Source: Candidatus Latescibacterota bacterium
GTDB taxonomy: Bacteria; JAAXHH01
NCBI GenBank assembly: GCA_012270975.1
Contig: JAAXHH010000034.1
Coordinates: forward strand, 62,001-126,000
Length of the DNA stretch: 64,000 nucleotides
Direction: 5' to 3'
In this document: piece after piece, positions 1 through 64,000 of the stretch
Layout: each line of letters begins with the position of its first letter
Position numbering within the stretch: position 1 is the first letter of the stretch
Program-made: the position numbers and the translations under genes
The notes under the pieces: model-generated
Told to the model about the DNA's origin: nothing
Database searches by the model: none
Seen by the model: only the letters and a program-made list of their open reading frames with translations

Positions 1-13
1 TGAGGAGTTTCAT
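1..13 (-). CDS. 5' end of a truncated gene, MKLL...
   Basis: A minus-strand ATG at 13-11 is followed by AAA CTC CTC before the window ends, so only four codons are visible. The same 13 bases form the start of the small Cys-rich exported protein at 3884, and a promoter sits 71 bases upstream at 84-112. It may therefore start a second small exported protein of the same kind, transcribed away from the TonB receptor. Four codons cannot prove a gene; the promoter and the shared start are the only support. Confidence 0.3.
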
Positions 14-83
14 GGAAGACCCGTCACCAGGTGGGTTGATCTGTCAAAGAAATGGAACAGTTCCGACTCAATTCAGTCACACC

Positions 84-112
84 AATTTAAGCGGTGAGCA
101 CTGGTTTGTCAA
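84..112 (-). promoter_or_regulatory. Sigma70-type promoter for the truncated gene at the left edge
   Basis: On the minus strand a perfect TTGACA (107-112) is separated by 17 bases from TAAATT (84-89), which matches TATAAT at four of six positions. It points toward the start codon at 13. It lies downstream of the TonB receptor gene, so the next gene appears to have its own promoter. Confidence 0.5.
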
Positions 113-224
113 GCGGTTTCTTCTCTGCCGCCGAAGGGCGCCGCGCCATGCGTATTACGGTCGCTCCACGCTGGAAACAGGCCGCGGTGCGCGCACGCAT
201 GCAGGTGCCAAACCCTTGCATGTA

Positions 225-2573
225 CTATTCCTCCATGGGCTGCCCGAAAGGCAAGGACATGCCGAACGTAATGTTACGGCCCGGATTGTCTATGAAGTAC
301 CTGAAACGGCTCAGGTAGTCCCGGTACCGCTGGTTGAACAGGTTGCGAATGCCGAATTGCACGCGCACGGGCTGGTCGGCCACGGCGATCTCGGCATGCA
401 GGTCCAGGTCGAAGAGCTCGTAGCCGGCCTGGGGATCCGCGTAGTCGATGCCTTCGGGAAAGTTGTTCTGGCGCAGGACGAAACGGCCTTCGAGCCCGAT
501 GCCGGCGTCAAGAAGCCGTCCGCCGGTGGGCAGGTGGAAACTCAGGCCGGCGATGAACCGGGTGGACGGCATCTGGTACAGGGGTTGGCGTTCCTCCGTG
601 TTTCGCCCCCGGACGAAGGAGGCGGACACATGGGTGTCGATGTACGGCGTCAGTTCGTATTCCAGGTACCCGTCGAATCCCTGGATCACCGCGTCGGACT
701 GGACGTAGGTGAATTTAGGAAACGCGCCCCGTATCGTCAAGACGAGGTCGTCCGCCGGCAGCAGCGAGATGTAGTTGCTGTAATGGGACCGGAAGAGCCC
801 CAACTCGCCGCGGCCCCGGTCGCCCTGGTAACGCAATGTCAGGTCCGTGTTCAGGCTCGATTCCGTGTCCAGTTCCTTGTCCCCGATCTCGAACTGCGCC
901 GTACCGTGGTGGACGCCGTGGCTGTACAGCTCGTTCACCCCGGGCGGCCGCCAGGCCCGGCCGACGTTGGCGGCGAGGGCCATGTCCGGGGTCAACTCGT
1001 AGATCAGGCCGAGCACACCGGTCATGTTGCTGTAGGTGAAAATGCCGCCATCGACGATCTCGGTGGCGCGGCGGCCCGTGTTAGAGTAGATCTCCATCCA
1101 CCGGTAGTCGAAACGCAGGCCCGTCTCCACCGTCGTCTTACCCTTCGTCCAGGATTCCAGGGCGAATACGCCGGCGCTGTAGGCCAGGAAGTCGGGAATG
1201 AGAAACCCGGTACTGAAGCGCTTGTTCTCCTGGCGCATGCCGCTGACGCCTATTTTCCCGTACCAGTTTCCGAAGTTGCGGTGCTGGAAGATCGCCTCGC
1301 CGCTGTGGGTCTGCAGTCCCTGGGAGAAGCCGGGCCTCGCCACTCCACCGCTCCTGGCGGCGGAATCCCACTCCTCCCGCCGGTTGTACTGCTGTCCGTA
1401 CCGGAGTTCGAGATTGCCCTTCCCGGCGAATCGAACAAGAGATCGAACGGACAGGAGATCGTGGTCCACCCGCTGGCGCGGATTGTCGATTTCGTAGGTG
1501 AAAGAGCCCACGATGGTCGGTTCGCCCCGCTCGATGGTCCTTCTCAGGTCCGTTGTGTTGCCGATATGGGCCCCTTTGAAGATCCCGATCCAGGTACCGA
1601 AATGACTGAAATAGGCCTCCGTGTCAATCCGGTCCGACTTATAGCCCAGCGCAACGGAATAGTCCCGCTCGTCGAACCCGGAATTCCGTATGACGTGGAC
1701 CGGGGCGTGGGCGTCACCGGCCCGCCGCAGGCTGCCCTGGACCCGCCAACTGAGCCCCCCCAGTCGCCGCAGGGCACCCTGAAGGAGGATGGAACCAGCC
1801 CCCTGTCTGTTGTTGGAGAAAAGATTCGTGTTTATCCTGCCGCCCGTGCCCGGACTCGTGGGCAGTTCCGGCGGTTCGATCCGGATGACTCCGCCGATGG
1901 CGCCGGCACCGTACTGCACGCTGGCGGCGCCCTTGAGCACCTCGATGCGGGCCGGGGAAAAGGGATCGATCTCCGGGGCGTGGTCTCCGCCCCACTGCTG
2001 TCCTTCCTGGGTAATGCCGGCATTGAGTACCAGGACCCGGGCGCTGTGGACGCCTCGCAGCACCGGCTTCGATACGGCCGGCCCCGTGGTCAGAGTAGAT
2101 ACGCCCGGCAGGGATTCCAGCGTCTCGCCCACCGTCTGGCCCCGGCGTTCTTCCAGGTCGGACAGGGGCAGGACGAGAACGGACTGGGTGGACCCGGTAA
2201 GCTCGCCCGCCAGGTCCCGGTCACCCGTGACAGTTACCTCGTCACCGATCAGGGTCTCCGGTTCCATGGCTACTTCGAGTACGGTCGGCCTGTCTACGGT
2301 GACGGTGATCTCGCTTCGGACCGTTCGGTAGCCGACGAACCGGAATTCGAACGTGTGTGCGCCTGCCGGTACGTTCTCCAGGCGAAATTCGCCTTTCTCG
2401 TCTGTGAACGCGCCGATCTCGAGCGCAGGCAGTACGACCGTCACAGCCGGCAATGGTTCGCCTGATTCGTTCAGCACCTTGCCGCTCACCGTGGCGGCAT
2501 GCGCTTCGGCCGGAAGAACGAGACCGGACAAGGCTATCGCCAGGACGGCGCACAGGATCTTGTTCTTGCTCAT
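225..2573 (-). CDS. TonB-dependent outer membrane receptor, ZnuD-like
   Basis: About 782 residues. Residues 1-27 are a signal peptide, roughly 30-110 a carboxypeptidase-regulatory-like beta sandwich (VSGKVLNESGEPLPAVTVVL), roughly 115-240 the plug (VLRGVHSARVLVLNAG, RIEVLKGAASVQYGAGAIGG), and the rest a 22-strand-type barrel. The segment RPPGVNELYSHGVHHGTAQF near residue 560, rich in His, resembles the ZnuD zinc receptor family. The ATG at 2573 is chosen over an upstream TTG (2579) because GAGGG lies six bases before it. The gene follows a His/Asp-rich lipoprotein by about 50 bases and is probably co-transcribed with it. A zinc or other divalent-metal substrate is inferred from family resemblance and the neighbours; another metal chelate is possible. 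Confidence 0.87.
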   Translation of the reverse strand: MSKNKILCAVLAIALSGLVLPAEAHAATVSGKVLNESGEPLPAVTVVLPALEIGAFTDEKGEFRLENVPAGAHTFEFRFVGYRTVRSEITVTVDRPTVLEVAMEPETLIGDEVTVTGDRDLAGELTGSTQSVLVLPLSDLEERRGQTVGETLESLPGVSTLTTGPAVSKPVLRGVHSARVLVLNAGITQEGQQWGGDHAPEIDPFSPARIEVLKGAASVQYGAGAIGGVIRIEPPELPTSPGTGGRINTNLFSNNRQGAGSILLQGALRRLGGLSWRVQGSLRRAGDAHAPVHVIRNSGFDERDYSVALGYKSDRIDTEAYFSHFGTWIGIFKGAHIGNTTDLRRTIERGEPTIVGSFTYEIDNPRQRVDHDLLSVRSLVRFAGKGNLELRYGQQYNRREEWDSAARSGGVARPGFSQGLQTHSGEAIFQHRNFGNWYGKIGVSGMRQENKRFSTGFLIPDFLAYSAGVFALESWTKGKTTVETGLRFDYRWMEIYSNTGRRATEIVDGGIFTYSNMTGVLGLIYELTPDMALAANVGRAWRPPGVNELYSHGVHHGTAQFEIGDKELDTESSLNTDLTLRYQGDRGRGELGLFRSHYSNYISLLPADDLVLTIRGAFPKFTYVQSDAVIQGFDGYLEYELTPYIDTHVSASFVRGRNTEERQPLYQMPSTRFIAGLSFHLPTGGRLLDAGIGLEGRFVLRQNNFPEGIDYADPQAGYELFDLDLHAEIAVADQPVRVQFGIRNLFNQRYRDYLSRFRYFIDNPGRNITFGMSLPFGQPMEE

Positions 2574-2624
2574 AAGCAACCCTCTAGCGCGCGTTACCGC
2601 GTATATGGCACTACCAGAACCGTT

Positions 2625-3269
2625 CTACTGACGCACTTCGACTTCGAAAGTCACGTCGATGTCCGTCTCGTCACTCTGGGTCACACCGTCTTTGGGTCCT
2701 TCATCATAGTGACTCAGAATGACCCGAAGCTGGCCGTTCTGCGCATTAGTAGGGACAGAAAGCATAAATGCGACTCCGACGGGATGATCGGCGCCCGAGT
2801 TCGTCGTGTAATCGGATTCCTTATCCGCATAGGCAACGGAGGCCGGTGAAAACCCCCCGAGGGTCTGATAGAAGAACTGGTGGGCTTCGGCTTCCTCCTC
2901 CACCTCCTCGGTGATGTTCTCGGGCGGGCTTTCCGTTTCGTTCAACACCTCGACCGCGCCGTCGTAATCCGTACCCGCGTTTACGACCAGCCTGCCCACG
3001 ACCGGGGCGTTACCGCCTTCGCCATCCAGGTCCTGGAACTGCACGGTCACCGGCGCTCCTCCGCCACTGGGCGTAAGCGTGATTCTGAGCGTCGTGATAA
3101 GCTCTTCTTCGCCCGGTCCATGATCATCATGGTCGTCTTCCTCATGTTCTTCCGGTTCGGCGGGACCGGTCGGACTGGTGTCATCATCGTCGGCGCAGGC
3201 GAAAGTCAATGAAACGGCGAAAACCGCGGCGGTCACTATAGACAGAACGTTCCAGCGATGCTTGAACAT
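2625..3269 (-). CDS. Secreted acidic lipoprotein with His/Asp/Glu-rich segment, partner of the TonB receptor
   Basis: 214 residues. The N-terminal hydrophobic stretch ends in a loose lipobox (SLTFAC) followed by DDDD, suggesting lipidation and periplasmic or surface display. Residues 37-56 are an acidic/His tract (EEHEEDDHDDHGPGEEE) suited to divalent metal binding. The remainder is beta-rich with FQDLDGEGGNAP and ENITEEVEEE, matching a family I recall from Bacteroidetes annotated as type 1 periplasmic binding fold-like and found beside TonB receptors. A strong GAGGAG lies nine bases before the ATG. The gene directly precedes the ZnuD-like receptor, so a role in presenting metal is inferred; the exact function is not established. 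Confidence 0.75.
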   Translation of the reverse strand: MFKHRWNVLSIVTAAVFAVSLTFACADDDDTSPTGPAEPEEHEEDDHDDHGPGEEELITTLRITLTPSGGGAPVTVQFQDLDGEGGNAPVVGRLVVNAGTDYDGAVEVLNETESPPENITEEVEEEAEAHQFFYQTLGGFSPASVAYADKESDYTTNSGADHPVGVAFMLSVPTNAQNGQLRVILSHYDEGPKDGVTQSDETDIDVTFEVEVRQ

Positions 3270-3614
3270 GTCGAACTTCTCCTCTTTGCTGTGCTGCGTG
3301 AAGTAAAGTGAACTGCTCTTTTACATAAACGGAACCAGGTACCGCGAACTGCGGAACGGCGCAGGTCCGGACAACACTGACAGGGAATTACAGGTTCTGT
3401 TGCCGATTTCGGTGCCGGCCGATTCGGGTGAACCCCCGACTGGAGATTAGAATCGGTCCTCGACCACCTGTGTGCAATCATCCGGTCGGTATCGATACGG
3501 CCGGCGATTCGAGCGGTCTGGACTTACCAATTTGGGATGTTCGGAAGGGGTCACGGTCCGCGCCGATGGGAATCGGGCGATGCGCCGGAGGCCCTGAGCC
3601 TGCAGGCTGTCAGG
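3270..3614. other. Intergenic region upstream of the lipoprotein gene
   Basis: This 345-base stretch carries the ribosome-binding site GAGGAG of the lipoprotein gene (near 3277-3282 on the minus strand). I found no convincing gene on either strand and no strong -35/-10 pair. A short inverted element, CCGC-gaact-GCGG, occurs near 3337-3349. No Zur-like palindrome was recognised. The lipoprotein-receptor pair may be read from here or from the promoter at 3964-3992. Confidence 0.4.
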
Positions 3615-3884
3615 TCAGGGAAGGGGCGGTGCGCGGTTTCGGTACTGCGCAACCTGTAGCCGGGGGTAACCGGGTTCCCGTTCACCGGCCACGGGGCAGA
3701 CAAACTCGTAGTCCGGAAGGGTAGAAGAGGACTTTTCAAGTACTGCGTAGGACGAGGCGGCAAAGAGGCAACCCTGGCAGTGGTCCACATGTGCGGCGCT
3801 GGTCTCCAGCTCGGCGCAGTCATGCGGGGCACTGGCGAAAAGCAAGGCAAATAGGACAGCGCAGGATAGCGTGAGGAGTTTCAT
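3615..3884 (-). CDS. Small exported Cys-rich protein
   Basis: 89 residues from the ATG at 3884 (MKLLTLSCAVLFALLFASAP), a typical signal peptide; an ATG at 3908 would add eight residues ahead of the signal and is less likely. The mature part has HVDHCQGCLFAAS, a CxxC embedded between His and hydrophobic residues, plus another Cys near residue 67. It resembles the small DUF2946-type exported proteins that often sit in metal loci, but I cannot name the family with certainty. It lies upstream of, and on the same strand as, the lipoprotein and ZnuD-like receptor, suggesting a metal-related role. A promoter is at 3964-3992. Confidence 0.6.
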   Translation of the reverse strand: MKLLTLSCAVLFALLFASAPHDCAELETSAAHVDHCQGCLFAASSYAVLEKSSSTLPDYEFVCPVAGEREPGYPRLQVAQYRNRAPPLP

Positions 3885-3963
3885 GCCGGAGGTGCCACCA
3901 TGTTGCATTCAGCTGTTTTCGGTTGTTAAAAGACCCGCCCAAACGCGCGTTTTCAGTTTCCTA

Positions 3964-3992
3964 ACAATGCGTGTTTTCAGCCGATTTGTCAA
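3964..3992 (-). promoter_or_regulatory. Promoter of the small Cys-rich protein
   Basis: Minus strand: TTGACA (3987-3992), 17-base spacer, CATTGT (3964-3969, a weak -10). The same TTGACAAA core occurs at the promoter at 84-112 in front of the look-alike start codon. A perfect 12-bp palindrome (AAACGCGCGTTT, 3941-3952) lies just downstream between promoter and gene and could be an operator. Confidence 0.4.
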
Positions 3993-4021
3993 GTGATTTC
4001 GGGGCTGCAGACAATCCGGAC

Positions 4022-4051
4022 TTGACACGGATCAGGGGCCGTGTTTATTAT
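4022..4051 (+). promoter_or_regulatory. Promoter of the ABC transporter operon
   Basis: TTGACA at 4022-4027, an 18-base spacer, and TATTAT at 4046-4051 (five of six consensus positions) precede the GTG start at 4129 by about 77 bases. It is divergent from the promoter at 3964-3992. Confidence 0.6.
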
Positions 4052-4128
4052 TCGACGCCGCGAAAAAAAGACGCGATGTAAGAACGCGGACATCTGCTTA
4101 TGACGCAGGCAAAGGAGCGAGAACAGGG

Positions 4129-4989
4129 GTGTCCGAAAGAGTGATGATCGAAGCAGAGGGGCTATGCAAATACTACGGCTCCTTTGTCGCCGTGCAAGAC
4201 ATCTCCTTCAAAATACCCGAAGGTCAGATCGTGGCGTTCCTGGGTCCCAACGGCGCGGGAAAGTCCACGACGATGAAGATCCTCAGCGGCTACCTGGGCG
4301 CCAGCGCGGGAAGCGCGTCCATCGCCGGGCTGGATGTCCGGCGGGAGCGTCTCGCCATGTCGCGGCACCTGGGTTACCTGCCTGAAAACGGCCCGTTGTA
4401 CCAGAACATGACGCCGCTGGAACTCCTGCGGTTCTTCGGCGAAGCGCGGGGACTGGGACCCGTCCTGCTGCCGGACCGCCTGGACTACGTCATCGACCGG
4501 TGCAGCCTGGACCAGGCCCTCGAAAAACCCATCGACAAGCTGTCCCGGGGCAACAAGCAGCGGGTCGGCCTGGCGCAGGTCCTGCTTCACGACCCCGACG
4601 TGCTCATCATGGACGAGCCGACCGCCGGCCTCGACCCCAACCAGATCCGGGATTTCCGGCAGGACATCCGCCTGCTCGGGCAGACCAAGACCGTTCTCCT
4701 GTCCACCCACATCCTCCAGGAAGTGGACGTCATAGCCGATCGCGTACTGCTGATCCACGAGGGCAGGCTGGTCTTCGACGGCACGCCCGACGCGCTGCGG
4801 CGGGACGGTTCGCTGGAAGAGTCCTTCTATGCGTTGACCGGGAACGGCAGGCCGTCAGCGGAGGCGCGGAACGGCGGGGCAGACAGCGAGGAGGCGGATG
4901 AACGGTCGACGACCAAGGCGCGGAACGGACGGTCAGACAGCGGGGAGGCGGATGAACGGGAGGCGGACGGAAAGGAGGCGGACGAATGA
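4129..4989 (+). CDS. ABC transporter ATP-binding protein, GldA-like
   Basis: 286 residues. Walker A is GPNGAGKST (about residues 40-48), the signature is LSRGNKQRVGLAQ, Walker B LIMDEPTAGLDP, and the switch His is in LLSTHILQ, so a competent ATPase is predicted. GTG start with AGGAG upstream. The next gene is a membrane permease overlapping by four bases (ATGA), so the pair forms a complex at the inner membrane. The last 45 or so residues are odd: a repetitive acidic/basic tail (EEADERSTTKARNG, then GEADEREADGKEADE) encoded by imperfect tandem repeats, absent from the core family. GldA-type systems serve gliding and secretion in Bacteroidetes, but homologues are widespread and the substrate here is unknown. 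Confidence 0.9.
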   Translation: MSERVMIEAEGLCKYYGSFVAVQDISFKIPEGQIVAFLGPNGAGKSTTMKILSGYLGASAGSASIAGLDVRRERLAMSRHLGYLPENGPLYQNMTPLELLRFFGEARGLGPVLLPDRLDYVIDRCSLDQALEKPIDKLSRGNKQRVGLAQVLLHDPDVLIMDEPTAGLDPNQIRDFRQDIRLLGQTKTVLLSTHILQEVDVIADRVLLIHEGRLVFDGTPDALRRDGSLEESFYALTGNGRPSAEARNGGADSEEADERSTTKARNGRSDSGEADEREADGKEADE

Positions 4990-7730
4990 ATTTCGGTCCG
5001 TTCGGCGCGCTCAACGGCATGGTGATCGCGGCCATCGTCCGCCGGGACATGCGTCTGGCCTTCAGCAATCCCACGGGATACGTCTTCGTCACCCTGTTCA
5101 TCTTTCTCAGCGCGGCCGCCGCGTTCTGGCAGGTCCCCTTCTTCCTGAACAACCTGGCGAACCTCGACCAGTTGAACGCCGTGTTCCCCTACCTGCTGCT
5201 CTTCTTCGTACCGGCGCTGACCATGGGCGTGTGGGCCGAGGAAGCCCGTCAGGGAACCGATGAGCTGCTGCTTACGCTTCCGGCGACGGACCTGGAAATC
5301 GTCCTGGGCAAGTACCTCGCCGTGCTGGGCGTCTACACGGCCTCGCTGGCGCTTTCGCTGACCCACGTGCTGGTTCTGATGTTTCTCGGGAGTCCCGACC
5401 TCGGGCTCATGGCGGGCAATTACCTGGGCTACTGGTTCGCCGGCGCCGCCCTCATCTCCGTCGGCATGCTGGCGTCCCTGCTGACGTCCCACGTGACCGT
5501 CGCCTTCATCCTGGGCGCGCTTTTCTGCGGCGTCTTCGTGCTCGTCGGCCCCATCGCGGGCGGCGTGAGCGAGGGCCTGCGGAGCCTGCTTTCGCCCCTG
5601 GGTCTGTTCAACGCCTTCGACGACTTCGCGCGCGGCGTCGTCAGCTTATCCGGCCTGGCCCACTTCATCTCGATCGCGGGACTGATGCTGTATCTCAACG
5701 TGGTGCTGATCAGCCGCCGCCACTGGCCCGTACAGGCCGGGGGCTACCGGATGGGGATTCATCACGGGGTCCGCGCGGCGGCGCTCGCCGTGGCGGTCAT
5801 CGGGTTGAACGCCATCCTCGACCGGGCGACCGTCCGCCTCGACGTGACCGCCGAGGGCCTCCACTCCCTCTCCGGCGAGACCGTGCAGATCCTGGAGGAA
5901 CTGGACCCGGAACGTCCCGTGTTCATCCAGGCCTTCGTGAGTCCCGAAGTACCGGAATCCTATGTGCAGACCCGCTCGAACCTGCTGGACGTCCTCAAGG
6001 AGCTGGACGCCGCGGGAGGCGCCCGGGTCCAGGTGCGGATCGAGGAAACCGAGATGTACTCTCCCGAGGCCCGGGAAGCCCGGGAACGGTTCGGCATCAC
6101 GCCCCGCGAACTGCCGGACCTTCGGAGCGCGCGATCCGGATTCGCGAACGTATTCGCGGGGGTCGCCGTCACCAGCGGCCCGGAGGAGCAGGTCATCGGC
6201 TTCCTGGATACGGGCCTGCCCGTCGAGTACGAACTGGTGCGCAGCCTTCGCGTGGTGGCCCGTGCGGACCGTGCGAAACTCGGCATCCTTTCCACGGACG
6301 TGCGGCTCTTCGGGGGATTCGATTTCAACACCATGCAGAGCCAGCAGCCCTGGGCCATGACCGAGGAACTGCGGAAGCAGTACGACGTGGTGCAGGTCCA
6401 GCCCCAGGACGACTATCCGGACGATCTCGACGCCCTCATGGTCGCCCTGCCCAATACCTTGACGCAGGCGGACATGGACCGGCTTTCGGACTACATTTCG
6501 GTAGGACACCCCACGCTGCTTCTCGTGGATCCCCTGCCGTCGTTCAACCTTACCCTGTCCCCTTCGGAGCAGAAGGGCGCGGGCGCCAATCCCTTCGCGG
6601 GCAACCAGCAACCGCCCCCCACGCCGAAGGGGGACATCCAGGGCCTGCTTCGCCGTTTCGGCGTGGAATGGAACTCCGGCCTGATCGTGTGGGACCGCTA
6701 CAATCCCCACCCGGGCATGGCTCATCTCCCGCCGGAAGTGGTCTTCGCCTCGCCGGGCAACGAGAACGCGGACACGTTCAACAGCGCGGCCGTCAGCACC
6801 GCTTCCCTGCAGGAACTCGTCTTCATCTTCCCGGGCAGGCTGCAGCCGTCGGGAAACGGGGACTTCGCCTTCACGTCCCTCGTGCAAAGCGGAGCGGTTT
6901 CGGGACTGACCGCCTACACCCAGCTCGTTCAGCGCAACTTCTTCGGCGGCTCGCAACTGGTCCTGTCCAACGTGCCGCGGCGGGCCAGCCAGAACGTCTA
7001 CACGATAGCCGCCCACGTCACGGGGATCGCGGACGGTCCGGCGGGCGCGGGCGGTTCGTCGGATGCGCGCGCGGGCGATTCCGAAATGAATAACGCGGAC
7101 CGTGCCGCGGAAGCCACCCCCGTGAACCTGACCGTCGTGGCCGACGTGGATTTCGCGTCGCAGCAGTTCTTCGATATCCGCCGCGTAGGCGCCGGGGGGT
7201 TCAATTTCGACAACGTCACCTTTTTCCTGAACCTCATGGACGTACTGGTGGGCGACGAATCCTTCATCGCGCTGCGCAGCAAGCGGGTCCGGTACCGGAC
7301 GCTGGAAACCGTAGAGCAGCAGACCCTGGCCTACACCCTGCAACGGGCGGAGGACGAGGACGAAGCCGAACAGGAGGCACAGGCGGCCCTGGACCAGGCC
7401 CGCCGCCGCCTCACGGCCCGCGTGGACGAGGTCCGGCAACGGACGGATCTGGACGAACAGACCCGCCGGATCATGGTCCGGAACCTGGAGGAAGTGGAGA
7501 ACCGTCGGTTCGAGACGCTGAAGACCAACATCGAGGCCGAAAAGGAAGCCAGGATCCAGGACGGCAAGGAGATGATGGAAGGCCAGATCCGCCTGATCCA
7601 GAATACCATCAAGAATCTCGCCGCCCTGCTTCCGCCCGTGCCGGTCTTCCTCCTGGGCGTGTTCATCTTCCTCCGGCGCAGGCGCCGGGAGAACGACGCG
7701 GCCGCCGCCGCGCGAAGGCTGAGGAGCTGA
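4986..7730 (+). CDS. ABC-2 permease fused to GldG-like extracytoplasmic domain
   Basis: 914 residues. The first about 245 form a six-helix ABC-2 permease like GldF (starting around AIVRRDMRLAFSNPTGYVF). Another helix near 255-275 is followed by a large periplasmic ABC-transporter-auxiliary region like GldG (ERPVFIQAFVSPEVPESYV and onward). Near 800-885 is a charged coiled coil, then a final helix (PPVPVFLLGVFIFL) and RRRRRE. In Flavobacterium GldF and GldG are separate proteins; here one chain holds both. It overlaps the ATPase gene by four bases and precedes the DUF4340 gene by two, so all three are translated as a unit. The transported or regulated substrate cannot be told from sequence. 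Confidence 0.85.
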   Translation: MNFGPFGALNGMVIAAIVRRDMRLAFSNPTGYVFVTLFIFLSAAAAFWQVPFFLNNLANLDQLNAVFPYLLLFFVPALTMGVWAEEARQGTDELLLTLPATDLEIVLGKYLAVLGVYTASLALSLTHVLVLMFLGSPDLGLMAGNYLGYWFAGAALISVGMLASLLTSHVTVAFILGALFCGVFVLVGPIAGGVSEGLRSLLSPLGLFNAFDDFARGVVSLSGLAHFISIAGLMLYLNVVLISRRHWPVQAGGYRMGIHHGVRAAALAVAVIGLNAILDRATVRLDVTAEGLHSLSGETVQILEELDPERPVFIQAFVSPEVPESYVQTRSNLLDVLKELDAAGGARVQVRIEETEMYSPEAREARERFGITPRELPDLRSARSGFANVFAGVAVTSGPEEQVIGFLDTGLPVEYELVRSLRVVARADRAKLGILSTDVRLFGGFDFNTMQSQQPWAMTEELRKQYDVVQVQPQDDYPDDLDALMVALPNTLTQADMDRLSDYISVGHPTLLLVDPLPSFNLTLSPSEQKGAGANPFAGNQQPPPTPKGDIQGLLRRFGVEWNSGLIVWDRYNPHPGMAHLPPEVVFASPGNENADTFNSAAVSTASLQELVFIFPGRLQPSGNGDFAFTSLVQSGAVSGLTAYTQLVQRNFFGGSQLVLSNVPRRASQNVYTIAAHVTGIADGPAGAGGSSDARAGDSEMNNADRAAEATPVNLTVVADVDFASQQFFDIRRVGAGGFNFDNVTFFLNLMDVLVGDESFIALRSKRVRYRTLETVEQQTLAYTLQRAEDEDEAEQEAQAALDQARRRLTARVDEVRQRTDLDEQTRRIMVRNLEEVENRRFETLKTNIEAEKEARIQDGKEMMEGQIRLIQNTIKNLAALLPPVPVFLLGVFIFLRRRRRENDAAAAARRLRS

Positions 7731-7732
7731 CC

Positions 7733-9094
7733 ATGGAAGAGACCCGAAAGACGCTGGTCTTCGTCGGCGTTGCGGCGCTGGTGACCGTCGCGGCCTATCT
7801 CGCGGCGCCGGCCGATCCGACGCTGGAGGCCTTCTCCGACCGGGGCGAGGTCTTCTTTCCCGAGTTCACCGATCCCAACGAAGCGGCCTCGCTGGAGGTC
7901 ATCGATTTCGACGAGGTGACCGGGGGCGTCGCCGCGTTCAACGTGGTGTTCAAAGGTACGCGCTGGCGCATTCCTTCCCATCACAACTACCCGGCCGATG
8001 ACAGGGACCGCCTGGCCCGTACCGCCGCGGGACTCATCGAGGTCCGCAAGGACGACGTGGTCGCCGAGGTTGCCGCGGATCACGAGGCCCTGGGCGTGGT
8101 GGACCCGCTGGACGAAGCCGTCGCCTCCCTGGCCGGAAGGGGCAAGCGCGTCACGATCAAGGACGGGAACGACAACCTGCTCGCCGACCTCATCATCGGC
8201 AAAAGCGTGCCCGGACGGGAGGGCACGTACCGCTATCTCCGGGTGCCGGGGCAGAAACGGACCTACGCGGCGCGCTTCGACGTGGACGTGTCGTCCCGGT
8301 TCGGCGACTGGATAGAGAAGGACTTGCTGGAAGTGGACCAGGATCGGATCGAGCAGGTCGTCCTGAAGGACTACTCCATAGACGAACGTACCCGGGTCCT
8401 GAACCAGCGCGACACGATCATCCTGACGCGGGGCGACCCCGACTGGACGGCCAACCGCATGCGAAGCGGGGATAAAGTCGACGGGGTGAAGATGGAAGAC
8501 CTGCTCAAGGCCCTGGATGAACTGACCATCGTGGGGGTCCGTCCCAAGCCGGCCGGCCTTTCCAGGAGCCTGGAGGACAACGAGGGCATCAGCATAACCC
8601 GCGGCGACCTGGCCTCCCTGCAGGAGAAAGGCTACTTCTTCACCCGGGACGGCCAACTGGTTTCCAACGAAGGGGAGACGCAGGTCCGCACGGCGGACGG
8701 GGTCGTATACACGCTGCGCTTCGGTGAGATCGTATACGGGGCCGGAGACGCGGTTACCGCCGGTTCGGGCGACGCCGGGGTTGGAGGTTCAGACGGACCC
8801 GGAGAAAACCGGTACCTGTTCATCACGACCGGATTCGACGCGGGCATGTTTCCGGAACCGCCCAGACCCGGCGACCTGGCTTTCCAGACCCGGGCGGACT
8901 CGCTCTGGACCGACGCCGACCGGACCAATGCCGATCTGCAGGATAAACACGAGGCCTGGCGGAATAACGTGGATACCGGGCGGCGGACCTCCGCGGACCT
9001 GAACGCCCGTTTCGCCCAGTGGTACTACGTGATCTCCGCGGACAGCTTCGACCGGATCCATCTCCGGCGCGGGGACCTGGTCACCACCGAGTGA
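7733..9094 (+). CDS. DUF4340 domain protein of the Gld-like ABC operon
   Basis: 453 residues. One N-terminal membrane helix (LVFVGVAALVTVAAYLAAP) anchors a long extracytoplasmic region typed by repeated beta-rich DUF4340 modules: segments such as VTIKDGNDNLLADLIIGKSV and YLRVPGQKRTYAARFDVDV are characteristic. DUF4340 genes usually follow GldG-like auxiliary genes, which is the arrangement here, with only two bases between the genes. It probably forms the periplasmic portion of the same complex. No catalytic motif is visible. Confidence 0.8.
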   Translation: MEETRKTLVFVGVAALVTVAAYLAAPADPTLEAFSDRGEVFFPEFTDPNEAASLEVIDFDEVTGGVAAFNVVFKGTRWRIPSHHNYPADDRDRLARTAAGLIEVRKDDVVAEVAADHEALGVVDPLDEAVASLAGRGKRVTIKDGNDNLLADLIIGKSVPGREGTYRYLRVPGQKRTYAARFDVDVSSRFGDWIEKDLLEVDQDRIEQVVLKDYSIDERTRVLNQRDTIILTRGDPDWTANRMRSGDKVDGVKMEDLLKALDELTIVGVRPKPAGLSRSLEDNEGISITRGDLASLQEKGYFFTRDGQLVSNEGETQVRTADGVVYTLRFGEIVYGAGDAVTAGSGDAGVGGSDGPGENRYLFITTGFDAGMFPEPPRPGDLAFQTRADSLWTDADRTNADLQDKHEAWRNNVDTGRRTSADLNARFAQWYYVISADSFDRIHLRRGDLVTTE

Positions 9095-9198
9095 GCGCTT
9101 CGTACGCTACGGTCGCGCCCGCCGGGATACACCGGCAGACCTCATACCTTCCGTGAAACGTACATGCGGTTCGAAGAACCCCTGACAGGGATGACCGA

Positions 9199-10869
9199 TT
9201 GAACCAGGATAATACCTGCGCGGCGGTCATCGCGCGCACCCTGCATGACGCCGGTGTCCGCGTCGCCTTCGGCCACCCCGGCGGCGAGGTGCTGGAACTG
9301 ATCGACGCACTCGAACGCACGGGCATCCGGTTCGTCCTGACCGGGCACGAATCCACAGCGGCGTTCATGGCCGCCGCCGCCGGACGGCTGACCGGAACCC
9401 CCGGCGTGTGTGTCGCGACCCTGGGGCCGGGCGCGTGCAACCTGGTCCTCGGCGTCGGAACCGCCTTCCTGGACCGCGATCCGCTCCTGGCCATCTCCGC
9501 GCGGACGTCTACGGAGCGGCACCATCGGAGCAACAAGCAGAACCTGCCCCTGGTCGATCTGTTCACGCCCATCACCCGCTGGGCTGCCGACCTGGAAGAC
9601 GCCGCGGTGGAAGAGGCCGTCAAAAACGCCCTGGCCGCCGCCGCGGGTCCGCCGCGGGGTCCGGCGTACCTTGCCCTGCCGTCCGACGTGGCGGGCAAGC
9701 CGGCTGTCGGTGGCAAACCCGGGAACCCGCATGCCGGCCGAGGCACTGCGAACCGCGCCGCCGCCGGGCAGGACGTGCCGGTGAATCCCCCGCTTCCGGC
9801 CCCCGCGGACGATTCCGATCTCCCCCGTATCCTGTCTGCCCTGAACGAAGCCGAACGGCCGGTCGCCGTGGTCGGCATCGCCATGGACGCGGCAAAGGAC
9901 GCGCCGGCCGTACGGCGCTTCCTGCGGGATACCGGCCTGCCTTATACCACGACCGTTCAGGCGAAGGGAATCGCCGACGAGCGCGGCGCCGGATTCCTGG
10001 GCGCAGTCGCGCCGGCCGCCGGCGAAGACCGGATCATCGAATGGCTGCAGCAAAGCGATTGCGTCCTGGGCATCGGATTCGATCCCGTGGAGATCTCCCG
10101 GCTCTGGCACTTCGACGCACCGCTGCACGTGATCGCCAACGCGCCCGTGGGCTTCGGCGCCTGGAGTCCGCCCGCTTCCTGCGTGGGCGAGGTGTCCGGC
10201 CTGCTCGACCGGATCGCGGACGGGTACACCGGGCGCTGTGCGTGGACGGACACCGCCATCCGGTACCTGAGAGCGCGGGTCGACGCGGTCTACCACCCGC
10301 CGGCCGCCGAGGGACCGGAGGGCATGTCGCCCTATCACCTGATCGGCGTCCTACGGGATGCCCTGCCGGAAGACGCCATCGTCTCGTCGGACGTGGGCGC
10401 GCACAAGAACGTCATGGGACAGCGCTGGCTGGCCCCGGAACCGGATACCTTCCTCATGTCCAACGGCCTCTCTTCCATGGGGTACGGCGTGGGCGCGGCC
10501 ATGGGCGCCGCAACGGTCTGCCGCGACCGGCCGGTCGCGGCCGTAACGGGCGACGGGGCCTTCGCCATGATGGTGCAGGAACTCGAAACCATCCGGCGGA
10601 CCGGCATCTCGCCCCTGCTCGTCGTCCTGTACGACGCATCGCTGGCGGTCATCAAGATCGCCCAGCAGGCCCGGGGACTGCCCGAGACGGGGGTCGACTT
10701 CGCGCCGGTGGACTGGGTGAAGGTCGCCGAAGGATTCGGAATCGGCGCGGAAGCCCCGAGCAGCCTGGAGGAAGTCCGCGAAGCCGTTGCGCGCTGGGCG
10801 GACCGCGGCGAAGCGCGGGTCCTGGTCGTCCCCGTTGACGAAGGGCTCTATACCGGACTTAAATACTGA
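9199..10869 (+). CDS. Thiamine diphosphate-dependent enzyme, acetolactate synthase large-subunit-like
   Basis: 556 residues. The N-terminal TPP domain has the activating Glu in TGHESTAAF, the middle domain is Rossmann-like, and the C-terminal domain has the cofactor motif GDGAF with the second metal ligand 27 residues on as Asp (LYDAS), as in catabolic AlsS rather than the usual Asn. The start is TTG at 9199 with AGGGA nine bases before it; no in-frame ATG is well placed. No small regulatory subunit gene accompanies it, which argues against a biosynthetic IlvB. The substrate is unknown; acetolactate synthase, a decarboxylase or a sulfo/phosphonopyruvate-type enzyme are all possible. Confidence 0.8.
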   Translation: MNQDNTCAAVIARTLHDAGVRVAFGHPGGEVLELIDALERTGIRFVLTGHESTAAFMAAAAGRLTGTPGVCVATLGPGACNLVLGVGTAFLDRDPLLAISARTSTERHHRSNKQNLPLVDLFTPITRWAADLEDAAVEEAVKNALAAAAGPPRGPAYLALPSDVAGKPAVGGKPGNPHAGRGTANRAAAGQDVPVNPPLPAPADDSDLPRILSALNEAERPVAVVGIAMDAAKDAPAVRRFLRDTGLPYTTTVQAKGIADERGAGFLGAVAPAAGEDRIIEWLQQSDCVLGIGFDPVEISRLWHFDAPLHVIANAPVGFGAWSPPASCVGEVSGLLDRIADGYTGRCAWTDTAIRYLRARVDAVYHPPAAEGPEGMSPYHLIGVLRDALPEDAIVSSDVGAHKNVMGQRWLAPEPDTFLMSNGLSSMGYGVGAAMGAATVCRDRPVAAVTGDGAFAMMVQELETIRRTGISPLLVVLYDASLAVIKIAQQARGLPETGVDFAPVDWVKVAEGFGIGAEAPSSLEEVREAVARWADRGEARVLVVPVDEGLYTGLKY

Positions 10870-10996
10870 GCGTATATCGGGGTTCGGTCGATGATTTCCT
10901 GGCATCACCCGCTCCTTCCCGTTTGAAATTCCGGTGGAGTCGGCGTGGCCGGATTTGATAACTCTGTATGTTCACTCCGTGATGTAAATAAACGTG

Positions 10997-11014
10997 GCGT
11001 GCGCGGGTGCACGC
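10997..11014. other. Short inverted repeat between TPP enzyme and PiT genes
   Basis: GCGTGC (10997-11002) and GCACGC (11009-11014) flank a six-base loop and are followed by TTTATATTG. It could end transcription of the upstream gene weakly or flank a promoter with TATATT as -10 for the phosphate permease, but no good -35 was found. The rest of 10870-11104 holds nothing else I can name. Confidence 0.3.
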
Positions 11015-11104
11015 TTTATATTGTACCCGCCTGCAGGATTCCGGTCACGACCGGTTGGAATACCAACTCGACATTGCACACTTACCCGGAGTGTAAGAGG
11101 AACC

Positions 11105-12367
11105 ATGGGGGCTGATTTCACGCTCTATCTGGCCGTGGCGCTCGGACTCTACATGGCCTTTTCCATCGGCGCCAACGACGTGGCCAACGCCATGGGAACT
11201 TCGGTGGGTTCCAAGGCGCTCACGATCAAGCAGGCCATCCTGATCGCCGGAGTGCTCGAATTCCTCGGCGCCTTCCTGGTAGGGGGGCAGGTCACGAAAA
11301 CCGTTCGCGGCGGCATACTGGATCCCCAGATTTCGGCGGCCGCGCCGGAGCTCATCGTATACGGCATGCTCGCGGCGCTCATGGCCGCGGGTACCTGGCT
11401 TGTGGTCGCATCCAGGCTGGGCTGGCCCGTGTCGACCACCCATTCGATCGTGGGCGCCATCGCGGGATTCGGCATCGTCGCATTCGGCACCAGCGTCGTA
11501 CAGTGGGACCAGCTGACGCAGATCGTCGCGTCCTGGGTCGTTTCGCCCCTGCTGTGCGGCATCCTGGCCTACCTGATTTTCAGCGCGATCAAGTGGACGA
11601 TCCTCCGCCATCCGGACCCCGTGCGGCGGACCCGGAAGTGGGCACCGCTCTATATCTTCTGCGTCGTAATCGTGATTTCGCTGGTCACCCTGTTCAAGGG
11701 GCTGAAGAACATCGACCTGGATCTCACGCTCGCTGAATCGCTCCTCTGGTCAAGCATCCTGGGCATCTTCGCGGTGATCGCCGGGCACTTCCTGCTTGGG
11801 ATGATCGGAAACCGGCCGGGCACCGAATCCGTGGACACGTCGTCCGGAGACGGCCAGATGGCCGTCGTCGAGAAAATGTTCGGCGTGCTCCAGATCATGA
11901 GCGCCTGCGCCGTGGCCTTCGCCCACGGGTCCAACGACGTGGCGAACGCCATCGGACCGCTGGCGGCGGTGGTGAACATCAGCCAGTCCGGCGTGGTCAA
12001 CCCCGAGTCTCCGGTGCCCAGTTGGCTCCTGCTGGTCGGCGGCATCGGCATCGTCATCGGCCTGGCGACCATGGGATACCGCGTTATGGCGACCATCGGC
12101 ACCAAGATCACGGAACTGACGCCCACCCGGGGTTATTCGGCCGAATTCGCGGCGGCCATTACTATCGTCCTGGCCAGCCGCCTCGGATTGCCCATCTCGA
12201 CGACCCAGACCCTGGTCGGCGGCGTCATGGGCGTAGGACTGGCCCAGGGCGTCAAGGCCCTCGACCTGAGCATACTGGGGCGTATCGCGGCGTCATGGAT
12301 CGTCACCGTTCCCGTCGGCGCCCTGCTGGCGATCGTCTTCTTCTACCTGTTCCGGGCCATACTCTGA
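11105..12367 (+). CDS. pit: PiT-family inorganic phosphate permease
   Basis: 420 residues from the ATG at 11105 (AGAGGAACC upstream); an in-frame start at 10994 would add a non-membrane leader and is rejected. The two inverted-repeat signatures of the family are present: GANDVANAMGTSVGSKAL near residue 20 and HGSNDVANAIGPLA near residue 280. About ten to twelve membrane helices. It would import phosphate (as metal-phosphate) using the ion gradient, giving the cell a low-affinity route beside the Pst system at 50-54 kb. It has no Pho-box-like array upstream. Confidence 0.92.
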   Translation: MGADFTLYLAVALGLYMAFSIGANDVANAMGTSVGSKALTIKQAILIAGVLEFLGAFLVGGQVTKTVRGGILDPQISAAAPELIVYGMLAALMAAGTWLVVASRLGWPVSTTHSIVGAIAGFGIVAFGTSVVQWDQLTQIVASWVVSPLLCGILAYLIFSAIKWTILRHPDPVRRTRKWAPLYIFCVVIVISLVTLFKGLKNIDLDLTLAESLLWSSILGIFAVIAGHFLLGMIGNRPGTESVDTSSGDGQMAVVEKMFGVLQIMSACAVAFAHGSNDVANAIGPLAAVVNISQSGVVNPESPVPSWLLLVGGIGIVIGLATMGYRVMATIGTKITELTPTRGYSAEFAAAITIVLASRLGLPISTTQTLVGGVMGVGLAQGVKALDLSILGRIAASWIVTVPVGALLAIVFFYLFRAIL

Positions 12368-12414
12368 TCCGGTGACGCGGTACGGCGTGCCGGCCGGCCT
12401 GTATCAGAATCCCG

Positions 12415-13209
12415 GTGAACGCGGCGGCCCTCATGAACGACACGTCCCTTAACGCGGACGAATCGCCCGAACTGCCCGCGGCTGAGTCCGAAGATACCCC
12501 CGCACCGCCGCGTCTCAGTTTCACCCTCGTATCCGGCGCGCTGATCCTGGGCGCCTACCTGGTCCTGCAGTTCGCCGCGACCGTTGTCGCGGTGGCCGCG
12601 CTGGACCTGGATCCCGCTGAACGCATGGGCGACCTGGTCGCCCTGGGCGTCCTTTTCTCCGCCGTACCTTGCACGTTGCTGGTGGTGCGCATCCTCAGAC
12701 ACGCGCGGGGCGTCGACCCGCGATCCTGGCTGGCGCTTTTTCCGGTGAGCACTACGACCCTGCTCGGCTGGGTGGTGTTCGCCTTCGTGTTGCTGCAACT
12801 CGCCGACCTGGCCACCGTCGAGTTCGGTCGCTCGCCCGTGCCGCCGGTCATGGATGCGATCATCGAAACCACGCGGTATACCACGCTGCTCTGGCTGGCG
12901 CTCGTGGTCGCCGCGCCGGTGTTCGAGGAAGTGCTGTTCAGGGGATTTCTGTTCGAAGGGCTGCGCCGGACGAAGCTGGGCGCCGGGGGGACGATCGTCG
13001 TCACGACACTGCTCTGGACGCTGTTGCACGCCGTTCAGTACGACGCATATTTCCTCGTGCTGATCGCCCTGATCGGGATCCTGCTCGGGGTCGCCCGGGA
13101 GCGTACGGGTTCGCTCTACGTTCCCCTCGCCATCCATGCGGTAAACAACCTGCTCAGCACGCTGCAGATGACGGAAGAACGAGACGCGCTCGTCCATGCG
13201 CTGTTTTAA
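12415..13209 (+). CDS. CPBP-family intramembrane glutamic endopeptidase (CAAX protease-like)
   Basis: 264 residues, GTG start at 12415 or ATG at 12433. After an acidic N-terminus come several membrane helices. The Abi/CPBP motifs are all there: FEEVLFRGFLFEGLRR (paired Glu and Arg), LLWTLLHAVQY (His) and VPLAIHAVNNLLS (His, Asn). Such proteins are membrane proteases of Rce1 type, but bacterial members have varied and often unknown roles, including bacteriocin self-immunity. It lies 48 bases after the phosphate permease and converges on the small gene at 13262. Confidence 0.85.
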   Translation: MNAAALMNDTSLNADESPELPAAESEDTPAPPRLSFTLVSGALILGAYLVLQFAATVVAVAALDLDPAERMGDLVALGVLFSAVPCTLLVVRILRHARGVDPRSWLALFPVSTTTLLGWVVFAFVLLQLADLATVEFGRSPVPPVMDAIIETTRYTTLLWLALVVAAPVFEEVLFRGFLFEGLRRTKLGAGGTIVVTTLLWTLLHAVQYDAYFLVLIALIGILLGVARERTGSLYVPLAIHAVNNLLSTLQMTEERDALVHALF

Positions 13210-13261
13210 CGAGGCGTCTTAAGTTGCGCTAAAGGCGGGTCGGTTCGGGGACGGTCCTGCT

Positions 13262-13438
13262 TCAGACGCCCAGGGCCTTCTTGTTCTCGGGGGTCAGCTT
13301 GGCCAGCGTGCGCTTGAACTTGTAGTGGCCTTCCTCGGACTTGACGGGCTTGACCAGCAATACGGTCTGGACCTGCTCGTCCTGGTCCTTGTCGCTCCCC
13401 TTCGCCATCTTGGCCGCAAAGCTTCTGTCCTTAGCCAT
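13262..13438 (-). CDS. 58-residue basic protein, possibly ribosome-associated (DUF4295/bL38-like)
   Basis: The minus strand encodes 58 residues starting MAKDRSFAAKMAKG and ending LTPENKKALGV, very rich in Lys. The start is backed by GGAGG (13448-13452) nine bases upstream and a good promoter at 13532-13560, so the gene is real despite its size. The middle, LLVKPVKSEEGHYKFKRTL, recalls the K-x-G-x-Y-x-F-K core of Bacteroidetes DUF4295, described as ribosomal protein bL38. That likeness was judged by eye and is weak. It ends convergently with the CPBP gene and precedes rlmN divergently; rlmN also acts on the ribosome. Confidence 0.75.
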   Translation of the reverse strand: MAKDRSFAAKMAKGSDKDQDEQVQTVLLVKPVKSEEGHYKFKRTLAKLTPENKKALGV

Positions 13439-13531
13439 CTTCCTAATCCTCCGTTATGGAGTCCTCGCGGGGACGCGATACGTCGCGTGACCCTCCAATC
13501 TGTCCGTGTTCCTGCTTATAGTGCGGCGGGG

Positions 13532-13560
13532 AATATACGCCGCCCGCAGGTGAAAATCAA
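13532..13560 (-). promoter_or_regulatory. Promoter of the 58-residue protein, within a GC palindrome
   Basis: Minus strand: TTGATT (13555-13560), 17-base spacer, TATATT (13532-13537, five of six). The -10 lies in the loop of a palindrome, GCGGCG (13523-13528) and CGCCGC (13538-13543), which could be an operator or simply GC-rich flank. Confidence 0.5.
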
Positions 13561-13711
13561 GGGAAATGTCCGCCGCTGTTGATCCCGGACACCCTTACGT
13601 GTCTTTGGATATCCGGGTGATTCAGAGTGGCGCAATTCCACTGCTTTTCCATAGACAACCGTTCCGATCCACCATATCTTGCAACCGGTTTAATCGAGAT
13701 CGGAGTCGAGC

Positions 13712-14797
13712 ATGAATGCACCGGCATCACGTACGGCGACACGTGCCAAACCCGACCTGAGAGGTCTCACGCTGCCCGAGATCTCGCAGATCGTGGCCGA
13801 TATGAATGAACCGGCCTACCGGGCCGGGCAGATCGCCTCGTGGGTGTTCGGAAAAGGCGCGGGGTCATTCGAGGAAATGACCAACCTGTCCAAGTCGTTC
13901 CGGGCCGAACTGTCGGACCGTGCGTGCCTGAATCCCCTGAATCCCGCCAGGCATTCCAAGTCCCGCCACGGACCGACCACGAAGTACCTGTTCGAACTTG
14001 GGGACGGCCAGAAGGTGGAAACCGTTCTGATCGGCGGATCACGGCGCAATACGCTCTGCATTTCCACGCAGGTGGGATGCGCCATCGGCTGCCGCTTTTG
14101 CGCGAGCGGGCTCGAGGGCCTGGTGCGCAACATGACGACGGCCGAAATCGTCGACCAGGTCGTGCAGGTCAGGAACCAGACCACGCTGACCGGCGAAGCC
14201 CGTCCCATCAACAACATCGTCGTCATGGGCATGGGGGAACCGCTGGCTAACTACCGCCAGGTGCTCCGGGCCGTACGGATCATCAACGCCGACTGGGGGC
14301 TTGGTATCGGCGCACGGAGAATCACGCTTTCCACCAGCGGACTGGTTCCGAAGATCTACCAGTTGGCCGAAGAGAAACTCCAGTTCGAACTGTCCGTTTC
14401 CCTCCATGCCACCGACGACCGGACCCGGACCCGGATCGTCCCCATCAACAAGCGCTATCCCCTCAAGCAGCTCATGAAAGCATGCCGCCACTACACCGGA
14501 GCGACCGACCGGATCATTACCTACGAATACGTCCTGCTCAAGGGCGTGAACGACCGGTTCCAGGACGCGGAAAACCTGGTGAAGCTGCTGAAGAAAGACA
14601 AGTGCAAGCTGAACCTCATTCCCTACAACCCGGTGCGCGGCCTGCCCTACGAAAGACCGGACGAACACCGTCAGGCGGCGTTCGTGGAAGCGCTGCGGAC
14701 GGGCGGACTGCAACTGACCATGCGCCGGGAGCGGGGACGGGACATCGATGCGGCGTGCGGACAATTGCGCCTTGTCGAATCCCGGAGAAGTCGCTGA
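13712..14797 (+). CDS. rlmN: 23S rRNA (adenine2503-C2)-methyltransferase RlmN
   Basis: 361 residues, the usual family length. The radical SAM cluster motif is CAIGCRFC (about residue 115-122) within STQVGCAIGCRFCASG. GMGEPLANY, STSGLVPKI and SLHATDD are conserved SAM and substrate motifs. C-terminal Cys in DAACGQL matches the methyl-carrying Cys of RlmN. It methylates A2503 of 23S rRNA (and A37 of some tRNAs). GGAG lies six bases before the ATG. A glycosyltransferase gene starts about 100 bases downstream. Confidence 0.95.
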   Translation: MNAPASRTATRAKPDLRGLTLPEISQIVADMNEPAYRAGQIASWVFGKGAGSFEEMTNLSKSFRAELSDRACLNPLNPARHSKSRHGPTTKYLFELGDGQKVETVLIGGSRRNTLCISTQVGCAIGCRFCASGLEGLVRNMTTAEIVDQVVQVRNQTTLTGEARPINNIVVMGMGEPLANYRQVLRAVRIINADWGLGIGARRITLSTSGLVPKIYQLAEEKLQFELSVSLHATDDRTRTRIVPINKRYPLKQLMKACRHYTGATDRIITYEYVLLKGVNDRFQDAENLVKLLKKDKCKLNLIPYNPVRGLPYERPDEHRQAAFVEALRTGGLQLTMRRERGRDIDAACGQLRLVESRRSR

Positions 14798-14831
14798 CAG
14801 CCAGAGGCTCTCGGGCGGACGGCGGCAGGGA

Positions 14832-14880
14832 ATGCGGACCAGGCGGACCAGGCGTAACAGGCAGACCAGGCGGACCAGGC
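14832..14880. repeat. Short-period GGCGGACCA tandem repeat between rlmN and GT9 gene
   Basis: The spacer between rlmN and the first GT9 gene holds several near-copies of a nine-base unit, GGCGGACCA, with a variant GTAACAGGCAGACCA in the middle. A related motif (CAGGCGGACCAGGG) appears downstream of ppk1 at 61882. If read in the GT9 frame it would give an Arg/Thr-rich leader, which supports the later GTG start. Confidence 0.6.
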
Positions 14881-14897
14881 CGATCGGAGGATCGCCC

Positions 14898-15932
14898 GTG
14901 GAACAGGCAAAATCACCGCGGATCCTCGTGGTAAGACCCGATCATATCGGAGACGTGGTACTGTCCCTGCCGGTGCTGGACGCCCTCCGGCATCGCTGGC
15001 CGGAAGCCTACCTGGCCATGTTGGCGCGCCCTTACACCCGCGACGTGCTCGAGCGGAACCCCTGTCTCGACGCCATATTCGAAGACGACCCGGAAGACCG
15101 TCATCGCGGCCTGGCGGGTTTTTACAGGCAGATTCGGCTCCTGAGAACCCATCGATTCGACATGGCCCTGGTACTCATGCCGACCATGCGTCATGTGTGG
15201 ATGATTTTCCTTGCCGGCATCCCCCGGCGCATCAGCGTGGGACGAAAGGTGTACCACGCGCTCACCCGCACCCGGTCCCTCAGCCGGCACCGGTATATAC
15301 CGCTCCGCCACGAATCGGATTTCTGCCTGGACCTTGCCCGCGCGGTCGACGCCCGGGAACAGGGCGGGCGGCCACTGATCGAGGTGGGGGAGGAAGAGAA
15401 GCTGAAAGCGCGGTCGGTGCTGAATCGGGCGGAAGGAATACCGGTCATCGGAATCCATCCCGGCAACGGTCGCAATGCGCCGAATTGGACAGCGGAGCGG
15501 TACGGCGCGCTGGCGAGAATCCTCCAGGATCGCCATGGTGCGAAGATCGTCGTCACCGGGAGCGACGAGGAAGCGCACCTTGCAGAAGCGATCGTGTCCC
15601 GGTTGGACGGCCCCGCCCTTTCGCTTACGGGAAAATTGTCGCTTGGTGAACTCATCGCGGTGATCGGCGAACTGGACCTCCTGGTGAGTAGCAGCACGGG
15701 GCCCATGCACCTGGCGGGGGCGCTGGGCGTCTCAACGGTTTCCGTCTTCTGCCCCCTGCCCGCCAGGTCGCCGCAGCGGTGGCGGCCCCTGGGCGGCCGG
15801 GACCTGAATCTGCTGCCCCCCGATGGGCAGTGCCCGACCTGCGACCGCGGACCCTTCTGCGACCTTTCGGGCATTACCGTGGACATGGTCGGGGAGGCCG
15901 TGGGGAAACAACTGGGCAACCCGTCGGTATAG
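14898..15932 (+). CDS. Glycosyltransferase family 9 (LPS heptosyltransferase-like)
   Basis: 344 residues from GTG at 14898, chosen because GGAGG (14886-14890) is seven bases upstream; an open frame continues back into rlmN but encodes only repeat-derived Arg/Thr residues. The N-terminus RILVVRPDHIGDVVLSLPVL is the classic GT9 opening. The C-terminal Rossmann half has VIGIHPGNGRNAPNWTAERY and SSSTGPMHLAGALGV, the nucleotide-sugar site. The last part, Cys-rich (CPTCDRGPFCDL), is common in the family. It likely transfers heptose or a related sugar to the lipid A-core region. A second GT9 gene follows. Confidence 0.9.
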   Translation: MEQAKSPRILVVRPDHIGDVVLSLPVLDALRHRWPEAYLAMLARPYTRDVLERNPCLDAIFEDDPEDRHRGLAGFYRQIRLLRTHRFDMALVLMPTMRHVWMIFLAGIPRRISVGRKVYHALTRTRSLSRHRYIPLRHESDFCLDLARAVDAREQGGRPLIEVGEEEKLKARSVLNRAEGIPVIGIHPGNGRNAPNWTAERYGALARILQDRHGAKIVVTGSDEEAHLAEAIVSRLDGPALSLTGKLSLGELIAVIGELDLLVSSSTGPMHLAGALGVSTVSVFCPLPARSPQRWRPLGGRDLNLLPPDGQCPTCDRGPFCDLSGITVDMVGEAVGKQLGNPSV

Positions 15933-16013
15933 CTGCCGGCGAGCAACCGGACCGCGCGTCGGGATAGCTGCCGGCGAGCAACCGGACCGCGCGTCGGGAT
16001 AGCTGCCGGCGAA
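15924..16013. repeat. 35-bp tandem repeat spanning the GT9 stop codon
   Basis: Two full 35-base units (15924-15958 and 15959-15993, one base different) and a 20-base partial unit (15994-16013). Each starts TCGGxATAGCTGCCGGCG. The first unit includes the last codons and TAG of the GT9 gene, so the gene tail with its stop has been duplicated into the spacer. Unit length is not a multiple of three. A similar tail duplication follows pstB at 50804-50894. Confidence 0.85.
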
Positions 16014-16049
16014 CCCGTAACCGACCTGGCGTACGAACCTGTATCCTCG

Positions 16050-17135
16050 GTGTGCGAAACCATGACCGTCTCCGACACACCATCCCGCATCCTCGTCATC
16101 CGGTTCAGCTCGATGGGCGATATCGTGCTGACGTCGCCGGTCACCCGGCAGCTGGACCGGCTCTTTCCGGATGCGGAGATCGACTTCCTCACGCGAAGTG
16201 AATACGCTTCACTGGCCCGTGCGTTCCCCGGGGTAGCTGAAGTAGAGTGCCTGTCGCCCGAAACCGGCCTGTGGCGTCTCGTCTCCCGCCTGCGCGAACG
16301 ACGCTATGACCTGGCGATCGACCTGCATGGGAACCTGCGCAGCAGGCTCGTTGTCATGGCCGGCATCGCCGGGCAGGTACTCCGGTACGACAAACGCCGG
16401 TTCGCCCGGATGGCCATCGTCAGAAGGCGCCGAAGGTCCAAGTCCGTCCCCCATACCGTCGACCGGTACCTGGAAACGCTCGACAGGCTCGATACGGCCG
16501 CCCCGGCGCATCGAGAAAGCGCCTATCCTGCAGCGGAGAACAGGCTGCCGCAACTTAAAATCGACGCCGCGGCGGCGGCAAAGGTGGAGGAACGGCTGGC
16601 CGGGATCGGCATCGGACCTGAAGTCCGGGTACTCGGCGTGGCGCCGGGCGCCTCACACGGTCCGAAGTGCTGGCCGCCGGAACGGTTCGCCCGGGTAGCG
16701 GATCACATGGCGAGTTCCCGGGACATGAAGATACTGCTTCTGGGTAACGAAGCGGACCGGCCGATCGCCGGCGAGGTGGCGCGTGCCATGGAGAACCCGG
16801 CCGTGGACTGGACCGGGGCGACCGATCTCGCGCTGCTGCCCGCGGCCGTGCGGCGCTGCGCACTCCTGGTCAGCAACGATTCCGGCCCCATGCACGTGGC
16901 GACGGCCGTGGGCACACCGGTAGTCGGCGTATTCGGCGCCACCCATCCCCGCCTGGGTTTCGCGCCGGTCGGACCGGCGGACGCCGCCGTAACGCTCGAT
17001 TTGCCGTGCAGCCCCTGCAGCCTGCACGGTAACCGTGCCTGCCGGTTCCGCACCCATGCGTGCATGGAGGAACTCGATCCCCGGCGCGTTATCGACGAGG
17101 CGGAACGCCGGATGCCGGTTTTGCGGAGTGAATGA
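16050..17135 (+). CDS. Second glycosyltransferase family 9 protein
   Basis: 361 residues from GTG at 16050, with an ATG at 16062 as an equally plausible start; neither has a strong Shine-Dalgarno. RILVIRFSSMGDIVLTSPV opens the N-terminal half; the C-terminal half has VLGVAPGASHGPKCWPPERF and SNDSGPMHVATAVG, the ADP-heptose-type site. Cys residues in CSPCSLHGNRACRF near the end are typical. It is paralogous to the preceding gene and probably adds another sugar in the same core or capsule pathway. Confidence 0.9.
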   Translation: MCETMTVSDTPSRILVIRFSSMGDIVLTSPVTRQLDRLFPDAEIDFLTRSEYASLARAFPGVAEVECLSPETGLWRLVSRLRERRYDLAIDLHGNLRSRLVVMAGIAGQVLRYDKRRFARMAIVRRRRRSKSVPHTVDRYLETLDRLDTAAPAHRESAYPAAENRLPQLKIDAAAAAKVEERLAGIGIGPEVRVLGVAPGASHGPKCWPPERFARVADHMASSRDMKILLLGNEADRPIAGEVARAMENPAVDWTGATDLALLPAAVRRCALLVSNDSGPMHVATAVGTPVVGVFGATHPRLGFAPVGPADAAVTLDLPCSPCSLHGNRACRFRTHACMEELDPRRVIDEAERRMPVLRSE

Positions 17136-17163
17136 ATACAGGTCGACCGACTGCAGTGCGGAT

Positions 17164-17691
17164 TTACTCGTCGGCGCCGTATTCGAGGAGTGAGAAGACC
17201 GGACGGGCGCCCAGCCTTTTCCGGCCGTCCAGGAAGGATAGTTCGATCAGGAACCCTACGCCGGCCACAATCCCACCCGCGTCTTCGACCAGCTGACAGG
17301 CCGCCGTCGCGGTCCCCCCCGTGGCCAGCAGGTCGTCCACGATGAGTACGCGGTCTCCTGATTTCACGGCGTCCAGGTGCATTTCCAGCGCGTCCTTACC
17401 GTATTCCAGTTCGAATTCGATCCGCCGTGTCTCCGCGGGAAGCTTGCCCGGCTTGCGAAGCGGAACCACGCCCTTGCCCATGTGATAGGCGAGCACCGGA
17501 GCCAGGATGAATCCACGCGCCTCGATGCCGGCCACCAGGTCGATCGATTTGTCCGCGTACTCCGCGACGAAACGATCCACGGCCATGCGAAAACCGGCGG
17601 GGTCCTTGAAGAGCGTGGTCACGTCCTTGAAGTTGATCCCCGGGATGGGAAAGTCCGGCACGTTGCGGATCTTCTGCTTGAGTGCTTCCAA
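17164..17691 (-). CDS. apt: Adenine phosphoribosyltransferase
   Basis: 175 residues, standard size. The PRPP-binding loop is VLIVDDLLATGGTA (near residue 120), with the adenine-pocket region GIEARGFILAPVLAYHMGKG before it and the N-terminal NVPDFPIPGINFKDVT typical of Apt. Converts adenine and PRPP to AMP in purine salvage. The start is TTG at 17691 with GAGG a few bases upstream; no ATG is available nearby. It follows the kinase gene on the same strand by 57 bases. Confidence 0.95.
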   Translation of the reverse strand: MEALKQKIRNVPDFPIPGINFKDVTTLFKDPAGFRMAVDRFVAEYADKSIDLVAGIEARGFILAPVLAYHMGKGVVPLRKPGKLPAETRRIEFELEYGKDALEMHLDAVKSGDRVLIVDDLLATGGTATAACQLVEDAGGIVAGVGFLIELSFLDGRKRLGARPVFSLLEYGADE

Positions 17692-17748
17692 TTCACACCT
17701 CGATTCAAAGTCGATCGATCTGTTTGACAGCGGCGCAGACCACGCAGG

Positions 17749-20553
17749 TCACTGTTCGAATTCCCGGATCCAGTTCTGCACGATGGTGAGGGAAGGGCGG
17801 GCCTCTTCCGCGTTGGCTGCGATGATGAACGACTCCCCGCCCCTGTACACTTCGTAACCGGGAAACCGCAGGTCGTCGACGCCTGCCTGGACGCCTTCGA
17901 AGAGCGCTTCGGGACGACCGAAGCGGAAACCCTGGCCCTCCACCACCGGAACGGCCATCAGCCTGTTTCCCTCAACGTAATACAGCTTGTCGCCCGACGG
18001 ACTCCATCGAGGCGTCCAGCCGCTTAAGGACGAAACCTGCCATCGCCCCGCACCAGTGGGAAACCTGGTCACGAATACCTGCCAGCCGGCCCCCTGGTTC
18101 GACACGTAGGCCAGGTAACGGTTGTCCGGCGACAGGGCGGCCTGGACCACACGTCCCTGGTCAGTAACGAGCACCCGGGGTTCGGCGCCCTCTTCCGTTG
18201 AAACAAACCGTACCTGCCCCCGGTAGGAGTAAATGAGAAACCGGCCGTCATCGGAGAGCATGGGGCTCCGACCCCTCAGCGAATCGGCGGAGAAGACCGT
18301 CATTTCGTCAAGGACATCGAGATTCAACCGCATGAAAAGGGCATTCCCGCTCGAACGGCCGGGATTGACGGCCGGGTAAACCGCGAACACGATCGAGCCG
18401 CCGTCGGGCGTAAAGCTCGGTCTGCTGTAGTTCAGATCCGCAAAAGTAAGCCGGGTGCCGATTCCGCTCTCGAACTCGTACAGCCACAGCGCAGTCTGGC
18501 CGCCTTCCTCGCCTTCCACCAGTACTTGCTTCTCAGTGGGGGAAAGGACCAGTTCGTTGATTTTTGCCTTAGGCTCGCCGATGATCCGGTCGATCCGGCC
18601 GCGGCGATCTACCAGGGCCAGATGCTGGGGTGACTGGACGGTCTTCCGGTAGGCCATGATCCCGTCGTCGGACACGCTCAGCGTATTGACGTGCCGGGCA
18701 ACCAGAAAAGCCTCGCCCGTCAGTTCACCCGACCCCGGCGAAAAGGGGACGGCCCAGAGGTCGTCCTCGGGATGCGTCGTGGTCTCCCGGAAGTACAGGA
18801 GGTGGCCGGACGCATATCCCGCAACATTGAGAAAATCGCCTTCCAGGGGCAGGATTCGGCGGTCGGTCCCCGGCGAACCGGGCGAACCGGGCGAACCGTG
18901 GAACTCCACGGCGATGCGGGCCGCCGTGATTCGGGCGATGGAGATCATCGCACTCAAATCCCCATTCCCCCGGTACTTTTCACTCAGGTCGGCGATCACC
19001 TGCGGATCGTCGGAGGATGAGACCACCGCGTACAGGCGCAGGCCGTACTCGGACAGAACGAGGGGGGATATCAGCGCCCTTTCTCCGTTTGTCCGGTCCG
19101 GTTCCAGCAAGATGACCGAGTCACCGCCGTCTTCGGACACGGCGTATAGCCCGCCGCCGGGTCTCATGCCGGCCATGCTGAAGAGTATCTGGCCGTCACC
19201 ACCCCACGAAATGCCCATCAGATCCCGTTCCGGCAGGTCGCAGAGATGCACCTGGCCGCCCCCGTCCGCCGCGACTTTCCAGAGCGACCGTCTGGCAACG
19301 TATCCGATCTGGCGGCTGTCGGGCGACCAGAATACCCTTTCGATATCCTCCGTTCGGGGAATCGCCCGGCCCTCGTCCTGATCAAGGAAACGTACCCAAA
19401 GGTGGTTTTCGTGGACGTAGGCGAGCAGCGAACCATCCGGCGAGATGGCCGCGTTGTCCCGTCCCAGGTTGTCCAGGCCCATCTGGAATTTGCGCAGCGG
19501 CACGTCGGAATTTTCATACAGCGCCCCCATCAGTGCCGAGACGATAAGCGCTCCGGCGACCAGACCCGCGGCACAGGCTCCGAGCACCACGGGACTTTTC
19601 AGGACGGCAACGACCGACCCCGGCCGCGATACGATGCCGGCCATTCCATCCGCTGGTCCCGCCTCGTATTCATCCCGGCTGTCGGACAGGTCATGGCCCA
19701 CGTCGAGCACGGATTGATAGCGTGACCTGGGCTCCTTGGCCATGCAACGCCGGACGATCCGGTTCAGCTGGGACGGCACTTCGCTGTTGGCTTCACTCAC
19801 CGGCTCAGGGTCATCCTTCAGCGTACTGCTGATGACGGACACGTAGTTATCGCCCGTGAAGGGCCGTACGCCCGTCAGCGCCTCGTACATCATGACGCCC
19901 AGGCTGAAAATATCGCTCCGGTGATCGCCCCGGTTGCCGGTGGCCTGTTCCGGGGACATGTACGCCGGTGTGCCCATTACAGTGCCGGCCTGCGTTAGAC
20001 TCATCGTGGGGCCCGCGCCGTCGGCTTCGTCGGAATTCCCGGCGACGACCCGGGCCAGTCCGAAGTCCAGAATCTTGGGAACGCTTTCCTCCGAAATCAT
20101 GACGTTCGCGGGTTTCAGGTCCCGGTGCACGACGCCCCGTTCGTGGGCGTGGTCCAGGGCGTCCACGATGGGCATGAACCAGCCGTAGCAGGAATCCAGC
20201 GGAAGGGGCTTGCCGGACAGGTGCTCGTGGAGCGGCCGGCCAGGTACGTATTCCATGGTGATGAAGTGCACCTTGCCCGGTCTATGCCGACCATCGTCGC
20301 CTGTGCCTTCCAGGGACGCCTCCTCGATCGCGTATACCTGTGCGATGTTCGGGTGGTTGAGTTTGGCGGCGGCCTCGGCCTCGACCCGGAACCTCCGGAG
20401 CAGCGCGGGGTCGCCGGCCAGGTCTTCCGGCAGCATCTTCAGGGCAACCTGCCGTTTGAGGCGGGTGTCCTCGGCCAGGTAGACTTCGCCCATGCCTCCC
20501 CGTCCGAGGATGCGTTCGATGCGGTAATGGAGGATGGCGTCGCCCTGCTGCAT
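17749..20553 (-). CDS. Membrane Ser/Thr protein kinase with beta-propeller-like sensor region
   Basis: 934 residues. Residues 10-290 are a complete Hanks kinase: GRGGMGEVYLA loop, ALKML Lys, HRDLKPANV catalytic loop, DFGLARV, and TPAYMSPEQATG activation segment. A helix around 320-345 (VVLGACAAGLVAGALIVSA) crosses the membrane. The remaining about 590 residues are PD40/WD40-like blades (ISPDGSLLAYVHENHLW, FWSPDSRQIGYVA, LSPDNRYLAYVS), probably outside the cytoplasm. This layout is common in Acidobacteria, Gemmatimonadota and relatives. A GSPGSPGSPG insert comes from a nine-base tandem repeat at about 18872-18898. Ligand and targets unknown. Confidence 0.9.
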   Translation of the reverse strand: MQQGDAILHYRIERILGRGGMGEVYLAEDTRLKRQVALKMLPEDLAGDPALLRRFRVEAEAAAKLNHPNIAQVYAIEEASLEGTGDDGRHRPGKVHFITMEYVPGRPLHEHLSGKPLPLDSCYGWFMPIVDALDHAHERGVVHRDLKPANVMISEESVPKILDFGLARVVAGNSDEADGAGPTMSLTQAGTVMGTPAYMSPEQATGNRGDHRSDIFSLGVMMYEALTGVRPFTGDNYVSVISSTLKDDPEPVSEANSEVPSQLNRIVRRCMAKEPRSRYQSVLDVGHDLSDSRDEYEAGPADGMAGIVSRPGSVVAVLKSPVVLGACAAGLVAGALIVSALMGALYENSDVPLRKFQMGLDNLGRDNAAISPDGSLLAYVHENHLWVRFLDQDEGRAIPRTEDIERVFWSPDSRQIGYVARRSLWKVAADGGGQVHLCDLPERDLMGISWGGDGQILFSMAGMRPGGGLYAVSEDGGDSVILLEPDRTNGERALISPLVLSEYGLRLYAVVSSSDDPQVIADLSEKYRGNGDLSAMISIARITAARIAVEFHGSPGSPGSPGTDRRILPLEGDFLNVAGYASGHLLYFRETTTHPEDDLWAVPFSPGSGELTGEAFLVARHVNTLSVSDDGIMAYRKTVQSPQHLALVDRRGRIDRIIGEPKAKINELVLSPTEKQVLVEGEEGGQTALWLYEFESGIGTRLTFADLNYSRPSFTPDGGSIVFAVYPAVNPGRSSGNALFMRLNLDVLDEMTVFSADSLRGRSPMLSDDGRFLIYSYRGQVRFVSTEEGAEPRVLVTDQGRVVQAALSPDNRYLAYVSNQGAGWQVFVTRFPTGAGRWQVSSLSGWTPRWSPSGDKLYYVEGNRLMAVPVVEGQGFRFGRPEALFEGVQAGVDDLRFPGYEVYRGGESFIIAANAEEARPSLTIVQNWIREFEQ

Positions 20554-20574
20554 GCGCTTACTCCAATGCGAATG

Positions 20575-21615
20575 CTACTCCAGCTCGTCCAGACGCACGG
20601 GCCGGCCTTCCGCCGCGGAACGGTCGGCCGCGAAGACGACCCGGTGGGATTCGCAGGCCGTGGCCATATCGGTGAGCGGCATCGGGGCGCCCCGCCGGAT
20701 ACTGTCGACGAAGGCCTGGAACTGGGGCTCGTAGGGGTGATCCTGCACGTCGCCCGAATCGATCAATGCGGTCTCGAGCGTGCTCCACCGGCTCCGGTCC
20801 AATCCAGCGAGCTTTTCCGAGTAGAACCGGTTGTCCAGCAGGCTGCCCTCGCTGCCCACCAGGTGGATGTGGAAGTAATACGGTTGCAGACAGTCGATGC
20901 AGGAAGTCACCTTCCCGATCCGGCTGCCGCCCTCGAATTTCAGGATGGATACGCTCGTCGTATCGTATTCGTAAGGCGCGAATTGGGGGCTCGTGGACTT
21001 CGTGTTGTAGCTGGTGACTTCCTCCACGTTTCCGTCCATGAAGAAAAGGAGGGCGTCGAGGGCGTGGCACCCGGCCGTGAGCAGGCTGGTCCCGCCCATG
21101 TCCTTCTTCACGTTCCAGTCGTACTGCCCGTACCAGGGCCCGATACCGTGATAGTAATCGACTTCGGCGTAGTGCAGGTCGCCGAGGAGCCCCTGGTCGA
21201 TGACCGACCGGATGAGGGTGAAGTGGGCGCTGTACCGGCATTCGAAACACACGCAGACCGACACGCCGGCCCGGTCCACGGCACGCTGGATGCGCGCTAC
21301 GTCCCCGGGCGTCAGGGCGATGGGCTTCTCGATGATGAGGTGCTTGCCGGCCTCCGCGGCAGCCACCGCCTGGTCGGCGTGAAATGGATGGGGGGTGCAG
21401 ATGTCGATCACGTGGATATCGGGATCGGAGAGCATCTTTTCGTATTCGACAAAGGACCTCAGCGGCGTGCCGAACTGCGCGGCCAGTAGCAGGTCGTCGT
21501 GAGTCCGGCGGGAGCAGACGGCGGTGACGTCCGCACCGGTCACGGCCTTGAAAGCGTCGATATGCGCACCGGCTACCCAGCCGAGACCCACGATGCCTAC
21601 ATTCAGATTGTTCAC
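20575..21615 (-). CDS. Gfo/Idh/MocA-family oxidoreductase
   Basis: 346 residues from GTG at 21615, which has GGAGG eight bases upstream; an ATG further out (21660) would lie inside the upstream gene. The Rossmann start [18 protein letters not shown], the [16 protein letters not shown] segment and the EKPIALT motif (catalytic Lys) mark an NAD(P)-dependent sugar or inositol dehydrogenase. The C-terminal half is the substrate-binding sheet. It starts two bases after the hydrolase gene stops, so the two are coupled. Substrate is not predictable. Confidence 0.88.
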
Positions 21616-21617
21616 GA

Positions 21618-22223
21618 TCAGCCTCCGGATCTGTGCAACGCGTTCAACATGGTCGTCCACCGATCATGGTCCGTTTCCAGCCTGTCGAGTGAAGTCCGGT
21701 CGAAAGCGAAGGGATAGTGGGCCAGCGCCGCTGCATGTTTGGCGGGATCGTCGGCGCAGCAGTCCTCGACCACCGCGGCCAGGAACCCGCGCTGCACCGC
21801 TGAGACCGCCGTTAAAAGCACGCAGACGGAGGTCTCCAGTCCCGCAACCAGTATAAAGGATTTAGTCGCCTGCTGTAAATGGGTTAATAGGTCCTTCTGA
21901 AGCAGGGCGTCGAAGGATTGCTTGCGAAAAACCGGCTCGCCGGGCAACTCCGCTGCACAAGGCAACACGCCGGCGCCGGACGTACCCCGGACGCACGGCG
22001 TCTCCCCCTTGACCCGGTAAGGCGCCATCCAGTCCACGCCGTCCGGTTCGAACTCCGCCCGTACGTGCACGATGTCGAGGTCGGCCGAACGGCAGTAATC
22101 CAACAGGCTTTCGATCCTTGACGGGAAATCCGGAAAGGCCCTGGCCATCTCTTCGGGCCAGAAATCCCGCTGGACATCGATGAGCAACAGAACGAACCGG
22201 CGCCAGTCTGTCGGGTCAGCCAT
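21618..22223 (-). CDS. Isochorismatase-like cysteine hydrolase
   Basis: 201 residues from ATG at 22223. [11 protein letters not shown] supplies the catalytic Asp; the Lys is in the FRKQSFDAL region, and the nucleophile Cys is in [15 protein letters not shown]. Members hydrolyse isochorismate, nicotinamide or related amides and ureides. It is the first gene of a pair with the Gfo/Idh oxidoreductase. It is divergent from the PhyH gene at 22508. The longer open frame upstream lacks a ribosome-binding site and family similarity, so it was trimmed. Confidence 0.82.
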
Positions 22224-22413
22224 GGACACTCTTTCGACTGAAGACGAAGCTATGTACGTGGATACGGTCCGAGCGGTGGTCAAACCGAATAGTACAGGCC
22301 CGTAATCTAATTTTACGGCGGGCTCCCGGCAAGACGAAATCCCCGTCCGGCGCGGTGGTCCGGGTGGTTGCCCGTCCTGCCGAAACAAAGATGCGATTTC
22401 TGCCTTCCCACCC

Positions 22414-22481
22414 TTGACATTCCCAAGGGGCGGTGTAGATTGAACGGCAACCCTGATTTACGGCGCGGGCATCGTCCCGCG
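22414..22481 (+). promoter_or_regulatory. Promoter and leader hairpin at the head of the catabolic island
   Basis: TTGACA (22414-22419), 16-base spacer and TAGATT (22436-22441) form a fair sigma70 promoter. About 20 bases into the transcript is a perfect hairpin, CGCGGG (22464-22469) and CCCGCG (22476-22481) with loop CATCGT. The first gene has no clear Shine-Dalgarno, so the leader may matter for its translation. Confidence 0.5.
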
Positions 22482-22507
22482 TCGCATCGTTTTATGGTAA
22501 ACCTTAC

Positions 22508-23701
22508 ATGAATTTCGATCCTCGGAAACTGTTCGAAGACGGTTTCATCGTGCTTCGAGGGGTGGTTCCCCCTGACTGGCTCGGCCCCTTGAGGGACAGC
22601 TTCGAGCGCCTGGTGGAGCGCCAGAGAGAGATCTGGGCCAGGGAAAGAAAACCGGACGACCCGCCCGGTGGGGAATGGGAGGCCGGCCACCAGCCCAGGC
22701 TGCATTTCGAGACCCTCGTGGACGGGGACACGGCCAATACGATGGCCTTCTGCCTCCACGAGCACACCATGGGCGTCAGCAAGCGCATCATGAACGCGGA
22801 AGCCGCGGGCAACACGGGGTTCATGTTCATGTGCAACCCCGTGACCGACCGCGGACCGGCGGCGTGGCACCGGGACATACACCCCATCGACCAGGCGCCG
22901 CTGCGAGGCCTTCAGGACGACCTGCTCCACAACGCGCCCGGTTACCTTCAGTGGAACATCCCCCTCTATGACGACAACGTGCTCTGGGTCGTGCCGAAGA
23001 GTCACCGCAGGGGGAACACGGCCGAAGAAAACCGCTGCCTGGCACAAAACCCCCGGGAGCCGCTGCCCGGGAGCGTACAGGTCGAGCTGAACGCGGGCGA
23101 CGGCGTGGTCTATACCAATACGATCCTGCACTGGGGGAGCGACTACAGCGCCCGGACGAGGCGCACCATCCACCTGGGCTACCGTTCCTACGGCGGCCCG
23201 GTCTTCCCCTACGTCAACCGGACCTTCCGCGACCTCGGCTTCATCGAATGCCTGCCCTCCGACCTGCAGGCGGTTTTCAGAGACATCCGGCGCCGGTATG
23301 ACGAGGAGTCCGACCTGATCGAGTCCATCTTCCGCGCCGCGATCGACGGCGACGAGGACGCGTTCCAGGAAGGCGTCGCCGCGCTGCATCCCGGTGAAGC
23401 GGGCCGGATCGTATGCGCCGTGCTCCTGTCCAAGATCGTCTACAAGATGAAGTTCGCCACCCATCCGGTGCGGACGCATTACGGCAGCGACATCTCGCAC
23501 GACGAAGACCTGAAGCCGCGGTTCACCGACGGTGAGCTGGCCACGCTCTGGCGTCGCTTCGAACCGCTGGACGCGCAAGTACAGTCCGATTCGCTCCAGT
23601 ACGTGCCGGGCTTCCAGTCTGACCCCATGCACTACAGATTCGAGGAAATGCCATCCGGCCTGAACATGGAATCTCTTATTGCGGCGTGGCGGAACAACTG
23701 A
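22508..23701 (+). CDS. PhyH-family 2-oxoglutarate/Fe(II) dioxygenase
   Basis: 397 residues, longer than the other three family members here. The iron site is WHRD (His-x-Asp, near residue 119) with the distal His in TILHWGSDYSARTRRTIHLG, where Arg would hold 2-oxoglutarate. The extra C-terminal 120 residues are helical and unassigned. No strong ribosome-binding site precedes the ATG. It is the first gene of the plus-strand island and is followed by an enolase-superfamily gene after 34 bases. Likely an oxidative hydroxylase of a small carboxylate or osmolyte; substrate unknown. Confidence 0.85.
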   Translation: MNFDPRKLFEDGFIVLRGVVPPDWLGPLRDSFERLVERQREIWARERKPDDPPGGEWEAGHQPRLHFETLVDGDTANTMAFCLHEHTMGVSKRIMNAEAAGNTGFMFMCNPVTDRGPAAWHRDIHPIDQAPLRGLQDDLLHNAPGYLQWNIPLYDDNVLWVVPKSHRRGNTAEENRCLAQNPREPLPGSVQVELNAGDGVVYTNTILHWGSDYSARTRRTIHLGYRSYGGPVFPYVNRTFRDLGFIECLPSDLQAVFRDIRRRYDEESDLIESIFRAAIDGDEDAFQEGVAALHPGEAGRIVCAVLLSKIVYKMKFATHPVRTHYGSDISHDEDLKPRFTDGELATLWRRFEPLDAQVQSDSLQYVPGFQSDPMHYRFEEMPSGLNMESLIAAWRNN

Positions 23702-23735
23702 CCGTTACGATTTCGCGCAACTCCGGGACACCACG

Positions 23736-24854
23736 ATGAAAATCACATCCGTCGCAGTCTGGACCGTTGTCGTGCCCATCATACCGGGCCGTGTGCACAG
23801 TCCGATATACACCGATAAATCCGGGTGGGACCTGGTGCCCAAGCACCTCATCCGGATCGATACGGACACCGAGTTCTCCGGCATCGGGGAAACCTGGCGG
23901 GGCATGCCCATCGAGGAGGTCAGGGAGGGGGCGGGACTGTTGATCGGACGCGATCCGGAGACCATCACACTGCAGGACATCTTCGCCCGGCGCGCCGACC
24001 GGGCGGACGACGACATCACGGTGGGAACAGGTCCGGCCTACGACGCCTATGAGATGGCCGTGCTGGACCTGGCGGGACGGGTCCACGGGCTGCCCGTGCA
24101 CACGCTCCTGGGCGGAGCCGTGCGGGACCGCGTCCGGGCCGACTACTGGATGGGCCACCAGACGCCCGAGGACGGACGCAAGGCCGTGGAACGGGCGTTG
24201 CGGTACGGGTTCAAGGGCGTCAAGATCAAGTGCCGGATCGAAGAGCCCATGTACGAGCGCCTGAAGGCCATGCACGACGTGGGCGGTTCCGAATTCAAGG
24301 TCACCGTGGATCCCAACGAGCGGTTCCACACGGCGGCGCAGACCATCGAGCTGGCCGAGCGCCTCGAGCCTCTGGGGAACGTGGAGGTCTTCGAGGATCC
24401 CATTCCGAAGTCGGATATCGAGGGCTACGAAGAAATACACCGGGCCATTCCCTTCCCCCTGGCCATGCACCTGGGAGACGGTCCGGGCGTGGTCCGGGCC
24501 CTTCAGGCCGACGGGGGCCGGGGCGTGGTGGACTGCGTGAACCTGGGCGGCAGCATGTTCGGCTTCCAGCGAAACGCGGCCACGGCAGCGGCCGCCGGAC
24601 TGCCCTGCTGGCACGGATCGGGAAATGACCTGGGCATCGCCGACACCTCCTACGTCCACGCCGCGGCCGCGGCGCCCAACTGCACCATGGCCTCCGATTT
24701 CGTGGGTGGTTGGACCCGGGAGGACGACCTCATCGTCGAACCGATTTCCTATGAGAACGGATACGTGCCCACGCCGATGAAGCCGGGACTGGGATGCGAC
24801 CTGGACTACGACGCGCTGCAGCGATACACGAAGCATTATGAAGAACTGAACTGA
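23736..24854 (+). CDS. Mandelate racemase/muconate lactonizing enzyme family protein (first)
   Basis: 372 residues from ATG at 23736 (MKITSVAVWTV); the longer frame overlaps the previous gene. N-terminal capping domain then an enolase-type barrel: KIK at GFKGVKIKCRIE (candidate base), VTVDPNERF (metal Asp), EVFEDPIPK (metal Glu), HLGDGPG and a C-terminal His in CWHGSGNDLG. Such enzymes abstract a proton next to a carboxylate, as sugar-acid dehydratases or racemases. The third metal ligand is not obvious by eye. It belongs to the run PhyH, MR/MLE, P-loop protein, MR/MLE, PhyH. Confidence 0.85.
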   Translation: MKITSVAVWTVVVPIIPGRVHSPIYTDKSGWDLVPKHLIRIDTDTEFSGIGETWRGMPIEEVREGAGLLIGRDPETITLQDIFARRADRADDDITVGTGPAYDAYEMAVLDLAGRVHGLPVHTLLGGAVRDRVRADYWMGHQTPEDGRKAVERALRYGFKGVKIKCRIEEPMYERLKAMHDVGGSEFKVTVDPNERFHTAAQTIELAERLEPLGNVEVFEDPIPKSDIEGYEEIHRAIPFPLAMHLGDGPGVVRALQADGGRGVVDCVNLGGSMFGFQRNAATAAAAGLPCWHGSGNDLGIADTSYVHAAAAAPNCTMASDFVGGWTREDDLIVEPISYENGYVPTPMKPGLGCDLDYDALQRYTKHYEELN

Positions 24855-24882
24855 AACCTGCAGAACCACGAAAGGAGCGTCC

Positions 24883-25494
24883 ATGCGGTTGATCGCCGTG
24901 GGCTGCGAATACTCTGGGGTCACGACGCTGATCGACGGGCTTTACGCCTGGGGGAACGAACGGGGCGTGCATCACCATCTCGACGACCACTTCACCATAC
25001 CGGACGCGTACCACCTCGACGAAGAGGAACAGCAGGGATTCCTCGACATGCTGCCGGCCATCAAGGAGCGGTTTCAACGGTTCCAGATCGTGTACCACGT
25101 CCGGCTGATGCACAAGTTCGATCACATCCTCCTCGGCGGGTTCCACATCGAGGAGATGGTGTACGGGCCCCGCTACTACTATCCGGGGATCAACATCGCG
25201 GTGCGGGAATACGAGCCGGACATGCCCGAAGACGCCATCCTGGTCCATCTTCACGCCCGTCCGGAAGTCATCCGGCGGCGCATGCAGACGAACCCCCATC
25301 CTCGCCAGTTGGTGCCGCAGGAAGACGTCGAACTCGTCCTGGACCGGTTCGAAGAAGAAGTCGCGCAGTCGTGGATACACCGGAAGTTCGCCATGGACAC
25401 CTCCGACCTGGCGCCCGCAGAACTGCTGGAGACGTTCCTGGAACGTTCGGTTCCTTACCTCAACACGCGGGACGCACTGACCAGGATGCAATGA
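24883..25494 (+). CDS. Nucleotide-kinase-like protein with a degenerate P-loop
   Basis: 203 residues. The N-terminus MRLIAVGCEYSGVTTLIDGL follows a beta strand-loop-helix of P-loop kinases, but the Walker A Lys is Val (GCEYSGVTT). Later, AILVHLHARPEVIRRRMQTN resembles the lid/base region of thymidylate-kinase-like proteins. It has AAGGAG before the ATG and overlaps the next enolase-superfamily gene by four bases (ATGA), so it is translated with it. The lost Lys argues against ordinary ATP hydrolysis; it may bind a substrate or act as a sensor. No confident family name. Confidence 0.7.
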   Translation: MRLIAVGCEYSGVTTLIDGLYAWGNERGVHHHLDDHFTIPDAYHLDEEEQQGFLDMLPAIKERFQRFQIVYHVRLMHKFDHILLGGFHIEEMVYGPRYYYPGINIAVREYEPDMPEDAILVHLHARPEVIRRRMQTNPHPRQLVPQEDVELVLDRFEEEVAQSWIHRKFAMDTSDLAPAELLETFLERSVPYLNTRDALTRMQ

Positions 25495-26621
25495 CAATGA
25501 AAATCACACACGTGGGGGCCGTGCTGCTCCAACCCATTCCCTGGGTGCTGGTCAAGGTGAGGACAGACGAGGGGCTGGTCGGCATCGGCGAGGCCTATCA
25601 CGGCGCAGGCGTACACCAGATCGCCACCGACCCGAGACTGGTCGAACGGGCGCTCATCGGCCAGGACCCGCGGAACGTGGACAAGCTATTCCACGACATG
25701 ATGGGGTCCATGTCCGCCTCCGGTTTCTACCAGGGCGCGGTGATGAGCGCCATCAGCGGGATCGAAATGGCGCTGTGGGACATTACGGGACAGGCCTGCG
25801 GCGTGCCCATCTGGCAACTGCTCGGCGGCAAGTTCAGGGACCGCATCCGCGTATACAACGACTGTCACGCGGGAGACGAGGAGACCCCGGAAGCCTACGC
25901 GAAGAAGGCCCGGGCCGTGGAAGCGCGGGGCTTCGACGCCATCAAGTTCGACATCGATCCCCAGCCCTCGCGGCGCGACCGGTACAACCGGACCATCAGC
26001 AACCACGACGTGGCCTACTTCGTCGATGTCATCACCGCCTTGCGGGAGGCCCTCGATCCTAACACCGACCTGCTCATCGACGCCCACTGGAATTACGCCC
26101 CGGTGGACATTCTCAAGGTGGCCTACGCCATCGAGGACCTCGACCTGATGTGGCTGGAGGACCCCGTGCCGCCGGAGAATATCGAGGCCATGGCGAAGGT
26201 CACCCAGGCTACGCGCGTCCCCATCTGCACCGGGGAGAACTTCTACACGCGCCACGGCTTCCGAGACCTCATCGAGGCGCAGGCGGCGGACATCATCTCG
26301 CCCGACCACGCCAAGGCGGGAGGGCTGCTGGAGGGCCGGAAGATCGCCGACCTGGCGGACATGTACTACATTCCCCTGTCGCCGCACAACATCTGCGGCC
26401 CCATCGGGACGATGGCCGTGTGCCACCTGTGCGCGGCGGTGCCCAATTTCCAGGTGCTCGAATTTCATCACCTGGACGACGAGGTGTGGAACACGCTGAC
26501 GGTGGAACGGGACCTGATCCGGGACGGCCACATCGACCTGCCCACCACACCGGGCCTGGGCGTGACGCTGGACGAGGAAGTGGCGCGCCGCGCGGCCCGG
26601 GAGGACCTCGGTTTCTTCTGA
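25491..26621 (+). CDS. Mandelate racemase/muconate lactonizing enzyme family protein, galactonate-dehydratase-like (second)
   Basis: 376 residues from ATG at 25491, overlapping the upstream stop as ATGA; ATG at 25497 (MKITHVG) is an alternative. Barrel residues: KFDID (candidate base region), LLIDAHWNY (metal Asp), MWLEDPVPPENIEAM (metal Glu), CTGENFYTRHGF (metal Glu), and LSPHNICGPIGTMA (catalytic His). The last motif resembles D-galactonate and related sugar-acid dehydratases. It probably dehydrates an aldonate or similar acid; the precise substrate is not determinable. Confidence 0.87.
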   Translation: MTMKITHVGAVLLQPIPWVLVKVRTDEGLVGIGEAYHGAGVHQIATDPRLVERALIGQDPRNVDKLFHDMMGSMSASGFYQGAVMSAISGIEMALWDITGQACGVPIWQLLGGKFRDRIRVYNDCHAGDEETPEAYAKKARAVEARGFDAIKFDIDPQPSRRDRYNRTISNHDVAYFVDVITALREALDPNTDLLIDAHWNYAPVDILKVAYAIEDLDLMWLEDPVPPENIEAMAKVTQATRVPICTGENFYTRHGFRDLIEAQAADIISPDHAKAGGLLEGRKIADLADMYYIPLSPHNICGPIGTMAVCHLCAAVPNFQVLEFHHLDDEVWNTLTVERDLIRDGHIDLPTTPGLGVTLDEEVARRAAREDLGFF

Positions 26622-26694
26622 TATGGCGCGAGGACGCGCGCTACGCAGCGGGAATCCTGCCGGCTGAGCAGCGCACGATCGACCAGGGAATTCC

Positions 26695-27441
26695 ATGGGA
26701 TATGATGCCGAAATCGTCGGGCCGCGAATGAACCCGGACCTGACCCCCGAACTGGAACGGGAGGCGGCCTTCTTCAGGAAATGGGGCTACCTGGTCGTGG
26801 AAGACGCGCTGACCTCCGGGCAGATCGAGCAGCTTCGGGACGCCCTCGACGAGACATTTTCCAGGCGCGGCGAGTCCTTCACCCACCAACTGCTGGAAGA
26901 GGACGACCGGTTCGCATTCCTGCTGGACAACCCGCCCGTCCTGGACCGCATGAAGGCCATCCTCGGCAACTGCGTCCAGCTGCACAGCGCGACGGCGCGG
27001 GTTACGAAACCCGGCGAACCGGACCAGAACTGGCACCGGGACATACCCTGGCCCAAGGATCCGGAGCCCCCGCCCTACGGCAACGAACCGGGCCAGATCA
27101 ACTGCGGGTACTACCTCGACCAGCTGACCATGGAGAACGGACCCATCGTCATCGTGCCGGGCAGCCACCGGGCGCCCTTCAAACCGCCGGAGTCCCACGC
27201 CCGGTTTCCCGACGAAAAGCACGTGCTGGCCCGGCCGGGACAGGCCGTCCTGTTCGACGGCTGGCTCTTTCACCGCGGGGCCGCCAACCAGTCGGACCGC
27301 AACCGCAGGGTCTGCCTGATGTGCTACCAGAACGCCTGGATGAAGTCCCGGGAACCCTTCGACGGCCCACGGGTGACCGCCATGCGGGAGAAGGGAACCA
27401 GGGAACAGAAACTGCTGCTCGGCGCAATCGACCGCTGGTAG
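26695..27441 (+). CDS. PhyH-family dioxygenase (second)
   Basis: 248 residues; ATG at 26695, with ATG 26728 as alternative. Iron ligands: NWHRDIPW (His, Asp) and the distal His in WLFHRGAANQSDRNRRVC, with Arg for 2-oxoglutarate. The YYLDQLTMENGPIVIVPGSH stretch is the family core. It follows the galactonate-dehydratase-like gene by 73 bases. Shorter than the 22508 paralogue and close to the usual family size. Confidence 0.87.
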   Translation: MGYDAEIVGPRMNPDLTPELEREAAFFRKWGYLVVEDALTSGQIEQLRDALDETFSRRGESFTHQLLEEDDRFAFLLDNPPVLDRMKAILGNCVQLHSATARVTKPGEPDQNWHRDIPWPKDPEPPPYGNEPGQINCGYYLDQLTMENGPIVIVPGSHRAPFKPPESHARFPDEKHVLARPGQAVLFDGWLFHRGAANQSDRNRRVCLMCYQNAWMKSREPFDGPRVTAMREKGTREQKLLLGAIDRW

Positions 27442-27464
27442 CGTAACCTGACCGACGTCCTGCC

Positions 27465-28466
27465 ATGAGCGAGATGAGCGAGATGAGCGAACTGTCCATG
27501 ATGGACATCCACCGGGCCGAACTGCCCGTTCGCATCGGCATATCGTCCTGCCTGATCGGCGAGCGGGTCCGCTACGACGGCGGCCACAAGCGGGACGACT
27601 ACCTGGTGGACGTCGTGGGCAGGTACGTGGAATGGATCCCGGTCTGCCCGGAAGTGGAAGCGGGCATGGGTACGCCGCGGGAGACCGTGCAGTTGACGCG
27701 GGTGGATAGCGATATCCGGATGCTGACGAAGAATGGCGTCGATCATACCGACATGGTCGACTGGTTCGCGCGCCAGCGCGTGCAGACCCTGGAGCAGGCC
27801 AGGCTCAGCGGCTACATCCTGAAGAGCCGGTCCCCCTCCTGCGGCATGGAACGGGTACCCGTCGTCCAGCCCGAAGGCGCCGCGCTCCGAAACGGGCGGG
27901 GGATATTCGCCCGGCGGTTGATGGAAGCCCTGCCCCATCTGCCTGTGGAGGAAGAGCAGCGGCTGAACAACCCGCGGGTCCGGGAGAACTTCATCAGCCG
28001 GGTTTTCGCCTGTTACCGCTGGCTGCAGCTCGCCGATTCGGGCCTGACCCGGCATTCGCTGATGAGCTATCATCGGGCCTACAAGTACCTTCTCATGGCG
28101 CACAGCCAGGAGGGCACGCGCCGTCTCGGGCGCCTGCTGGCGAAACCGGAGCGTTACGCCACCATCGGCGACCTGGCGGACGCCTACCTGGGTGAATTCA
28201 ACCGGGTCATGAAAAGAACCCCTTCCCGACGCAACCACACCAACGTGCTGCAGCACATGGCGGGCTATGTTTCCGACCGCCTCGACGCCCGCACGCGCAG
28301 GGAACTGACCCGCATGATCCAGAAGTACCGTGAGGAGCTTCTTCCCCTGATCGTGCCCGTGGTCATGCAGCGGCACTACGTGCGGGAGTTCGACATTACC
28401 TACTTGAAGGACCAGACCTACCTCCATCCCTTTCCCGGCGAACTGATGCTGCTCAACCAGTTGTAG
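27465..28466 (+). CDS. DUF523 (TudS-type) and DUF1722 fusion protein
   Basis: 333 residues. Residues 20-160 are DUF523: IGISSCLIGERVRYDGGHK, VCPEVEAGMGTPRE and KSRSPSCGME hold the three Cys that bind a [4Fe-4S] cluster in TudS thiouracil desulfidase. Residues about 195-325 are DUF1722 (YKYLLMAHSQ, RRNHTNVLQHMAGY). This two-domain form is widespread (YbgA-like). It may desulfurate or remove thio-groups from small molecules. The N-terminus MSEMSEMSE comes from three copies of a nine-base repeat giving several possible starts. Its presence among sugar-acid genes is unexplained. Confidence 0.87.
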   Translation: MSEMSEMSELSMMDIHRAELPVRIGISSCLIGERVRYDGGHKRDDYLVDVVGRYVEWIPVCPEVEAGMGTPRETVQLTRVDSDIRMLTKNGVDHTDMVDWFARQRVQTLEQARLSGYILKSRSPSCGMERVPVVQPEGAALRNGRGIFARRLMEALPHLPVEEEQRLNNPRVRENFISRVFACYRWLQLADSGLTRHSLMSYHRAYKYLLMAHSQEGTRRLGRLLAKPERYATIGDLADAYLGEFNRVMKRTPSRRNHTNVLQHMAGYVSDRLDARTRRELTRMIQKYREELLPLIVPVVMQRHYVREFDITYLKDQTYLHPFPGELMLLNQL

Positions 28467-28627
28467 CGTCCCGGAAGCGCGGCGTTGGGCGGCCGGTCTG
28501 AACGGGACTTACTCCTTGACCCGAATCAGCGGGTTCGTTTTCTTAGGTTGATTGTTTTCGCACGGGAATGCAGGCCGTGTGCCGAAACCGATTTTACCGT
28601 GCGATGCCAACGAGGGATCCCCCTGCA

Positions 28628-29404
28628 ATGGCTCAGAAACCCCTGTCCATACAGCTTACCGAAGCGCAGATCGCCCGGTTTCACGCGGATGGCTATCTCG
28701 TCGTCCCGGACCTGCTGACGGCGGATGAAGTCGACGCGTTCGTCCGGCACCAGGCCGATCCGGAATCCGAGTCCCTGCGGCAGGGGCTTCGCACCCACCA
28801 GTCCGACCCCTTCTGGCGCCGGCTGGCCCACCACCCCAATATCGCCGGAGTCGCGGCACAGATCCTGGGCGGCCGGCCCCGCATCGTACAGACCATGTAC
28901 ATGGCCAAGGATCCGGCCAAACCGGGCCAGGAACTGGGCGGAGCCGGCATCTCGCTTCACCAGGATTCCCACTACCTGCCCAATGAGCCGGATACGCTGA
29001 TGGCCTGCTGGATCGCCATGAGCGATACCGACCCGGAAAACGGCGGGCTGTGCGTGGCGCCGGGCAGCCACAAGGACACTTTGCGCGAGACGACCCTGAA
29101 CACCAATCCGGAACACATGAGCTGGGAAAGCGACTACGGCATGCGATCGCCGGACGGACGCGAGTGGACCGAAAAGCTCTATTCCTTCGACGTGGTCGGT
29201 ATCGAGGAATCGGACCTCGTCCGGCTGACGGTGCCGCGCGGCAGCGGGGTGTTCTTCACCAGCAGGACGGTGCACGGTTCCTACGCCAACCGGTCCCGCA
29301 CCCGGTCCCGCCTGGCCTTCGCCGTGCACTACGTGAAGGACGGTACCTGGGTGTTCCGAACCGACGTGCAGGATACGACGCTTGTGGACATCCCGGGCAA
29401 CTGA
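28628..29404 (+). CDS. PhyH-family dioxygenase (third)
   Basis: 258 residues from ATG at 28628 (MAQKPLSIQLTEAQ), preceded by GAGGGA; an open frame from 28568 is rejected. Iron site SLHQDSHYLP (His, Asp) and distal His in TVHGSYANRSRTRSRLAFA. WIAMSDTDPENGGLCVAPGS is a family core segment. Followed after 23 bases by a 2-hydroxyacid dehydrogenase, so hydroxylation followed by oxidation of a 2-hydroxyacid is a plausible pair of steps. A weak TTGACC promoter may lie near 28516. Confidence 0.87.
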   Translation: MAQKPLSIQLTEAQIARFHADGYLVVPDLLTADEVDAFVRHQADPESESLRQGLRTHQSDPFWRRLAHHPNIAGVAAQILGGRPRIVQTMYMAKDPAKPGQELGGAGISLHQDSHYLPNEPDTLMACWIAMSDTDPENGGLCVAPGSHKDTLRETTLNTNPEHMSWESDYGMRSPDGREWTEKLYSFDVVGIEESDLVRLTVPRGSGVFFTSRTVHGSYANRSRTRSRLAFAVHYVKDGTWVFRTDVQDTTLVDIPGN

Positions 29405-29427
29405 CCCGCGGGTTTCCAGGAGAACCT

Positions 29428-30399
29428 ATGGATCGCCTGAACGTCCTGCTTCTTCCCGTGCGCCCCATTTACAGCCCGTGGTGCGTGGACATACGGGCGG
29501 CCATCGGCGACCGCCACGAATTGCGGGACCTCGACGATGCCAAACCCCTGGCGCCGCAGTTCGCCGGCGTGGACGTGGTGATCGACCAGGGCGGCAGCCG
29601 GGGTACGCGGGAGATGATGGACGCGGCGACCGACTGCCGGCTTTGGCAGATCGTGGGCACGGGATTCGACCACTTCGACCTGGCCTATATCAAGACGAAG
29701 GGCATCCCCACGGCCAACACACCCGGGCTTTTCAGCGACGTCGCCCTGGCCGAGACGGCCATGATGTTCATCATTATGGTTTCGCGGCGCTACCAGGAGT
29801 CGGTGGACTATTTTCGACAGGGCCGCATGTACGATCCGATCGGGTATGAGTTGGAGAATCAGGCCCTGGGCATCGTGGGATTCGGCGCGAGCGGCCAGGC
29901 GCTGGCCCGCCGGGCCAAGCCCTTCGGCATGCGGATCCTGGGCATCGACGTCCGCGAGATCGAATCCGAGGTGCTCGACGACATTCAACCGGACTTCATG
30001 GGCACGCCGGACGACCTCGACCGGGTCGTGGCCGAAAGCGACTTCCTGTCTCTTCACCTGCACCTGAACGACGAGACCCGCCACATCATCGACGGCCGGC
30101 GGCTGAGGCTCATGAAACCGACGGCCAGCATCATCAACGTGGCCCGCGGCGCCCTCGTGGACGAAGCGGCCCTCTACGAAGCGCTTGTGGAAGGGAAGAT
30201 CGGCGGGGCGGGGCTGGATGTCTTCGCCCAGGAACCGCCCGATCCGTCCCTTCCCGTCTACCAGTTGCCCAACGTGGTCGTCACGCCGCATATCGCCGGG
30301 GTGACGGACGGCACCTCCCGCCGGCGGGCCGCCGCCGCCGCGGAGAACACGGACCGGATCGCCCGGGGCCTGGAACCCCTGTACCGGATCGACCTGTGA
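29428..30399 (+). CDS. D-isomer-specific 2-hydroxyacid dehydrogenase
   Basis: 323 residues from ATG at 29428 with AGGAG upstream. NAD-binding motif GIVGFGASGQALARRAKPFG near residue 150; catalytic Arg in INVARGALVDEAAL, Glu in DVFAQEPPD, His in TPHIAGVTDG, matching the SerA/LdhA family. Oxidises or reduces a D-2-hydroxy acid with NAD(P). It sits between a PhyH dioxygenase and a TPP-dependent enzyme, which suggests a short oxidation-decarboxylation path, though the substrate is unknown. Confidence 0.9.
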   Translation: MDRLNVLLLPVRPIYSPWCVDIRAAIGDRHELRDLDDAKPLAPQFAGVDVVIDQGGSRGTREMMDAATDCRLWQIVGTGFDHFDLAYIKTKGIPTANTPGLFSDVALAETAMMFIIMVSRRYQESVDYFRQGRMYDPIGYELENQALGIVGFGASGQALARRAKPFGMRILGIDVREIESEVLDDIQPDFMGTPDDLDRVVAESDFLSLHLHLNDETRHIIDGRRLRLMKPTASIINVARGALVDEAALYEALVEGKIGGAGLDVFAQEPPDPSLPVYQLPNVVVTPHIAGVTDGTSRRRAAAAAENTDRIARGLEPLYRIDL

Positions 30400-30433
30400 C
30401 CGGCCGGCCACCTTTCCCGGAACCCCACCAACT

Positions 30434-32092
30434 ATGCAACAGATGACCACCGCCGAAGCGATCGTCCGGACGCTGATCGCGCACGGTATAGATACCGTCT
30501 TCGGCCTGCCGGGCGTGCAGAACGACGCCCTCTACAACGCGTTCTACGACCATGGGGACGAAATCCGCGTAGTCCACACGCGCCACGAGCAGGGCGCGGC
30601 GTACATGGCCCTGGGATACGCCCTCTCGACGGACCGCCCCGCGGCCTACAACGTGGTTCCCGGACCGGGCTTTCTCAACAGCACCGCCGCCCTGTGCACG
30701 GCATACGCGACCAACGCCAAGGTCCTGTGCCTGACGGGCGAAATTCCGTCGAAATACCTCGGGCGGCACACGGGCCAGCTTCACGAGATCAACGATCAGC
30801 TCGCCGTGCTGCGGTCCCTGACCAAGTGGGCCGCGCGGATCGACAGCCCCGCCGAAGCACCTTCGCGGACGGCCGAGGCCATCCGGCAGCTGAATGCCGG
30901 CCGGCCCCGCCCCGTGGGCCTGGAATGTCCCTGGGACATACTCGCGTCCGAAGGCGCCGTGGCACGTATTCCGGATCCACTGCCCATAACCCATCCCCCG
31001 GTGGACACGGATATGCTGGATGTGGCCGCGCGGAAACTCGGACAGGCCAAAAACCCCATGATCTTCGTCGGACGCGGCGCCATGAACGTGTCCGGGGAGG
31101 TCACACGGCTCGCGGAACTGATCCAGGCGCCGGTCATCGGCTACCGGACGGGCCGGGGCGTGGTGGACAGCCGGCACTACCTGAGTCATCCCAACCCCGC
31201 GGCCCACAAGCTCTGGTCCGACGTGGACGTCGTCCTCGCCGTGGGCTCCCGTCTCGCGATCCCCCAGCTCTACTGGGGCGTGGACGAGAACCTGACGACC
31301 ATCCGGATCGACGTGGACCCGCGGGCCCACGACCGCATCGGCCGGCCGGACCTGCCGATCACCGCGAGGGCCGAAGACGCCATGCCCCTGCTGGTCGAAG
31401 GGGTTGAGCGGCACAACCGGGTACGGCCGTCAAGGGAAGCCGAAATGCGGGCGCTCAAGGCGGAAACGGAGGACATGTTCGCGTTCCTGGAACCCCAGAT
31501 CTCCTTTCTCAAGGTCATCCGGGAAGAACTGGGCGAGGACGGCCTCTTCGTGGAGGAACTGACCCAGGTGGGCTACGCCAGCCGGCAGCTCATGCCGGTG
31601 TACAAGCCCTACACGTTTATCTCCACCGGTTACCAGGGCACGCTGGGCTGGGGTTTCCCCACGGCCCTCGGCGTAAAGGTGGCCCACCCGGACAAGCCGG
31701 TCCTCGCCGTGGCGGGCGACGGCGGTTTCATGTTCGGCGTGCAGGAACTGGCCACCGCCGTCCAGCACCGCATCGGCCTGGTCACGCTCCTGTTCAACGA
31801 CAACGCCTACGGCAACGTCAAGCGGATGCAGCAGAAACTCTACGGAAACCGCGTGATCGCGTCCGACCTGCACAACCCCGATTTCGTCAAAATGGCAGAG
31901 TCCTTCGGGGCCAGGGGAATCCGGGCAGAGACCCCGGAGGAACTGCGGCAGGCCATCCGCGACGGTTTCGCCGAAGCGGGCCCGACCCTGGTGGAAATCC
32001 CCGTGGGCGAGATGCCGGACGTGGACCGTTTCAAGCGGGGCGCGCGGGTGCGGGGAACGGCCGACCGCTCCGAACACGCGCTGCAGTGGTAG
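30434..32092 (+). CDS. TPP-dependent enzyme (acetolactate synthase/benzoylformate decarboxylase-like)
   Basis: 552 residues. Activating Glu in VHTRHEQGAAYMALGY, TPP motif GDGGFMFGVQELATA with Asp as second ligand in LLFNDNAYGN. All three domains of the family are present. It follows the 2-hydroxyacid dehydrogenase by 34 bases. Either a 2-oxoacid decarboxylase or a carboligase; the neighbours (a dehydrogenase that would make a 2-oxoacid) favour decarboxylation, by inference only. No strong ribosome-binding site is visible. Confidence 0.85.
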   Translation: MQQMTTAEAIVRTLIAHGIDTVFGLPGVQNDALYNAFYDHGDEIRVVHTRHEQGAAYMALGYALSTDRPAAYNVVPGPGFLNSTAALCTAYATNAKVLCLTGEIPSKYLGRHTGQLHEINDQLAVLRSLTKWAARIDSPAEAPSRTAEAIRQLNAGRPRPVGLECPWDILASEGAVARIPDPLPITHPPVDTDMLDVAARKLGQAKNPMIFVGRGAMNVSGEVTRLAELIQAPVIGYRTGRGVVDSRHYLSHPNPAAHKLWSDVDVVLAVGSRLAIPQLYWGVDENLTTIRIDVDPRAHDRIGRPDLPITARAEDAMPLLVEGVERHNRVRPSREAEMRALKAETEDMFAFLEPQISFLKVIREELGEDGLFVEELTQVGYASRQLMPVYKPYTFISTGYQGTLGWGFPTALGVKVAHPDKPVLAVAGDGGFMFGVQELATAVQHRIGLVTLLFNDNAYGNVKRMQQKLYGNRVIASDLHNPDFVKMAESFGARGIRAETPEELRQAIRDGFAEAGPTLVEIPVGEMPDVDRFKRGARVRGTADRSEHALQW

Positions 32093-32156
32093 GGTCCGGA
32101 GACGTGCGCACCAATCGGACTAGACGCTGCCCGACCGGAAGGGGAAGCCGAAATTC

Positions 32157-33029
32157 ATGCTTCTGATTCCCGAAGACAGCGGACTGTTCCAGACCCTGCA
32201 GCGCCTGGTGGACAACCGCAAGATGGTCTTCCTCGCCGGACTGCCGGGCACCGGGAAAAGCCTGTTACTGCAGCAACTCGCCATCATGGCCAGCGACAGC
32301 GGACGGACGCCGCACCTCCTCCAATGGGATGTCTGCCGGCTGCCTTTCTTGACAAATGCCCGTGTGAAGGAACATTATCACGAAGTAGACGGGATAACCC
32401 ATGCCGGCGTTCGCAAGGCCGTCGGCATGTGGTCCCGGCGCGCGGTGGGAAACTGGGCGGAAGCGCATTGCGGCGACCGGGATATCCTCATCGGCGAGGT
32501 CCCCATCATCGGCAACCGGCTGGTCGAACTGGTCCGCACGGAGCCGGACCGGGTCGAACCCCTGCTGGCCGACGCGCACTATACATACTTCGGCATTCCT
32601 ACGCCTTCCCGGCAGGTAAGGAAGCTCATCGAAGCGCAACGCGAAGCGCGGAGCGCCCGTCCCCTGCATGAACGGGAGAAGGGGGACGCCCAGCCCGGAA
32701 TCATGTACGCGCTGTGGGAGGACCTGTGCGCGGTGGCCCTGCGATTCGGGCTGGTCGACGAAGGCGATAATGACGGCAGGACGATCGAATACGACCCCGG
32801 CCTGTACTGCGACACCTATTCCGTCCTGCTCAAACGCCGTCCCGCGGGCCGGATCGACCTGGACATGCTCCTTTCCACGGAAGGCCGGTCGGTCTACGAC
32901 CTTTCCGCCGGACAAAGGGACCTCGTGCCGACAGAAGCAGAGGTTGCAACCGCGATACAGGACATGGAAGAACAGTTTCCCGATCCCGACCAGCTGAATC
33001 TCAGCGTGGACCGGTGGTATGAAGTGTAA
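32157..33029 (+). CDS. P-loop NTPase of unknown function
   Basis: 290 residues. An intact Walker A, AGLPGTGKSLLLQQLA, is at residues 27-42. A possible Walker B is DILIGEVPIIGNRL. The rest (HYTYFGIPTPSRQVRKLIEA, a charged helical middle and a C-terminal QDMEEQFPDPDQLNL) does not match a family I recognise. It lies 12 bases before the HpaG-like gene, within the operon. Unlike the P-loop protein at 24883 its Lys is kept. Could be a small-molecule kinase or a regulatory ATPase. Confidence 0.75.
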   Translation: MLLIPEDSGLFQTLQRLVDNRKMVFLAGLPGTGKSLLLQQLAIMASDSGRTPHLLQWDVCRLPFLTNARVKEHYHEVDGITHAGVRKAVGMWSRRAVGNWAEAHCGDRDILIGEVPIIGNRLVELVRTEPDRVEPLLADAHYTYFGIPTPSRQVRKLIEAQREARSARPLHEREKGDAQPGIMYALWEDLCAVALRFGLVDEGDNDGRTIEYDPGLYCDTYSVLLKRRPAGRIDLDMLLSTEGRSVYDLSAGQRDLVPTEAEVATAIQDMEEQFPDPDQLNLSVDRWYEV

Positions 33030-33041
33030 CGGAGTGAATCT

Positions 33042-33793
33042 ATGAAAACTGCGCGTTTCGCCTGCAACGGCCAGGTCCTCGAGGCCGTCTACGAGAACGG
33101 ACAACTCATGGTGGGCACGGTCGCCTACGATCCGGAGGACGTCATGTTCCTGCCTCCCGTGGCCCATACGAGCAAGGCCATCGGGGTCGCGCTGGGGTAT
33201 ACCGAGCATGCGAAGGAACTGAACCTGGACCTGCCGGAAGAGCCCATCCTGTTCAACAAGATGCCCCAGACCTTCATCGGCCACCGCGCGAAGATCGTCG
33301 TCCCCCCGGAATTCGACTACCTGCACTACGAATGCGAGCTCGTCGCCGTGATCGGCCGGCCGGCCCGGAAGGTAAAGGCCGCACAGGCCCTGGACTACGT
33401 GGGGGGCTACACCATCGGCAACGACCTGACGATCCGGGATTTCGTGAGCAACTATTTCCGGCCGCCGATCAAGGCGAAGGGATTCGATACCTTCGGTCCC
33501 CTCGGCCCCTTCCTGACCACCGCGGACGAGATCGATCCCACGGACGTGCGCCTGCGCACCTATGTAAACGGCGAACTGCGCCAGGAAGGCTGGTCGGGCG
33601 ACCTGCGTCACAGCGTGGCCGAGTTGATCGAATACATCACCGCGTACATGACCCTCAACCCCGGGGACATGATCTGGTCGGGCACGCCCGAGGGCATTTC
33701 CCACATCCACGCGGGCGACCGGATCCGGCTTGAAGTGGACGGGCTGGGCGCGCTGGAAAACGACGTGGTGGCCAGTCTCGAGGAGGCCGTATC

Positions 33794-33797
<4 letters not shown>
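33042..33797 (+). CDS. hpaG: Fumarylacetoacetate hydrolase-family isomerase/decarboxylase, HpaG-like
   Basis: 251 residues. Metal ligands in HYECELVAVIG (two Glu) and the NDLTIRDFVSNYF region (Asp); C-terminal MTLNPGDMIWSGTPEG matches HpaG-type proteins closely. In the homoprotocatechuate pathway HpaG decarboxylates and isomerises the ring-opened diacid. It is followed immediately by the HpaE-like dehydrogenase, whose probable start overlaps this gene's stop codon, then by the HpaD-like dioxygenase. A related role on 4-oxalocrotonate from the kynurenine set is possible but less likely. Confidence 0.85.
33780..33786 (+). promoter_or_regulatory. Ribosome-binding site pointing to a non-canonical start for the HpaE-like gene
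   Basis: GAGGAGG lies inside the last codons of the HpaG-like gene. Its spacing is four bases to ATC (33791) and seven to ATA (33794); the latter is optimal. No ATG, GTG, TTG or CTG in the dehydrogenase frame falls between the last in-frame stop (33731-33733) and 33890, so this site marks where translation most likely begins. Confidence 0.6.
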
Positions 33798-35314
<1,517 letters not shown>

Positions 35315-35325
35315 GAGGACGAATC

Positions 35326-36321
35326 GTGGCCATTCCCGAAGCGAATCCTTCCCCGCCCTTCAACATCGTCCGCGCGAGCCACGCGGAGTGGGGGGTGACG
35401 GACCTGGACTACGCCCGCGACTTCTATATCGACCTGCTGGGGTACGTCTGCGAAGACGACGCTGGGGACGCGTTCTACCTTCGCGGCATGGAGGAACGCA
35501 ACCACCATTCGCTGATCCTGACGAAGTCGGACGAGCCGGTCGTGCACCGCATCGCCTTCAAGGTCGCCGGCGATGCCGACCTGGACCGGGCCGAAGCTTT
35601 CTATAACGCGGCCGGATGCCCCACGGCTTTCGTTGACCGGTACGCCCAGGGCCGCACGCTGCACGTGGAAGATTCCTTCGGCATCCCCCTGGAGTTCTAC
35701 CACGAGATGGAGCGCCGGGACCTGCTGCTTCAGGAGTACCACCGTTACCGCGGCGCCCACATTCAGCGCATCGACCATTTCAACCTGTTCTCCCATGACG
35801 TGAACGGGATGACGGCGTTCTACGCCGAGTCGCTGGGTTTCCGCCCGACGGAGGTGACCGTGGCCGATATCGGAGACGAGGACTCCGACCTCTGGGCCAC
35901 TTGGCTGCACCGCCGGGGCGGCGTCCACGACATCGCCTTCACCAACGGGCTGGGACCGCGCCTGCATCACATCGGCGTCTACGTGCCCACGGCCATGGAC
36001 ATCATCCACTTCTGCGACCGCCTGGCCAGTTCGCAGCACCGCGACGCCTTCGAACGCGGACCGGGGCGCCACGGCATATCGAACGCCTTTTTCCTGTACC
36101 TGTTCGACCGGGACGGCCACCGGATCGAGCTGTTCACGGGAGATTACGTCACCGTCGACCCGGATCATCCCGCGCGGGTCTGGGACCTGAAGGACACCCG
36201 GCGGCAGACCCTGTGGGGACAGGCCGCCCCGCGGTCCTGGTTCGAGCACGGCACCCGTTTTCACGGGGTCGAACCCGTCCCCTCGCGGCTTGAAGCCGCG
36301 CCGGTCATCGCGCCAGAATGA
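35326..36321 (+). CDS. hpaD: Homoprotocatechuate 2,3-dioxygenase, type I extradiol (VOC) family
   Basis: 331 residues from GTG at 35326 with AGAGG upstream. Two VOC modules; the first begins RASHAEWGVTDLDYARDFY. Iron ligands: His in IDHFNLFSHD, His in RLHHIGVYVPTAMDI and Glu in GHRIELFTGDY. The segment ERGPGRHGISNAFFLYLFD closely matches HPCD of Brevibacterium/Arthrobacter, not the LigB-type enzyme of E. coli. It opens the ring of 3,4-dihydroxyphenylacetate to the semialdehyde used by the HpaE-like enzyme upstream. Confidence 0.9.
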   Translation: MAIPEANPSPPFNIVRASHAEWGVTDLDYARDFYIDLLGYVCEDDAGDAFYLRGMEERNHHSLILTKSDEPVVHRIAFKVAGDADLDRAEAFYNAAGCPTAFVDRYAQGRTLHVEDSFGIPLEFYHEMERRDLLLQEYHRYRGAHIQRIDHFNLFSHDVNGMTAFYAESLGFRPTEVTVADIGDEDSDLWATWLHRRGGVHDIAFTNGLGPRLHHIGVYVPTAMDIIHFCDRLASSQHRDAFERGPGRHGISNAFFLYLFDRDGHRIELFTGDYVTVDPDHPARVWDLKDTRRQTLWGQAAPRSWFEHGTRFHGVEPVPSRLEAAPVIAPE

Positions 36322-36360
36322 ACATGACGAACATCAGACCGTATTCCAACGGGAGCTCTC

Positions 36361-37746
36361 ATGTCACATACCCATGACGACGAACTCGTAGAGGAGATAT
36401 TACCGACTGGCCAGCCCCGGCTCCTCCGGGTACTGACCGCAAAAACCGGTACGGCGGTAATCATCGGCGCGATCATCGGATCGGGCATCTTCATGGTACC
36501 GAGCACTGTGGCCTCGCAGGTCGGCTCGCCCGCGCTCAGCCTGTTCGTGTGGATCATCGGGGGCGTGCTGGCCCTGGCGGGCGCCCTGTGCTACGCGGAA
36601 CTCGGCGCGGCCATACCGAGGAGCGGGGGCACCTACGCCTTCTTGAGGCGCGCCTACAACACGGACCTGATCGCCTTTCTTTTCGGGTGGGCCTTTCTCT
36701 TCATCATCATCACCGGGGCCATGGGCGCGGTGGCCACCGTTTTCGCCCGGTACGCCGGCGGACTCTTCGGCATTGAAGATCTCTGGACCGAACGGTGGCT
36801 GGCCGTAGGATGCATTCTGTTCCTGACCGTGGTCAACTCCCTGGGCGTCAAGATCGGCGGATCGGTTCAGAACGTGTTCGCCTTCATCAAGGTCGGCGCC
36901 GTCCTGGCCGTCATCCTCCTCGGGTTTTCCCTGGCATCGGGGACGGAAGTCTCCTGGACTCCGCTGGTGCAGGAAAAGACGGGGACCGCGCTTCTGGGTG
37001 GCCTGAGCCTGGCGATCCTGGGCGCGCTGTTTGCCTACAACGGCTGGTTTTTCGTGACGTTCATCGCGACTGAGATCAAGGACCCGGCACGGAGCATTCC
37101 ACGGGCGATATTCGCCGCGCTGGCGATCGTGGCCACGGTCTATATCCTGGCCAATGTCGTCTACCTGACGGTCCTGTCCTTCGAAGAACTCCAGGCGTCC
37201 CGCCGGCCGGCCGCCGATACCCTCCAGGCCCTGGTGGGACCCTCGGGCGCGATGGCCATTTCGGCGGCGATCATGCTGACGACCTTCGGAACGGTCAACG
37301 CCCAATTGATGGTGGCGCCCCGGGTCTATCACGCCATGGCGAACCACGAGATCTTCTTCCGAGTTTGCCAGTATGTGCACCCCCGTTTCCGGACGCCGGT
37401 GGTTTCCATCGTGATGCAGGGGCTATGGGCTTCGGTCTTCGCGCTGACCGGAACCTTCGTCGAGATCGTCAGTTTCGCCATGTTCTACACCTACGTATTC
37501 CTTACGCTGGCGGTTGTCGGTCTCATGATACTGCGGAGGAAGGAACCGGACCTGCACCGGCCGTACCGGGTGTGGGGCTATCCCGTGACCCCCGTCCTGT
37601 TCCTCCTGATCGCCGTGGGCGTTCTGGTCAACGCCTTAATCGGCGACTACACGCGACCGTTGCTGGGTCTCCTGATCCTGGCCATCGGACTACCCTTCTA
37701 CTTTTACTGGAAAAGGCAGCAACGGGCGAATCCTGCGGGAGAGTAG
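36361..37746 (+). CDS. APC-superfamily amino acid permease
   Basis: 461 residues, about twelve membrane helices. The first helix motif IIGAIIGSGIFMVP and CYAELGAAIPRSGGTYAF are characteristic of LAT/APC amino-acid transporters. It sits 40 bases after the dioxygenase gene and just before a sulfatase. Import or exchange of an aromatic amino acid would fit the flanking tyrosine- and tryptophan-type degradation genes, but this is inference. Confidence 0.9.
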   Translation: MSHTHDDELVEEILPTGQPRLLRVLTAKTGTAVIIGAIIGSGIFMVPSTVASQVGSPALSLFVWIIGGVLALAGALCYAELGAAIPRSGGTYAFLRRAYNTDLIAFLFGWAFLFIIITGAMGAVATVFARYAGGLFGIEDLWTERWLAVGCILFLTVVNSLGVKIGGSVQNVFAFIKVGAVLAVILLGFSLASGTEVSWTPLVQEKTGTALLGGLSLAILGALFAYNGWFFVTFIATEIKDPARSIPRAIFAALAIVATVYILANVVYLTVLSFEELQASRRPAADTLQALVGPSGAMAISAAIMLTTFGTVNAQLMVAPRVYHAMANHEIFFRVCQYVHPRFRTPVVSIVMQGLWASVFALTGTFVEIVSFAMFYTYVFLTLAVVGLMILRRKEPDLHRPYRVWGYPVTPVLFLLIAVGVLVNALIGDYTRPLLGLLILAIGLPFYFYWKRQQRANPAGE

Positions 37747-37754
37747 GCGGCCAC

Positions 37755-39164
37755 ATGCGTCCACCGCACATCATCTACATCCTGTCCGATGAACACGCCG
37801 GCATGGCCATGGGCCACGCGGGGGATCCCAACCTGCGGACGCCCAACATGGACCGCATGGCCGCGGAGGGGGTGAGCTTCGTGCGCGCCCGGGCCAACTG
37901 TCCCGTGTGCACGCCTTCGCGGGGCACCATATTCTCGGGCCGCCACGCCCACGCCGGCCCGGTGCAGGGTTTTCACGACGTGTACAAGCCAGCGGCGCCG
38001 AGCGCGGCAACCATACTTCGTGAAGCCGGTTATCATACCGCCTATTTCGGCAAGTGGCACTGCGGGACGGTGCGCGACCAGATCCCCCCGGAGGTGCGGC
38101 GCGACCCGGGTTACTATGACCTCGAAGCGGCGCCGCGCACGCCGGAGTTCCACCGGGGCGGTTTCCAGGACTGGTACGGATTCGAGATGAACAACGCGCC
38201 CTTCAAGGGGTTTTACTACCGGGAAAGCGACGTCGATCCCACGCGCATGCCGGGCTATCAGACCGACGCGTTGACCGACATGGCCCTCGCGTACCTTCGG
38301 GACTACGACGGGGACCGGCCACTCTTTCTCGTCCTCAGCGTGGAGCCGCCCCACTGGCCCCTCGAAGCGCCGGATGCCTGCATGCGGTTCGATCCGGCGT
38401 CCCTGAAGACCCGCCCGAATTTCGGCGGCAACCCCGGCCTCCGGGATCGGCTCGCGGCGTATTACGCCATGATCGAAAACCTGGACGGGAACATCGGCCG
38501 GATACTCGACGCGTTGGGGGAAATGGACGGATTTCGGGACAACACGATTACGGTGTACTTTTCGGATCACGGCGACTTCATGGGAAGCCATGGACAGATG
38601 GAGGACAAGGGTCATCCCCACGAAGAATCCGTCCGGGTACCCGCGATCTTTCACGGACCCGGGATCCTGGGGCCCCAGGGCGCGCGGATGGACCCGTTCA
38701 GCCTGGTGGACATGGCGCCCACGACCCTGGGCCTGGCGGGGGTGCCCGTGCCCGAACACATGCAGGGCGCCGATTTCTCTCCGGCCTGCAGGGGCGCGGA
38801 CTTCGACGCGCCTGAGGAAGTACTGCTCGAAATGGTAGGGGCTCCCAGGGTGCATTTCGACTATGCGGACTGGCGCGGTCTGGCCACGGACCGTTGGAAG
38901 TACGCCTTCTACGAGACCGGGCACGAACTGCTCTTCGACCTGTGGGAGGACCCTTACGAATCGCGTAACCTGGCGGACGCGAATCCGACCGTCCTGACGG
39001 ATATGCGGTCACGCCTGCTGGAACTGCTGGAAATCACGCGGGAACCTTATTTCGACGTCATCGTCAGGCACGGGGTCCGGCCCGACGGTCCGGCCCTGAA
39101 CATTTCCCGGCGAAGGCGGGAGGGCATCGCGCCATCCTGGGGCGACCTCATACGCAACGCCTGA
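37755..39164 (+). CDS. Sulfatase (arylsulfatase family, formylglycine type)
   Basis: 469 residues from ATG at 37755. The sulfatase signature CTPSRGTIFSG has the Cys (residue 52) that is converted to formylglycine. Metal residues lie in ILSDEHAG and YFSDHGDFMGSHG; the Lys/His core is GKWHCG and KGHPHEE. No signal peptide is visible, so it may act in the cytoplasm or use another export route. It hydrolyses a sulfate ester of unknown alcohol, perhaps an aromatic or sugar sulfate. Nine bases follow the permease gene. Confidence 0.9.
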   Translation: MRPPHIIYILSDEHAGMAMGHAGDPNLRTPNMDRMAAEGVSFVRARANCPVCTPSRGTIFSGRHAHAGPVQGFHDVYKPAAPSAATILREAGYHTAYFGKWHCGTVRDQIPPEVRRDPGYYDLEAAPRTPEFHRGGFQDWYGFEMNNAPFKGFYYRESDVDPTRMPGYQTDALTDMALAYLRDYDGDRPLFLVLSVEPPHWPLEAPDACMRFDPASLKTRPNFGGNPGLRDRLAAYYAMIENLDGNIGRILDALGEMDGFRDNTITVYFSDHGDFMGSHGQMEDKGHPHEESVRVPAIFHGPGILGPQGARMDPFSLVDMAPTTLGLAGVPVPEHMQGADFSPACRGADFDAPEEVLLEMVGAPRVHFDYADWRGLATDRWKYAFYETGHELLFDLWEDPYESRNLADANPTVLTDMRSRLLELLEITREPYFDVIVRHGVRPDGPALNISRRRREGIAPSWGDLIRNA

Positions 39165-39200
39165 CGCGGACGTATCCTGCCCAATCCAGGGGGAAACGAC

Positions 39201-40151
39201 ATGCTGGAACAGTTTCAACGCGACGGCTACATCCTCGTTCCTGACGTTTTCAGCGCCGAAGAAATGGACGCCGCGCTGGATGCCATGGAGCGGAATTTCT
39301 ACGGCAAATCCTACGCGTCCTGGCTCGGGGACTTCGAACGCGGCGAACAGGTATCCGTGGGAGACGGGTTCACCACGAAGCAGGACGAGGTGGTGGGAAG
39401 ATCCCAGTTCCCCGTCGGCGATCCGGCGCTCGACCGGCTCCTCGAGAACGACCGTTACCTCGATCTCTTCGAGCTGTTCCTGGGCGACCGGCCCAGCTAC
39501 TGCAACGCTCACCTCTTCATGCGCACGGGACCGGTGGACGAGCGGTATCCCGACGAAACATGGAGCGGGTATCACGTCGACCACAACACCAACTGCGTCC
39601 TTCCTCCGTCCATGGACGCCGGGCGATTCTCGTATGTCAACTCCGGCGTGTACCTCCATGACGTAACCGACGACGGCGCGCCCATGCTGCTGGTACCCGG
39701 TTCGCATACCCGGGCGGCCGAGGTCTTCGCCGAGGGATGGGAAACAGGCAACATGGCGAGCGTCACCCACGTGCGGGACATCCGCAAGGCTGGCCTGCAA
39801 GATCCGGTCCCGGCCGTAGGCACGAGGGGAACCGCCGCCTTCTATTCCTCCTACCTGCTCCATTCGGCGCAGCCCTTCCGGAACAAGAAGAAGCAAAGGG
39901 CGTTCTGGACGCTGTCCATGTGCCGCCGCGACGCCGACCGGTGGACCCGGTTTGCGAACCCATTCATCTACGGCGAGCGGGAGTACATGCTTCCCTTCAT
40001 CACGCAGACGACGCCCCGCGTGCGGTCGCTCTTCGGCTGGCCCGAACCCGGTCACCCGTACTACACGACACAGACCCTGGGCCTTCTCGCGCAGGCCTTT
40101 CCGGGTATCGACCTGGACCCCTATCGCGATGCGCTGTCCCGGGCATCATGA
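39201..40151 (+). CDS. PhyH-family dioxygenase (fourth)
   Basis: 316 residues. Iron site GYHVDHNTN (His, Asp) and distal His in YLLHSAQPFRNKKKQRAFW with basic residues for 2-oxoglutarate. SGVYLHDVTDDGAPMLLVPG is the family core. It lies between the sulfatase and the kynurenine genes; the promoter at 40154 separates it from the latter. Substrate unknown. Confidence 0.86.
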   Translation: MLEQFQRDGYILVPDVFSAEEMDAALDAMERNFYGKSYASWLGDFERGEQVSVGDGFTTKQDEVVGRSQFPVGDPALDRLLENDRYLDLFELFLGDRPSYCNAHLFMRTGPVDERYPDETWSGYHVDHNTNCVLPPSMDAGRFSYVNSGVYLHDVTDDGAPMLLVPGSHTRAAEVFAEGWETGNMASVTHVRDIRKAGLQDPVPAVGTRGTAAFYSSYLLHSAQPFRNKKKQRAFWTLSMCRRDADRWTRFANPFIYGEREYMLPFITQTTPRVRSLFGWPEPGHPYYTTQTLGLLAQAFPGIDLDPYRDALSRAS

Positions 40152-40153
40152 TC

Positions 40154-40183
40154 TTGACAACAACGCGCGTTACCCGTTATCCT
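40154..40183 (+). promoter_or_regulatory. Promoter of the kynurenine/3-hydroxyanthranilate genes
   Basis: TTGACA (40154-40159), 18-base spacer, TATCCT (40178-40183, four of six). It starts two bases after the PhyH stop codon and about 117 bases before the ACMSD start, so the kynurenine set can be expressed apart from the upstream genes. Confidence 0.55.
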
Positions 40184-40299
40184 GATTCTGCATAGACCGT
40201 CTCTTTCAGATCGCACAGAACGCGGGAAGCATCGCCGAAAAACGCTCCGGGATGGCGGTCCATACGTCCCGCCACTGCCCCACAACCTCTCCAGGAACC

Positions 40300-41364
40300 A
40301 TGTGCGACTACGCCGGCTCCGGCCCCATACCCAAGATCGACATCCATACCCATATCCTGCCGGAAAACTGGCCCGATCTGCACAAGCGGTACGGTTACGG
40401 GGGATTCGTCGAGCTGGACCACTACCGTCCGGGGTGCGCGCGCATGATGATCGACGGCAGGCGGTTCCGAGAAATCCAGGCCAACTCGTGGGATCCGCCG
40501 ACCCGGATCGGGGAATGCGACACCGCCGGAGTGCACGTCCAGGTCCTGTCCACCGTCCCGGTGATGTTCAGCTACTGGGCTCAGCCCGCGGACGCGCTGG
40601 ACCTCTCCCGCATGCTCAACGACCACATCGCCGAGGTGACCCGCACCTGGCCCCGCCGGTTCATCGGCCTGGGGACCGTGCCCATGCAGGCGCCCGACCT
40701 GGCCATTCGGGAAATGGAGCGGTGCGTCCGGGAGCTGGGGCTGTCCGGCATCGAGATCGGGACCCATATCAACGGGAACAACCTGAGCGAACCCCACCTG
40801 TTTCCGGTGTTCGAAGCGGCGGCGGAACTGGGAGCGGCCGTGTTCATCCATCCCTGGGACATCATGGGCCAGGAGACCATGGAGAAGTACTGGCTGCCCT
40901 GGCTGGTGGGCATGCCCGCAGAGACCTCCCGGGCGATATGCTCCATGATCTTCGGGGGAGTCTTCGAGCGGCTGCCGGCGCTGCGCGTGGCCTTTGCCCA
41001 CGGCGGGGGTTCCTTTCCGGCGACCATCGGGCGAATCGACTACGGTTTTCAGATCCGCCCCGACCTGTGCGCGGTGGACAACGACGTGCTGCCCAGCGCC
41101 TACCTGGGCAGATTCTACCTGGATTCCCTGGTGCACGACAGCCGCATCCTGGACTACCTGATCCACCTCATCGGGCCGGACCACATCGCCCTGGGATCGG
41201 ACTATCCCTTCCCCCTCGGTGAAGCGGTGCCGGGCAGGATGATCGAATCCATGGACCACCTGGACGATGACGTCAAATCCAGGCTGCTGTACCGTTCCGC
41301 GCTTGCCTGGCTGAACCTGGAAGCAGACCGGTTTTTCGACGGGACCAATCAGCCCCATGGATGA
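40300..41364 (+). CDS. acmsd: 2-Amino-3-carboxymuconate-6-semialdehyde decarboxylase
   Basis: 354 residues from ATG at 40300 with AGGA upstream; an in-frame start at 40252 is less likely. KIDIHTHILPENWPDLHKRYG, LSTVPVMFSYWAQ, RFIGLGTVPMQAPDLA, FAHGGGSFPATIGR and LGSDYPFPLGE match animal and bacterial ACMSD almost word for word. Zinc ligands include HxH in DIHTH, His in FIHPWD and Asp in GSDYP. It removes CO2 from the product of 3-hydroxyanthranilate dioxygenase, giving 2-aminomuconate semialdehyde. It overlaps kynureninase by eight bases. Confidence 0.95.
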   Translation: MCDYAGSGPIPKIDIHTHILPENWPDLHKRYGYGGFVELDHYRPGCARMMIDGRRFREIQANSWDPPTRIGECDTAGVHVQVLSTVPVMFSYWAQPADALDLSRMLNDHIAEVTRTWPRRFIGLGTVPMQAPDLAIREMERCVRELGLSGIEIGTHINGNNLSEPHLFPVFEAAAELGAAVFIHPWDIMGQETMEKYWLPWLVGMPAETSRAICSMIFGGVFERLPALRVAFAHGGGSFPATIGRIDYGFQIRPDLCAVDNDVLPSAYLGRFYLDSLVHDSRILDYLIHLIGPDHIALGSDYPFPLGEAVPGRMIESMDHLDDDVKSRLLYRSALAWLNLEADRFFDGTNQPHG

Positions 41365-42634
41365 TCGACTCGATTTCAGCATGAGCGCCTCCGACATGGA
41401 CGCCGGGGACGAATTGTCGCCAATCAGGTCGCGCTTTCATTTTCCGAGGACCGAAAAAGGAGCGGATTCGGTCTACCTGGTCGGCCATTCGCTGGGACTC
41501 CAGCCGAAAGCCGCGCGGGACTATGTGGACCGGGAGCTTGAAGCCTGGCGAAGGCTGGGGGTCGAGGGACATTTCGAGGGGGACAACCCCTGGATGCCCT
41601 ACCACGAGGCATTGGCGGAACCGCTGGCACGGCTCGCCGGCGCCCTGCCCATCGAAGTCGTGGCCATGAATACCCTCACGGTGAATCTGCACCTGATGCT
41701 GGTCTCATTCTACCGTCCCACGCCGGAGAGGCACCGGATCCTTATCGAGGGCTCCGCATTCCCATCCGACCAGTACGCCGTCGCTTCACAGGCCGCCTGG
41801 CACGGCTTCGATCCCGCCGAGAGCGTGATCGAGCTACGGCCCCGGGAAGGGGAAGACTTCATCCGCACGAGGGACGTCGAAGAACTGCTCGAGCAGGAAG
41901 GCGAGACCATTGCCCTGGTCTTCCTTGGCGGGGTGAACTACCTCACCGGGCAGGCCTTCGACATGGAACGGATCGCCGAGGCGGGCCGCCGGCAGGGGTG
42001 CGTCGTGGGATACGACCTCGCCCACGCCATCGGCAACCTGGAACTGAGGCTTCACGACTGGGACGTCGACTTCGCCGTCTGGTGTTCCTACAAGTACCTG
42101 AACGGCGGCCCCGGCTGCGTGGGCGGGTGCTTCGTTCACGAACGGCACGGACGGAGTGACGACCTGCCCCGGTTCGCCGGATGGTGGGGGCACGACAAGG
42201 CGACCCGGTTCCGAATGCCTGAGGTCTTCGAGGCGACCCCGGGGGCGGAAGGCTGGCAGCTCAGCAACCCCCCCATCCTCCCGCTGGCGGCGCTGCGCGC
42301 CTCGCTGGAACTGTTCGACGAGGCGGGTATGGACCGGCTGCGCGCAAAGAGCGAGCGGTTGACCGGGTACCTGGTTCACCTGCTCCGGACCCGCTTCCCG
42401 GATGGCCTGTCCATCATCACGCCGGCGGACGCCGAACAGCGCGGATGCCAGGTTTCACTCAGGACGGGACCGGAAGGGCGCCGCGTGCACCGGCATCTGT
42501 CGGAACACGGCATCTGGTGCGACTGGCGCGAGCCCGACGTGATCCGCGTCGCCCCCGTGCCGCTGTACAACAGCTATTCGGACGTTCATCGCTTCGTGGA
42601 GGTCATGGCGGAGGGGATGGGATCGGCCGGTTGA
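41357..42634 (+). CDS. kynU: Kynureninase
   Basis: 425 residues, usual size. PLP Lys is in WCSYKYLNGGPGCVGG; GYDLAHAIGNLELRLHDWDVD carries the PLP Asp; NSLGLQP-like GHSLGLQPKAA is near the N-terminus. Cleaves 3-hydroxykynurenine (and kynurenine) to 3-hydroxyanthranilate (anthranilate) and alanine. Its ATG lies within the end of the ACMSD gene (ATGGATGA), so translation is coupled, and KMO follows 49 bases on. Confidence 0.95.
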   Translation: MDDRLDFSMSASDMDAGDELSPIRSRFHFPRTEKGADSVYLVGHSLGLQPKAARDYVDRELEAWRRLGVEGHFEGDNPWMPYHEALAEPLARLAGALPIEVVAMNTLTVNLHLMLVSFYRPTPERHRILIEGSAFPSDQYAVASQAAWHGFDPAESVIELRPREGEDFIRTRDVEELLEQEGETIALVFLGGVNYLTGQAFDMERIAEAGRRQGCVVGYDLAHAIGNLELRLHDWDVDFAVWCSYKYLNGGPGCVGGCFVHERHGRSDDLPRFAGWWGHDKATRFRMPEVFEATPGAEGWQLSNPPILPLAALRASLELFDEAGMDRLRAKSERLTGYLVHLLRTRFPDGLSIITPADAEQRGCQVSLRTGPEGRRVHRHLSEHGIWCDWREPDVIRVAPVPLYNSYSDVHRFVEVMAEGMGSAG

Positions 42635-42683
42635 CCTTGTTTTGATTCCGGTTCATTCCGGTCCCGATCCGTGAGAGGGTGCC

Positions 42684-44060
42684 ATGGGTGTCAAGCGGGA
42701 GACCATTACCCTGGTGGGCGCGGGTCTTGCCGGATCCCTGCTGGCGATCTTTCTCGCCCGGCGGGGATTCCGGGTCGAGGTGTACGAGAAGCGGCCCGAT
42801 ATCCGCCGGGCGTCATCCGGCGCCGGCCTGGCCGGCCAGGCCGGCCGCTCGATCAATCTGGCCATGTCCGTCCGCGGACTCCATGCCCTGGGGCAGATCG
42901 GCCTGAAGGACGAAGTCCTCGCCATGGCCATTCCCATGGCGGGCCGGCTGATCCATCCCGTGGAAGGCGAGCAGGTTCTCCAGCCCTACGGCCAGCGGGA
43001 CGACGAGGTCATTTACTCCGTCTCCCGCGGCGAACTGAACCAGGTCCTGGTCAGTGCCGCGGAGCGGCAGGACGGCGTGCGGCTTCACTTCAACGCCCGG
43101 TGCACCGGGTTGGAATTCCGCACCGGCGTGCTGTACGTCCGCGACGACGCGACCAACCACGTCCACTCGCTCCGCCCGACGCGGATCATCGGGGTGGACG
43201 GCTCCGCATCGGCCATCCGGACCGCCATGATGAACGCGGGGCGGTTCGACCTCTCCCAGCAGTACTTGACCCACGGGTACAAGGAACTGACCATTCCGGC
43301 CGGCCCGGACGGCGCATACAGGATGGTACCCAACGCCCTCCACATCTGGCCGCGGGGCCTGTACATGCTCATCGCGCTGCCCAACATGGACGGCAGTTTT
43401 ACCTGCACCCTCTTCTTTCCTCACGAAGGCGAGTACAGCTTCGCCAGCCTCCTGGACCCGGACAAGGTACGGGACTTTTTCAACAGACAGTTTCCCGACG
43501 CGACGGCGCTGATGCCCGATCTGCCCATCCTGTACCGCGACAATCCCACGGGCTCCCTGGTCACGCTCAAGTGCTTCCCCTGGCACTACCGCGACCGGGT
43601 CCTGCTTCTCGGTGACGCCGCCCACGCCATCGTGCCGTTCTTCGGCCAGGGAATGAACTGCGCTTTTGAAGACTGCACGGTCCTCGACGAATGTATCGAG
43701 GCGTACTGGCCGGACTGGGGGACGGTTTTCGAATCCTTCGGCCGCCGCAGGAAGGAAAACACGGACGCCATCGCCGACATGGCCCTGGCCAATTACGTCG
43801 AGATGCGCGACCTGGTGAGCGACCCCGGCTTTCAGTTGCGGCAGAAGGTGGGGTTCCTCCTGGAGCAGAAGTTTCCCGACCTGTTCATCCCGCGGTACTC
43901 CATGGTGTCGTTCCACCGGTTTCCCTACAGCGAGGCGCTGCACCGCGGCGAAGTCCAGGACGGAATCCTGCGGGAACTATGCGCTTCCATCTCCTCGGAA
44001 GACCAGGTCGACTGGGACAGGGCGAACCGCCTGGTCCGGGAGCGACTCGGCCCCCATTGA
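42684..44060 (+). CDS. kmo: Kynurenine 3-monooxygenase
   Basis: 458 residues. FAD-binding TLVGAGLAGSLLAIFLARRG at the N-terminus, the DG-like segment IIGVDGSASAIR, and LLLGDAAHAIVPFFGQGMNC (GD motif, highly KMO-like). The C-terminal membrane-associated helix of animal KMO is absent, as in bacterial forms. Converts kynurenine to 3-hydroxykynurenine using NADPH and O2. With KynU and HAO in the set it shows that the 3-hydroxyanthranilate branch, not anthranilate, is used. Confidence 0.95.
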   Translation: MGVKRETITLVGAGLAGSLLAIFLARRGFRVEVYEKRPDIRRASSGAGLAGQAGRSINLAMSVRGLHALGQIGLKDEVLAMAIPMAGRLIHPVEGEQVLQPYGQRDDEVIYSVSRGELNQVLVSAAERQDGVRLHFNARCTGLEFRTGVLYVRDDATNHVHSLRPTRIIGVDGSASAIRTAMMNAGRFDLSQQYLTHGYKELTIPAGPDGAYRMVPNALHIWPRGLYMLIALPNMDGSFTCTLFFPHEGEYSFASLLDPDKVRDFFNRQFPDATALMPDLPILYRDNPTGSLVTLKCFPWHYRDRVLLLGDAAHAIVPFFGQGMNCAFEDCTVLDECIEAYWPDWGTVFESFGRRRKENTDAIADMALANYVEMRDLVSDPGFQLRQKVGFLLEQKFPDLFIPRYSMVSFHRFPYSEALHRGEVQDGILRELCASISSEDQVDWDRANRLVRERLGPH

Positions 44061-44114
44061 CCGAAGCGCGCGGCGGTACGCGGGATGAGGCCCTGTCGAG
44101 CGGCGCCCGGCGGC

Positions 44115-44143
44115 TTGACAGGCCATCCGGCCAGGTCTACATT
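44115..44143 (+). promoter_or_regulatory. Internal promoter before the AMSDH gene
   Basis: TTGACA (44115-44120), 17-base spacer, TACATT (44138-44143, four of six). It lies in the 154-base gap between kmo and the dehydrogenase gene, so the last three genes of the pathway may also be transcribed alone. Confidence 0.5.
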
Positions 44144-44214
44144 GCATATAACCTTTCGCGGCGTTCAGGACCGGGCGCCGTCACTACCCATTCCCCAGCA
44201 ATTCCCGCAGCGAT

Positions 44215-45654
44215 ATGCATATACTCAATTACATCGGCGGCGACCTGCGCGAACCGGCCGGCGGCGGTTACCTGGACAATGTGGATCCCGCCACGGCAAC
44301 CGTGCTGGGCAGGATTCCGGACTCGGACGCCCGGGACGTGGAAGAAGCGGTGAAGGCGGCGGAAAACGCCTACCCGGCCTGGTCGTCCCTGTCCGCCCGG
44401 GAGCGTTCCCTGCATCTGCTCCGCATCGCCGACCTGATCGAAGAAAAACGGGAAGAGCTGGCCCTGGCGGAATCGGACGATACGGGTAAGCCGGTGGTCC
44501 TGGCTGAGACTGTGGACATTCCCCGGGCCGCGAGCAACTTCCGGTTCTACGCCACGGCCATAGAGCACTTCGCCAGCGAAGCCCACGCCATGGGCAAAAC
44601 CGCCCTCAATTACACCCTGCGCGCCCCCATCGGCATCGCCGGTTGCATTTCGCCTTGGAACCTGCCGCTATACCTGCTGACGTGGAAGATCGCGCCGGCG
44701 CTGGCCGCTGGCAACTGCGTGATCGGCAAGCCCTCGGAACTGACGCCCACCACCGCGTTCCTGCTGTCCGGGATCTGCATGGACGCGGGACTGCCCGCGG
44801 GGGTGCTGAACATCGTGCACGGCTATGGCCACAAGGCGGGAGCGGCCCTGGCGGAACATCCGCGGATCCCGGTCGTGTCCTTCACCGGCGGGACGGACAC
44901 GGGCAGGAAGATAGCGGCCGCGGCCGCCCCGCACTTCAAGCGGGTCTCTCTCGAACTGGGCGGGAAGAACCCGAACATCGTCTTCGCGGACTGCCCCTAC
45001 GAGGATACGCTGCAGACCGCCCTGCTGTCCTCCTTCTCCAACCAGGGCGAAATATGCCTGTGCGGTCCGCGCATCTTCATCGAACGCCCCCTGTACGATA
45101 CCTTCCGCGACGATTTCGTCGAGCGTACCCGGCAACTGACGGTCGGCGATCCCCGGACTGCCGGCAATCGACTCGGAGCGGTCGTGTCGGAGGGCCACAT
45201 GGACAAGATCCTGTCCTATATCGAACTGGCCAGGGACGAAGGCGGACGAATCCTCTGTGGCGGCCACCGGGTCCGGGCGAACGGGCGCTGCCGGGACGGA
45301 TGGTTCGTTGCGCCCACCGTGATCGAAGGCCTGTCGCCGGACTGCCGGACCAACCAGGAAGAGATCTTCGGCCCCGTCGTCTCGCTCCTGCCCTTCGACA
45401 CCGAGGAGGAAGCGGTGACCCAGGCCAACGGCACGTCGTACGGCCTCGCGGCCATGCTGTGGACCGGCAACCTGGGCCGGGCTCATCGCGTCGCCGAGCG
45501 CCTGCACGCCGGCATCATCTGGATCAACTGCTGGATGCTGCGGGACCTCCGCACGCCCTTTGGCGGCATGAAACACTCGGGGGTGGGCCGGGAAGGGGGA
45601 TTCGAAGCCCTGCGATTCTTCACGGAACCCAAAAATGTGTGTATCAAAGTATAG
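44215..45654 (+). CDS. 2-Aminomuconate-6-semialdehyde dehydrogenase
   Basis: 479 residues. ALDH catalytic Cys in NQGEICLCGPRIFIE, Glu in SLELGGKNPN, and the NAD region GKPSELTPTTAFLL. Closest by eye to AMSDH and 2-hydroxymuconate semialdehyde dehydrogenases. Oxidises the ACMSD product to 2-aminomuconate. It is a distant paralogue of the HpaE-like enzyme at 33794. Followed by an about 90-base spacer with imperfect repeats around CCGCAAxACGGTC, then the deaminase. Confidence 0.9.
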   Translation: MHILNYIGGDLREPAGGGYLDNVDPATATVLGRIPDSDARDVEEAVKAAENAYPAWSSLSARERSLHLLRIADLIEEKREELALAESDDTGKPVVLAETVDIPRAASNFRFYATAIEHFASEAHAMGKTALNYTLRAPIGIAGCISPWNLPLYLLTWKIAPALAAGNCVIGKPSELTPTTAFLLSGICMDAGLPAGVLNIVHGYGHKAGAALAEHPRIPVVSFTGGTDTGRKIAAAAAPHFKRVSLELGGKNPNIVFADCPYEDTLQTALLSSFSNQGEICLCGPRIFIERPLYDTFRDDFVERTRQLTVGDPRTAGNRLGAVVSEGHMDKILSYIELARDEGGRILCGGHRVRANGRCRDGWFVAPTVIEGLSPDCRTNQEEIFGPVVSLLPFDTEEEAVTQANGTSYGLAAMLWTGNLGRAHRVAERLHAGIIWINCWMLRDLRTPFGGMKHSGVGREGGFEALRFFTEPKNVCIKV

Positions 45655-45743
45655 CGGACGTATTCGCAAGACGGTCCGCAAGTTAGTCGGCAGGTCAGTC
45701 CGCAAAACGGTCTGCGAAAGCAGGCTTAGTACGGAGACCCCTA

Positions 45744-46157
45744 TTGCATCAGCATTATGACTCCGATCGCGCCCCCGAACCGGTGGGCCCCTATCCCCAT
45801 GCCCGCCGCGTGGGGAACCTGCTGTTCCTTTCGGGCATCGGTCCCCGCGCCAGGGGTCAGCAGGCTATCCCGGGGGTGACCCTGGGTCCCGACGGCGAGA
45901 TCGAATCCTACGATATCGAGGCACAGTGCCACTCGGTCTTCCATAACGTGCGCTGCATACTCGAAGACGCGGGCAGTGCCTGGGAGAACCTGGTGGATGT
46001 CACCGTGTACCTCACCGACATGGATGAGGACTTCGCCGTGTTCAACCGGATCTACCGCGAGTATTTCAAGGAGAACCCGCCCTGCCGTACCACGGTCGGT
46101 GTTTCCCGGCTGCCCACCCCGATCGCCATCGAACTGAAGTGTATTGCCACCATTTGA
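45744..46157 (+). CDS. RidA-family protein, probable 2-aminomuconate deaminase
   Basis: 137 residues; start is TTG at 45744 with GGAG upstream and no in-frame ATG. The family Arg in CRTTVGVSRLPTPIAIELK and the N-terminal PVGPYPHARRVGNLLFLSG-like region are typical of the RidA fold. In nitrobenzoate and 3-hydroxyanthranilate degraders a RidA-family enzyme (AmnD/NbaF) deaminates 2-aminomuconate to 4-oxalocrotonate. Its place between AMSDH and HAO supports that job; general enamine deaminase is the alternative. Confidence 0.88.
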   Translation: MHQHYDSDRAPEPVGPYPHARRVGNLLFLSGIGPRARGQQAIPGVTLGPDGEIESYDIEAQCHSVFHNVRCILEDAGSAWENLVDVTVYLTDMDEDFAVFNRIYREYFKENPPCRTTVGVSRLPTPIAIELKCIATI

Positions 46158-46173
46158 GCAAGGAGGTACGATC

Positions 46174-46698
46174 ATGCCGGTAGCGGCTCCTTTCAACTTC
46201 AAGGCCTGGATCGACGAGCACAGGCACCTGCTCAAACCGCCGGTCGGCAACCAGTGCGTATATACCGAGGCGGAGGACTTCATCGTCATGGTCGTCGGCG
46301 GACCGAACGCCCGCAAGGACTACCACTACAACGAGGGCGAGGAGTTCTTCTACCAGGTGGAGGGTGACATCGTGCTGAAGATCATCGACGACGGCAAGCC
46401 GGTGGACATCCCGATCCGGGAAGGAGAGATCTTCCTGCTGCCCGCCGGCGTCCCCCACTCGCCCCAGAGACCGGCGGACACCGTGGGACTGGTCATGGAG
46501 ACCAAGCGGAGGACCGGGGAAATCGACGGGTTCATGTGGTACTGCGAAAGCTGTGGAGAGAAGCTATACGAGGAACACTTCGAACTGGAAGACATCGTCA
46601 GCCAGTTGCCGCCCGTCATGAACCGGTTCTTCAGCAGCGAGAAGAACCGAACCTGCAAGCTTTGCGGCGCGGTCATGCCGAAACCGGAAGGCGGGTAA
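46174..46698 (+). CDS. 3-Hydroxyanthranilate 3,4-dioxygenase
   Basis: 174 residues from ATG at 46174 with a perfect AAGGAGG upstream. Cupin iron ligands: DYHYNEGEEFFYQ (His, Glu) and PAGVPHSPQRPADT (His). The bacterial-type rubredoxin-like second iron site is present: CESCGEKLYEEH and CKLCGAVMP. Opens 3-hydroxyanthranilate to 2-amino-3-carboxymuconate semialdehyde, the ACMSD substrate. It is the last gene of the set; tryptophan dioxygenase and kynurenine formamidase are not in the window. Confidence 0.95.
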   Translation: MPVAAPFNFKAWIDEHRHLLKPPVGNQCVYTEAEDFIVMVVGGPNARKDYHYNEGEEFFYQVEGDIVLKIIDDGKPVDIPIREGEIFLLPAGVPHSPQRPADTVGLVMETKRRTGEIDGFMWYCESCGEKLYEEHFELEDIVSQLPPVMNRFFSSEKNRTCKLCGAVMPKPEGG

Positions 46699-46901
46699 CC
46701 AGGGGAAAAAAGCGGCGCGTGGCCAAATTTATACGTTTTCGACGGTTTTTCGGGCCCTTTTCCGACTGAAAGATTGTACAGCATCGAGGAGCGCGTTTAA
46801 CGCATCCGGCGTTCATTCGCGGCAAGTTACCGTGCGGAGTGCCGGATTCATGCGAATAACGCGGCGCCTGACCGGATTTCTAAACAAAACCGGCAAAAAA
46901 G

Positions 46902-46930
46902 TTGACAGGTCGCCGGTTTGTGCTTATCTT
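46902..46930 (+). promoter_or_regulatory. Near-consensus sigma70 promoter for a small gene
   Basis: TTGACA (46902-46907), exactly 17 bases, TATCTT (46925-46930). The next start codon is at 46972 with AAGGGG before it. The rest of 46699-46901 shows nothing I can name. Confidence 0.65.
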
Positions 46931-46971
46931 ATGTTTAGTAATTCGGGGATGCTTTCGGAAAGGGGTAGAGT

Positions 46972-47226
46972 ATGGTACTCATTTACCGCGGATTCGAAGG
47001 CAACAGGGTGTTCAAGTGGAGCCGGGGGAATTCGGACCGGGTAACCGTGATGTTTCCGGCGAAACCGTTCTTCAACCGGTGCATCAGCCGCGTGCTCGAC
47101 CAGACACGCGCCGGTAAATCGGTCCTGGCCTGGGGAGACCCCGAAGGCCTGTCCCGCCTGGGACTCGCCCTGAACGAGCGACACATTCCGACGACACCCT
47201 TCGGAGACGGGATAGTCGGGCGCTGA
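46972..47226 (+). CDS. Small protein of unknown function
   Basis: 84 residues. Near-consensus promoter and AAGGGG upstream support a real gene. The sequence has no signal peptide or membrane helix; the second half (VLAWGDPEGLSRLGLAL and ERHIPTTPFGDG) looks like part of a compact folded domain. I do not recognise a family. It is convergent with the LbtU-like porin gene, so it is separate from the kynurenine set. Confidence 0.65.
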   Translation: MVLIYRGFEGNRVFKWSRGNSDRVTVMFPAKPFFNRCISRVLDQTRAGKSVLAWGDPEGLSRLGLALNERHIPTTPFGDGIVGR

Positions 47227-47266
47227 TCGCGACGGTCCGAATCTTAAACGGCTCTTTGGCCGCCGC

Positions 47267-48454
47267 TCAGAATTCGACCCCCAGCTGCAGGGTGTATTTG
47301 TTCGTGTTCTCGCCGCTTCCGCCCTCGGCCGTTCCGTACGCTCGGTCGTGAATCCATTCGAATGTGCCGAAGAGCGTGTCGTTCCAGAGGTCAACCGTAA
47401 TGACGGTGAAGTAACGTAGCGCCGGTATGCCGAGTCCCACCGCCTCGGAGGTACCCTGGTACCCCAGCGCGAATTCCGCGCTCCTTCCCGCCAGTTCAGA
47501 CCCGTAGCCGGCTTCGAGAGACCAAGCGGATGGGTGGGCGCCCCGGTTATCGAACGCCAGCACGCCAGGAGCGAATCGACCCTGGGAGATCATGTATTCG
47601 GCGTCGAATGCGATACCGCTGTAGTGAATGGCGGTAGCCACTGACCATCCAGGTATCCGTTCATCGCTGTCAACGGTTGGTCCGCCGTGGCTCGCGTCGT
47701 CCGGCTCGCCTCGGTGTTCGAAGACTTCTTCCTGAAAACCGGCCAGTGTGCCCAGGTCATCAATAAACGACACGTTGAAGGCGATTTCGTCTTCTTCGGA
47801 CAGGTGCTTTTTGAAACCCATCGCGGCGCCGAAACCGGACCGGGGTTCATCCGAGCGCGCATCGTCTCCATAATACCCGTAGACGCTACCCAGGAACTGG
47901 CCCAGGGAGACGCCCAGCAACAGGGACTTTTCCCTTTTGGATCCGAACTCGAACGACAGCGGGTCGACAATCGCATGGGTCTCGAAGGGACCGATACTGG
48001 CATCGTGCGCCGCGTGGACTTCGGCCAGCTCGAACATGGTGAAGGGAAGGAATTGCACACCGCCCTTAAGCCACCATCTGCCCTCGGGCGGTCCGACGAT
48101 GATCGTACCGGTAAAGATCCCCAGGTCGTGACCTTCCGCCTCTTCATCGTGGTCTTCTTCGTGCTCGTGAATCCATCCGAACTCAGATCCAATCCATGCA
48201 TGGGGCTCGATGCCGATGCCCATTTCCAACTGTTCGGCCGCCGTGGACGTGGAGGTTTCCCCTCCGGATGATTGTTTGCGCGATACGGTAAACTCCGCCA
48301 CCCCGCCGATTTCAATAAACCTGAGCAATGACTCCGCACCGGACTGCTCATTGGCTTCCTGCCCGGACACGTCCTGCGCCGCGGCCGGATGCGTCCGGAT
48401 GACCGCCATGAGCGCCACGGCCATCACCGCGAGGATTCTGTCGTATCGTTTCAT
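47267..48454 (-). CDS. LbtU-family outer membrane siderophore porin-like protein
   Basis: 395 residues from ATG at 48454; a TTG seven codons upstream is less likely. Signal peptide, then a 16- to 18-strand-type barrel with aromatic-rich girdles and a C-terminal Phe (LQLGVEF). The overall layout, and segments such as ADDARSDEP and LGVSLGQFLGSVYGYYGD, match the LbtU family, known in Legionella for legiobactin uptake. A loop is His/acidic rich (HEHEEDHDEEAEGHD), similar in style to the lipoprotein at 2625. The promoter carries a DtxR/MntR-like operator, supporting metal control. Not TonB-dependent. Confidence 0.8.
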   Translation of the reverse strand: MKRYDRILAVMAVALMAVIRTHPAAAQDVSGQEANEQSGAESLLRFIEIGGVAEFTVSRKQSSGGETSTSTAAEQLEMGIGIEPHAWIGSEFGWIHEHEEDHDEEAEGHDLGIFTGTIIVGPPEGRWWLKGGVQFLPFTMFELAEVHAAHDASIGPFETHAIVDPLSFEFGSKREKSLLLGVSLGQFLGSVYGYYGDDARSDEPRSGFGAAMGFKKHLSEEDEIAFNVSFIDDLGTLAGFQEEVFEHRGEPDDASHGGPTVDSDERIPGWSVATAIHYSGIAFDAEYMISQGRFAPGVLAFDNRGAHPSAWSLEAGYGSELAGRSAEFALGYQGTSEAVGLGIPALRYFTVITVDLWNDTLFGTFEWIHDRAYGTAEGGSGENTNKYTLQLGVEF

Positions 48455-48486
48455 ACGGGTGTTTCTCTTTCGCAAAAACTCACAAA

Positions 48487-48530
48487 TTTTAGACTAGACT
48501 AAAAATATAGTTATATAATATGTGTGTCAA
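48487..48530 (-). promoter_or_regulatory. Promoter with DtxR/MntR-like palindrome before the LbtU-like gene
   Basis: Minus strand: TTGACA (48525-48530), 17-base spacer, TATTTT (48502-48507). The 18-bp near-palindrome TTTTAGACTAGACTAAAA (48487-48504; only the two A positions break symmetry) overlaps the -10 and the expected start of transcription. Arms TTTTAG/CTAAAA recall operators of metal-responsive DtxR/IdeR/MntR repressors, so repression by iron or manganese is likely. The region is strikingly AT-rich against its surroundings. Confidence 0.65.
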
Positions 48531-48656
48531 TAGTTAGATAGAGTAAATTCTGAAACGATCTGAATTGAAACGGGGAATCCATCTGTGGCAAGCCGCTCTT
48601 CGCGGCGAAAGGGAGCGAGATCCAGGATGATCCCGCGGTCGGCCGGGTCGGTCCGA

Positions 48657-48974
48657 TTATGGATGAGGCGCCATGAACACCAGCACCACCAGCCGGCCGC
48701 CGCCCGTGTTTAGCACACCGTGGTCCACACCGGGTGGGCACAGCACCGCCGTGCCGGGAACGCCCTCCACCGTTTCGTCGCCTACCGTGAAATCGCCGGC
48801 GCCTTCCAGTACGTAGTAGATCTTGTCGTTTTCGGCGTGGCTGTGGGCCTTCTGCTCCTGTCCGGGTTCGAAACAGTAGATATCGCAGAACATGCGATCC
48901 GTGTCGAACAGGTTGACCTTCTGAAACTTGTCGGCAGAAAACCGTTTTCGATCCGGTACATATTCCACCGGCAT
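48657..48974 (-). CDS. Small cupin-domain protein
   Basis: 105 residues, single cupin: HSHAENDKIYYVLEGAGDFTVG supplies the first motif (two His, Glu-like position), VLCPPGVDHGVLNTG the second (His). AAGGAG precedes the ATG. Such proteins bind a metal and act as isomerases, dioxygenases or sugar/acid-binding proteins; the reaction cannot be told. It lies upstream of the LbtU-like promoter region and is divergent from the tRNA-modifying gene at 49094. Confidence 0.85.
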   Translation of the reverse strand: MPVEYVPDRKRFSADKFQKVNLFDTDRMFCDIYCFEPGQEQKAHSHAENDKIYYVLEGAGDFTVGDETVEGVPGTAVLCPPGVDHGVLNTGGGRLVVLVFMAPHP

Positions 48975-49093
48975 GTGGAGTACTCCTTTGAATGTACAGT
49001 GCGGGACGGCGGATCTGACCGGACAAAGGCCTTGCGATCAGGCCGTTTTCCGGCGTATTTTCAACCCGGACAATCTATCCGGGGGTAGTGTGG

Positions 49094-50146
49094 ATGTCAA
49101 TATCTAAGGGATTGGAAGACCGTACGAGACCGTACGAGACCATGACACATGAAATCACCATAGGCCCGCACCGCATCACGTCGCTCAGGCCCGGCATGCC
49201 GATCCTCACGCTGGCGCCCATGGCGGGCATCAGCAACTGGCCCTTCCGGTTGATCTGCGCGAGAATGGGGGCGCAGATGGTCGGCGTGGAGTTCATCAAC
49301 TGCAACGCCATTCTCCACCGGAACCCGAAGACGCTGCAGATGATGAATTTCTGCGACGCCGACATCTACCGCGATACCGGCATGTCGCTCCTCGCCGCCC
49401 AGATCTACGGAAATGACATCGGCCGCATGGTGGAAGGCGCGCTGGTCCTGGAGGAAAAAGGCGCGCAGATCATGGACATCAACTTCGGGTGCTCCGTGCC
49501 CAAGATCCTGCGTTCCGACTCCGGCGCCGCCTTCCTCAAGGACATCGACCGGATGATGAACGCGGTGCGCAGCGTGGCCGACGCCGTCTCGATTCCCGTC
49601 ATCATCAAGACGCGGCTGGGCTGGGACAACGACAACATCAGCATCCTGGAGGTGGTGAAACGCGCCGCGGATTCCGGCGCCCACGCCGTGGCGGTGCACG
49701 CCCGCACCGTGGCGCAGAAGTTCAACGGGACCGCCGACTGGTCCTGGATCGCCCGGGCCGTGGAGGTCTCCCCTGTGCCGATCTTCGGCAACGGGGACGT
49801 GTTCACCTTCCAGGACGCGGTGCGCATGGTCAGGGAGACCGGTTGCGCCGGGGTGATGATCGCCCGGGCGGCCCGGGACAATCCCTACATCTTCTCCGGC
49901 GACGTGTCGCCCACGTTCTCCGACCGGGTCAGGCTCGCCCGGGACCACCTGGGCATGATGGTGGAGTACAAGGGGGAGAAGGTCGGCGTGATGGAAATGC
50001 GCAAGTTCTTCGCCTCCTACTTCAAGGGCTTCCCCAACGCATCCCACCTGAGGACCAGCCTCGTGCAGGTGGACACCGTCACGCAGGCCCACCGGATTCT
50101 GGACGAGTGGGTGGCTGATTCGGATCGTCGGCCGCATGATGCTTGA
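49094..50146 (+). CDS. dusB: tRNA-dihydrouridine synthase (DusB-type)
   Basis: 350 residues from ATG at 49094 (GGGGG eight bases before); ATG at 49142 (MTHEITIG) is an alternative that lines up better with typical Dus starts. FMN enzyme with LAPMAGISNWPFRLICARMG, NFGCSVPKI (catalytic Cys in the Dus motif), VIIKTRLGWD and VAVHARTVAQKFNG. Reduces uridines in tRNA D-loops. A duplicated ten-base motif, GACCGTACGA, lies at 49119-49141. Its last 68 bases overlap antisense with the end of phoU. Confidence 0.92.
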   Translation: MSISKGLEDRTRPYETMTHEITIGPHRITSLRPGMPILTLAPMAGISNWPFRLICARMGAQMVGVEFINCNAILHRNPKTLQMMNFCDADIYRDTGMSLLAAQIYGNDIGRMVEGALVLEEKGAQIMDINFGCSVPKILRSDSGAAFLKDIDRMMNAVRSVADAVSIPVIIKTRLGWDNDNISILEVVKRAADSGAHAVAVHARTVAQKFNGTADWSWIARAVEVSPVPIFGNGDVFTFQDAVRMVRETGCAGVMIARAARDNPYIFSGDVSPTFSDRVRLARDHLGMMVEYKGEKVGVMEMRKFFASYFKGFPNASHLRTSLVQVDTVTQAHRILDEWVADSDRRPHDA

Positions 50147-50783
50147 TCACGCGTCCTTCTGAAAAATACACCACGCCCTCGGCGATGTTCGTGGCGTGGT
50201 CGGCGAGCCGTTCGATGTGGCGGGATATGAAGATCAACTGCATCGCCTGGGGCACCGACCCGGAATCCTCCGTCATGCAGGTCAGCAGTTCCTGGTAGAT
50301 CTGGTCCTGCAGTTGGTTGACCTCTTCGTCCCTGGCACAGACATCCATGGCCAGTTGTTCGTCTCCGCGTACAAATGCGTTGAGGCTGTCCTTGACCATG
50401 GACTGGGACAGATCGGCCATGCGGGGCAGGTCGATGAGCGGTTTCAGTTGCGGCATGCCGGCGAGCTGTTTCGTTTTCTTGGCGATGTTTACCGCGATGT
50501 CGCCCATGCGCTCCAGGTCGATGGTGATCTTCATGCTGGATGCAACGAAGCGAAGGTCCCGCGCAATCGGGTGCTGAAGGGCCAGCAGCCGGATGCACTG
50601 GTCGTCGATTTCCAGCTCCATGGCGTCTATGGGCTGATCTCCGCCGATGACCAGTTCGCACAGCGCAATGTCGCGCTCCACGTGCGCCGTGATCGACCGG
50701 GCGATCTGTTCCTCCACGAGCGCCGCCATGCTCAGCAGGGCGGATTTCAGGCTTTCCAACTGCTGTTGAAGGTGGGTTTCCAT
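50079..50783 (-). CDS. phoU: Phosphate transport accessory regulator PhoU
   Basis: 234 residues, two PhoU helical repeats with the metal-binding motifs ERMGDIAVNIAKKTKQ and ERLADHATNIAEGVV (E-x-x-x-D). PhoU links the Pst transporter to the PhoR kinase and damps Pho signalling when phosphate is ample. Last gene of the minus-strand Pho operon. The C-terminal tail after VVYF (about 25 residues) is the part that overlaps dusB; it is poorly conserved and Pro-rich. Confidence 0.95.
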   Translation of the reverse strand: METHLQQQLESLKSALLSMAALVEEQIARSITAHVERDIALCELVIGGDQPIDAMELEIDDQCIRLLALQHPIARDLRFVASSMKITIDLERMGDIAVNIAKKTKQLAGMPQLKPLIDLPRMADLSQSMVKDSLNAFVRGDEQLAMDVCARDEEVNQLQDQIYQELLTCMTEDSGSVPQAMQLIFISRHIERLADHATNIAEGVVYFSEGRVIKHHAADDPNQPPTRPESGGPA

Positions 50784-50803
50784 GGTCGCTTTCCCGGGAT
50801 TCA

Positions 50804-50894
50804 GGACGCAGCGCTATCCGGCGCGGCCCACATCGTTATCTGGAGATTCGGGACGCAGCGTTATCCAGGACGCAACGCTATCCGGCGCGGCCCG
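50804..50894. repeat. Duplicated pstB tail between pstB and phoU
   Basis: Copies of a 26-base unit, GGACGCAGCGCTATCCGGCG and onward, at 50804-50829 and 50868-50894 (one base different), with a partial 16-base copy at 50851-50866. The right copy includes the last four sense codons and the stop of pstB. This is the same pattern as the 35-bp repeat after the GT9 gene at 15924. Confidence 0.8.
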
Positions 50895-51675
50895 TGATGT
50901 AGTCCTCCGTGCGCTGGTCCCGGGGCGTGGTGAACAGCACGTCGGTCACGCCCGTCTCCACCAGTTCGCCCATGAGCAGGAATCCGGTGCAGTCCGACAC
51001 GCGAGCGGCCTGCTGCATGTTATGGGTCACGATAACAATGGTATAATCGTTCTTCAGATCAAGCATTAATTCCTCGATCCTGGACGTGGCGACGGGGTCC
51101 AGCGACGAGCACGGTTCGTCCATGAGCAGGACTTCCGGTTCGACCGCGATCGCCCGCGCGATACAGAGCCGCTGCTGCTGTCCGAGAGAGAGCCCCAGGG
51201 CGCTTTCCTCGAGCTGTTCCTGGACCTCTTCCCAAAGAAAGGCCCGGCGCAGACACCGTTCCACGATCTCGTCGAGGAAACCGCCGGACTTCACGCCATG
51301 GATCCGGGGACCATAGGCCACGTTCTCGTAGATCGACTTGGGGAAGGGGTTCGGCTGTTGGAATACCATGCCCACGCGCCGGCGCAGCCGCGTAACGTCG
51401 GTGTCCGGGGCGTAGATGTCGGCCCCGTTTATCCGTATCGTACCCGTCAGGCGGGTCTGGGGAACGAGGTCGTTCATGCGGTTGATCAACCTGAGCAGGG
51501 TCGTCTTGCCGCAGCCTGAAGGTCCGATAAAGGCCGTGATGACCTGGCGATCGATCGCCATGGTCACGTCCTTCAGCGCGGCCCGGTCGCCGTACCAGAA
51601 GGACACGTTCTCGACATCGATGATCGTTTCTTCACGCAGGATCTTCGGCGTGACCGGCGCGTTTTCCGTCGTCAT
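50878..51675 (-). CDS. pstB: Phosphate ABC transporter ATP-binding protein PstB
   Basis: 265 residues. Walker [18 protein letters not shown], Walker [13 protein letters not shown], His in [28 protein letters not shown] and [20 protein letters not shown] are PstB hallmarks. The signature reads [14 protein letters not shown], with Leu where PstB normally has Gly (LSGGQ). Powers high-affinity phosphate import with PstC and PstA. Lies 73 bases after pstA. Confidence 0.95.
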
Positions 51676-51748
51676 TCGTTAAAACCTTTTTTGCGCTGCT
51701 TTAGGTGCGTTGCCTGTGCGTTTTCGCTTGTGCGCGGACCGGGTATAC

Positions 51749-53176
51749 CTATGCCGCTGCCAGCGAATAGCGTCTCCTCAGCCGGCTTCTGAGTCCTATT
51801 GCCGCCGCGTTCAAAGCGACCACGATGGCCAGCAGCAACAGGGTGGAAGTGTACGCCATGGGTAGAGACGCTTCTCCCCCGTCCGGCCTGAAACCCGTAT
51901 CGAAGATGTGAAACCCCAGGTGCATGAACTCTCGTTCCAGGTGCACGAAAGGCCAGGCGCCATCCACTGGCAACTCGGCGGAAAAGGCGACGACCCCGGT
52001 GATCATCAACGGCGCCACGGTACCGGCCGCCCGCGCAACGGACAGGATCAGGCCCGTGAGAATGGACGGCAATACCACGGGCAGGATGACTCGCCAGAGC
52101 GTCTCGAACCGGGTCGCCCCCAGGGCGTGGGATGCTTCGCTGAGTTCCCGGGGCACTCCGGCCAGCCCTTCCTCCACGGCCACGATGACCACGGGCAGGG
52201 TGAGCAGGGCCAGGGTCAGCGAGCACCAGAGGATGCCGCCCCGGCCGAAAGTCGGTTCCGGCAGATCCCCCGGGAAGAACAGACGGTCCAGGGTCCCTCC
52301 CAGAAAATACACGAAGAAACCGAGTCCGAAAACCCCGAATACGATGGAGGGAACCCCGGCCAGGCTGTTTACTGCGATACGCACCCCGTTCAGAAGCGGA
52401 CCCGGTCTTCCGTACTCTCTCAGGTAGAAGGCCGCGAGAACGCCGAAGGGCATGACGACGATCGACATGAGGATGACCATCGCCGCCGTGCCGAAAACCG
52501 CCGGGTAGACCCCGCCGAGCCGGTTTTCGTCCCTCGGAGGCGTCCACAGGTAGGACCAGGCGCCACCCATATAGTGACGGATCCTCGTCCACGTAGTCAT
52601 CGCATTGGGTGCGTAGATTCGCTGGACGTCCGCGAGGGAAACGGCGTGCAGCCGGCCATCCGCCGAAGACAGGACGATGGACTGCGCCCGCTGTCGTCGC
52701 AGGCGTTCCAGCTCCGGATTCCGCTCCTGGTAGTGTGCCCGAACGGCTTCGTAACCCCGGGCGACGACCGTACCGTCGTCCACGAACGAATCCAGGAATC
52801 CAAACAGGTCCCCGCCCCGATCCTGCCCCACGACCACGGCTTCGCTGGGGGTATCCCGCCCCGCGATCCGGCCTTCCTCCAGCCAGACGTAATCTAGAGG
52901 ATACCGTTCCCGGTTCCCGGTCCGGACCCGCAATCGATACGCTACGGATCGCTCTCCCGAGGAGTCGGTGGTCCGGACGCTTGTACGGGAAGTCTCGTGG
53001 CCCAGGACAACCCGTCCGTCGCGCAGCACGTACCGGGTCAGTTCCTTGGGCCAGAACAGGCCCAGTCCGTGCACGACGATCACCAGGATCAATCCCGCCA
53101 CCATCAGGAGCCCGAGGACCAGGGCCCCGCCGGACAGCCAGATCAGGGCGTCATCCCTTGACCACTTCGAATCCAT
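51749..53176 (-). CDS. pstA: Phosphate ABC transporter permease PstA, long form
   Basis: 475 residues. After a first helix (LVLGLLMVAGLILVIVV) comes an about 160-residue extracytoplasmic region (to around residue 205) not found in the short E. coli-type PstA, then the usual permease core with VEEGLAGVPRELSEASHALGATRFETL, the EAA coupling motif, near residue 330. Similar long forms occur in some marine gammaproteobacteria. Pairs with PstC. The extra domain could help receive substrate, which matters because no PstS gene is present here. Confidence 0.92.
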   Translation of the reverse strand: MDSKWSRDDALIWLSGGALVLGLLMVAGLILVIVVHGLGLFWPKELTRYVLRDGRVVLGHETSRTSVRTTDSSGERSVAYRLRVRTGNRERYPLDYVWLEEGRIAGRDTPSEAVVVGQDRGGDLFGFLDSFVDDGTVVARGYEAVRAHYQERNPELERLRRQRAQSIVLSSADGRLHAVSLADVQRIYAPNAMTTWTRIRHYMGGAWSYLWTPPRDENRLGGVYPAVFGTAAMVILMSIVVMPFGVLAAFYLREYGRPGPLLNGVRIAVNSLAGVPSIVFGVFGLGFFVYFLGGTLDRLFFPGDLPEPTFGRGGILWCSLTLALLTLPVVIVAVEEGLAGVPRELSEASHALGATRFETLWRVILPVVLPSILTGLILSVARAAGTVAPLMITGVVAFSAELPVDGAWPFVHLEREFMHLGFHIFDTGFRPDGGEASLPMAYTSTLLLLAIVVALNAAAIGLRSRLRRRYSLAAA

Positions 53177-53211
53177 CGTAACTCCTTGCGGGCGGACAGG
53201 ACATCCGGCGC

Positions 53212-54342
53212 TTAAGCATATCGCCGTCTCAGCCGTCGTCTGACCAGTTCGGCCACGGTATTAATCGCAAAAGTCGAAACGAGGAGAAGAAAGGCGGCGA
53301 AAAACAGGACCCGGTAGAGACTGTCGCCCCGCGCGGCGTCCGGCAGGTCGAGGGCCACGCTGGCGGACAGGGCCCTGAACCCGGAGAAGGCGGACCAGTC
53401 CATCACCGGGACATTGCCCGAGATAAACAGCACGATCATGGTCTCTCCGATCGCCCGGCTCAACCCCAGCAGGACGGCGGCCAGTATGCCGGCGCCCGCG
53501 GCGGGGAGGACGATGCGCACGGCGGTCTGCCAGCGCGTGGCCCCCAGTGACATGGAACCTTCCAGGTAGGAGCGGGGCACGGCGGAAAGCGCTTCCTCGG
53601 ACAGGGTGAATATGATCGGGGCCACGGCCAGGCCCATGACCATGCCGACGACGATCGCGTTCCGCTCGGCGTAGGTCAGTCCCAGGGATTCTTCGAACCA
53701 GGTTTCGTAGCCGGCCCGCAGCCAGGCGGCCTCCAGCAAAGCCCCGCATTCCAGGGCCAGCCATCCCCCGGCCAGTACGGCCGCCAGAAGCAGCCAGATC
53801 TCCCGGCCCGGAGGACTAAACACCCGGAACCGGACCGGCGCCAGATGCCTGACCACAAAAGCGGCCGCCACGGCGCCTGAAATGAACACCGGCGCCAAGA
53901 ACAGGGCGAAGACGTGGGAAGCCAGGAACGGCGCGAGCCAGACGCCGCCGATAAAACCGAGCACGACACTCGGCACGGCGGCCGTGACTTCCACCAGGGG
54001 TTTCAGTCTTTCCTTCAGTGCCCGCGGCAGGAACTGCGACGCGTAGAGCGCGGCGAGCACCGAAACGGGCACCGCGAAAAGCAGGGCGTACACCGCGCCT
54101 TTCAAGGTCCCGAAGATCAGCGGCAGGATGGGGTAACCGGGTTCGATTCCCTCGGGACCGGAGATCCCCCAGTCGTATTCCGCGGGCGACGTGAACAAAG
54201 GGTAGATCACCCACAGTATCACGGCAAAGACCGACAGGATGGTCAGGATCAACACCATGCCGCAAAGGGCTGCGAGCCGGCCAACCAACAAGTCCAGCAG
54301 ACGGCGCCGGTCAATCCGCCATCCTCGGGCGCGATCGGTCAT
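53212..54342 (-). CDS. pstC: Phosphate ABC transporter permease PstC
   Basis: 376 residues, about seven membrane helices. The coupling motif is LSEEALSAVPRSYLEGSMSL followed by GATRWQTA. A mid-protein segment between helices (LLEAAWLRAGYETWFEESLG) is unusually long and probably faces the periplasm. PstC and PstA form the inner-membrane channel. Lies 56 bases downstream of the secreted protein gene, without a PstS gene between. Confidence 0.92.
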   Translation of the reverse strand: MTDRARGWRIDRRRLLDLLVGRLAALCGMVLILTILSVFAVILWVIYPLFTSPAEYDWGISGPEGIEPGYPILPLIFGTLKGAVYALLFAVPVSVLAALYASQFLPRALKERLKPLVEVTAAVPSVVLGFIGGVWLAPFLASHVFALFLAPVFISGAVAAAFVVRHLAPVRFRVFSPPGREIWLLLAAVLAGGWLALECGALLEAAWLRAGYETWFEESLGLTYAERNAIVVGMVMGLAVAPIIFTLSEEALSAVPRSYLEGSMSLGATRWQTAVRIVLPAAGAGILAAVLLGLSRAIGETMIVLFISGNVPVMDWSAFSGFRALSASVALDLPDAARGDSLYRVLFFAAFLLLVSTFAINTVAELVRRRLRRRYA

Positions 54343-54398
54343 CCGGGGGTCCTGGTTCTGGTTTTATTCGACGAGGTCAACGAGTGAAAAACATCGAA

Positions 54399-56126
54399 TC
54401 ACTTCAGCAGCGTCATCTTCCTGTTGAAAACGTGGGCGGTCCGTCCATCCGCCGTAGCCTCGAAACGGTAGAAGTACACGCCGCTCGAAAGGTGCTGCGC
54501 GTCCCAGCTCTCCACGTAATTCCCCGGAAGCCTGGTATCGTTCACGACGGTAGCCACCCGCTGGCCCAGGAGGTTGTACACCTCAATCAGTATGTGGCTC
54601 GTAGACGATACCGTGTACCCGATATTCGTGGTCATGCCAAAGGGATTCGGACTGTTCTGCGCCAGGCTGAACGCGCCGGGCACCCCTTCTTCCGGTACCA
54701 CGGGCTCCGGCGGCACGGGTGGCGGGGCGGTGCTGAAATAGCCCAGGCCCGCGAGCGCCGACCAGTTCGCCGCCCAGTTTTCCGTACCGAAAGCGCCCGC
54801 GTAATCGACGTCCTTAAAGAAGCCGCTGCCCCGGGGCTCTTCCATGAGCATGCCCGCGTCCCAGGCGGGACTGTCGTTGCCTGGCCGCGGATCGAGACCC
54901 CGGTTCCGGTTCCAGCTGATGCCCTGCAGCATCGGGTCCGCGATCCGGATCATGTTCGACGCTTCGGCAAGCAACGCCGCCGAGTGAGCGTCGCCTCCCA
55001 GGTCATTGGCCGTGCCGCCCGCGCCGAAGGCGCCCAGGATGTTGTACCGGAACGCCAGGTCGCCCGCGTCCAGACGCGCCCTGCTGTCCTGCGCCCCCCG
55101 GGTCGGGTCCAGGTCTTCGATCGAAAGCATGTGTCCCTGGAACTCGGTGAAGATGCTGTTGAAATACATCCCGCCCGCGTTGTCCCGGAAGATGATGCCG
55201 TTGTTCGCCTTGTCGCCCGTCGAGGACGCGCCCCGGCCGATGTAGGTGGCGTTCATGATCGTGGGACTGGCGTACGGCCTGCCGTCCTCGGGGTCCGTGC
55301 CGCCATCGTGCTCGCCGGCGTGGTCGCCCAGGGACGGGTCCTGGATCGAGAACCAGAACTGGTGTTCGCCCCGGAAGCCCTCGTCGTAATCGAAGCTGTC
55401 ATCGCCCGCGAAAGCGGAGATCAGGTAGCGCGTGTTCACTGTGCCGCCGAACCACTCGAAGCCGTCGTCCTGGTTGTAGAACACCTCCACGTGCTCGATG
55501 GTCGTGCCGCGGCCCACGCCGCCCATGGTCAGTCCGTTGATCTCGTTATTGGCGCCGATGTCCGTACCGCCGTGACGAATCGATACGTACCGGAACACGC
55601 CCGAATTATCGTCATCGTTCGGGTTCCTGCCGCCGCCGTATATACCCCGCGGCTCGGTACTGGCATCAATACCCTCGACGTTGCCCTCGCCCGTGGCCGT
55701 GTTGATGGACGCCCGGCCCAGGATGATGACGCCGCCCCACAGGCCTCGGGAGGCAGTAGGCGACGACAGCAGGATGTCGTTCGGATCGTTGACGTCGTCC
55801 GCTTCGGCCGTGAAGATGACTGGATTCCTGGCGTTACCGTCCGCGAAAATCTTGCCGCCCCGCGCCACGATCAGGGCCGAAACGTCACCTGTTGTCCCCG
55901 ACGCCCTGCCCTTGATGACGGTACCCGCTTCGATGGAAAGCGTCTCGCCGTCTTCGACGAAGACCAAGCCGGACAGCAGGTAGGTGTTGTCCGAGGTAAA
56001 GGATGTATTACCAACGATATCTGCGTCGGTGATCGTTACTAAGGGATTGGAGGTTGACTGTGCTTCTGCGAGGACTGGAACGATGAAAGGAACTGCTGCT
56101 AAGGCGACGGATATCCACCGAAACAT
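54399..56126 (-). CDS. Secreted protein with T9SS-type C-terminal domain, in the Pho operon
   Basis: 575 residues. Signal peptide (cleavage after AEAQ), then a repeat-rich, probably beta-helical body with many Gly/Asp/Asn turns (SGVFRYVSIRHGGTDIG, TTIEHVEVFYNQDDGFEW, NNGIIFRDNAGGMYF). The last about 85 residues, from SLAQNSPNPFGMTTNIGY to FNRKMTLLK, are a type IX secretion/FlgD-Ig-like tail. Strong AAGGAGGGGG before the ATG. It lies between the TonB receptor and pstC. A surface protein helping to capture or free phosphate from ligands is plausible; enzymatic residues are not evident. Confidence 0.85.
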   Translation of the reverse strand: MFRWISVALAAVPFIVPVLAEAQSTSNPLVTITDADIVGNTSFTSDNTYLLSGLVFVEDGETLSIEAGTVIKGRASGTTGDVSALIVARGGKIFADGNARNPVIFTAEADDVNDPNDILLSSPTASRGLWGGVIILGRASINTATGEGNVEGIDASTEPRGIYGGGRNPNDDDNSGVFRYVSIRHGGTDIGANNEINGLTMGGVGRGTTIEHVEVFYNQDDGFEWFGGTVNTRYLISAFAGDDSFDYDEGFRGEHQFWFSIQDPSLGDHAGEHDGGTDPEDGRPYASPTIMNATYIGRGASSTGDKANNGIIFRDNAGGMYFNSIFTEFQGHMLSIEDLDPTRGAQDSRARLDAGDLAFRYNILGAFGAGGTANDLGGDAHSAALLAEASNMIRIADPMLQGISWNRNRGLDPRPGNDSPAWDAGMLMEEPRGSGFFKDVDYAGAFGTENWAANWSALAGLGYFSTAPPPVPPEPVVPEEGVPGAFSLAQNSPNPFGMTTNIGYTVSSTSHILIEVYNLLGQRVATVVNDTRLPGNYVESWDAQHLSSGVYFYRFEATADGRTAHVFNRKMTLLK

Positions 56127-56207
56127 ACCCCCTCCTTACAGGGCTTGTGGCTATAAGGTGATAAAGAAAGCATGAAGCGTCCCCGCGGGTCGACCGGATG
56201 GCCGTGG

Positions 56208-59150
56208 CTATATCCCGTACGAGAAACCGATGGAGAACGTCCGCCCTCTCTTGTAAAGACTGCGGATGAACTCCTCGTTGTTGTACGGATGCACCTTCTT
56301 GATGTCTGGATCGAGGAGGTTCCTGGCGGAGAATTTCAGCGTTACGCGATCCCACAGACGTTGCGATCCCGTGATATCGAGCATGCCCGCGGGCTGCTCG
56401 AAGGCGTTGGGCGTCCCGCCCGTACTCACTTCGGAAAGCCTTTCGCCAAAGACATTGTAATGGACGCTCACCAGGGTACCGGTATCCGTGTTGTCGTACA
56501 TGGCATCGATGTTGACTACGTAGGGAGACTGGCCCTGCAGCTTGCGGGTCTCCGCCGCACCGGGATCGAGCGCCCGGATGATGGCGAGTTCCGACGGCGC
56601 GATATCCACCTGGGACCTGACCAGGGACAGGTTGCCGCCGACCTGGAAGTTGCCCAGGGACGGATGGAGCTGGTCGAGCCGCTTCCGGTATTCCAGTTCC
56701 AACCCGGTGACAAGCGCCCTGTCGACATTCTGAAACTGGATTTCACCGTTCGTCGTCACGATTACGCGCTCGATCGGGTTCTCGAACTTCTTGTAGAAAT
56801 AACTGATCGCATAGATCTCGCCGGGACGGTTGAACCATTCCCAGCGGAAATCGTAGTTGTCGATCAGCGTCCGCTTAAGCTCGCTGTTACCCACGAAGAC
56901 GTAGTCGCCGACGAAGAGGAAAGAGGCGAATGGGGCCAGTTCGCGAAAGGAAGGCCGCGCCAGGGTCCGGCTGTAGGCGCCCCGGACATTCATGTTATCC
57001 ACGACCTGGTACACCGTGTTGATCGAGGGCAGCCAATCCTTCTCGTCCAGTTTGCCGGGCGTCAGCGAGGTTTCATGGCTGGCCACGTCCAGCAGGGTGG
57101 ACTCGTACCGGGCGCCGCCCGTGACCTTGAACCGCCTGGTGAGCGGCAGGTCCAGCATCAGGTAACCGGCCCGAACCTCCTGGTCGCCGTCGTAGTTGTT
57201 CTTCAGGTCCGAGTCCTCGGATACGAAATTCCCGAACCGTGTAAACCCGGGTGTATCCTGCATTTCACCGGGCAGGATGCCGGTGCGCGCCGAGGAGAAG
57301 AAGACCGCCGGGTCGTTTCGGTACAGCAGGTTGTCCTGCCGGAAGGAGAAACGCCGCTCGCGGAAAGTGTGCTCCTTGTCCAGGTAGGCGCCGCCGAATT
57401 TCAGCCGGGCCGTGAGTCCGGACCACTGCGAGAAAGGCAGCGTCACGTCCAGCCTGAAGTCCCGGTTGGATTCTTCCAGGTTCCTGAAGTACCGGGTCGG
57501 CGCCGCGTAATTGGACAGGGCGATCGTGTAGCTGTCGATGTCCGGTGCTCCTTCGCCGGCCGCGTCGACCGTCTGGAATTCATTGGTGAAGTACCGCAGA
57601 TCCGGCTCGTCCTGGTTCGACCTGATGAATGCGCCGGTCCATTCGATTTCCATGTTGGATACGGACGGCAGTACGTGCTTGCCGCGGAATTGCAGGGACT
57701 GCATCTCGCGCTCGATGAAGGACAGCACGCGGGTCTCGTACCGCACGTTGTCGCCAGGCAGGGAGGAGGGCCAGACCCCCGTCTGGAACCTGGACGCCTT
57801 CTCGCCACTGCGGTTGTAGAGCAGGTTGGCGCCGATTTCGTGGGTGATGCTTGGCTGGTAGGTGGCATTCACCAAGCTGCCCCAGAGTACCTCCTCGGAA
57901 CCGCTCATGTCCGTCGCAAAACGCTCGCGGTTCAGCCCTTCGGATTCCCGGGACACGCGCTTCCATATCCCCGATGCGCCATTGTCGTACGCCGAGATGT
58001 TCCGGCTGTAGCTCACGCTGCCCAGCATCCCGAACGGACGGTCCGCGATCTCCGTCTGGTTGCCTACCGAAAAAGAATAGCTCTGGCCAAGGCCGCCTTC
58101 TACGGTGGTCGGCGTCATCGTCTTGTCGGCAAACGACTTGGAATACAGGTCCAGCAACTGAGCGGCTTCCGGGTCACGGAGCGCGCTGGTGATGCTGGGA
58201 ATCTCCACGTCGGGATTCCGCAGGGGCAGCGGGATATCCCGGGTGCCGTCGTCGAAGCCCAGGAAGTCGTATTCGCCGCCGTCGTAGCTCAGCATCTCCT
58301 TGAAGGAAGACTGGGAATTGTACTTCGTGGACGTGGAGAAGGACATGGTGAAGGATTCGGGAAGCGACTTGGTCTTCACGTTGACGCTGCCGCCGGTGAA
58401 GTTGCCGGGCTTGTCCGGCGTGAAGGTCTTTTCCGTGGTAATGTTGTCCAGGAGGTTCGTCGCGAAGATATCCATCTGGACCGACTTGCCGTTGGGATCG
58501 GCGCTCGGCAGGGAAGTGCCGTTCAGCTGCGCGGTACTGTACCGTTCGCCCAATCCGCGGATGTAGACGTATTTTCCGTCCACCACCGAGGCGCCCGTGA
58601 CGCGGGTCATGGCCGCCGCCACGTCGCCCTGTCCGCCACGGGAGATATCCTCGGCGCTGATGGCGTCGCTGATGGAGAGGGCGTTCTGGCGGCGCTTGAG
58701 CAACGCCGCTTCCGTGTTTTCCAGGGCCCGGGCCGTCACTTCCACCACGTCCGCCACGAGAAGCTCCTGCTCGACGGTGATGTCTATTCTGCTCACCTGG
58801 CCGGGGTTGACCTGAATCTCGGTAACCCGCTTCCGTGCATATCCGATCATGGATACCATGACCGTGTGCCGGCCGGCGGGAACGTTACGGATGAGGTAGG
58901 TGCCTTCGAGGTCCGCCATTGCACCCAGTGCCTGACCTTCAACCATCACCGTGGCGCCGATCAGGGGTTCGCCCGTCTCGGCGTCGACGACCGTACCCGA
59001 TATGCGGCCTGCAGACTGTTGGGCGCCGACTTCTGTGGACGAGCCCAGCAGGACCGCGGCCGCGATCACCGCGGCGAGCATTGATCTGATCATCCATCCC
59101 GGTTCGCTCTTCGGGATTCGGTCACTGCAAAACAGGCGGACCTTCCTCAT
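56208..59150 (-). CDS. TonB-dependent receptor, first gene of the Pho operon
   Basis: About 980 residues from ATG at 59150 (AGGGAGA upstream). The open frame runs to an ATG at 59237, but that lies about five bases from the predicted transcription start, so it is rejected; ATG 59093 is another option. After the leader come a carboxypeptidase-regulatory-like domain (ISGTVVDAETGEPLIGATV), plug (SVQMDIFATNLLDNITTEK) and barrel ending FSIGFSYGI. Pho boxes in the promoter show that phosphate starvation drives it, so its substrate is probably a phosphorus compound: phosphate ester, polyphosphate fragment or nucleotide. Confidence 0.9.
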   Translation of the reverse strand: MRKVRLFCSDRIPKSEPGWMIRSMLAAVIAAAVLLGSSTEVGAQQSAGRISGTVVDAETGEPLIGATVMVEGQALGAMADLEGTYLIRNVPAGRHTVMVSMIGYARKRVTEIQVNPGQVSRIDITVEQELLVADVVEVTARALENTEAALLKRRQNALSISDAISAEDISRGGQGDVAAAMTRVTGASVVDGKYVYIRGLGERYSTAQLNGTSLPSADPNGKSVQMDIFATNLLDNITTEKTFTPDKPGNFTGGSVNVKTKSLPESFTMSFSTSTKYNSQSSFKEMLSYDGGEYDFLGFDDGTRDIPLPLRNPDVEIPSITSALRDPEAAQLLDLYSKSFADKTMTPTTVEGGLGQSYSFSVGNQTEIADRPFGMLGSVSYSRNISAYDNGASGIWKRVSRESEGLNRERFATDMSGSEEVLWGSLVNATYQPSITHEIGANLLYNRSGEKASRFQTGVWPSSLPGDNVRYETRVLSFIEREMQSLQFRGKHVLPSVSNMEIEWTGAFIRSNQDEPDLRYFTNEFQTVDAAGEGAPDIDSYTIALSNYAAPTRYFRNLEESNRDFRLDVTLPFSQWSGLTARLKFGGAYLDKEHTFRERRFSFRQDNLLYRNDPAVFFSSARTGILPGEMQDTPGFTRFGNFVSEDSDLKNNYDGDQEVRAGYLMLDLPLTRRFKVTGGARYESTLLDVASHETSLTPGKLDEKDWLPSINTVYQVVDNMNVRGAYSRTLARPSFRELAPFASFLFVGDYVFVGNSELKRTLIDNYDFRWEWFNRPGEIYAISYFYKKFENPIERVIVTTNGEIQFQNVDRALVTGLELEYRKRLDQLHPSLGNFQVGGNLSLVRSQVDIAPSELAIIRALDPGAAETRKLQGQSPYVVNIDAMYDNTDTGTLVSVHYNVFGERLSEVSTGGTPNAFEQPAGMLDITGSQRLWDRVTLKFSARNLLDPDIKKVHPYNNEEFIRSLYKRGRTFSIGFSYGI

Positions 59151-59248
59151 GCAGCTTCTCCCTTCGGTTTCTACAATCGACTCCTCTCTCGGGTGCCGTT
59201 TGCGCGATATGCGCGTCTTATGTCGAGTTTGAAACATGGGTCGCCAGT

Positions 59249-59383
59249 ATTATAAGTACGTTATTTGACGATTCTGTTACGAACAGCGCACAAGGCCATG
59301 ACAACGACGTTACTTTTTAATGGCAGAATCCCGGCGCCTTATGATACGCATGCCTGATGACAAAATCATGACGGCGGCATGAC
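59249..59383 (-). promoter_or_regulatory. Phosphate-starvation promoter with two Pho-box arrays
   Basis: Minus strand: perfect TATAAT at 59249-59254 without a good -35. Upstream are six half-sites every 11 bases (starting at 59269, 59280, 59291, 59302, 59313, 59324: GTCAA, GTAAC, GTGCG, GTCAT, GTAAC, GCCAT). A second array of three perfect GTCAT half-sites at 59361, 59372 and 59383 also has 11-base steps. The nearest half-site ends ten bases before the -10, as at PhoB-activated promoters. PhoB-type control of the whole operon follows. Confidence 0.85.
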
Positions 59384-59439
59384 AATGTGATTAATGTGCG
59401 TTTTTCCTGCTTTCGCACGATCGACAGGGTAAAGACGGC

Positions 59440-59469
59440 TTGACAAAATCGCCTGGCGTCCCGTTTAAT
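59440..59469 (+). promoter_or_regulatory. Promoter of ppk1
   Basis: TTGACA (59440-59445), 18-base spacer, TTTAAT (59464-59469, five of six). The leader to the ATG at 59612 is about 135 bases. No plus-strand Pho-box half-sites in 11-base phase were found next to it, so it may be constitutive. Confidence 0.55.
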
Positions 59470-59611
59470 TGTTACTCGGACCGGGTCGCATGCCCGGTCG
59501 ATCCGGTCCTACCCGGTCCGTCGACATCCGATACAGCTATCGTTGTGCGGTATTGCGCGCATTGTGCCAGTGACACGCCGCAAGGCCGCCTAACTTTCCG
59601 GTGACTTGGTT

Positions 59612-61849
59612 ATGCCTGCCGCAAACGGAAACAACGCCAGGGCCGCCACGGTTCGAACCATCGCCTCGAAGAGAGCCGGCCGCCGGTTTACCCGCAAGCC
59701 CCGGCCGCCCGTGGCGCCGCTGGTGACGAACTACTGGCGTCCGGAGCACTTCTTCAACCGGGAGCTAAGCTGGATGGAATTCAACGCGCGGGTGCTGGAG
59801 GAAGCGCTAGACCCCACCGTTCCCCTGCTGGAACGGGTGAAGTTCCTGGCCATATTCAGCACCAACCTGGACGAATTCTTCATGATCCGCGTCGCCGGCG
59901 TGAAAAGACAGATCGACGCGCAGGTCCAGTCCACGCGTACCGCGGACGGCCTGAGTCCCCGGGAGGTGATGACCGCGCTTTCGGCGAGGATGCACGAACT
60001 GGTCAACAAGCAGCACGGCCTGTTCATCAACGAGATCTTTCCGCAACTCACCGAGCAGGGCATAGACATACTCGAGCCCGAGCAACTCAGCGCTTCGCAG
60101 AAAACCTACCTCGACGAGTACTTCCGGAAGACCATCCTGCCGGTGGTGACCCCGCTGGCGGTGGATCCCGGTCATCCATTCCCCTATCTGGCCAACGGCA
60201 CGCTTTGCCTCGTGGCCGAAATCCGTAAGATCCAGAAGTCCGTTTTCCCCCATACGAACCTCTCGGTCATCCACCTGCCCACCTCGGTCATGCCGCGGTT
60301 CCTTGAACTCCCGTCCGAGAACGGCCGGCAGGCGTTCTTCATGCTGGAGGACGTCATCCAGATGAACCTCGATCTGTTCTACAACGGCTACGAGGTGCTG
60401 AACTGCGCGTCGATTCGCGTGACGCGGGACGCCGACGTGGATTACGTGGAGGAAGGCGCGGAGGACCTGCTCAAGGTAATCGAGGAGGGCATACGTAACC
60501 GGCGCAACGGGGCCGCGGTCCGGCTGCAGTACGACCCGGAGCTGTCTTCGCGCATCCTGGACGTCCTGGTGGATGAGCTGGAACTGGAGCCGGAGGATCT
60601 CTACCCCACGGAAGGCTTCACCGCCTTTTCCGATCTCATCGAGCTGTACGACGCCGTCGACCGGCCCGATCTCATGGACGAACCCTTCCCGCCCCAGCCG
60701 GCGACTTCGTTCGATGGCGCGCCTTCCATCTGGGACGCCATCAAGAAGGACGACATCCTGCTGCACCACCCCTTCCATCAGTTCAACGAGGTGGTCCGTT
60801 TCGTTTCGGAAGCGGCGGAAGACCCCCAGGTACTCGCCATCAAGATGACGCTGTACCGGGTCAGCGCCAATTCGCCCATCACCCGGGCGTTGACGCGGGC
60901 GGCGGAGAACGGCAAGGAAGTATCGGTACTGCTGGAATTGAAGGCCCGGTTCGACGAGGCGGCAAATATCCAGTGGGCCAGACAGTTGGAGGAGGCGGGG
61001 GCCCATGTAATCTACGGCATTCCGGGCATAAAAGTCCACTGCAAGGCCTGCCTGGTCGTGCGACGGGAGGGTGAGGGGATACACCGCTACTGTCACCTGG
61101 GCACGGGGAACTACAACGACAAGACTGCGCGCATCTACGCCGATTTCGGCCTGTTCACGGACAAGGAGGAATTCGGCGAGGACGTAACCCAGTTGTTCAA
61201 CCTGCTGACCGGCTACGCGCTGCCCACGCGCTTTCACTACCTTATCCTCTCACCCACGTCGATGCGGGAGGACATGGTAAAGCGGCTGCGGCGGGAGAGC
61301 GAAAACGCGCGGAACGGACGACCGGCCCTCGTCATCGCGAAGATTAACTCCCTCGTGGATCCGGACATGATCGTGGCCCTGTACCAGGCATCCCAGGCCG
61401 GCGTGCAGATTCAACTGATCATTCGGGGCATATGCTGCCTGAGGCCGGGCATTCCGGGCCTGAGCGAGAACATCAGCGTCATCAGCATCGTCGACCGGTT
61501 TCTGGAACACGTCCGCCTGTTTTATTTCTATAACGATGGGGACCCGGAATATCTGCTTTCCAGCGCGGACTGGATGGACAGGAATCTGAACAGGCGGGTC
61601 GAGATTTCGTTCCCGGTCATTGACCGTGCGCTCCAGGCAGAGCTTTGGGCGTATTTGAAGATACAACTGAAGGACAACGTGAAGGCACGCGAATTACAGT
61701 CGGAAGGAACCTACAGGTACGTGAAGAAAGCGGGAAGGCGTTTACAATCGCAGAGGGAACTGTACGAACTGGCCTGCGAGACGGTCAGGGTAAACGCGGA
61801 GACGAAACGCACCGCGCCTGCCCCGACGGCGTTTACCGCACGGACCTGA
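59612..61849 (+). CDS. ppk1: Polyphosphate kinase 1
   Basis: 745 residues from ATG at 59612 (a TTG at 59606 is an alternative). RELSWMEFNARVLEEA at the N domain; the phosphorylated His lies in GIPGIKVHCKACLVVRRE; the second His in RYCHLGTGNYNDKTARIYAD. ELKARFDEAANIQWARQLEE is the conserved core. Makes polyphosphate from ATP reversibly. Placed beside the Pho operon and PhoR-like kinase, it would store the phosphate imported. A hairpin terminator follows. Confidence 0.95.
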   Translation: MPAANGNNARAATVRTIASKRAGRRFTRKPRPPVAPLVTNYWRPEHFFNRELSWMEFNARVLEEALDPTVPLLERVKFLAIFSTNLDEFFMIRVAGVKRQIDAQVQSTRTADGLSPREVMTALSARMHELVNKQHGLFINEIFPQLTEQGIDILEPEQLSASQKTYLDEYFRKTILPVVTPLAVDPGHPFPYLANGTLCLVAEIRKIQKSVFPHTNLSVIHLPTSVMPRFLELPSENGRQAFFMLEDVIQMNLDLFYNGYEVLNCASIRVTRDADVDYVEEGAEDLLKVIEEGIRNRRNGAAVRLQYDPELSSRILDVLVDELELEPEDLYPTEGFTAFSDLIELYDAVDRPDLMDEPFPPQPATSFDGAPSIWDAIKKDDILLHHPFHQFNEVVRFVSEAAEDPQVLAIKMTLYRVSANSPITRALTRAAENGKEVSVLLELKARFDEAANIQWARQLEEAGAHVIYGIPGIKVHCKACLVVRREGEGIHRYCHLGTGNYNDKTARIYADFGLFTDKEEFGEDVTQLFNLLTGYALPTRFHYLILSPTSMREDMVKRLRRESENARNGRPALVIAKINSLVDPDMIVALYQASQAGVQIQLIIRGICCLRPGIPGLSENISVISIVDRFLEHVRLFYFYNDGDPEYLLSSADWMDRNLNRRVEISFPVIDRALQAELWAYLKIQLKDNVKARELQSEGTYRYVKKAGRRLQSQRELYELACETVRVNAETKRTAPAPTAFTART

Positions 61850-61881
61850 CGGGATCATCAGGACAGGCCGAAGAACCAAAC

Positions 61882-61931
61882 AGGCGGACCAGGGAGGTCA
61901 ACGCTTCCCCGATCCGCCTGTAACTTTTTAC
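61882..61931 (+). terminator. Probable rho-independent terminator of ppk1
   Basis: CAGGCGGA (61882-61889) pairs with TCCGCCTG (61914-61921), perfect over eight bases, followed by TAACTTTTTA. The 24-base loop is longer than usual. It lies 30 bases after the ppk1 stop and ends before the convergent small membrane gene. Confidence 0.55.
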
Positions 61932-61940
61932 GTCGACTAT

Positions 61941-62270
61941 CTATCCACCGATACGGGCAGCCGTTCTCTTGATGAGAATGGTCGCGACCCCGGCGTAGAG
62001 GAGCGTGCTCACCGGATCCAGAATCGCATCCACGGCGGGGCCGATGCCCGGGATATTGCTCAGCACGTCCATGCCCGCGGCCGCGCCGACGGCGATGGTA
62101 ACCGCCAGGTAGCCCGTCGCGTCTTCCGCGTCAACCGCCATGTGCGCGTAGAGCAGGCCGAGAACCGCCATCGCCATCATGGTCAGTGCCGAGGAAATCA
62201 GGGCACCGGGGAACAGCCCTTCGATTACCGCCAGAATGACTGCAATGATAATGACTATCCGTGTTGCCAT
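61941..62270 (-). CDS. Small membrane protein, paralogue pair member A
   Basis: 109 residues with about three hydrophobic segments. Shares with its neighbour the core VDAEDATxYLxVTIAVGAAA, a shared D-x-LSxIPxIG segment, then a DAxLDP segment and an RTxxRIxG end. GGAGG is eight bases before the ATG. No enzyme motif is seen; the acidic VDAEDAT may face the membrane surface. Family unknown to me. Confidence 0.8.
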   Translation of the reverse strand: MATRIVIIIAVILAVIEGLFPGALISSALTMMAMAVLGLLYAHMAVDAEDATGYLAVTIAVGAAAGMDVLSNIPGIGPAVDAILDPVSTLLYAGVATILIKRTAARIGG

Positions 62271-62367
62271 GTATCTAACCTCCTGAATCGTTTGGTCGTC
62301 TCAAATCATGGTATTCCGGTCGGGGAAGCGGCGGAATCGTAACCGCCGGTCCGCCGTGCGGCGTTCG

Positions 62368-62697
62368 TCAGCCTTTGATCCGGTTTACCGTGCGAATGAC
62401 CAGAATGGAAGCCACACTGGCATACAGGGCTGAACTGGCCGGATCGAGCATAGCGTCTAGGTAAGTACCGATGGCCGGGATGCTGCTCAACGCGTCCGCT
62501 CCCGCCGCGGCACCGACGGCAATGGTCACGACGAGATAATCGGTAGCGTCCTCCGCGTCGACTCCCGTGATACCATAGACGACACCCAGAATGACAATCA
62601 GTATCATCATCACCCCGCCATCGTCCATCATGCCACCCGCTAAGCCCTGAATAATCGCCAAGAGGGCGATCACTAAAACTATTACTCGGTTCAGCAT
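62368..62697 (-). CDS. Small membrane protein, paralogue pair member B
   Basis: 109 residues, clearly paralogous to the downstream gene along its whole length, most strongly in VDAEDATDYLVVTIAVGAAA and the IPAIGTYLDAMLDPAS region. The N-terminal hydrophobic segment differs (MLNRVIVLVIALLAIIQGLA). GGAGG lies before the ATG; part of it can pair in a small hairpin (CTCC-UCUA-GGAG). Gap to member A is 97 bases. Tandem duplication with retained core suggests two subunits of one membrane complex. Confidence 0.8.
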   Translation of the reverse strand: MLNRVIVLVIALLAIIQGLAGGMMDDGGVMMILIVILGVVYGITGVDAEDATDYLVVTIAVGAAAGADALSSIPAIGTYLDAMLDPASSALYASVASILVIRTVNRIKG

Positions 62698-63114
62698 GTC
62701 TACCTCCTAGAGGAGAGAGATTTTGTCACCAGGCCCGCGCACGAGACCGCGCACACGTACCTGTGACGGGAAACGACGGCGAGACGAACTTGCGTCGAGT
62801 TACGCACAGCAAACCCCACCTGTCGCTAACTTCCTTCGCAACGATTCAGTCGGACGTGCGCGTCCGCACGTCATCGACTGCCTTCAGAAGCCTGGTCGGA
62901 GTCCTGCGAATCGGGCCTGTTTCCCCGATGGTTCTATTGCGTTTTTTGGGTTATGTAACCAATAAATAACGGAAGGAAAGTACTGTCAAGGGTAATTGTA
63001 TTGTTTGCCGCAAAAAAACACCAGAAATCCGGTTGTTTTACGACAATACAACATGCTGCGCGTGCGTCCTTGTCCGGTTCCGGATCTAAATGGTATCGAG
63101 GAAGAACGCGTAAT
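62698..63114. other. Long leader and intergenic region upstream of the paired membrane genes
   Basis: No gene is supported here. Minus strand: a promoter, TTGACA (62984-62989), 17 bases, TTTATT (62961-62966), would give an about 255-base leader before the gene at 62697. It holds two stable elements: a perfect hairpin GACGTGC/GCACGTC (62853-62872) and a closing helix GTCACCAGG (62725-62733) with CCTGTGAC (62760-62767, one bulge) just ahead of the ribosome-binding site. A GGTTA/TAACC palindrome lies at 62949-62960. Confidence 0.5.
62961..62989 (-). promoter_or_regulatory. Promoter for the paired small membrane genes
   Basis: Minus strand TTGACA (62984-62989), 17-base spacer, TTTATT (62961-62966, four of six). 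The distance to the first start codon (62697) is unusually long, so the structured leader downstream may carry regulation. Confidence 0.5.
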
Positions 63115-64000
63115 TCAAGTCATTCCACCCGTTGAAGTTCCGGCGACTGCCTCGCGGTCCGATCGGGGCTGGTCCTCCGATTCGCCCGCCGCCTTCTCTT
63201 CCGACCAGACGGGGAGCGAAAGGAAGAAGCTCGCGCCTTCGCCGACCCGGCTTTCGACCCAGGCCCGGCCATTCAGCAGTTCCATGGTATGGCGGACGAT
63301 CGCGAGGCCGAGGCCGGTTCCCCCCAGCGCCCTCGATCGCGCGCGGTCCACCCGGAAGAATCGTTCGAAGATCCGCGGCAGGGCGTCAGACGGAATACCG
63401 GGACCCGTATCGGCTACGGACAGGACGATTTCGTCGCCCCGTTCCGCGATGCTTACGGTGATCGATCCGCCGTCCTCGGTATACTTGACGGCGTTGTCGA
63501 CCAGGTTGGTGAGCGCCCGCTCCATCAATGCGGCGTTGCCGCGCGCCGGCCTTTCCGTCTCGAACCTGAGGGCAAACTTCAGATGCTTGCGGGCGATCTG
63601 CTCCGCGAATCCCTCCGCGACCCGTTCGGACACCCGGTCGAGGCGACAGGCCGCGATTTCGACCTCGTACTGTCCGGATTCGATCCGGGAGAGTTGGAGG
63701 AGATCCTCGACCAGCGCCTGTAACCGGTCGGTATGGTGCAATATGGAGTTGACGAACCGGCGCAACGCGGTCGTATCGTCCATCGCGCCGTCCAGCAGGG
63801 TCTCGACATAGCCCTTGATGGAGGTCAGGGGGGTCCTGAGCTCGTGGGAGACGTTGGCCACGAAGTCCTTCCGAACCTGCTCGAGGTGCCGCAGTTCGGT
63901 CATGTCGTGGAACACGGCGACCACGCCGTGAAGCTGCTTACCGATGCGTACGGGCGTGAGATGCACCTGGAAGATGCGCTGGCTCCACTCCAGCGCCAGG
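63115..64000 (-). CDS. phoR: PhoR-like sensor histidine kinase (5' end beyond the window)
   Basis: About 295 C-terminal residues are visible; the frame is open to the right edge. A PAS-like end (EWSQRIFQVHL, VVAVFHDMTELRHLEQVRKD) precedes the phosphoacceptor box FVANVSHELRTPLTSIKGYV. N box LVDNAVKYTEDGGS, then DTGPGIPSDALPRIFERFFR and GGTGLGLAIVRHTMELL make a full HATPase. The PAS end and kinase order match PhoR. Its nearness to ppk1, pst genes and the Pho-box promoter makes phosphate sensing probable. The C-terminal tail (about 25 residues) is acidic and variable. PhoB would be expected upstream of the visible part. Confidence 0.85.
   Translation of the reverse strand, partial: LALEWSQRIFQVHLTPVRIGKQLHGVVAVFHDMTELRHLEQVRKDFVANVSHELRTPLTSIKGYVETLLDGAMDDTTALRRFVNSILHHTDRLQALVEDLLQLSRIESGQYEVEIAACRLDRVSERVAEGFAEQIARKHLKFALRFETERPARGNAALMERALTNLVDNAVKYTEDGGSITVSIAERGDEIVLSVADTGPGIPSDALPRIFERFFRVDRARSRALGGTGLGLAIVRHTMELLNGRAWVESRVGEGASFFLSLPVWSEEKAAGESEDQPRSDREAVAGTSTGGMT

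Follow-up and report, generated by a model that had tools for sequence, protein, structure and literature searches.

Background

The closest described counterparts of the promoters analysed here are those of phoA and pstS in E. coli, in which direct half-sites repeated every 11 bp replace the -35 element and the -10 element follows at a distance of ten bases (GTCAC-N10-TATAGT in phoA, GTCAC-N10-TATTTT in pstS). A CTGTCAT consensus has been stated for E. coli, and multiple Pho boxes have been described at ugp (PMC4415409), so that long operators as such are not new. As regards the genes that may be controlled, Caulobacter produces ElpS (cc0170) under phosphate starvation from a gene that has gspC-N and the TonB receptor gene cc0171 as neighbours; the cc0170/cc0171 pair co-occurs across genomes, and cc0171 is reported to be constitutive on the basis of data not shown in that paper (PMC2996285). 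Various TonB receptors of Caulobacter are described as being under PhoB control (PMC11208175). The PUSIV locus of F. johnsoniae comprises phoR (Fjoh_0543), phoB (Fjoh_0544), a TBDT (Fjoh_0545) and the lipoprotein FII (Fjoh_0546), which is related to the Caulobacter lipoprotein; Fjoh_0545 and Fjoh_0546 are strongly induced by phosphate depletion, and plant-associated Bacteroidetes lack PstSABC according to the same authors (PMC8115612). In B. fragilis, values of +4.10 and +3.78 were reported under phosphate limitation for BF4130 (PstS-like) and BF4134 (ExbB), respectively (PMC3547664), and ppx, ppk and ppk2 were recorded in two genomes of sponge Latescibacterota (PMC12993501). In the open-licence PMC literature, no report of Pho boxes in the lineage studied here was found among the matches listed, nor did a phrase search, judged from titles, return a relevant paper on TonB-driven phosphate transport. 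To our knowledge, the lineage is known from metagenomes only.

The operon and its neighbours

The window, i.e. the whole 64-kb stretch of DNA that was analysed, contains the following genes, together with a sigma70-like promoter recognized by eye:

56208-59150, minus strand: TonB-dependent receptor (likely start ATG 59150, inferred from GGGAG and a signal peptide)
54399-56126, minus strand: secreted ElpS-like protein with a type IX sorting tail (tail domain at the C-terminus)
53212-54342, minus strand: pstC (TIGR02138, above cut-off)
51749-53176, minus strand: pstA (TIGR00974, above cut-off)
50878-51675, minus strand: pstB (TIGR00972, above cut-off)
50079-50783, minus strand: phoU (TIGR02135, above cut-off)
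59440-59469, plus strand: sigma70-like promoter facing ppk (TTGACA 59440-59445, TTTAAT 59464-59469)
59606-61849, plus strand: ppk1, divergent (TIGR03705, above cut-off)
63115-63999, minus strand: PhoR-type histidine kinase, truncated at the window edge (kinase piece below the NCBIfam cut-off)

The genes from the receptor to phoU are probably transcribed as a single unit, and the receptor presumably has a role in transport. Its mechanical reading frame starts at 59237, 12 bases past the -10 element of the promoter described below, and its domains (pf07715, pf13715 and pf14905) are those of the TBDT of PUSIV, which likewise stands beside a secreted protein (there a lipoprotein of the pectin-lyase superfamily) and phoBR (PMC8115612). 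As in the Caulobacter elpS-cc0171 locus, the receptor gene adjoins the gene of a secreted protein, here a member of an ElpS-like family. The proposed likeness to ElpS and Fjoh_0546 is based on published descriptions and on conserved gene order among homologues: Indioceanicola and Sphingomonas possess homologues of the secreted protein in the order ElpS-like protein - TonB receptor - gsp genes, which is the order described for Caulobacter (PMC2996285). The N-terminal signal of the protein encoded at 54399-56126 contains no cysteine that could form a lipobox, and as it ends in a type IX tail, we call it ElpS-like rather than ElpS. Thus, unlike the Caulobacter locus, with its neighbouring type II system, and unlike PUSIV, with its lipoprotein, the locus described here combines a type IX-tailed protein with pstCAB-phoU in the same operon. 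No pstS was found between the receptor gene and phoU; two PstS-like proteins are encoded elsewhere in the genome. With regard to a possible beta-helix (pectin-lyase-like) fold, the structural model of the secreted protein shows many short strands (mean pLDDT 77.5), for which Foldseek returned weak matches (best E 5e-5, TM about 0.2), and little was gained from a PDB sequence search with the secreted protein and the receptor.

In two relatives, G001 (L242, L231: C2:5-3673, C3:271100-276124) and G009 (L241, L232: C158:4-2514, C14:1-1995), the secreted protein appears as a long frame with tandem ElpS-like domains of ~440 aa, the matches being 57-87% identical to the window protein and the last copy carrying the type IX tail; these frames reach contig ends, and the pieces presumably form one gene. 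Two adjacent, similar membrane proteins of 109 aa (61941-62270 and 62368-62697, minus strand) are encoded between ppk and phoR and match no Pfam family above its cut-off. Downstream of the pst operon lies a gene for an LbtU-family porin (47267-48475, minus strand), a relative of which occupies the equivalent place in G004 and, in part, in G006.

Two predicted promoters upstream of the receptor gene

The 368-bp intergenic region contains the following elements (half-site positions refer to the 5' base on the minus strand):

59265-59302, minus strand: P1 core, GTCAT 59302, GTGCG 59291, GTAAC 59280, GTCAA 59269 (blocks 0.91-0.99 conserved, 12/12 genus genomes)
59309-59324, minus strand: outer half-sites in P1 phase, GCCAT 59324 and GTAAC 59313 (not conserved)
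59249-59254, minus strand: P1 -10 element, TATAAT (TATAAT in 9/12, TATATT in 3/12 genomes)
59357-59383, minus strand: P2 half-sites, GTCAT at 59383, 59372 and 59361 in 11-bp steps (in 5/12 genomes)
59341-59346, minus strand: P2 -10 element, TATCAT (ten bases past the last GTCAT, 59361-59357)

The preliminary description had regarded these nine half-sites as Pho boxes in two phased arrays, with a TATAAT element ten bases beyond the proximal one. All nine are indeed present and non-random, the six proximal ones follow each other in steps of exactly 11 bases, 11 bp is the spacing that yields them, and TATAAT starts ten bases past the end of GTCAA 59269. Both arrays show the hallmarks of a PhoB-activated promoter, namely head-to-tail TGTCA-like half-sites in 11-bp steps and, without a -35 element, a -10 element ten bases past the last of them. 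However, the idea of one long operator did not survive the comparison with relatives, since only four of the six proximal steps are kept and the distal three belong to a second promoter. We therefore reject a single nine-site operator on the grounds of genus conservation, of the strict-pattern matches and of P2 preceding another gene in two relatives (see below). As the distal array has a -10 element of its own, the most plausible reading is that of two distinct PhoB-type promoters, P1 and P2, 92 bp apart and both reading leftwards. Compared to E. coli phoA and pstS, two complete promoters would thus stand in tandem, of which P2 is apparently left from a lost gene, and the P1 core includes the weak half-sites GTAAC and GTGCG.

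Half-sites were scored with weights of our own, based on the E. coli consensus. In a weight-matrix scan of the window, the top arrays of two, three, four and six steps all fall here, at 11-bp spacing; those of three, four and six steps score 30.4, 33.1 and 29.6 bits, compared with at most 19.3, 20.1 and 15.6 bits at other spacings (8 to 15). When one strand was resampled 60 times with an order-1 Markov model, the six-step maximum was 10.3 bits, and among 2000 resamples of the intergenic region none matched the observed three-, four- or six-step score. One further candidate, GTCAA at 59444, was discarded as an extra half-site because it is the complement of TTGACA in front of ppk.

Conservation in the genus

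In a gap-free alignment of 12 genus genomes anchored on the P1 core, conservation values of 0.91 to 0.99 are reached by four blocks, GTCAT 59302 being the first and that of GTCAA 59269 the last, and 0.84 by the -10 block, compared with 0.50 to 0.63 for the flanking blocks. Hence the phased repeats that the preliminary description expected upstream of orthologous operons occur in all 12 genomes. The outer GCCAT and GTAAC are found together in the window only; G011 has GCCGT and GTAAC, G009 and G005 retain GCCAT without GTAAC, and the other genomes have one outer half-site or none. The six phased steps are genuine in the genome studied, and four of them constitute the conserved part.

The strict pattern GTMA-N7-GTCA-N11-TATNWT, allowed no mismatches, was found 29 times in the same 12 genomes (that of the window included), as opposed to one match of the reversed control. 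All 29 matches can be accounted for: 12 correspond to P1 (one per genome), 12 to a promoter of a PorV-type gene, and five to P2. Carriers of P2 are the genome of the window (G000), G011, G001, G009 and G005, each with three half-sites and with the ten-base distance to the -10 element preserved.

The distance between P2 and P1 varies among the carriers. It amounts to 676 bp in G009 and 668 bp in G005, where a reading frame of 161 aa (orfX; L221, L222) lies between the two promoters, to 200 bp in G001, where the gap resembles both ends of the orfX stretch with the middle gone, and to 95 bp in G011. The orfX protein, which has no Pfam match, was found in two of the 12 genus genomes and not in the other ten, that of the window included, all figures referring to draft assemblies. 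Owing to the absence of orfX from the genome of the window, P2 looks orphaned there. From the five genomes we infer that orfX was lost and its promoter left behind, rather than that the gene was gained.

The probable regulator and other predicted promoters of this class

The preliminary description placed a PhoB gene next to the kinase, and such a gene does adjoin the PhoR kinase gene, just outside the window. The best NCBIfam match of its product is TIGR02154 (PhoB), with 253 of the 296 bits required and hence below the cut-off; like PhoR, it is assigned with a model score under the curated threshold. The protein shares 44% identity with E. coli PhoB and keeps R193, T194, D196, H198, R201 and R203, with R200 replaced by K; the residues kept belong to the recognition helix and have a role in DNA contact.

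Another promoter resembling P1 (G000:C108:38736-38778; TTCAT-GTCAT-GTCAT-N10-TATCTT) precedes a PorV-family gene, L170 (G000:C108:38855-39844), and is conserved in the genus. The PorV-type site lies on the contig of the PorV match, 54-174 bases upstream of it, in 11 of the 12 genomes; G005 is the exception, with the site at the end of a contig other than that of the PorV match. This PorV is perhaps a dedicated export partner for the type IX-tailed secreted protein.

A further operon of the same genome (L035:1339-7522, G000:C107) encodes a protein of 141 aa, a PstS-like protein, a TPR protein, ExbB, two ExbD and TonB. Five phased half-sites lie upstream of it in G000, similar ones in G004, and fewer or weaker ones in G009; in the remaining seven of the ten genomes that could be read (the contig of G011 is too short, and the gene was not found in G005) there is no phased array, only a sigma70-like promoter. 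Being phased in three genomes and absent in seven, this array was rejected as a member of the core regulon.

Distant relatives of the receptor and the secreted protein

A search of 77 genomes with the receptor yielded near-full-length orthologues in the 12 genus genomes (in G005 divided between two contigs) and relatives of about 50% identity in two far genomes, G024 and G060. In the four genomes from other genera of the same taxonomic order, the secreted-protein matches, among those listed, span the type IX tail only. The order in G024 is phoB-phoR-regulator-receptor-secreted protein-porin-pstS-pstC-pstA-pstB-phoU, the porin scoring slightly below the Porin_O_P cut-off.

Scanning named genomes yielded 78 loci, eight of which belong to close relatives named Latescibacterota or Gemmatimonadetes. 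Among the remaining 70, a relative of the secreted protein is present in 37, and the DNA retrieved includes a phoB, phoR, phoU or pst gene in 35 (both in 28, the secreted protein only in nine, Pho genes only in seven, neither in 26). The titles of 25 of the 26 loci with neither carry names of genera that we take to belong to the Chitinophagales. An Alteromonas plasmid encodes, in succession, phoB, phoR, a phosphate-binding protein, an oxygenase, an ElpS-like protein, the TonB receptor, DUF3450, two ExbB-family proteins, ExbD, TonB and a TPR protein; the match on a Marinobacter plasmid has no such neighbours.

Upstream regions were taken from 76 of the loci, leaving out beforehand genes whose match starts less than 150 bases from the locus start; a region was discarded if it had a 30-base word in common with one already retained, which left 86 of the 114 regions. 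A half-site pair of at least 14 bits, by the same weights as above, occurs at 11-bp spacing in 11 of the 86, compared to none or one at each of seven other spacings and to 11 of 1506 random stretches of the same loci (Fisher p 3e-9, to be read as a guide, as the sequences are related). The random stretches give 0 to 12 of 1506 at the other spacings, so that 11 bp is not special in them. On the opposite strand, seven of these 86 regions likewise reach 14 bits at 11 bp, so that the orientation is not exclusive and any claim for it is weakened. No such pair was detected in 75 of the 86 regions.

Interpretation

We consider it very likely that P1 and P2 are PhoB-activated promoters, that P1 serves the operon receptor-ElpS-like protein-pstCAB-phoU, that P2 is orphaned, and that a third promoter of the same class stands at the PorV-like gene. 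Phosphorylated PhoB would bind head-to-tail to the 11-bp half-sites, substituting for the -35 element, and would recruit RNA polymerase to the -10 element exactly ten bases further on. P1 would thereby drive the genes from the TonB receptor through the secreted protein to pstC-pstA-pstB-phoU; P2 would once have served orfX and would now read straight into P1, and the third promoter would drive the unlinked PorV-like gene. Binding of PhoB to P1 and P2 and induction at low phosphate are predictions of this reading; for the receptor and the secreted protein, induction is predicted from P1 only. The half-sites, the -10 element and their conservation support the placement, already proposed in the preliminary description, of a PhoB-type promoter ahead of these genes.

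An origin by chance or by base composition has a negligible probability and is refuted by the conservation in 12 genomes. It could appeal to the half-sites GTGCG and GCCAT, which are weak when taken singly, and to a looser pattern (three GTCAT steps, at most three mismatches) with 51 matches in the genome of the window versus 30 for the control, the weak matches being mostly noise; against it stand the scores relative to the resamples and the excess of strict matches. The distal array is the sole perfect match to the looser pattern in that genome. The notion that the distal array consists of upstream PhoB sites that strengthen P1, its own -10 element being unused, is unlikely. The 92 bp between the arrays in the window contain no gene, and ugp provides a precedent for multiple Pho boxes (PMC4415409), but the ten-base -10 element is retained in all five P2 genomes, P2 precedes another gene far upstream of P1 in G009 and G005, and the 37 bases from 59361 to 59324 put the arrays out of a common 11-bp register. 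Several regulators of the OmpR family bind direct repeats, the genome encodes 13 response-regulator domains and its PhoB falls below the model cut-off; still, we regard it as very improbable that another member of this family uses the repeats, given the GTCAT-type half-sites, the phoA-like -10 distance, the pst genes that follow, the phoB and phoR genes adjacent to the operon and the recognition-helix residues kept.

What the receptor imports is a separate matter from the nature of the promoters. There is about an even chance that, with the promoters as proposed, it takes up organic phosphorus compounds, and that Pst transports only the phosphate released from them. For the low-phosphate TBDTs of Caulobacter and Flavobacterium, such a function has been put forward (PMC11208175, PMC8115612), but no phosphatase or phosphodiesterase was recognized between the receptor gene and phoU, with enzymes encoded elsewhere being possible, and the operon links the receptor directly to Pst. 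The alternative that the receptor and the ElpS-like protein carry out a TonB-powered capture of inorganic phosphate, or of a metal-phosphate complex, and hand it to Pst is tentative and rather unlikely. If true, phosphate would be actively imported across the outer membrane by a widespread system under PhoB control, which in certain lineages would have its own ExbB-ExbD-TonB beside a PstS, as on the Alteromonas plasmid and in the PstS-TPR-ExbB-ExbD-ExbD-TonB operon of the genome studied here.

Implications

The switch itself, a canonical and conserved pair of predicted PhoB promoters, is of a well-known type. What is new is the lineage, the type IX-tailed version of the secreted protein sharing an operon with pstCAB-phoU, and the predicted co-regulation of PorV. 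The analysis provides a promoter-level prediction of the PhoB regulon for this lineage, with one match of the reversed control against 29. Under phosphate starvation, the cells would jointly produce an outer-membrane receptor, its secreted partner, probably the export partner of the latter, and the inner-membrane phosphate pump. P2, in turn, would be a legible example of a regulated promoter that has seemingly outlived its gene.

The preliminary description held that the functions of the receptor and the secreted protein could not be known from sequence alone. This is not supported, as their relatives in Caulobacter and Flavobacterium had already been linked to phosphate starvation (PMC2996285, PMC8115612), so that their role could be guessed in part, and many distant loci also show the pair next to phoB, phoR or pst genes. 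ElpS/FII-type proteins and their TonB receptors are an abundant and unexplained component of phosphate-starvation responses, and both their neighbourhood in distant genomes and the operon shared with Pst strengthen the link to phosphate uptake. Conservation of the promoter ties a widespread, little-studied pair of a receptor and a secreted protein to phosphate uptake.
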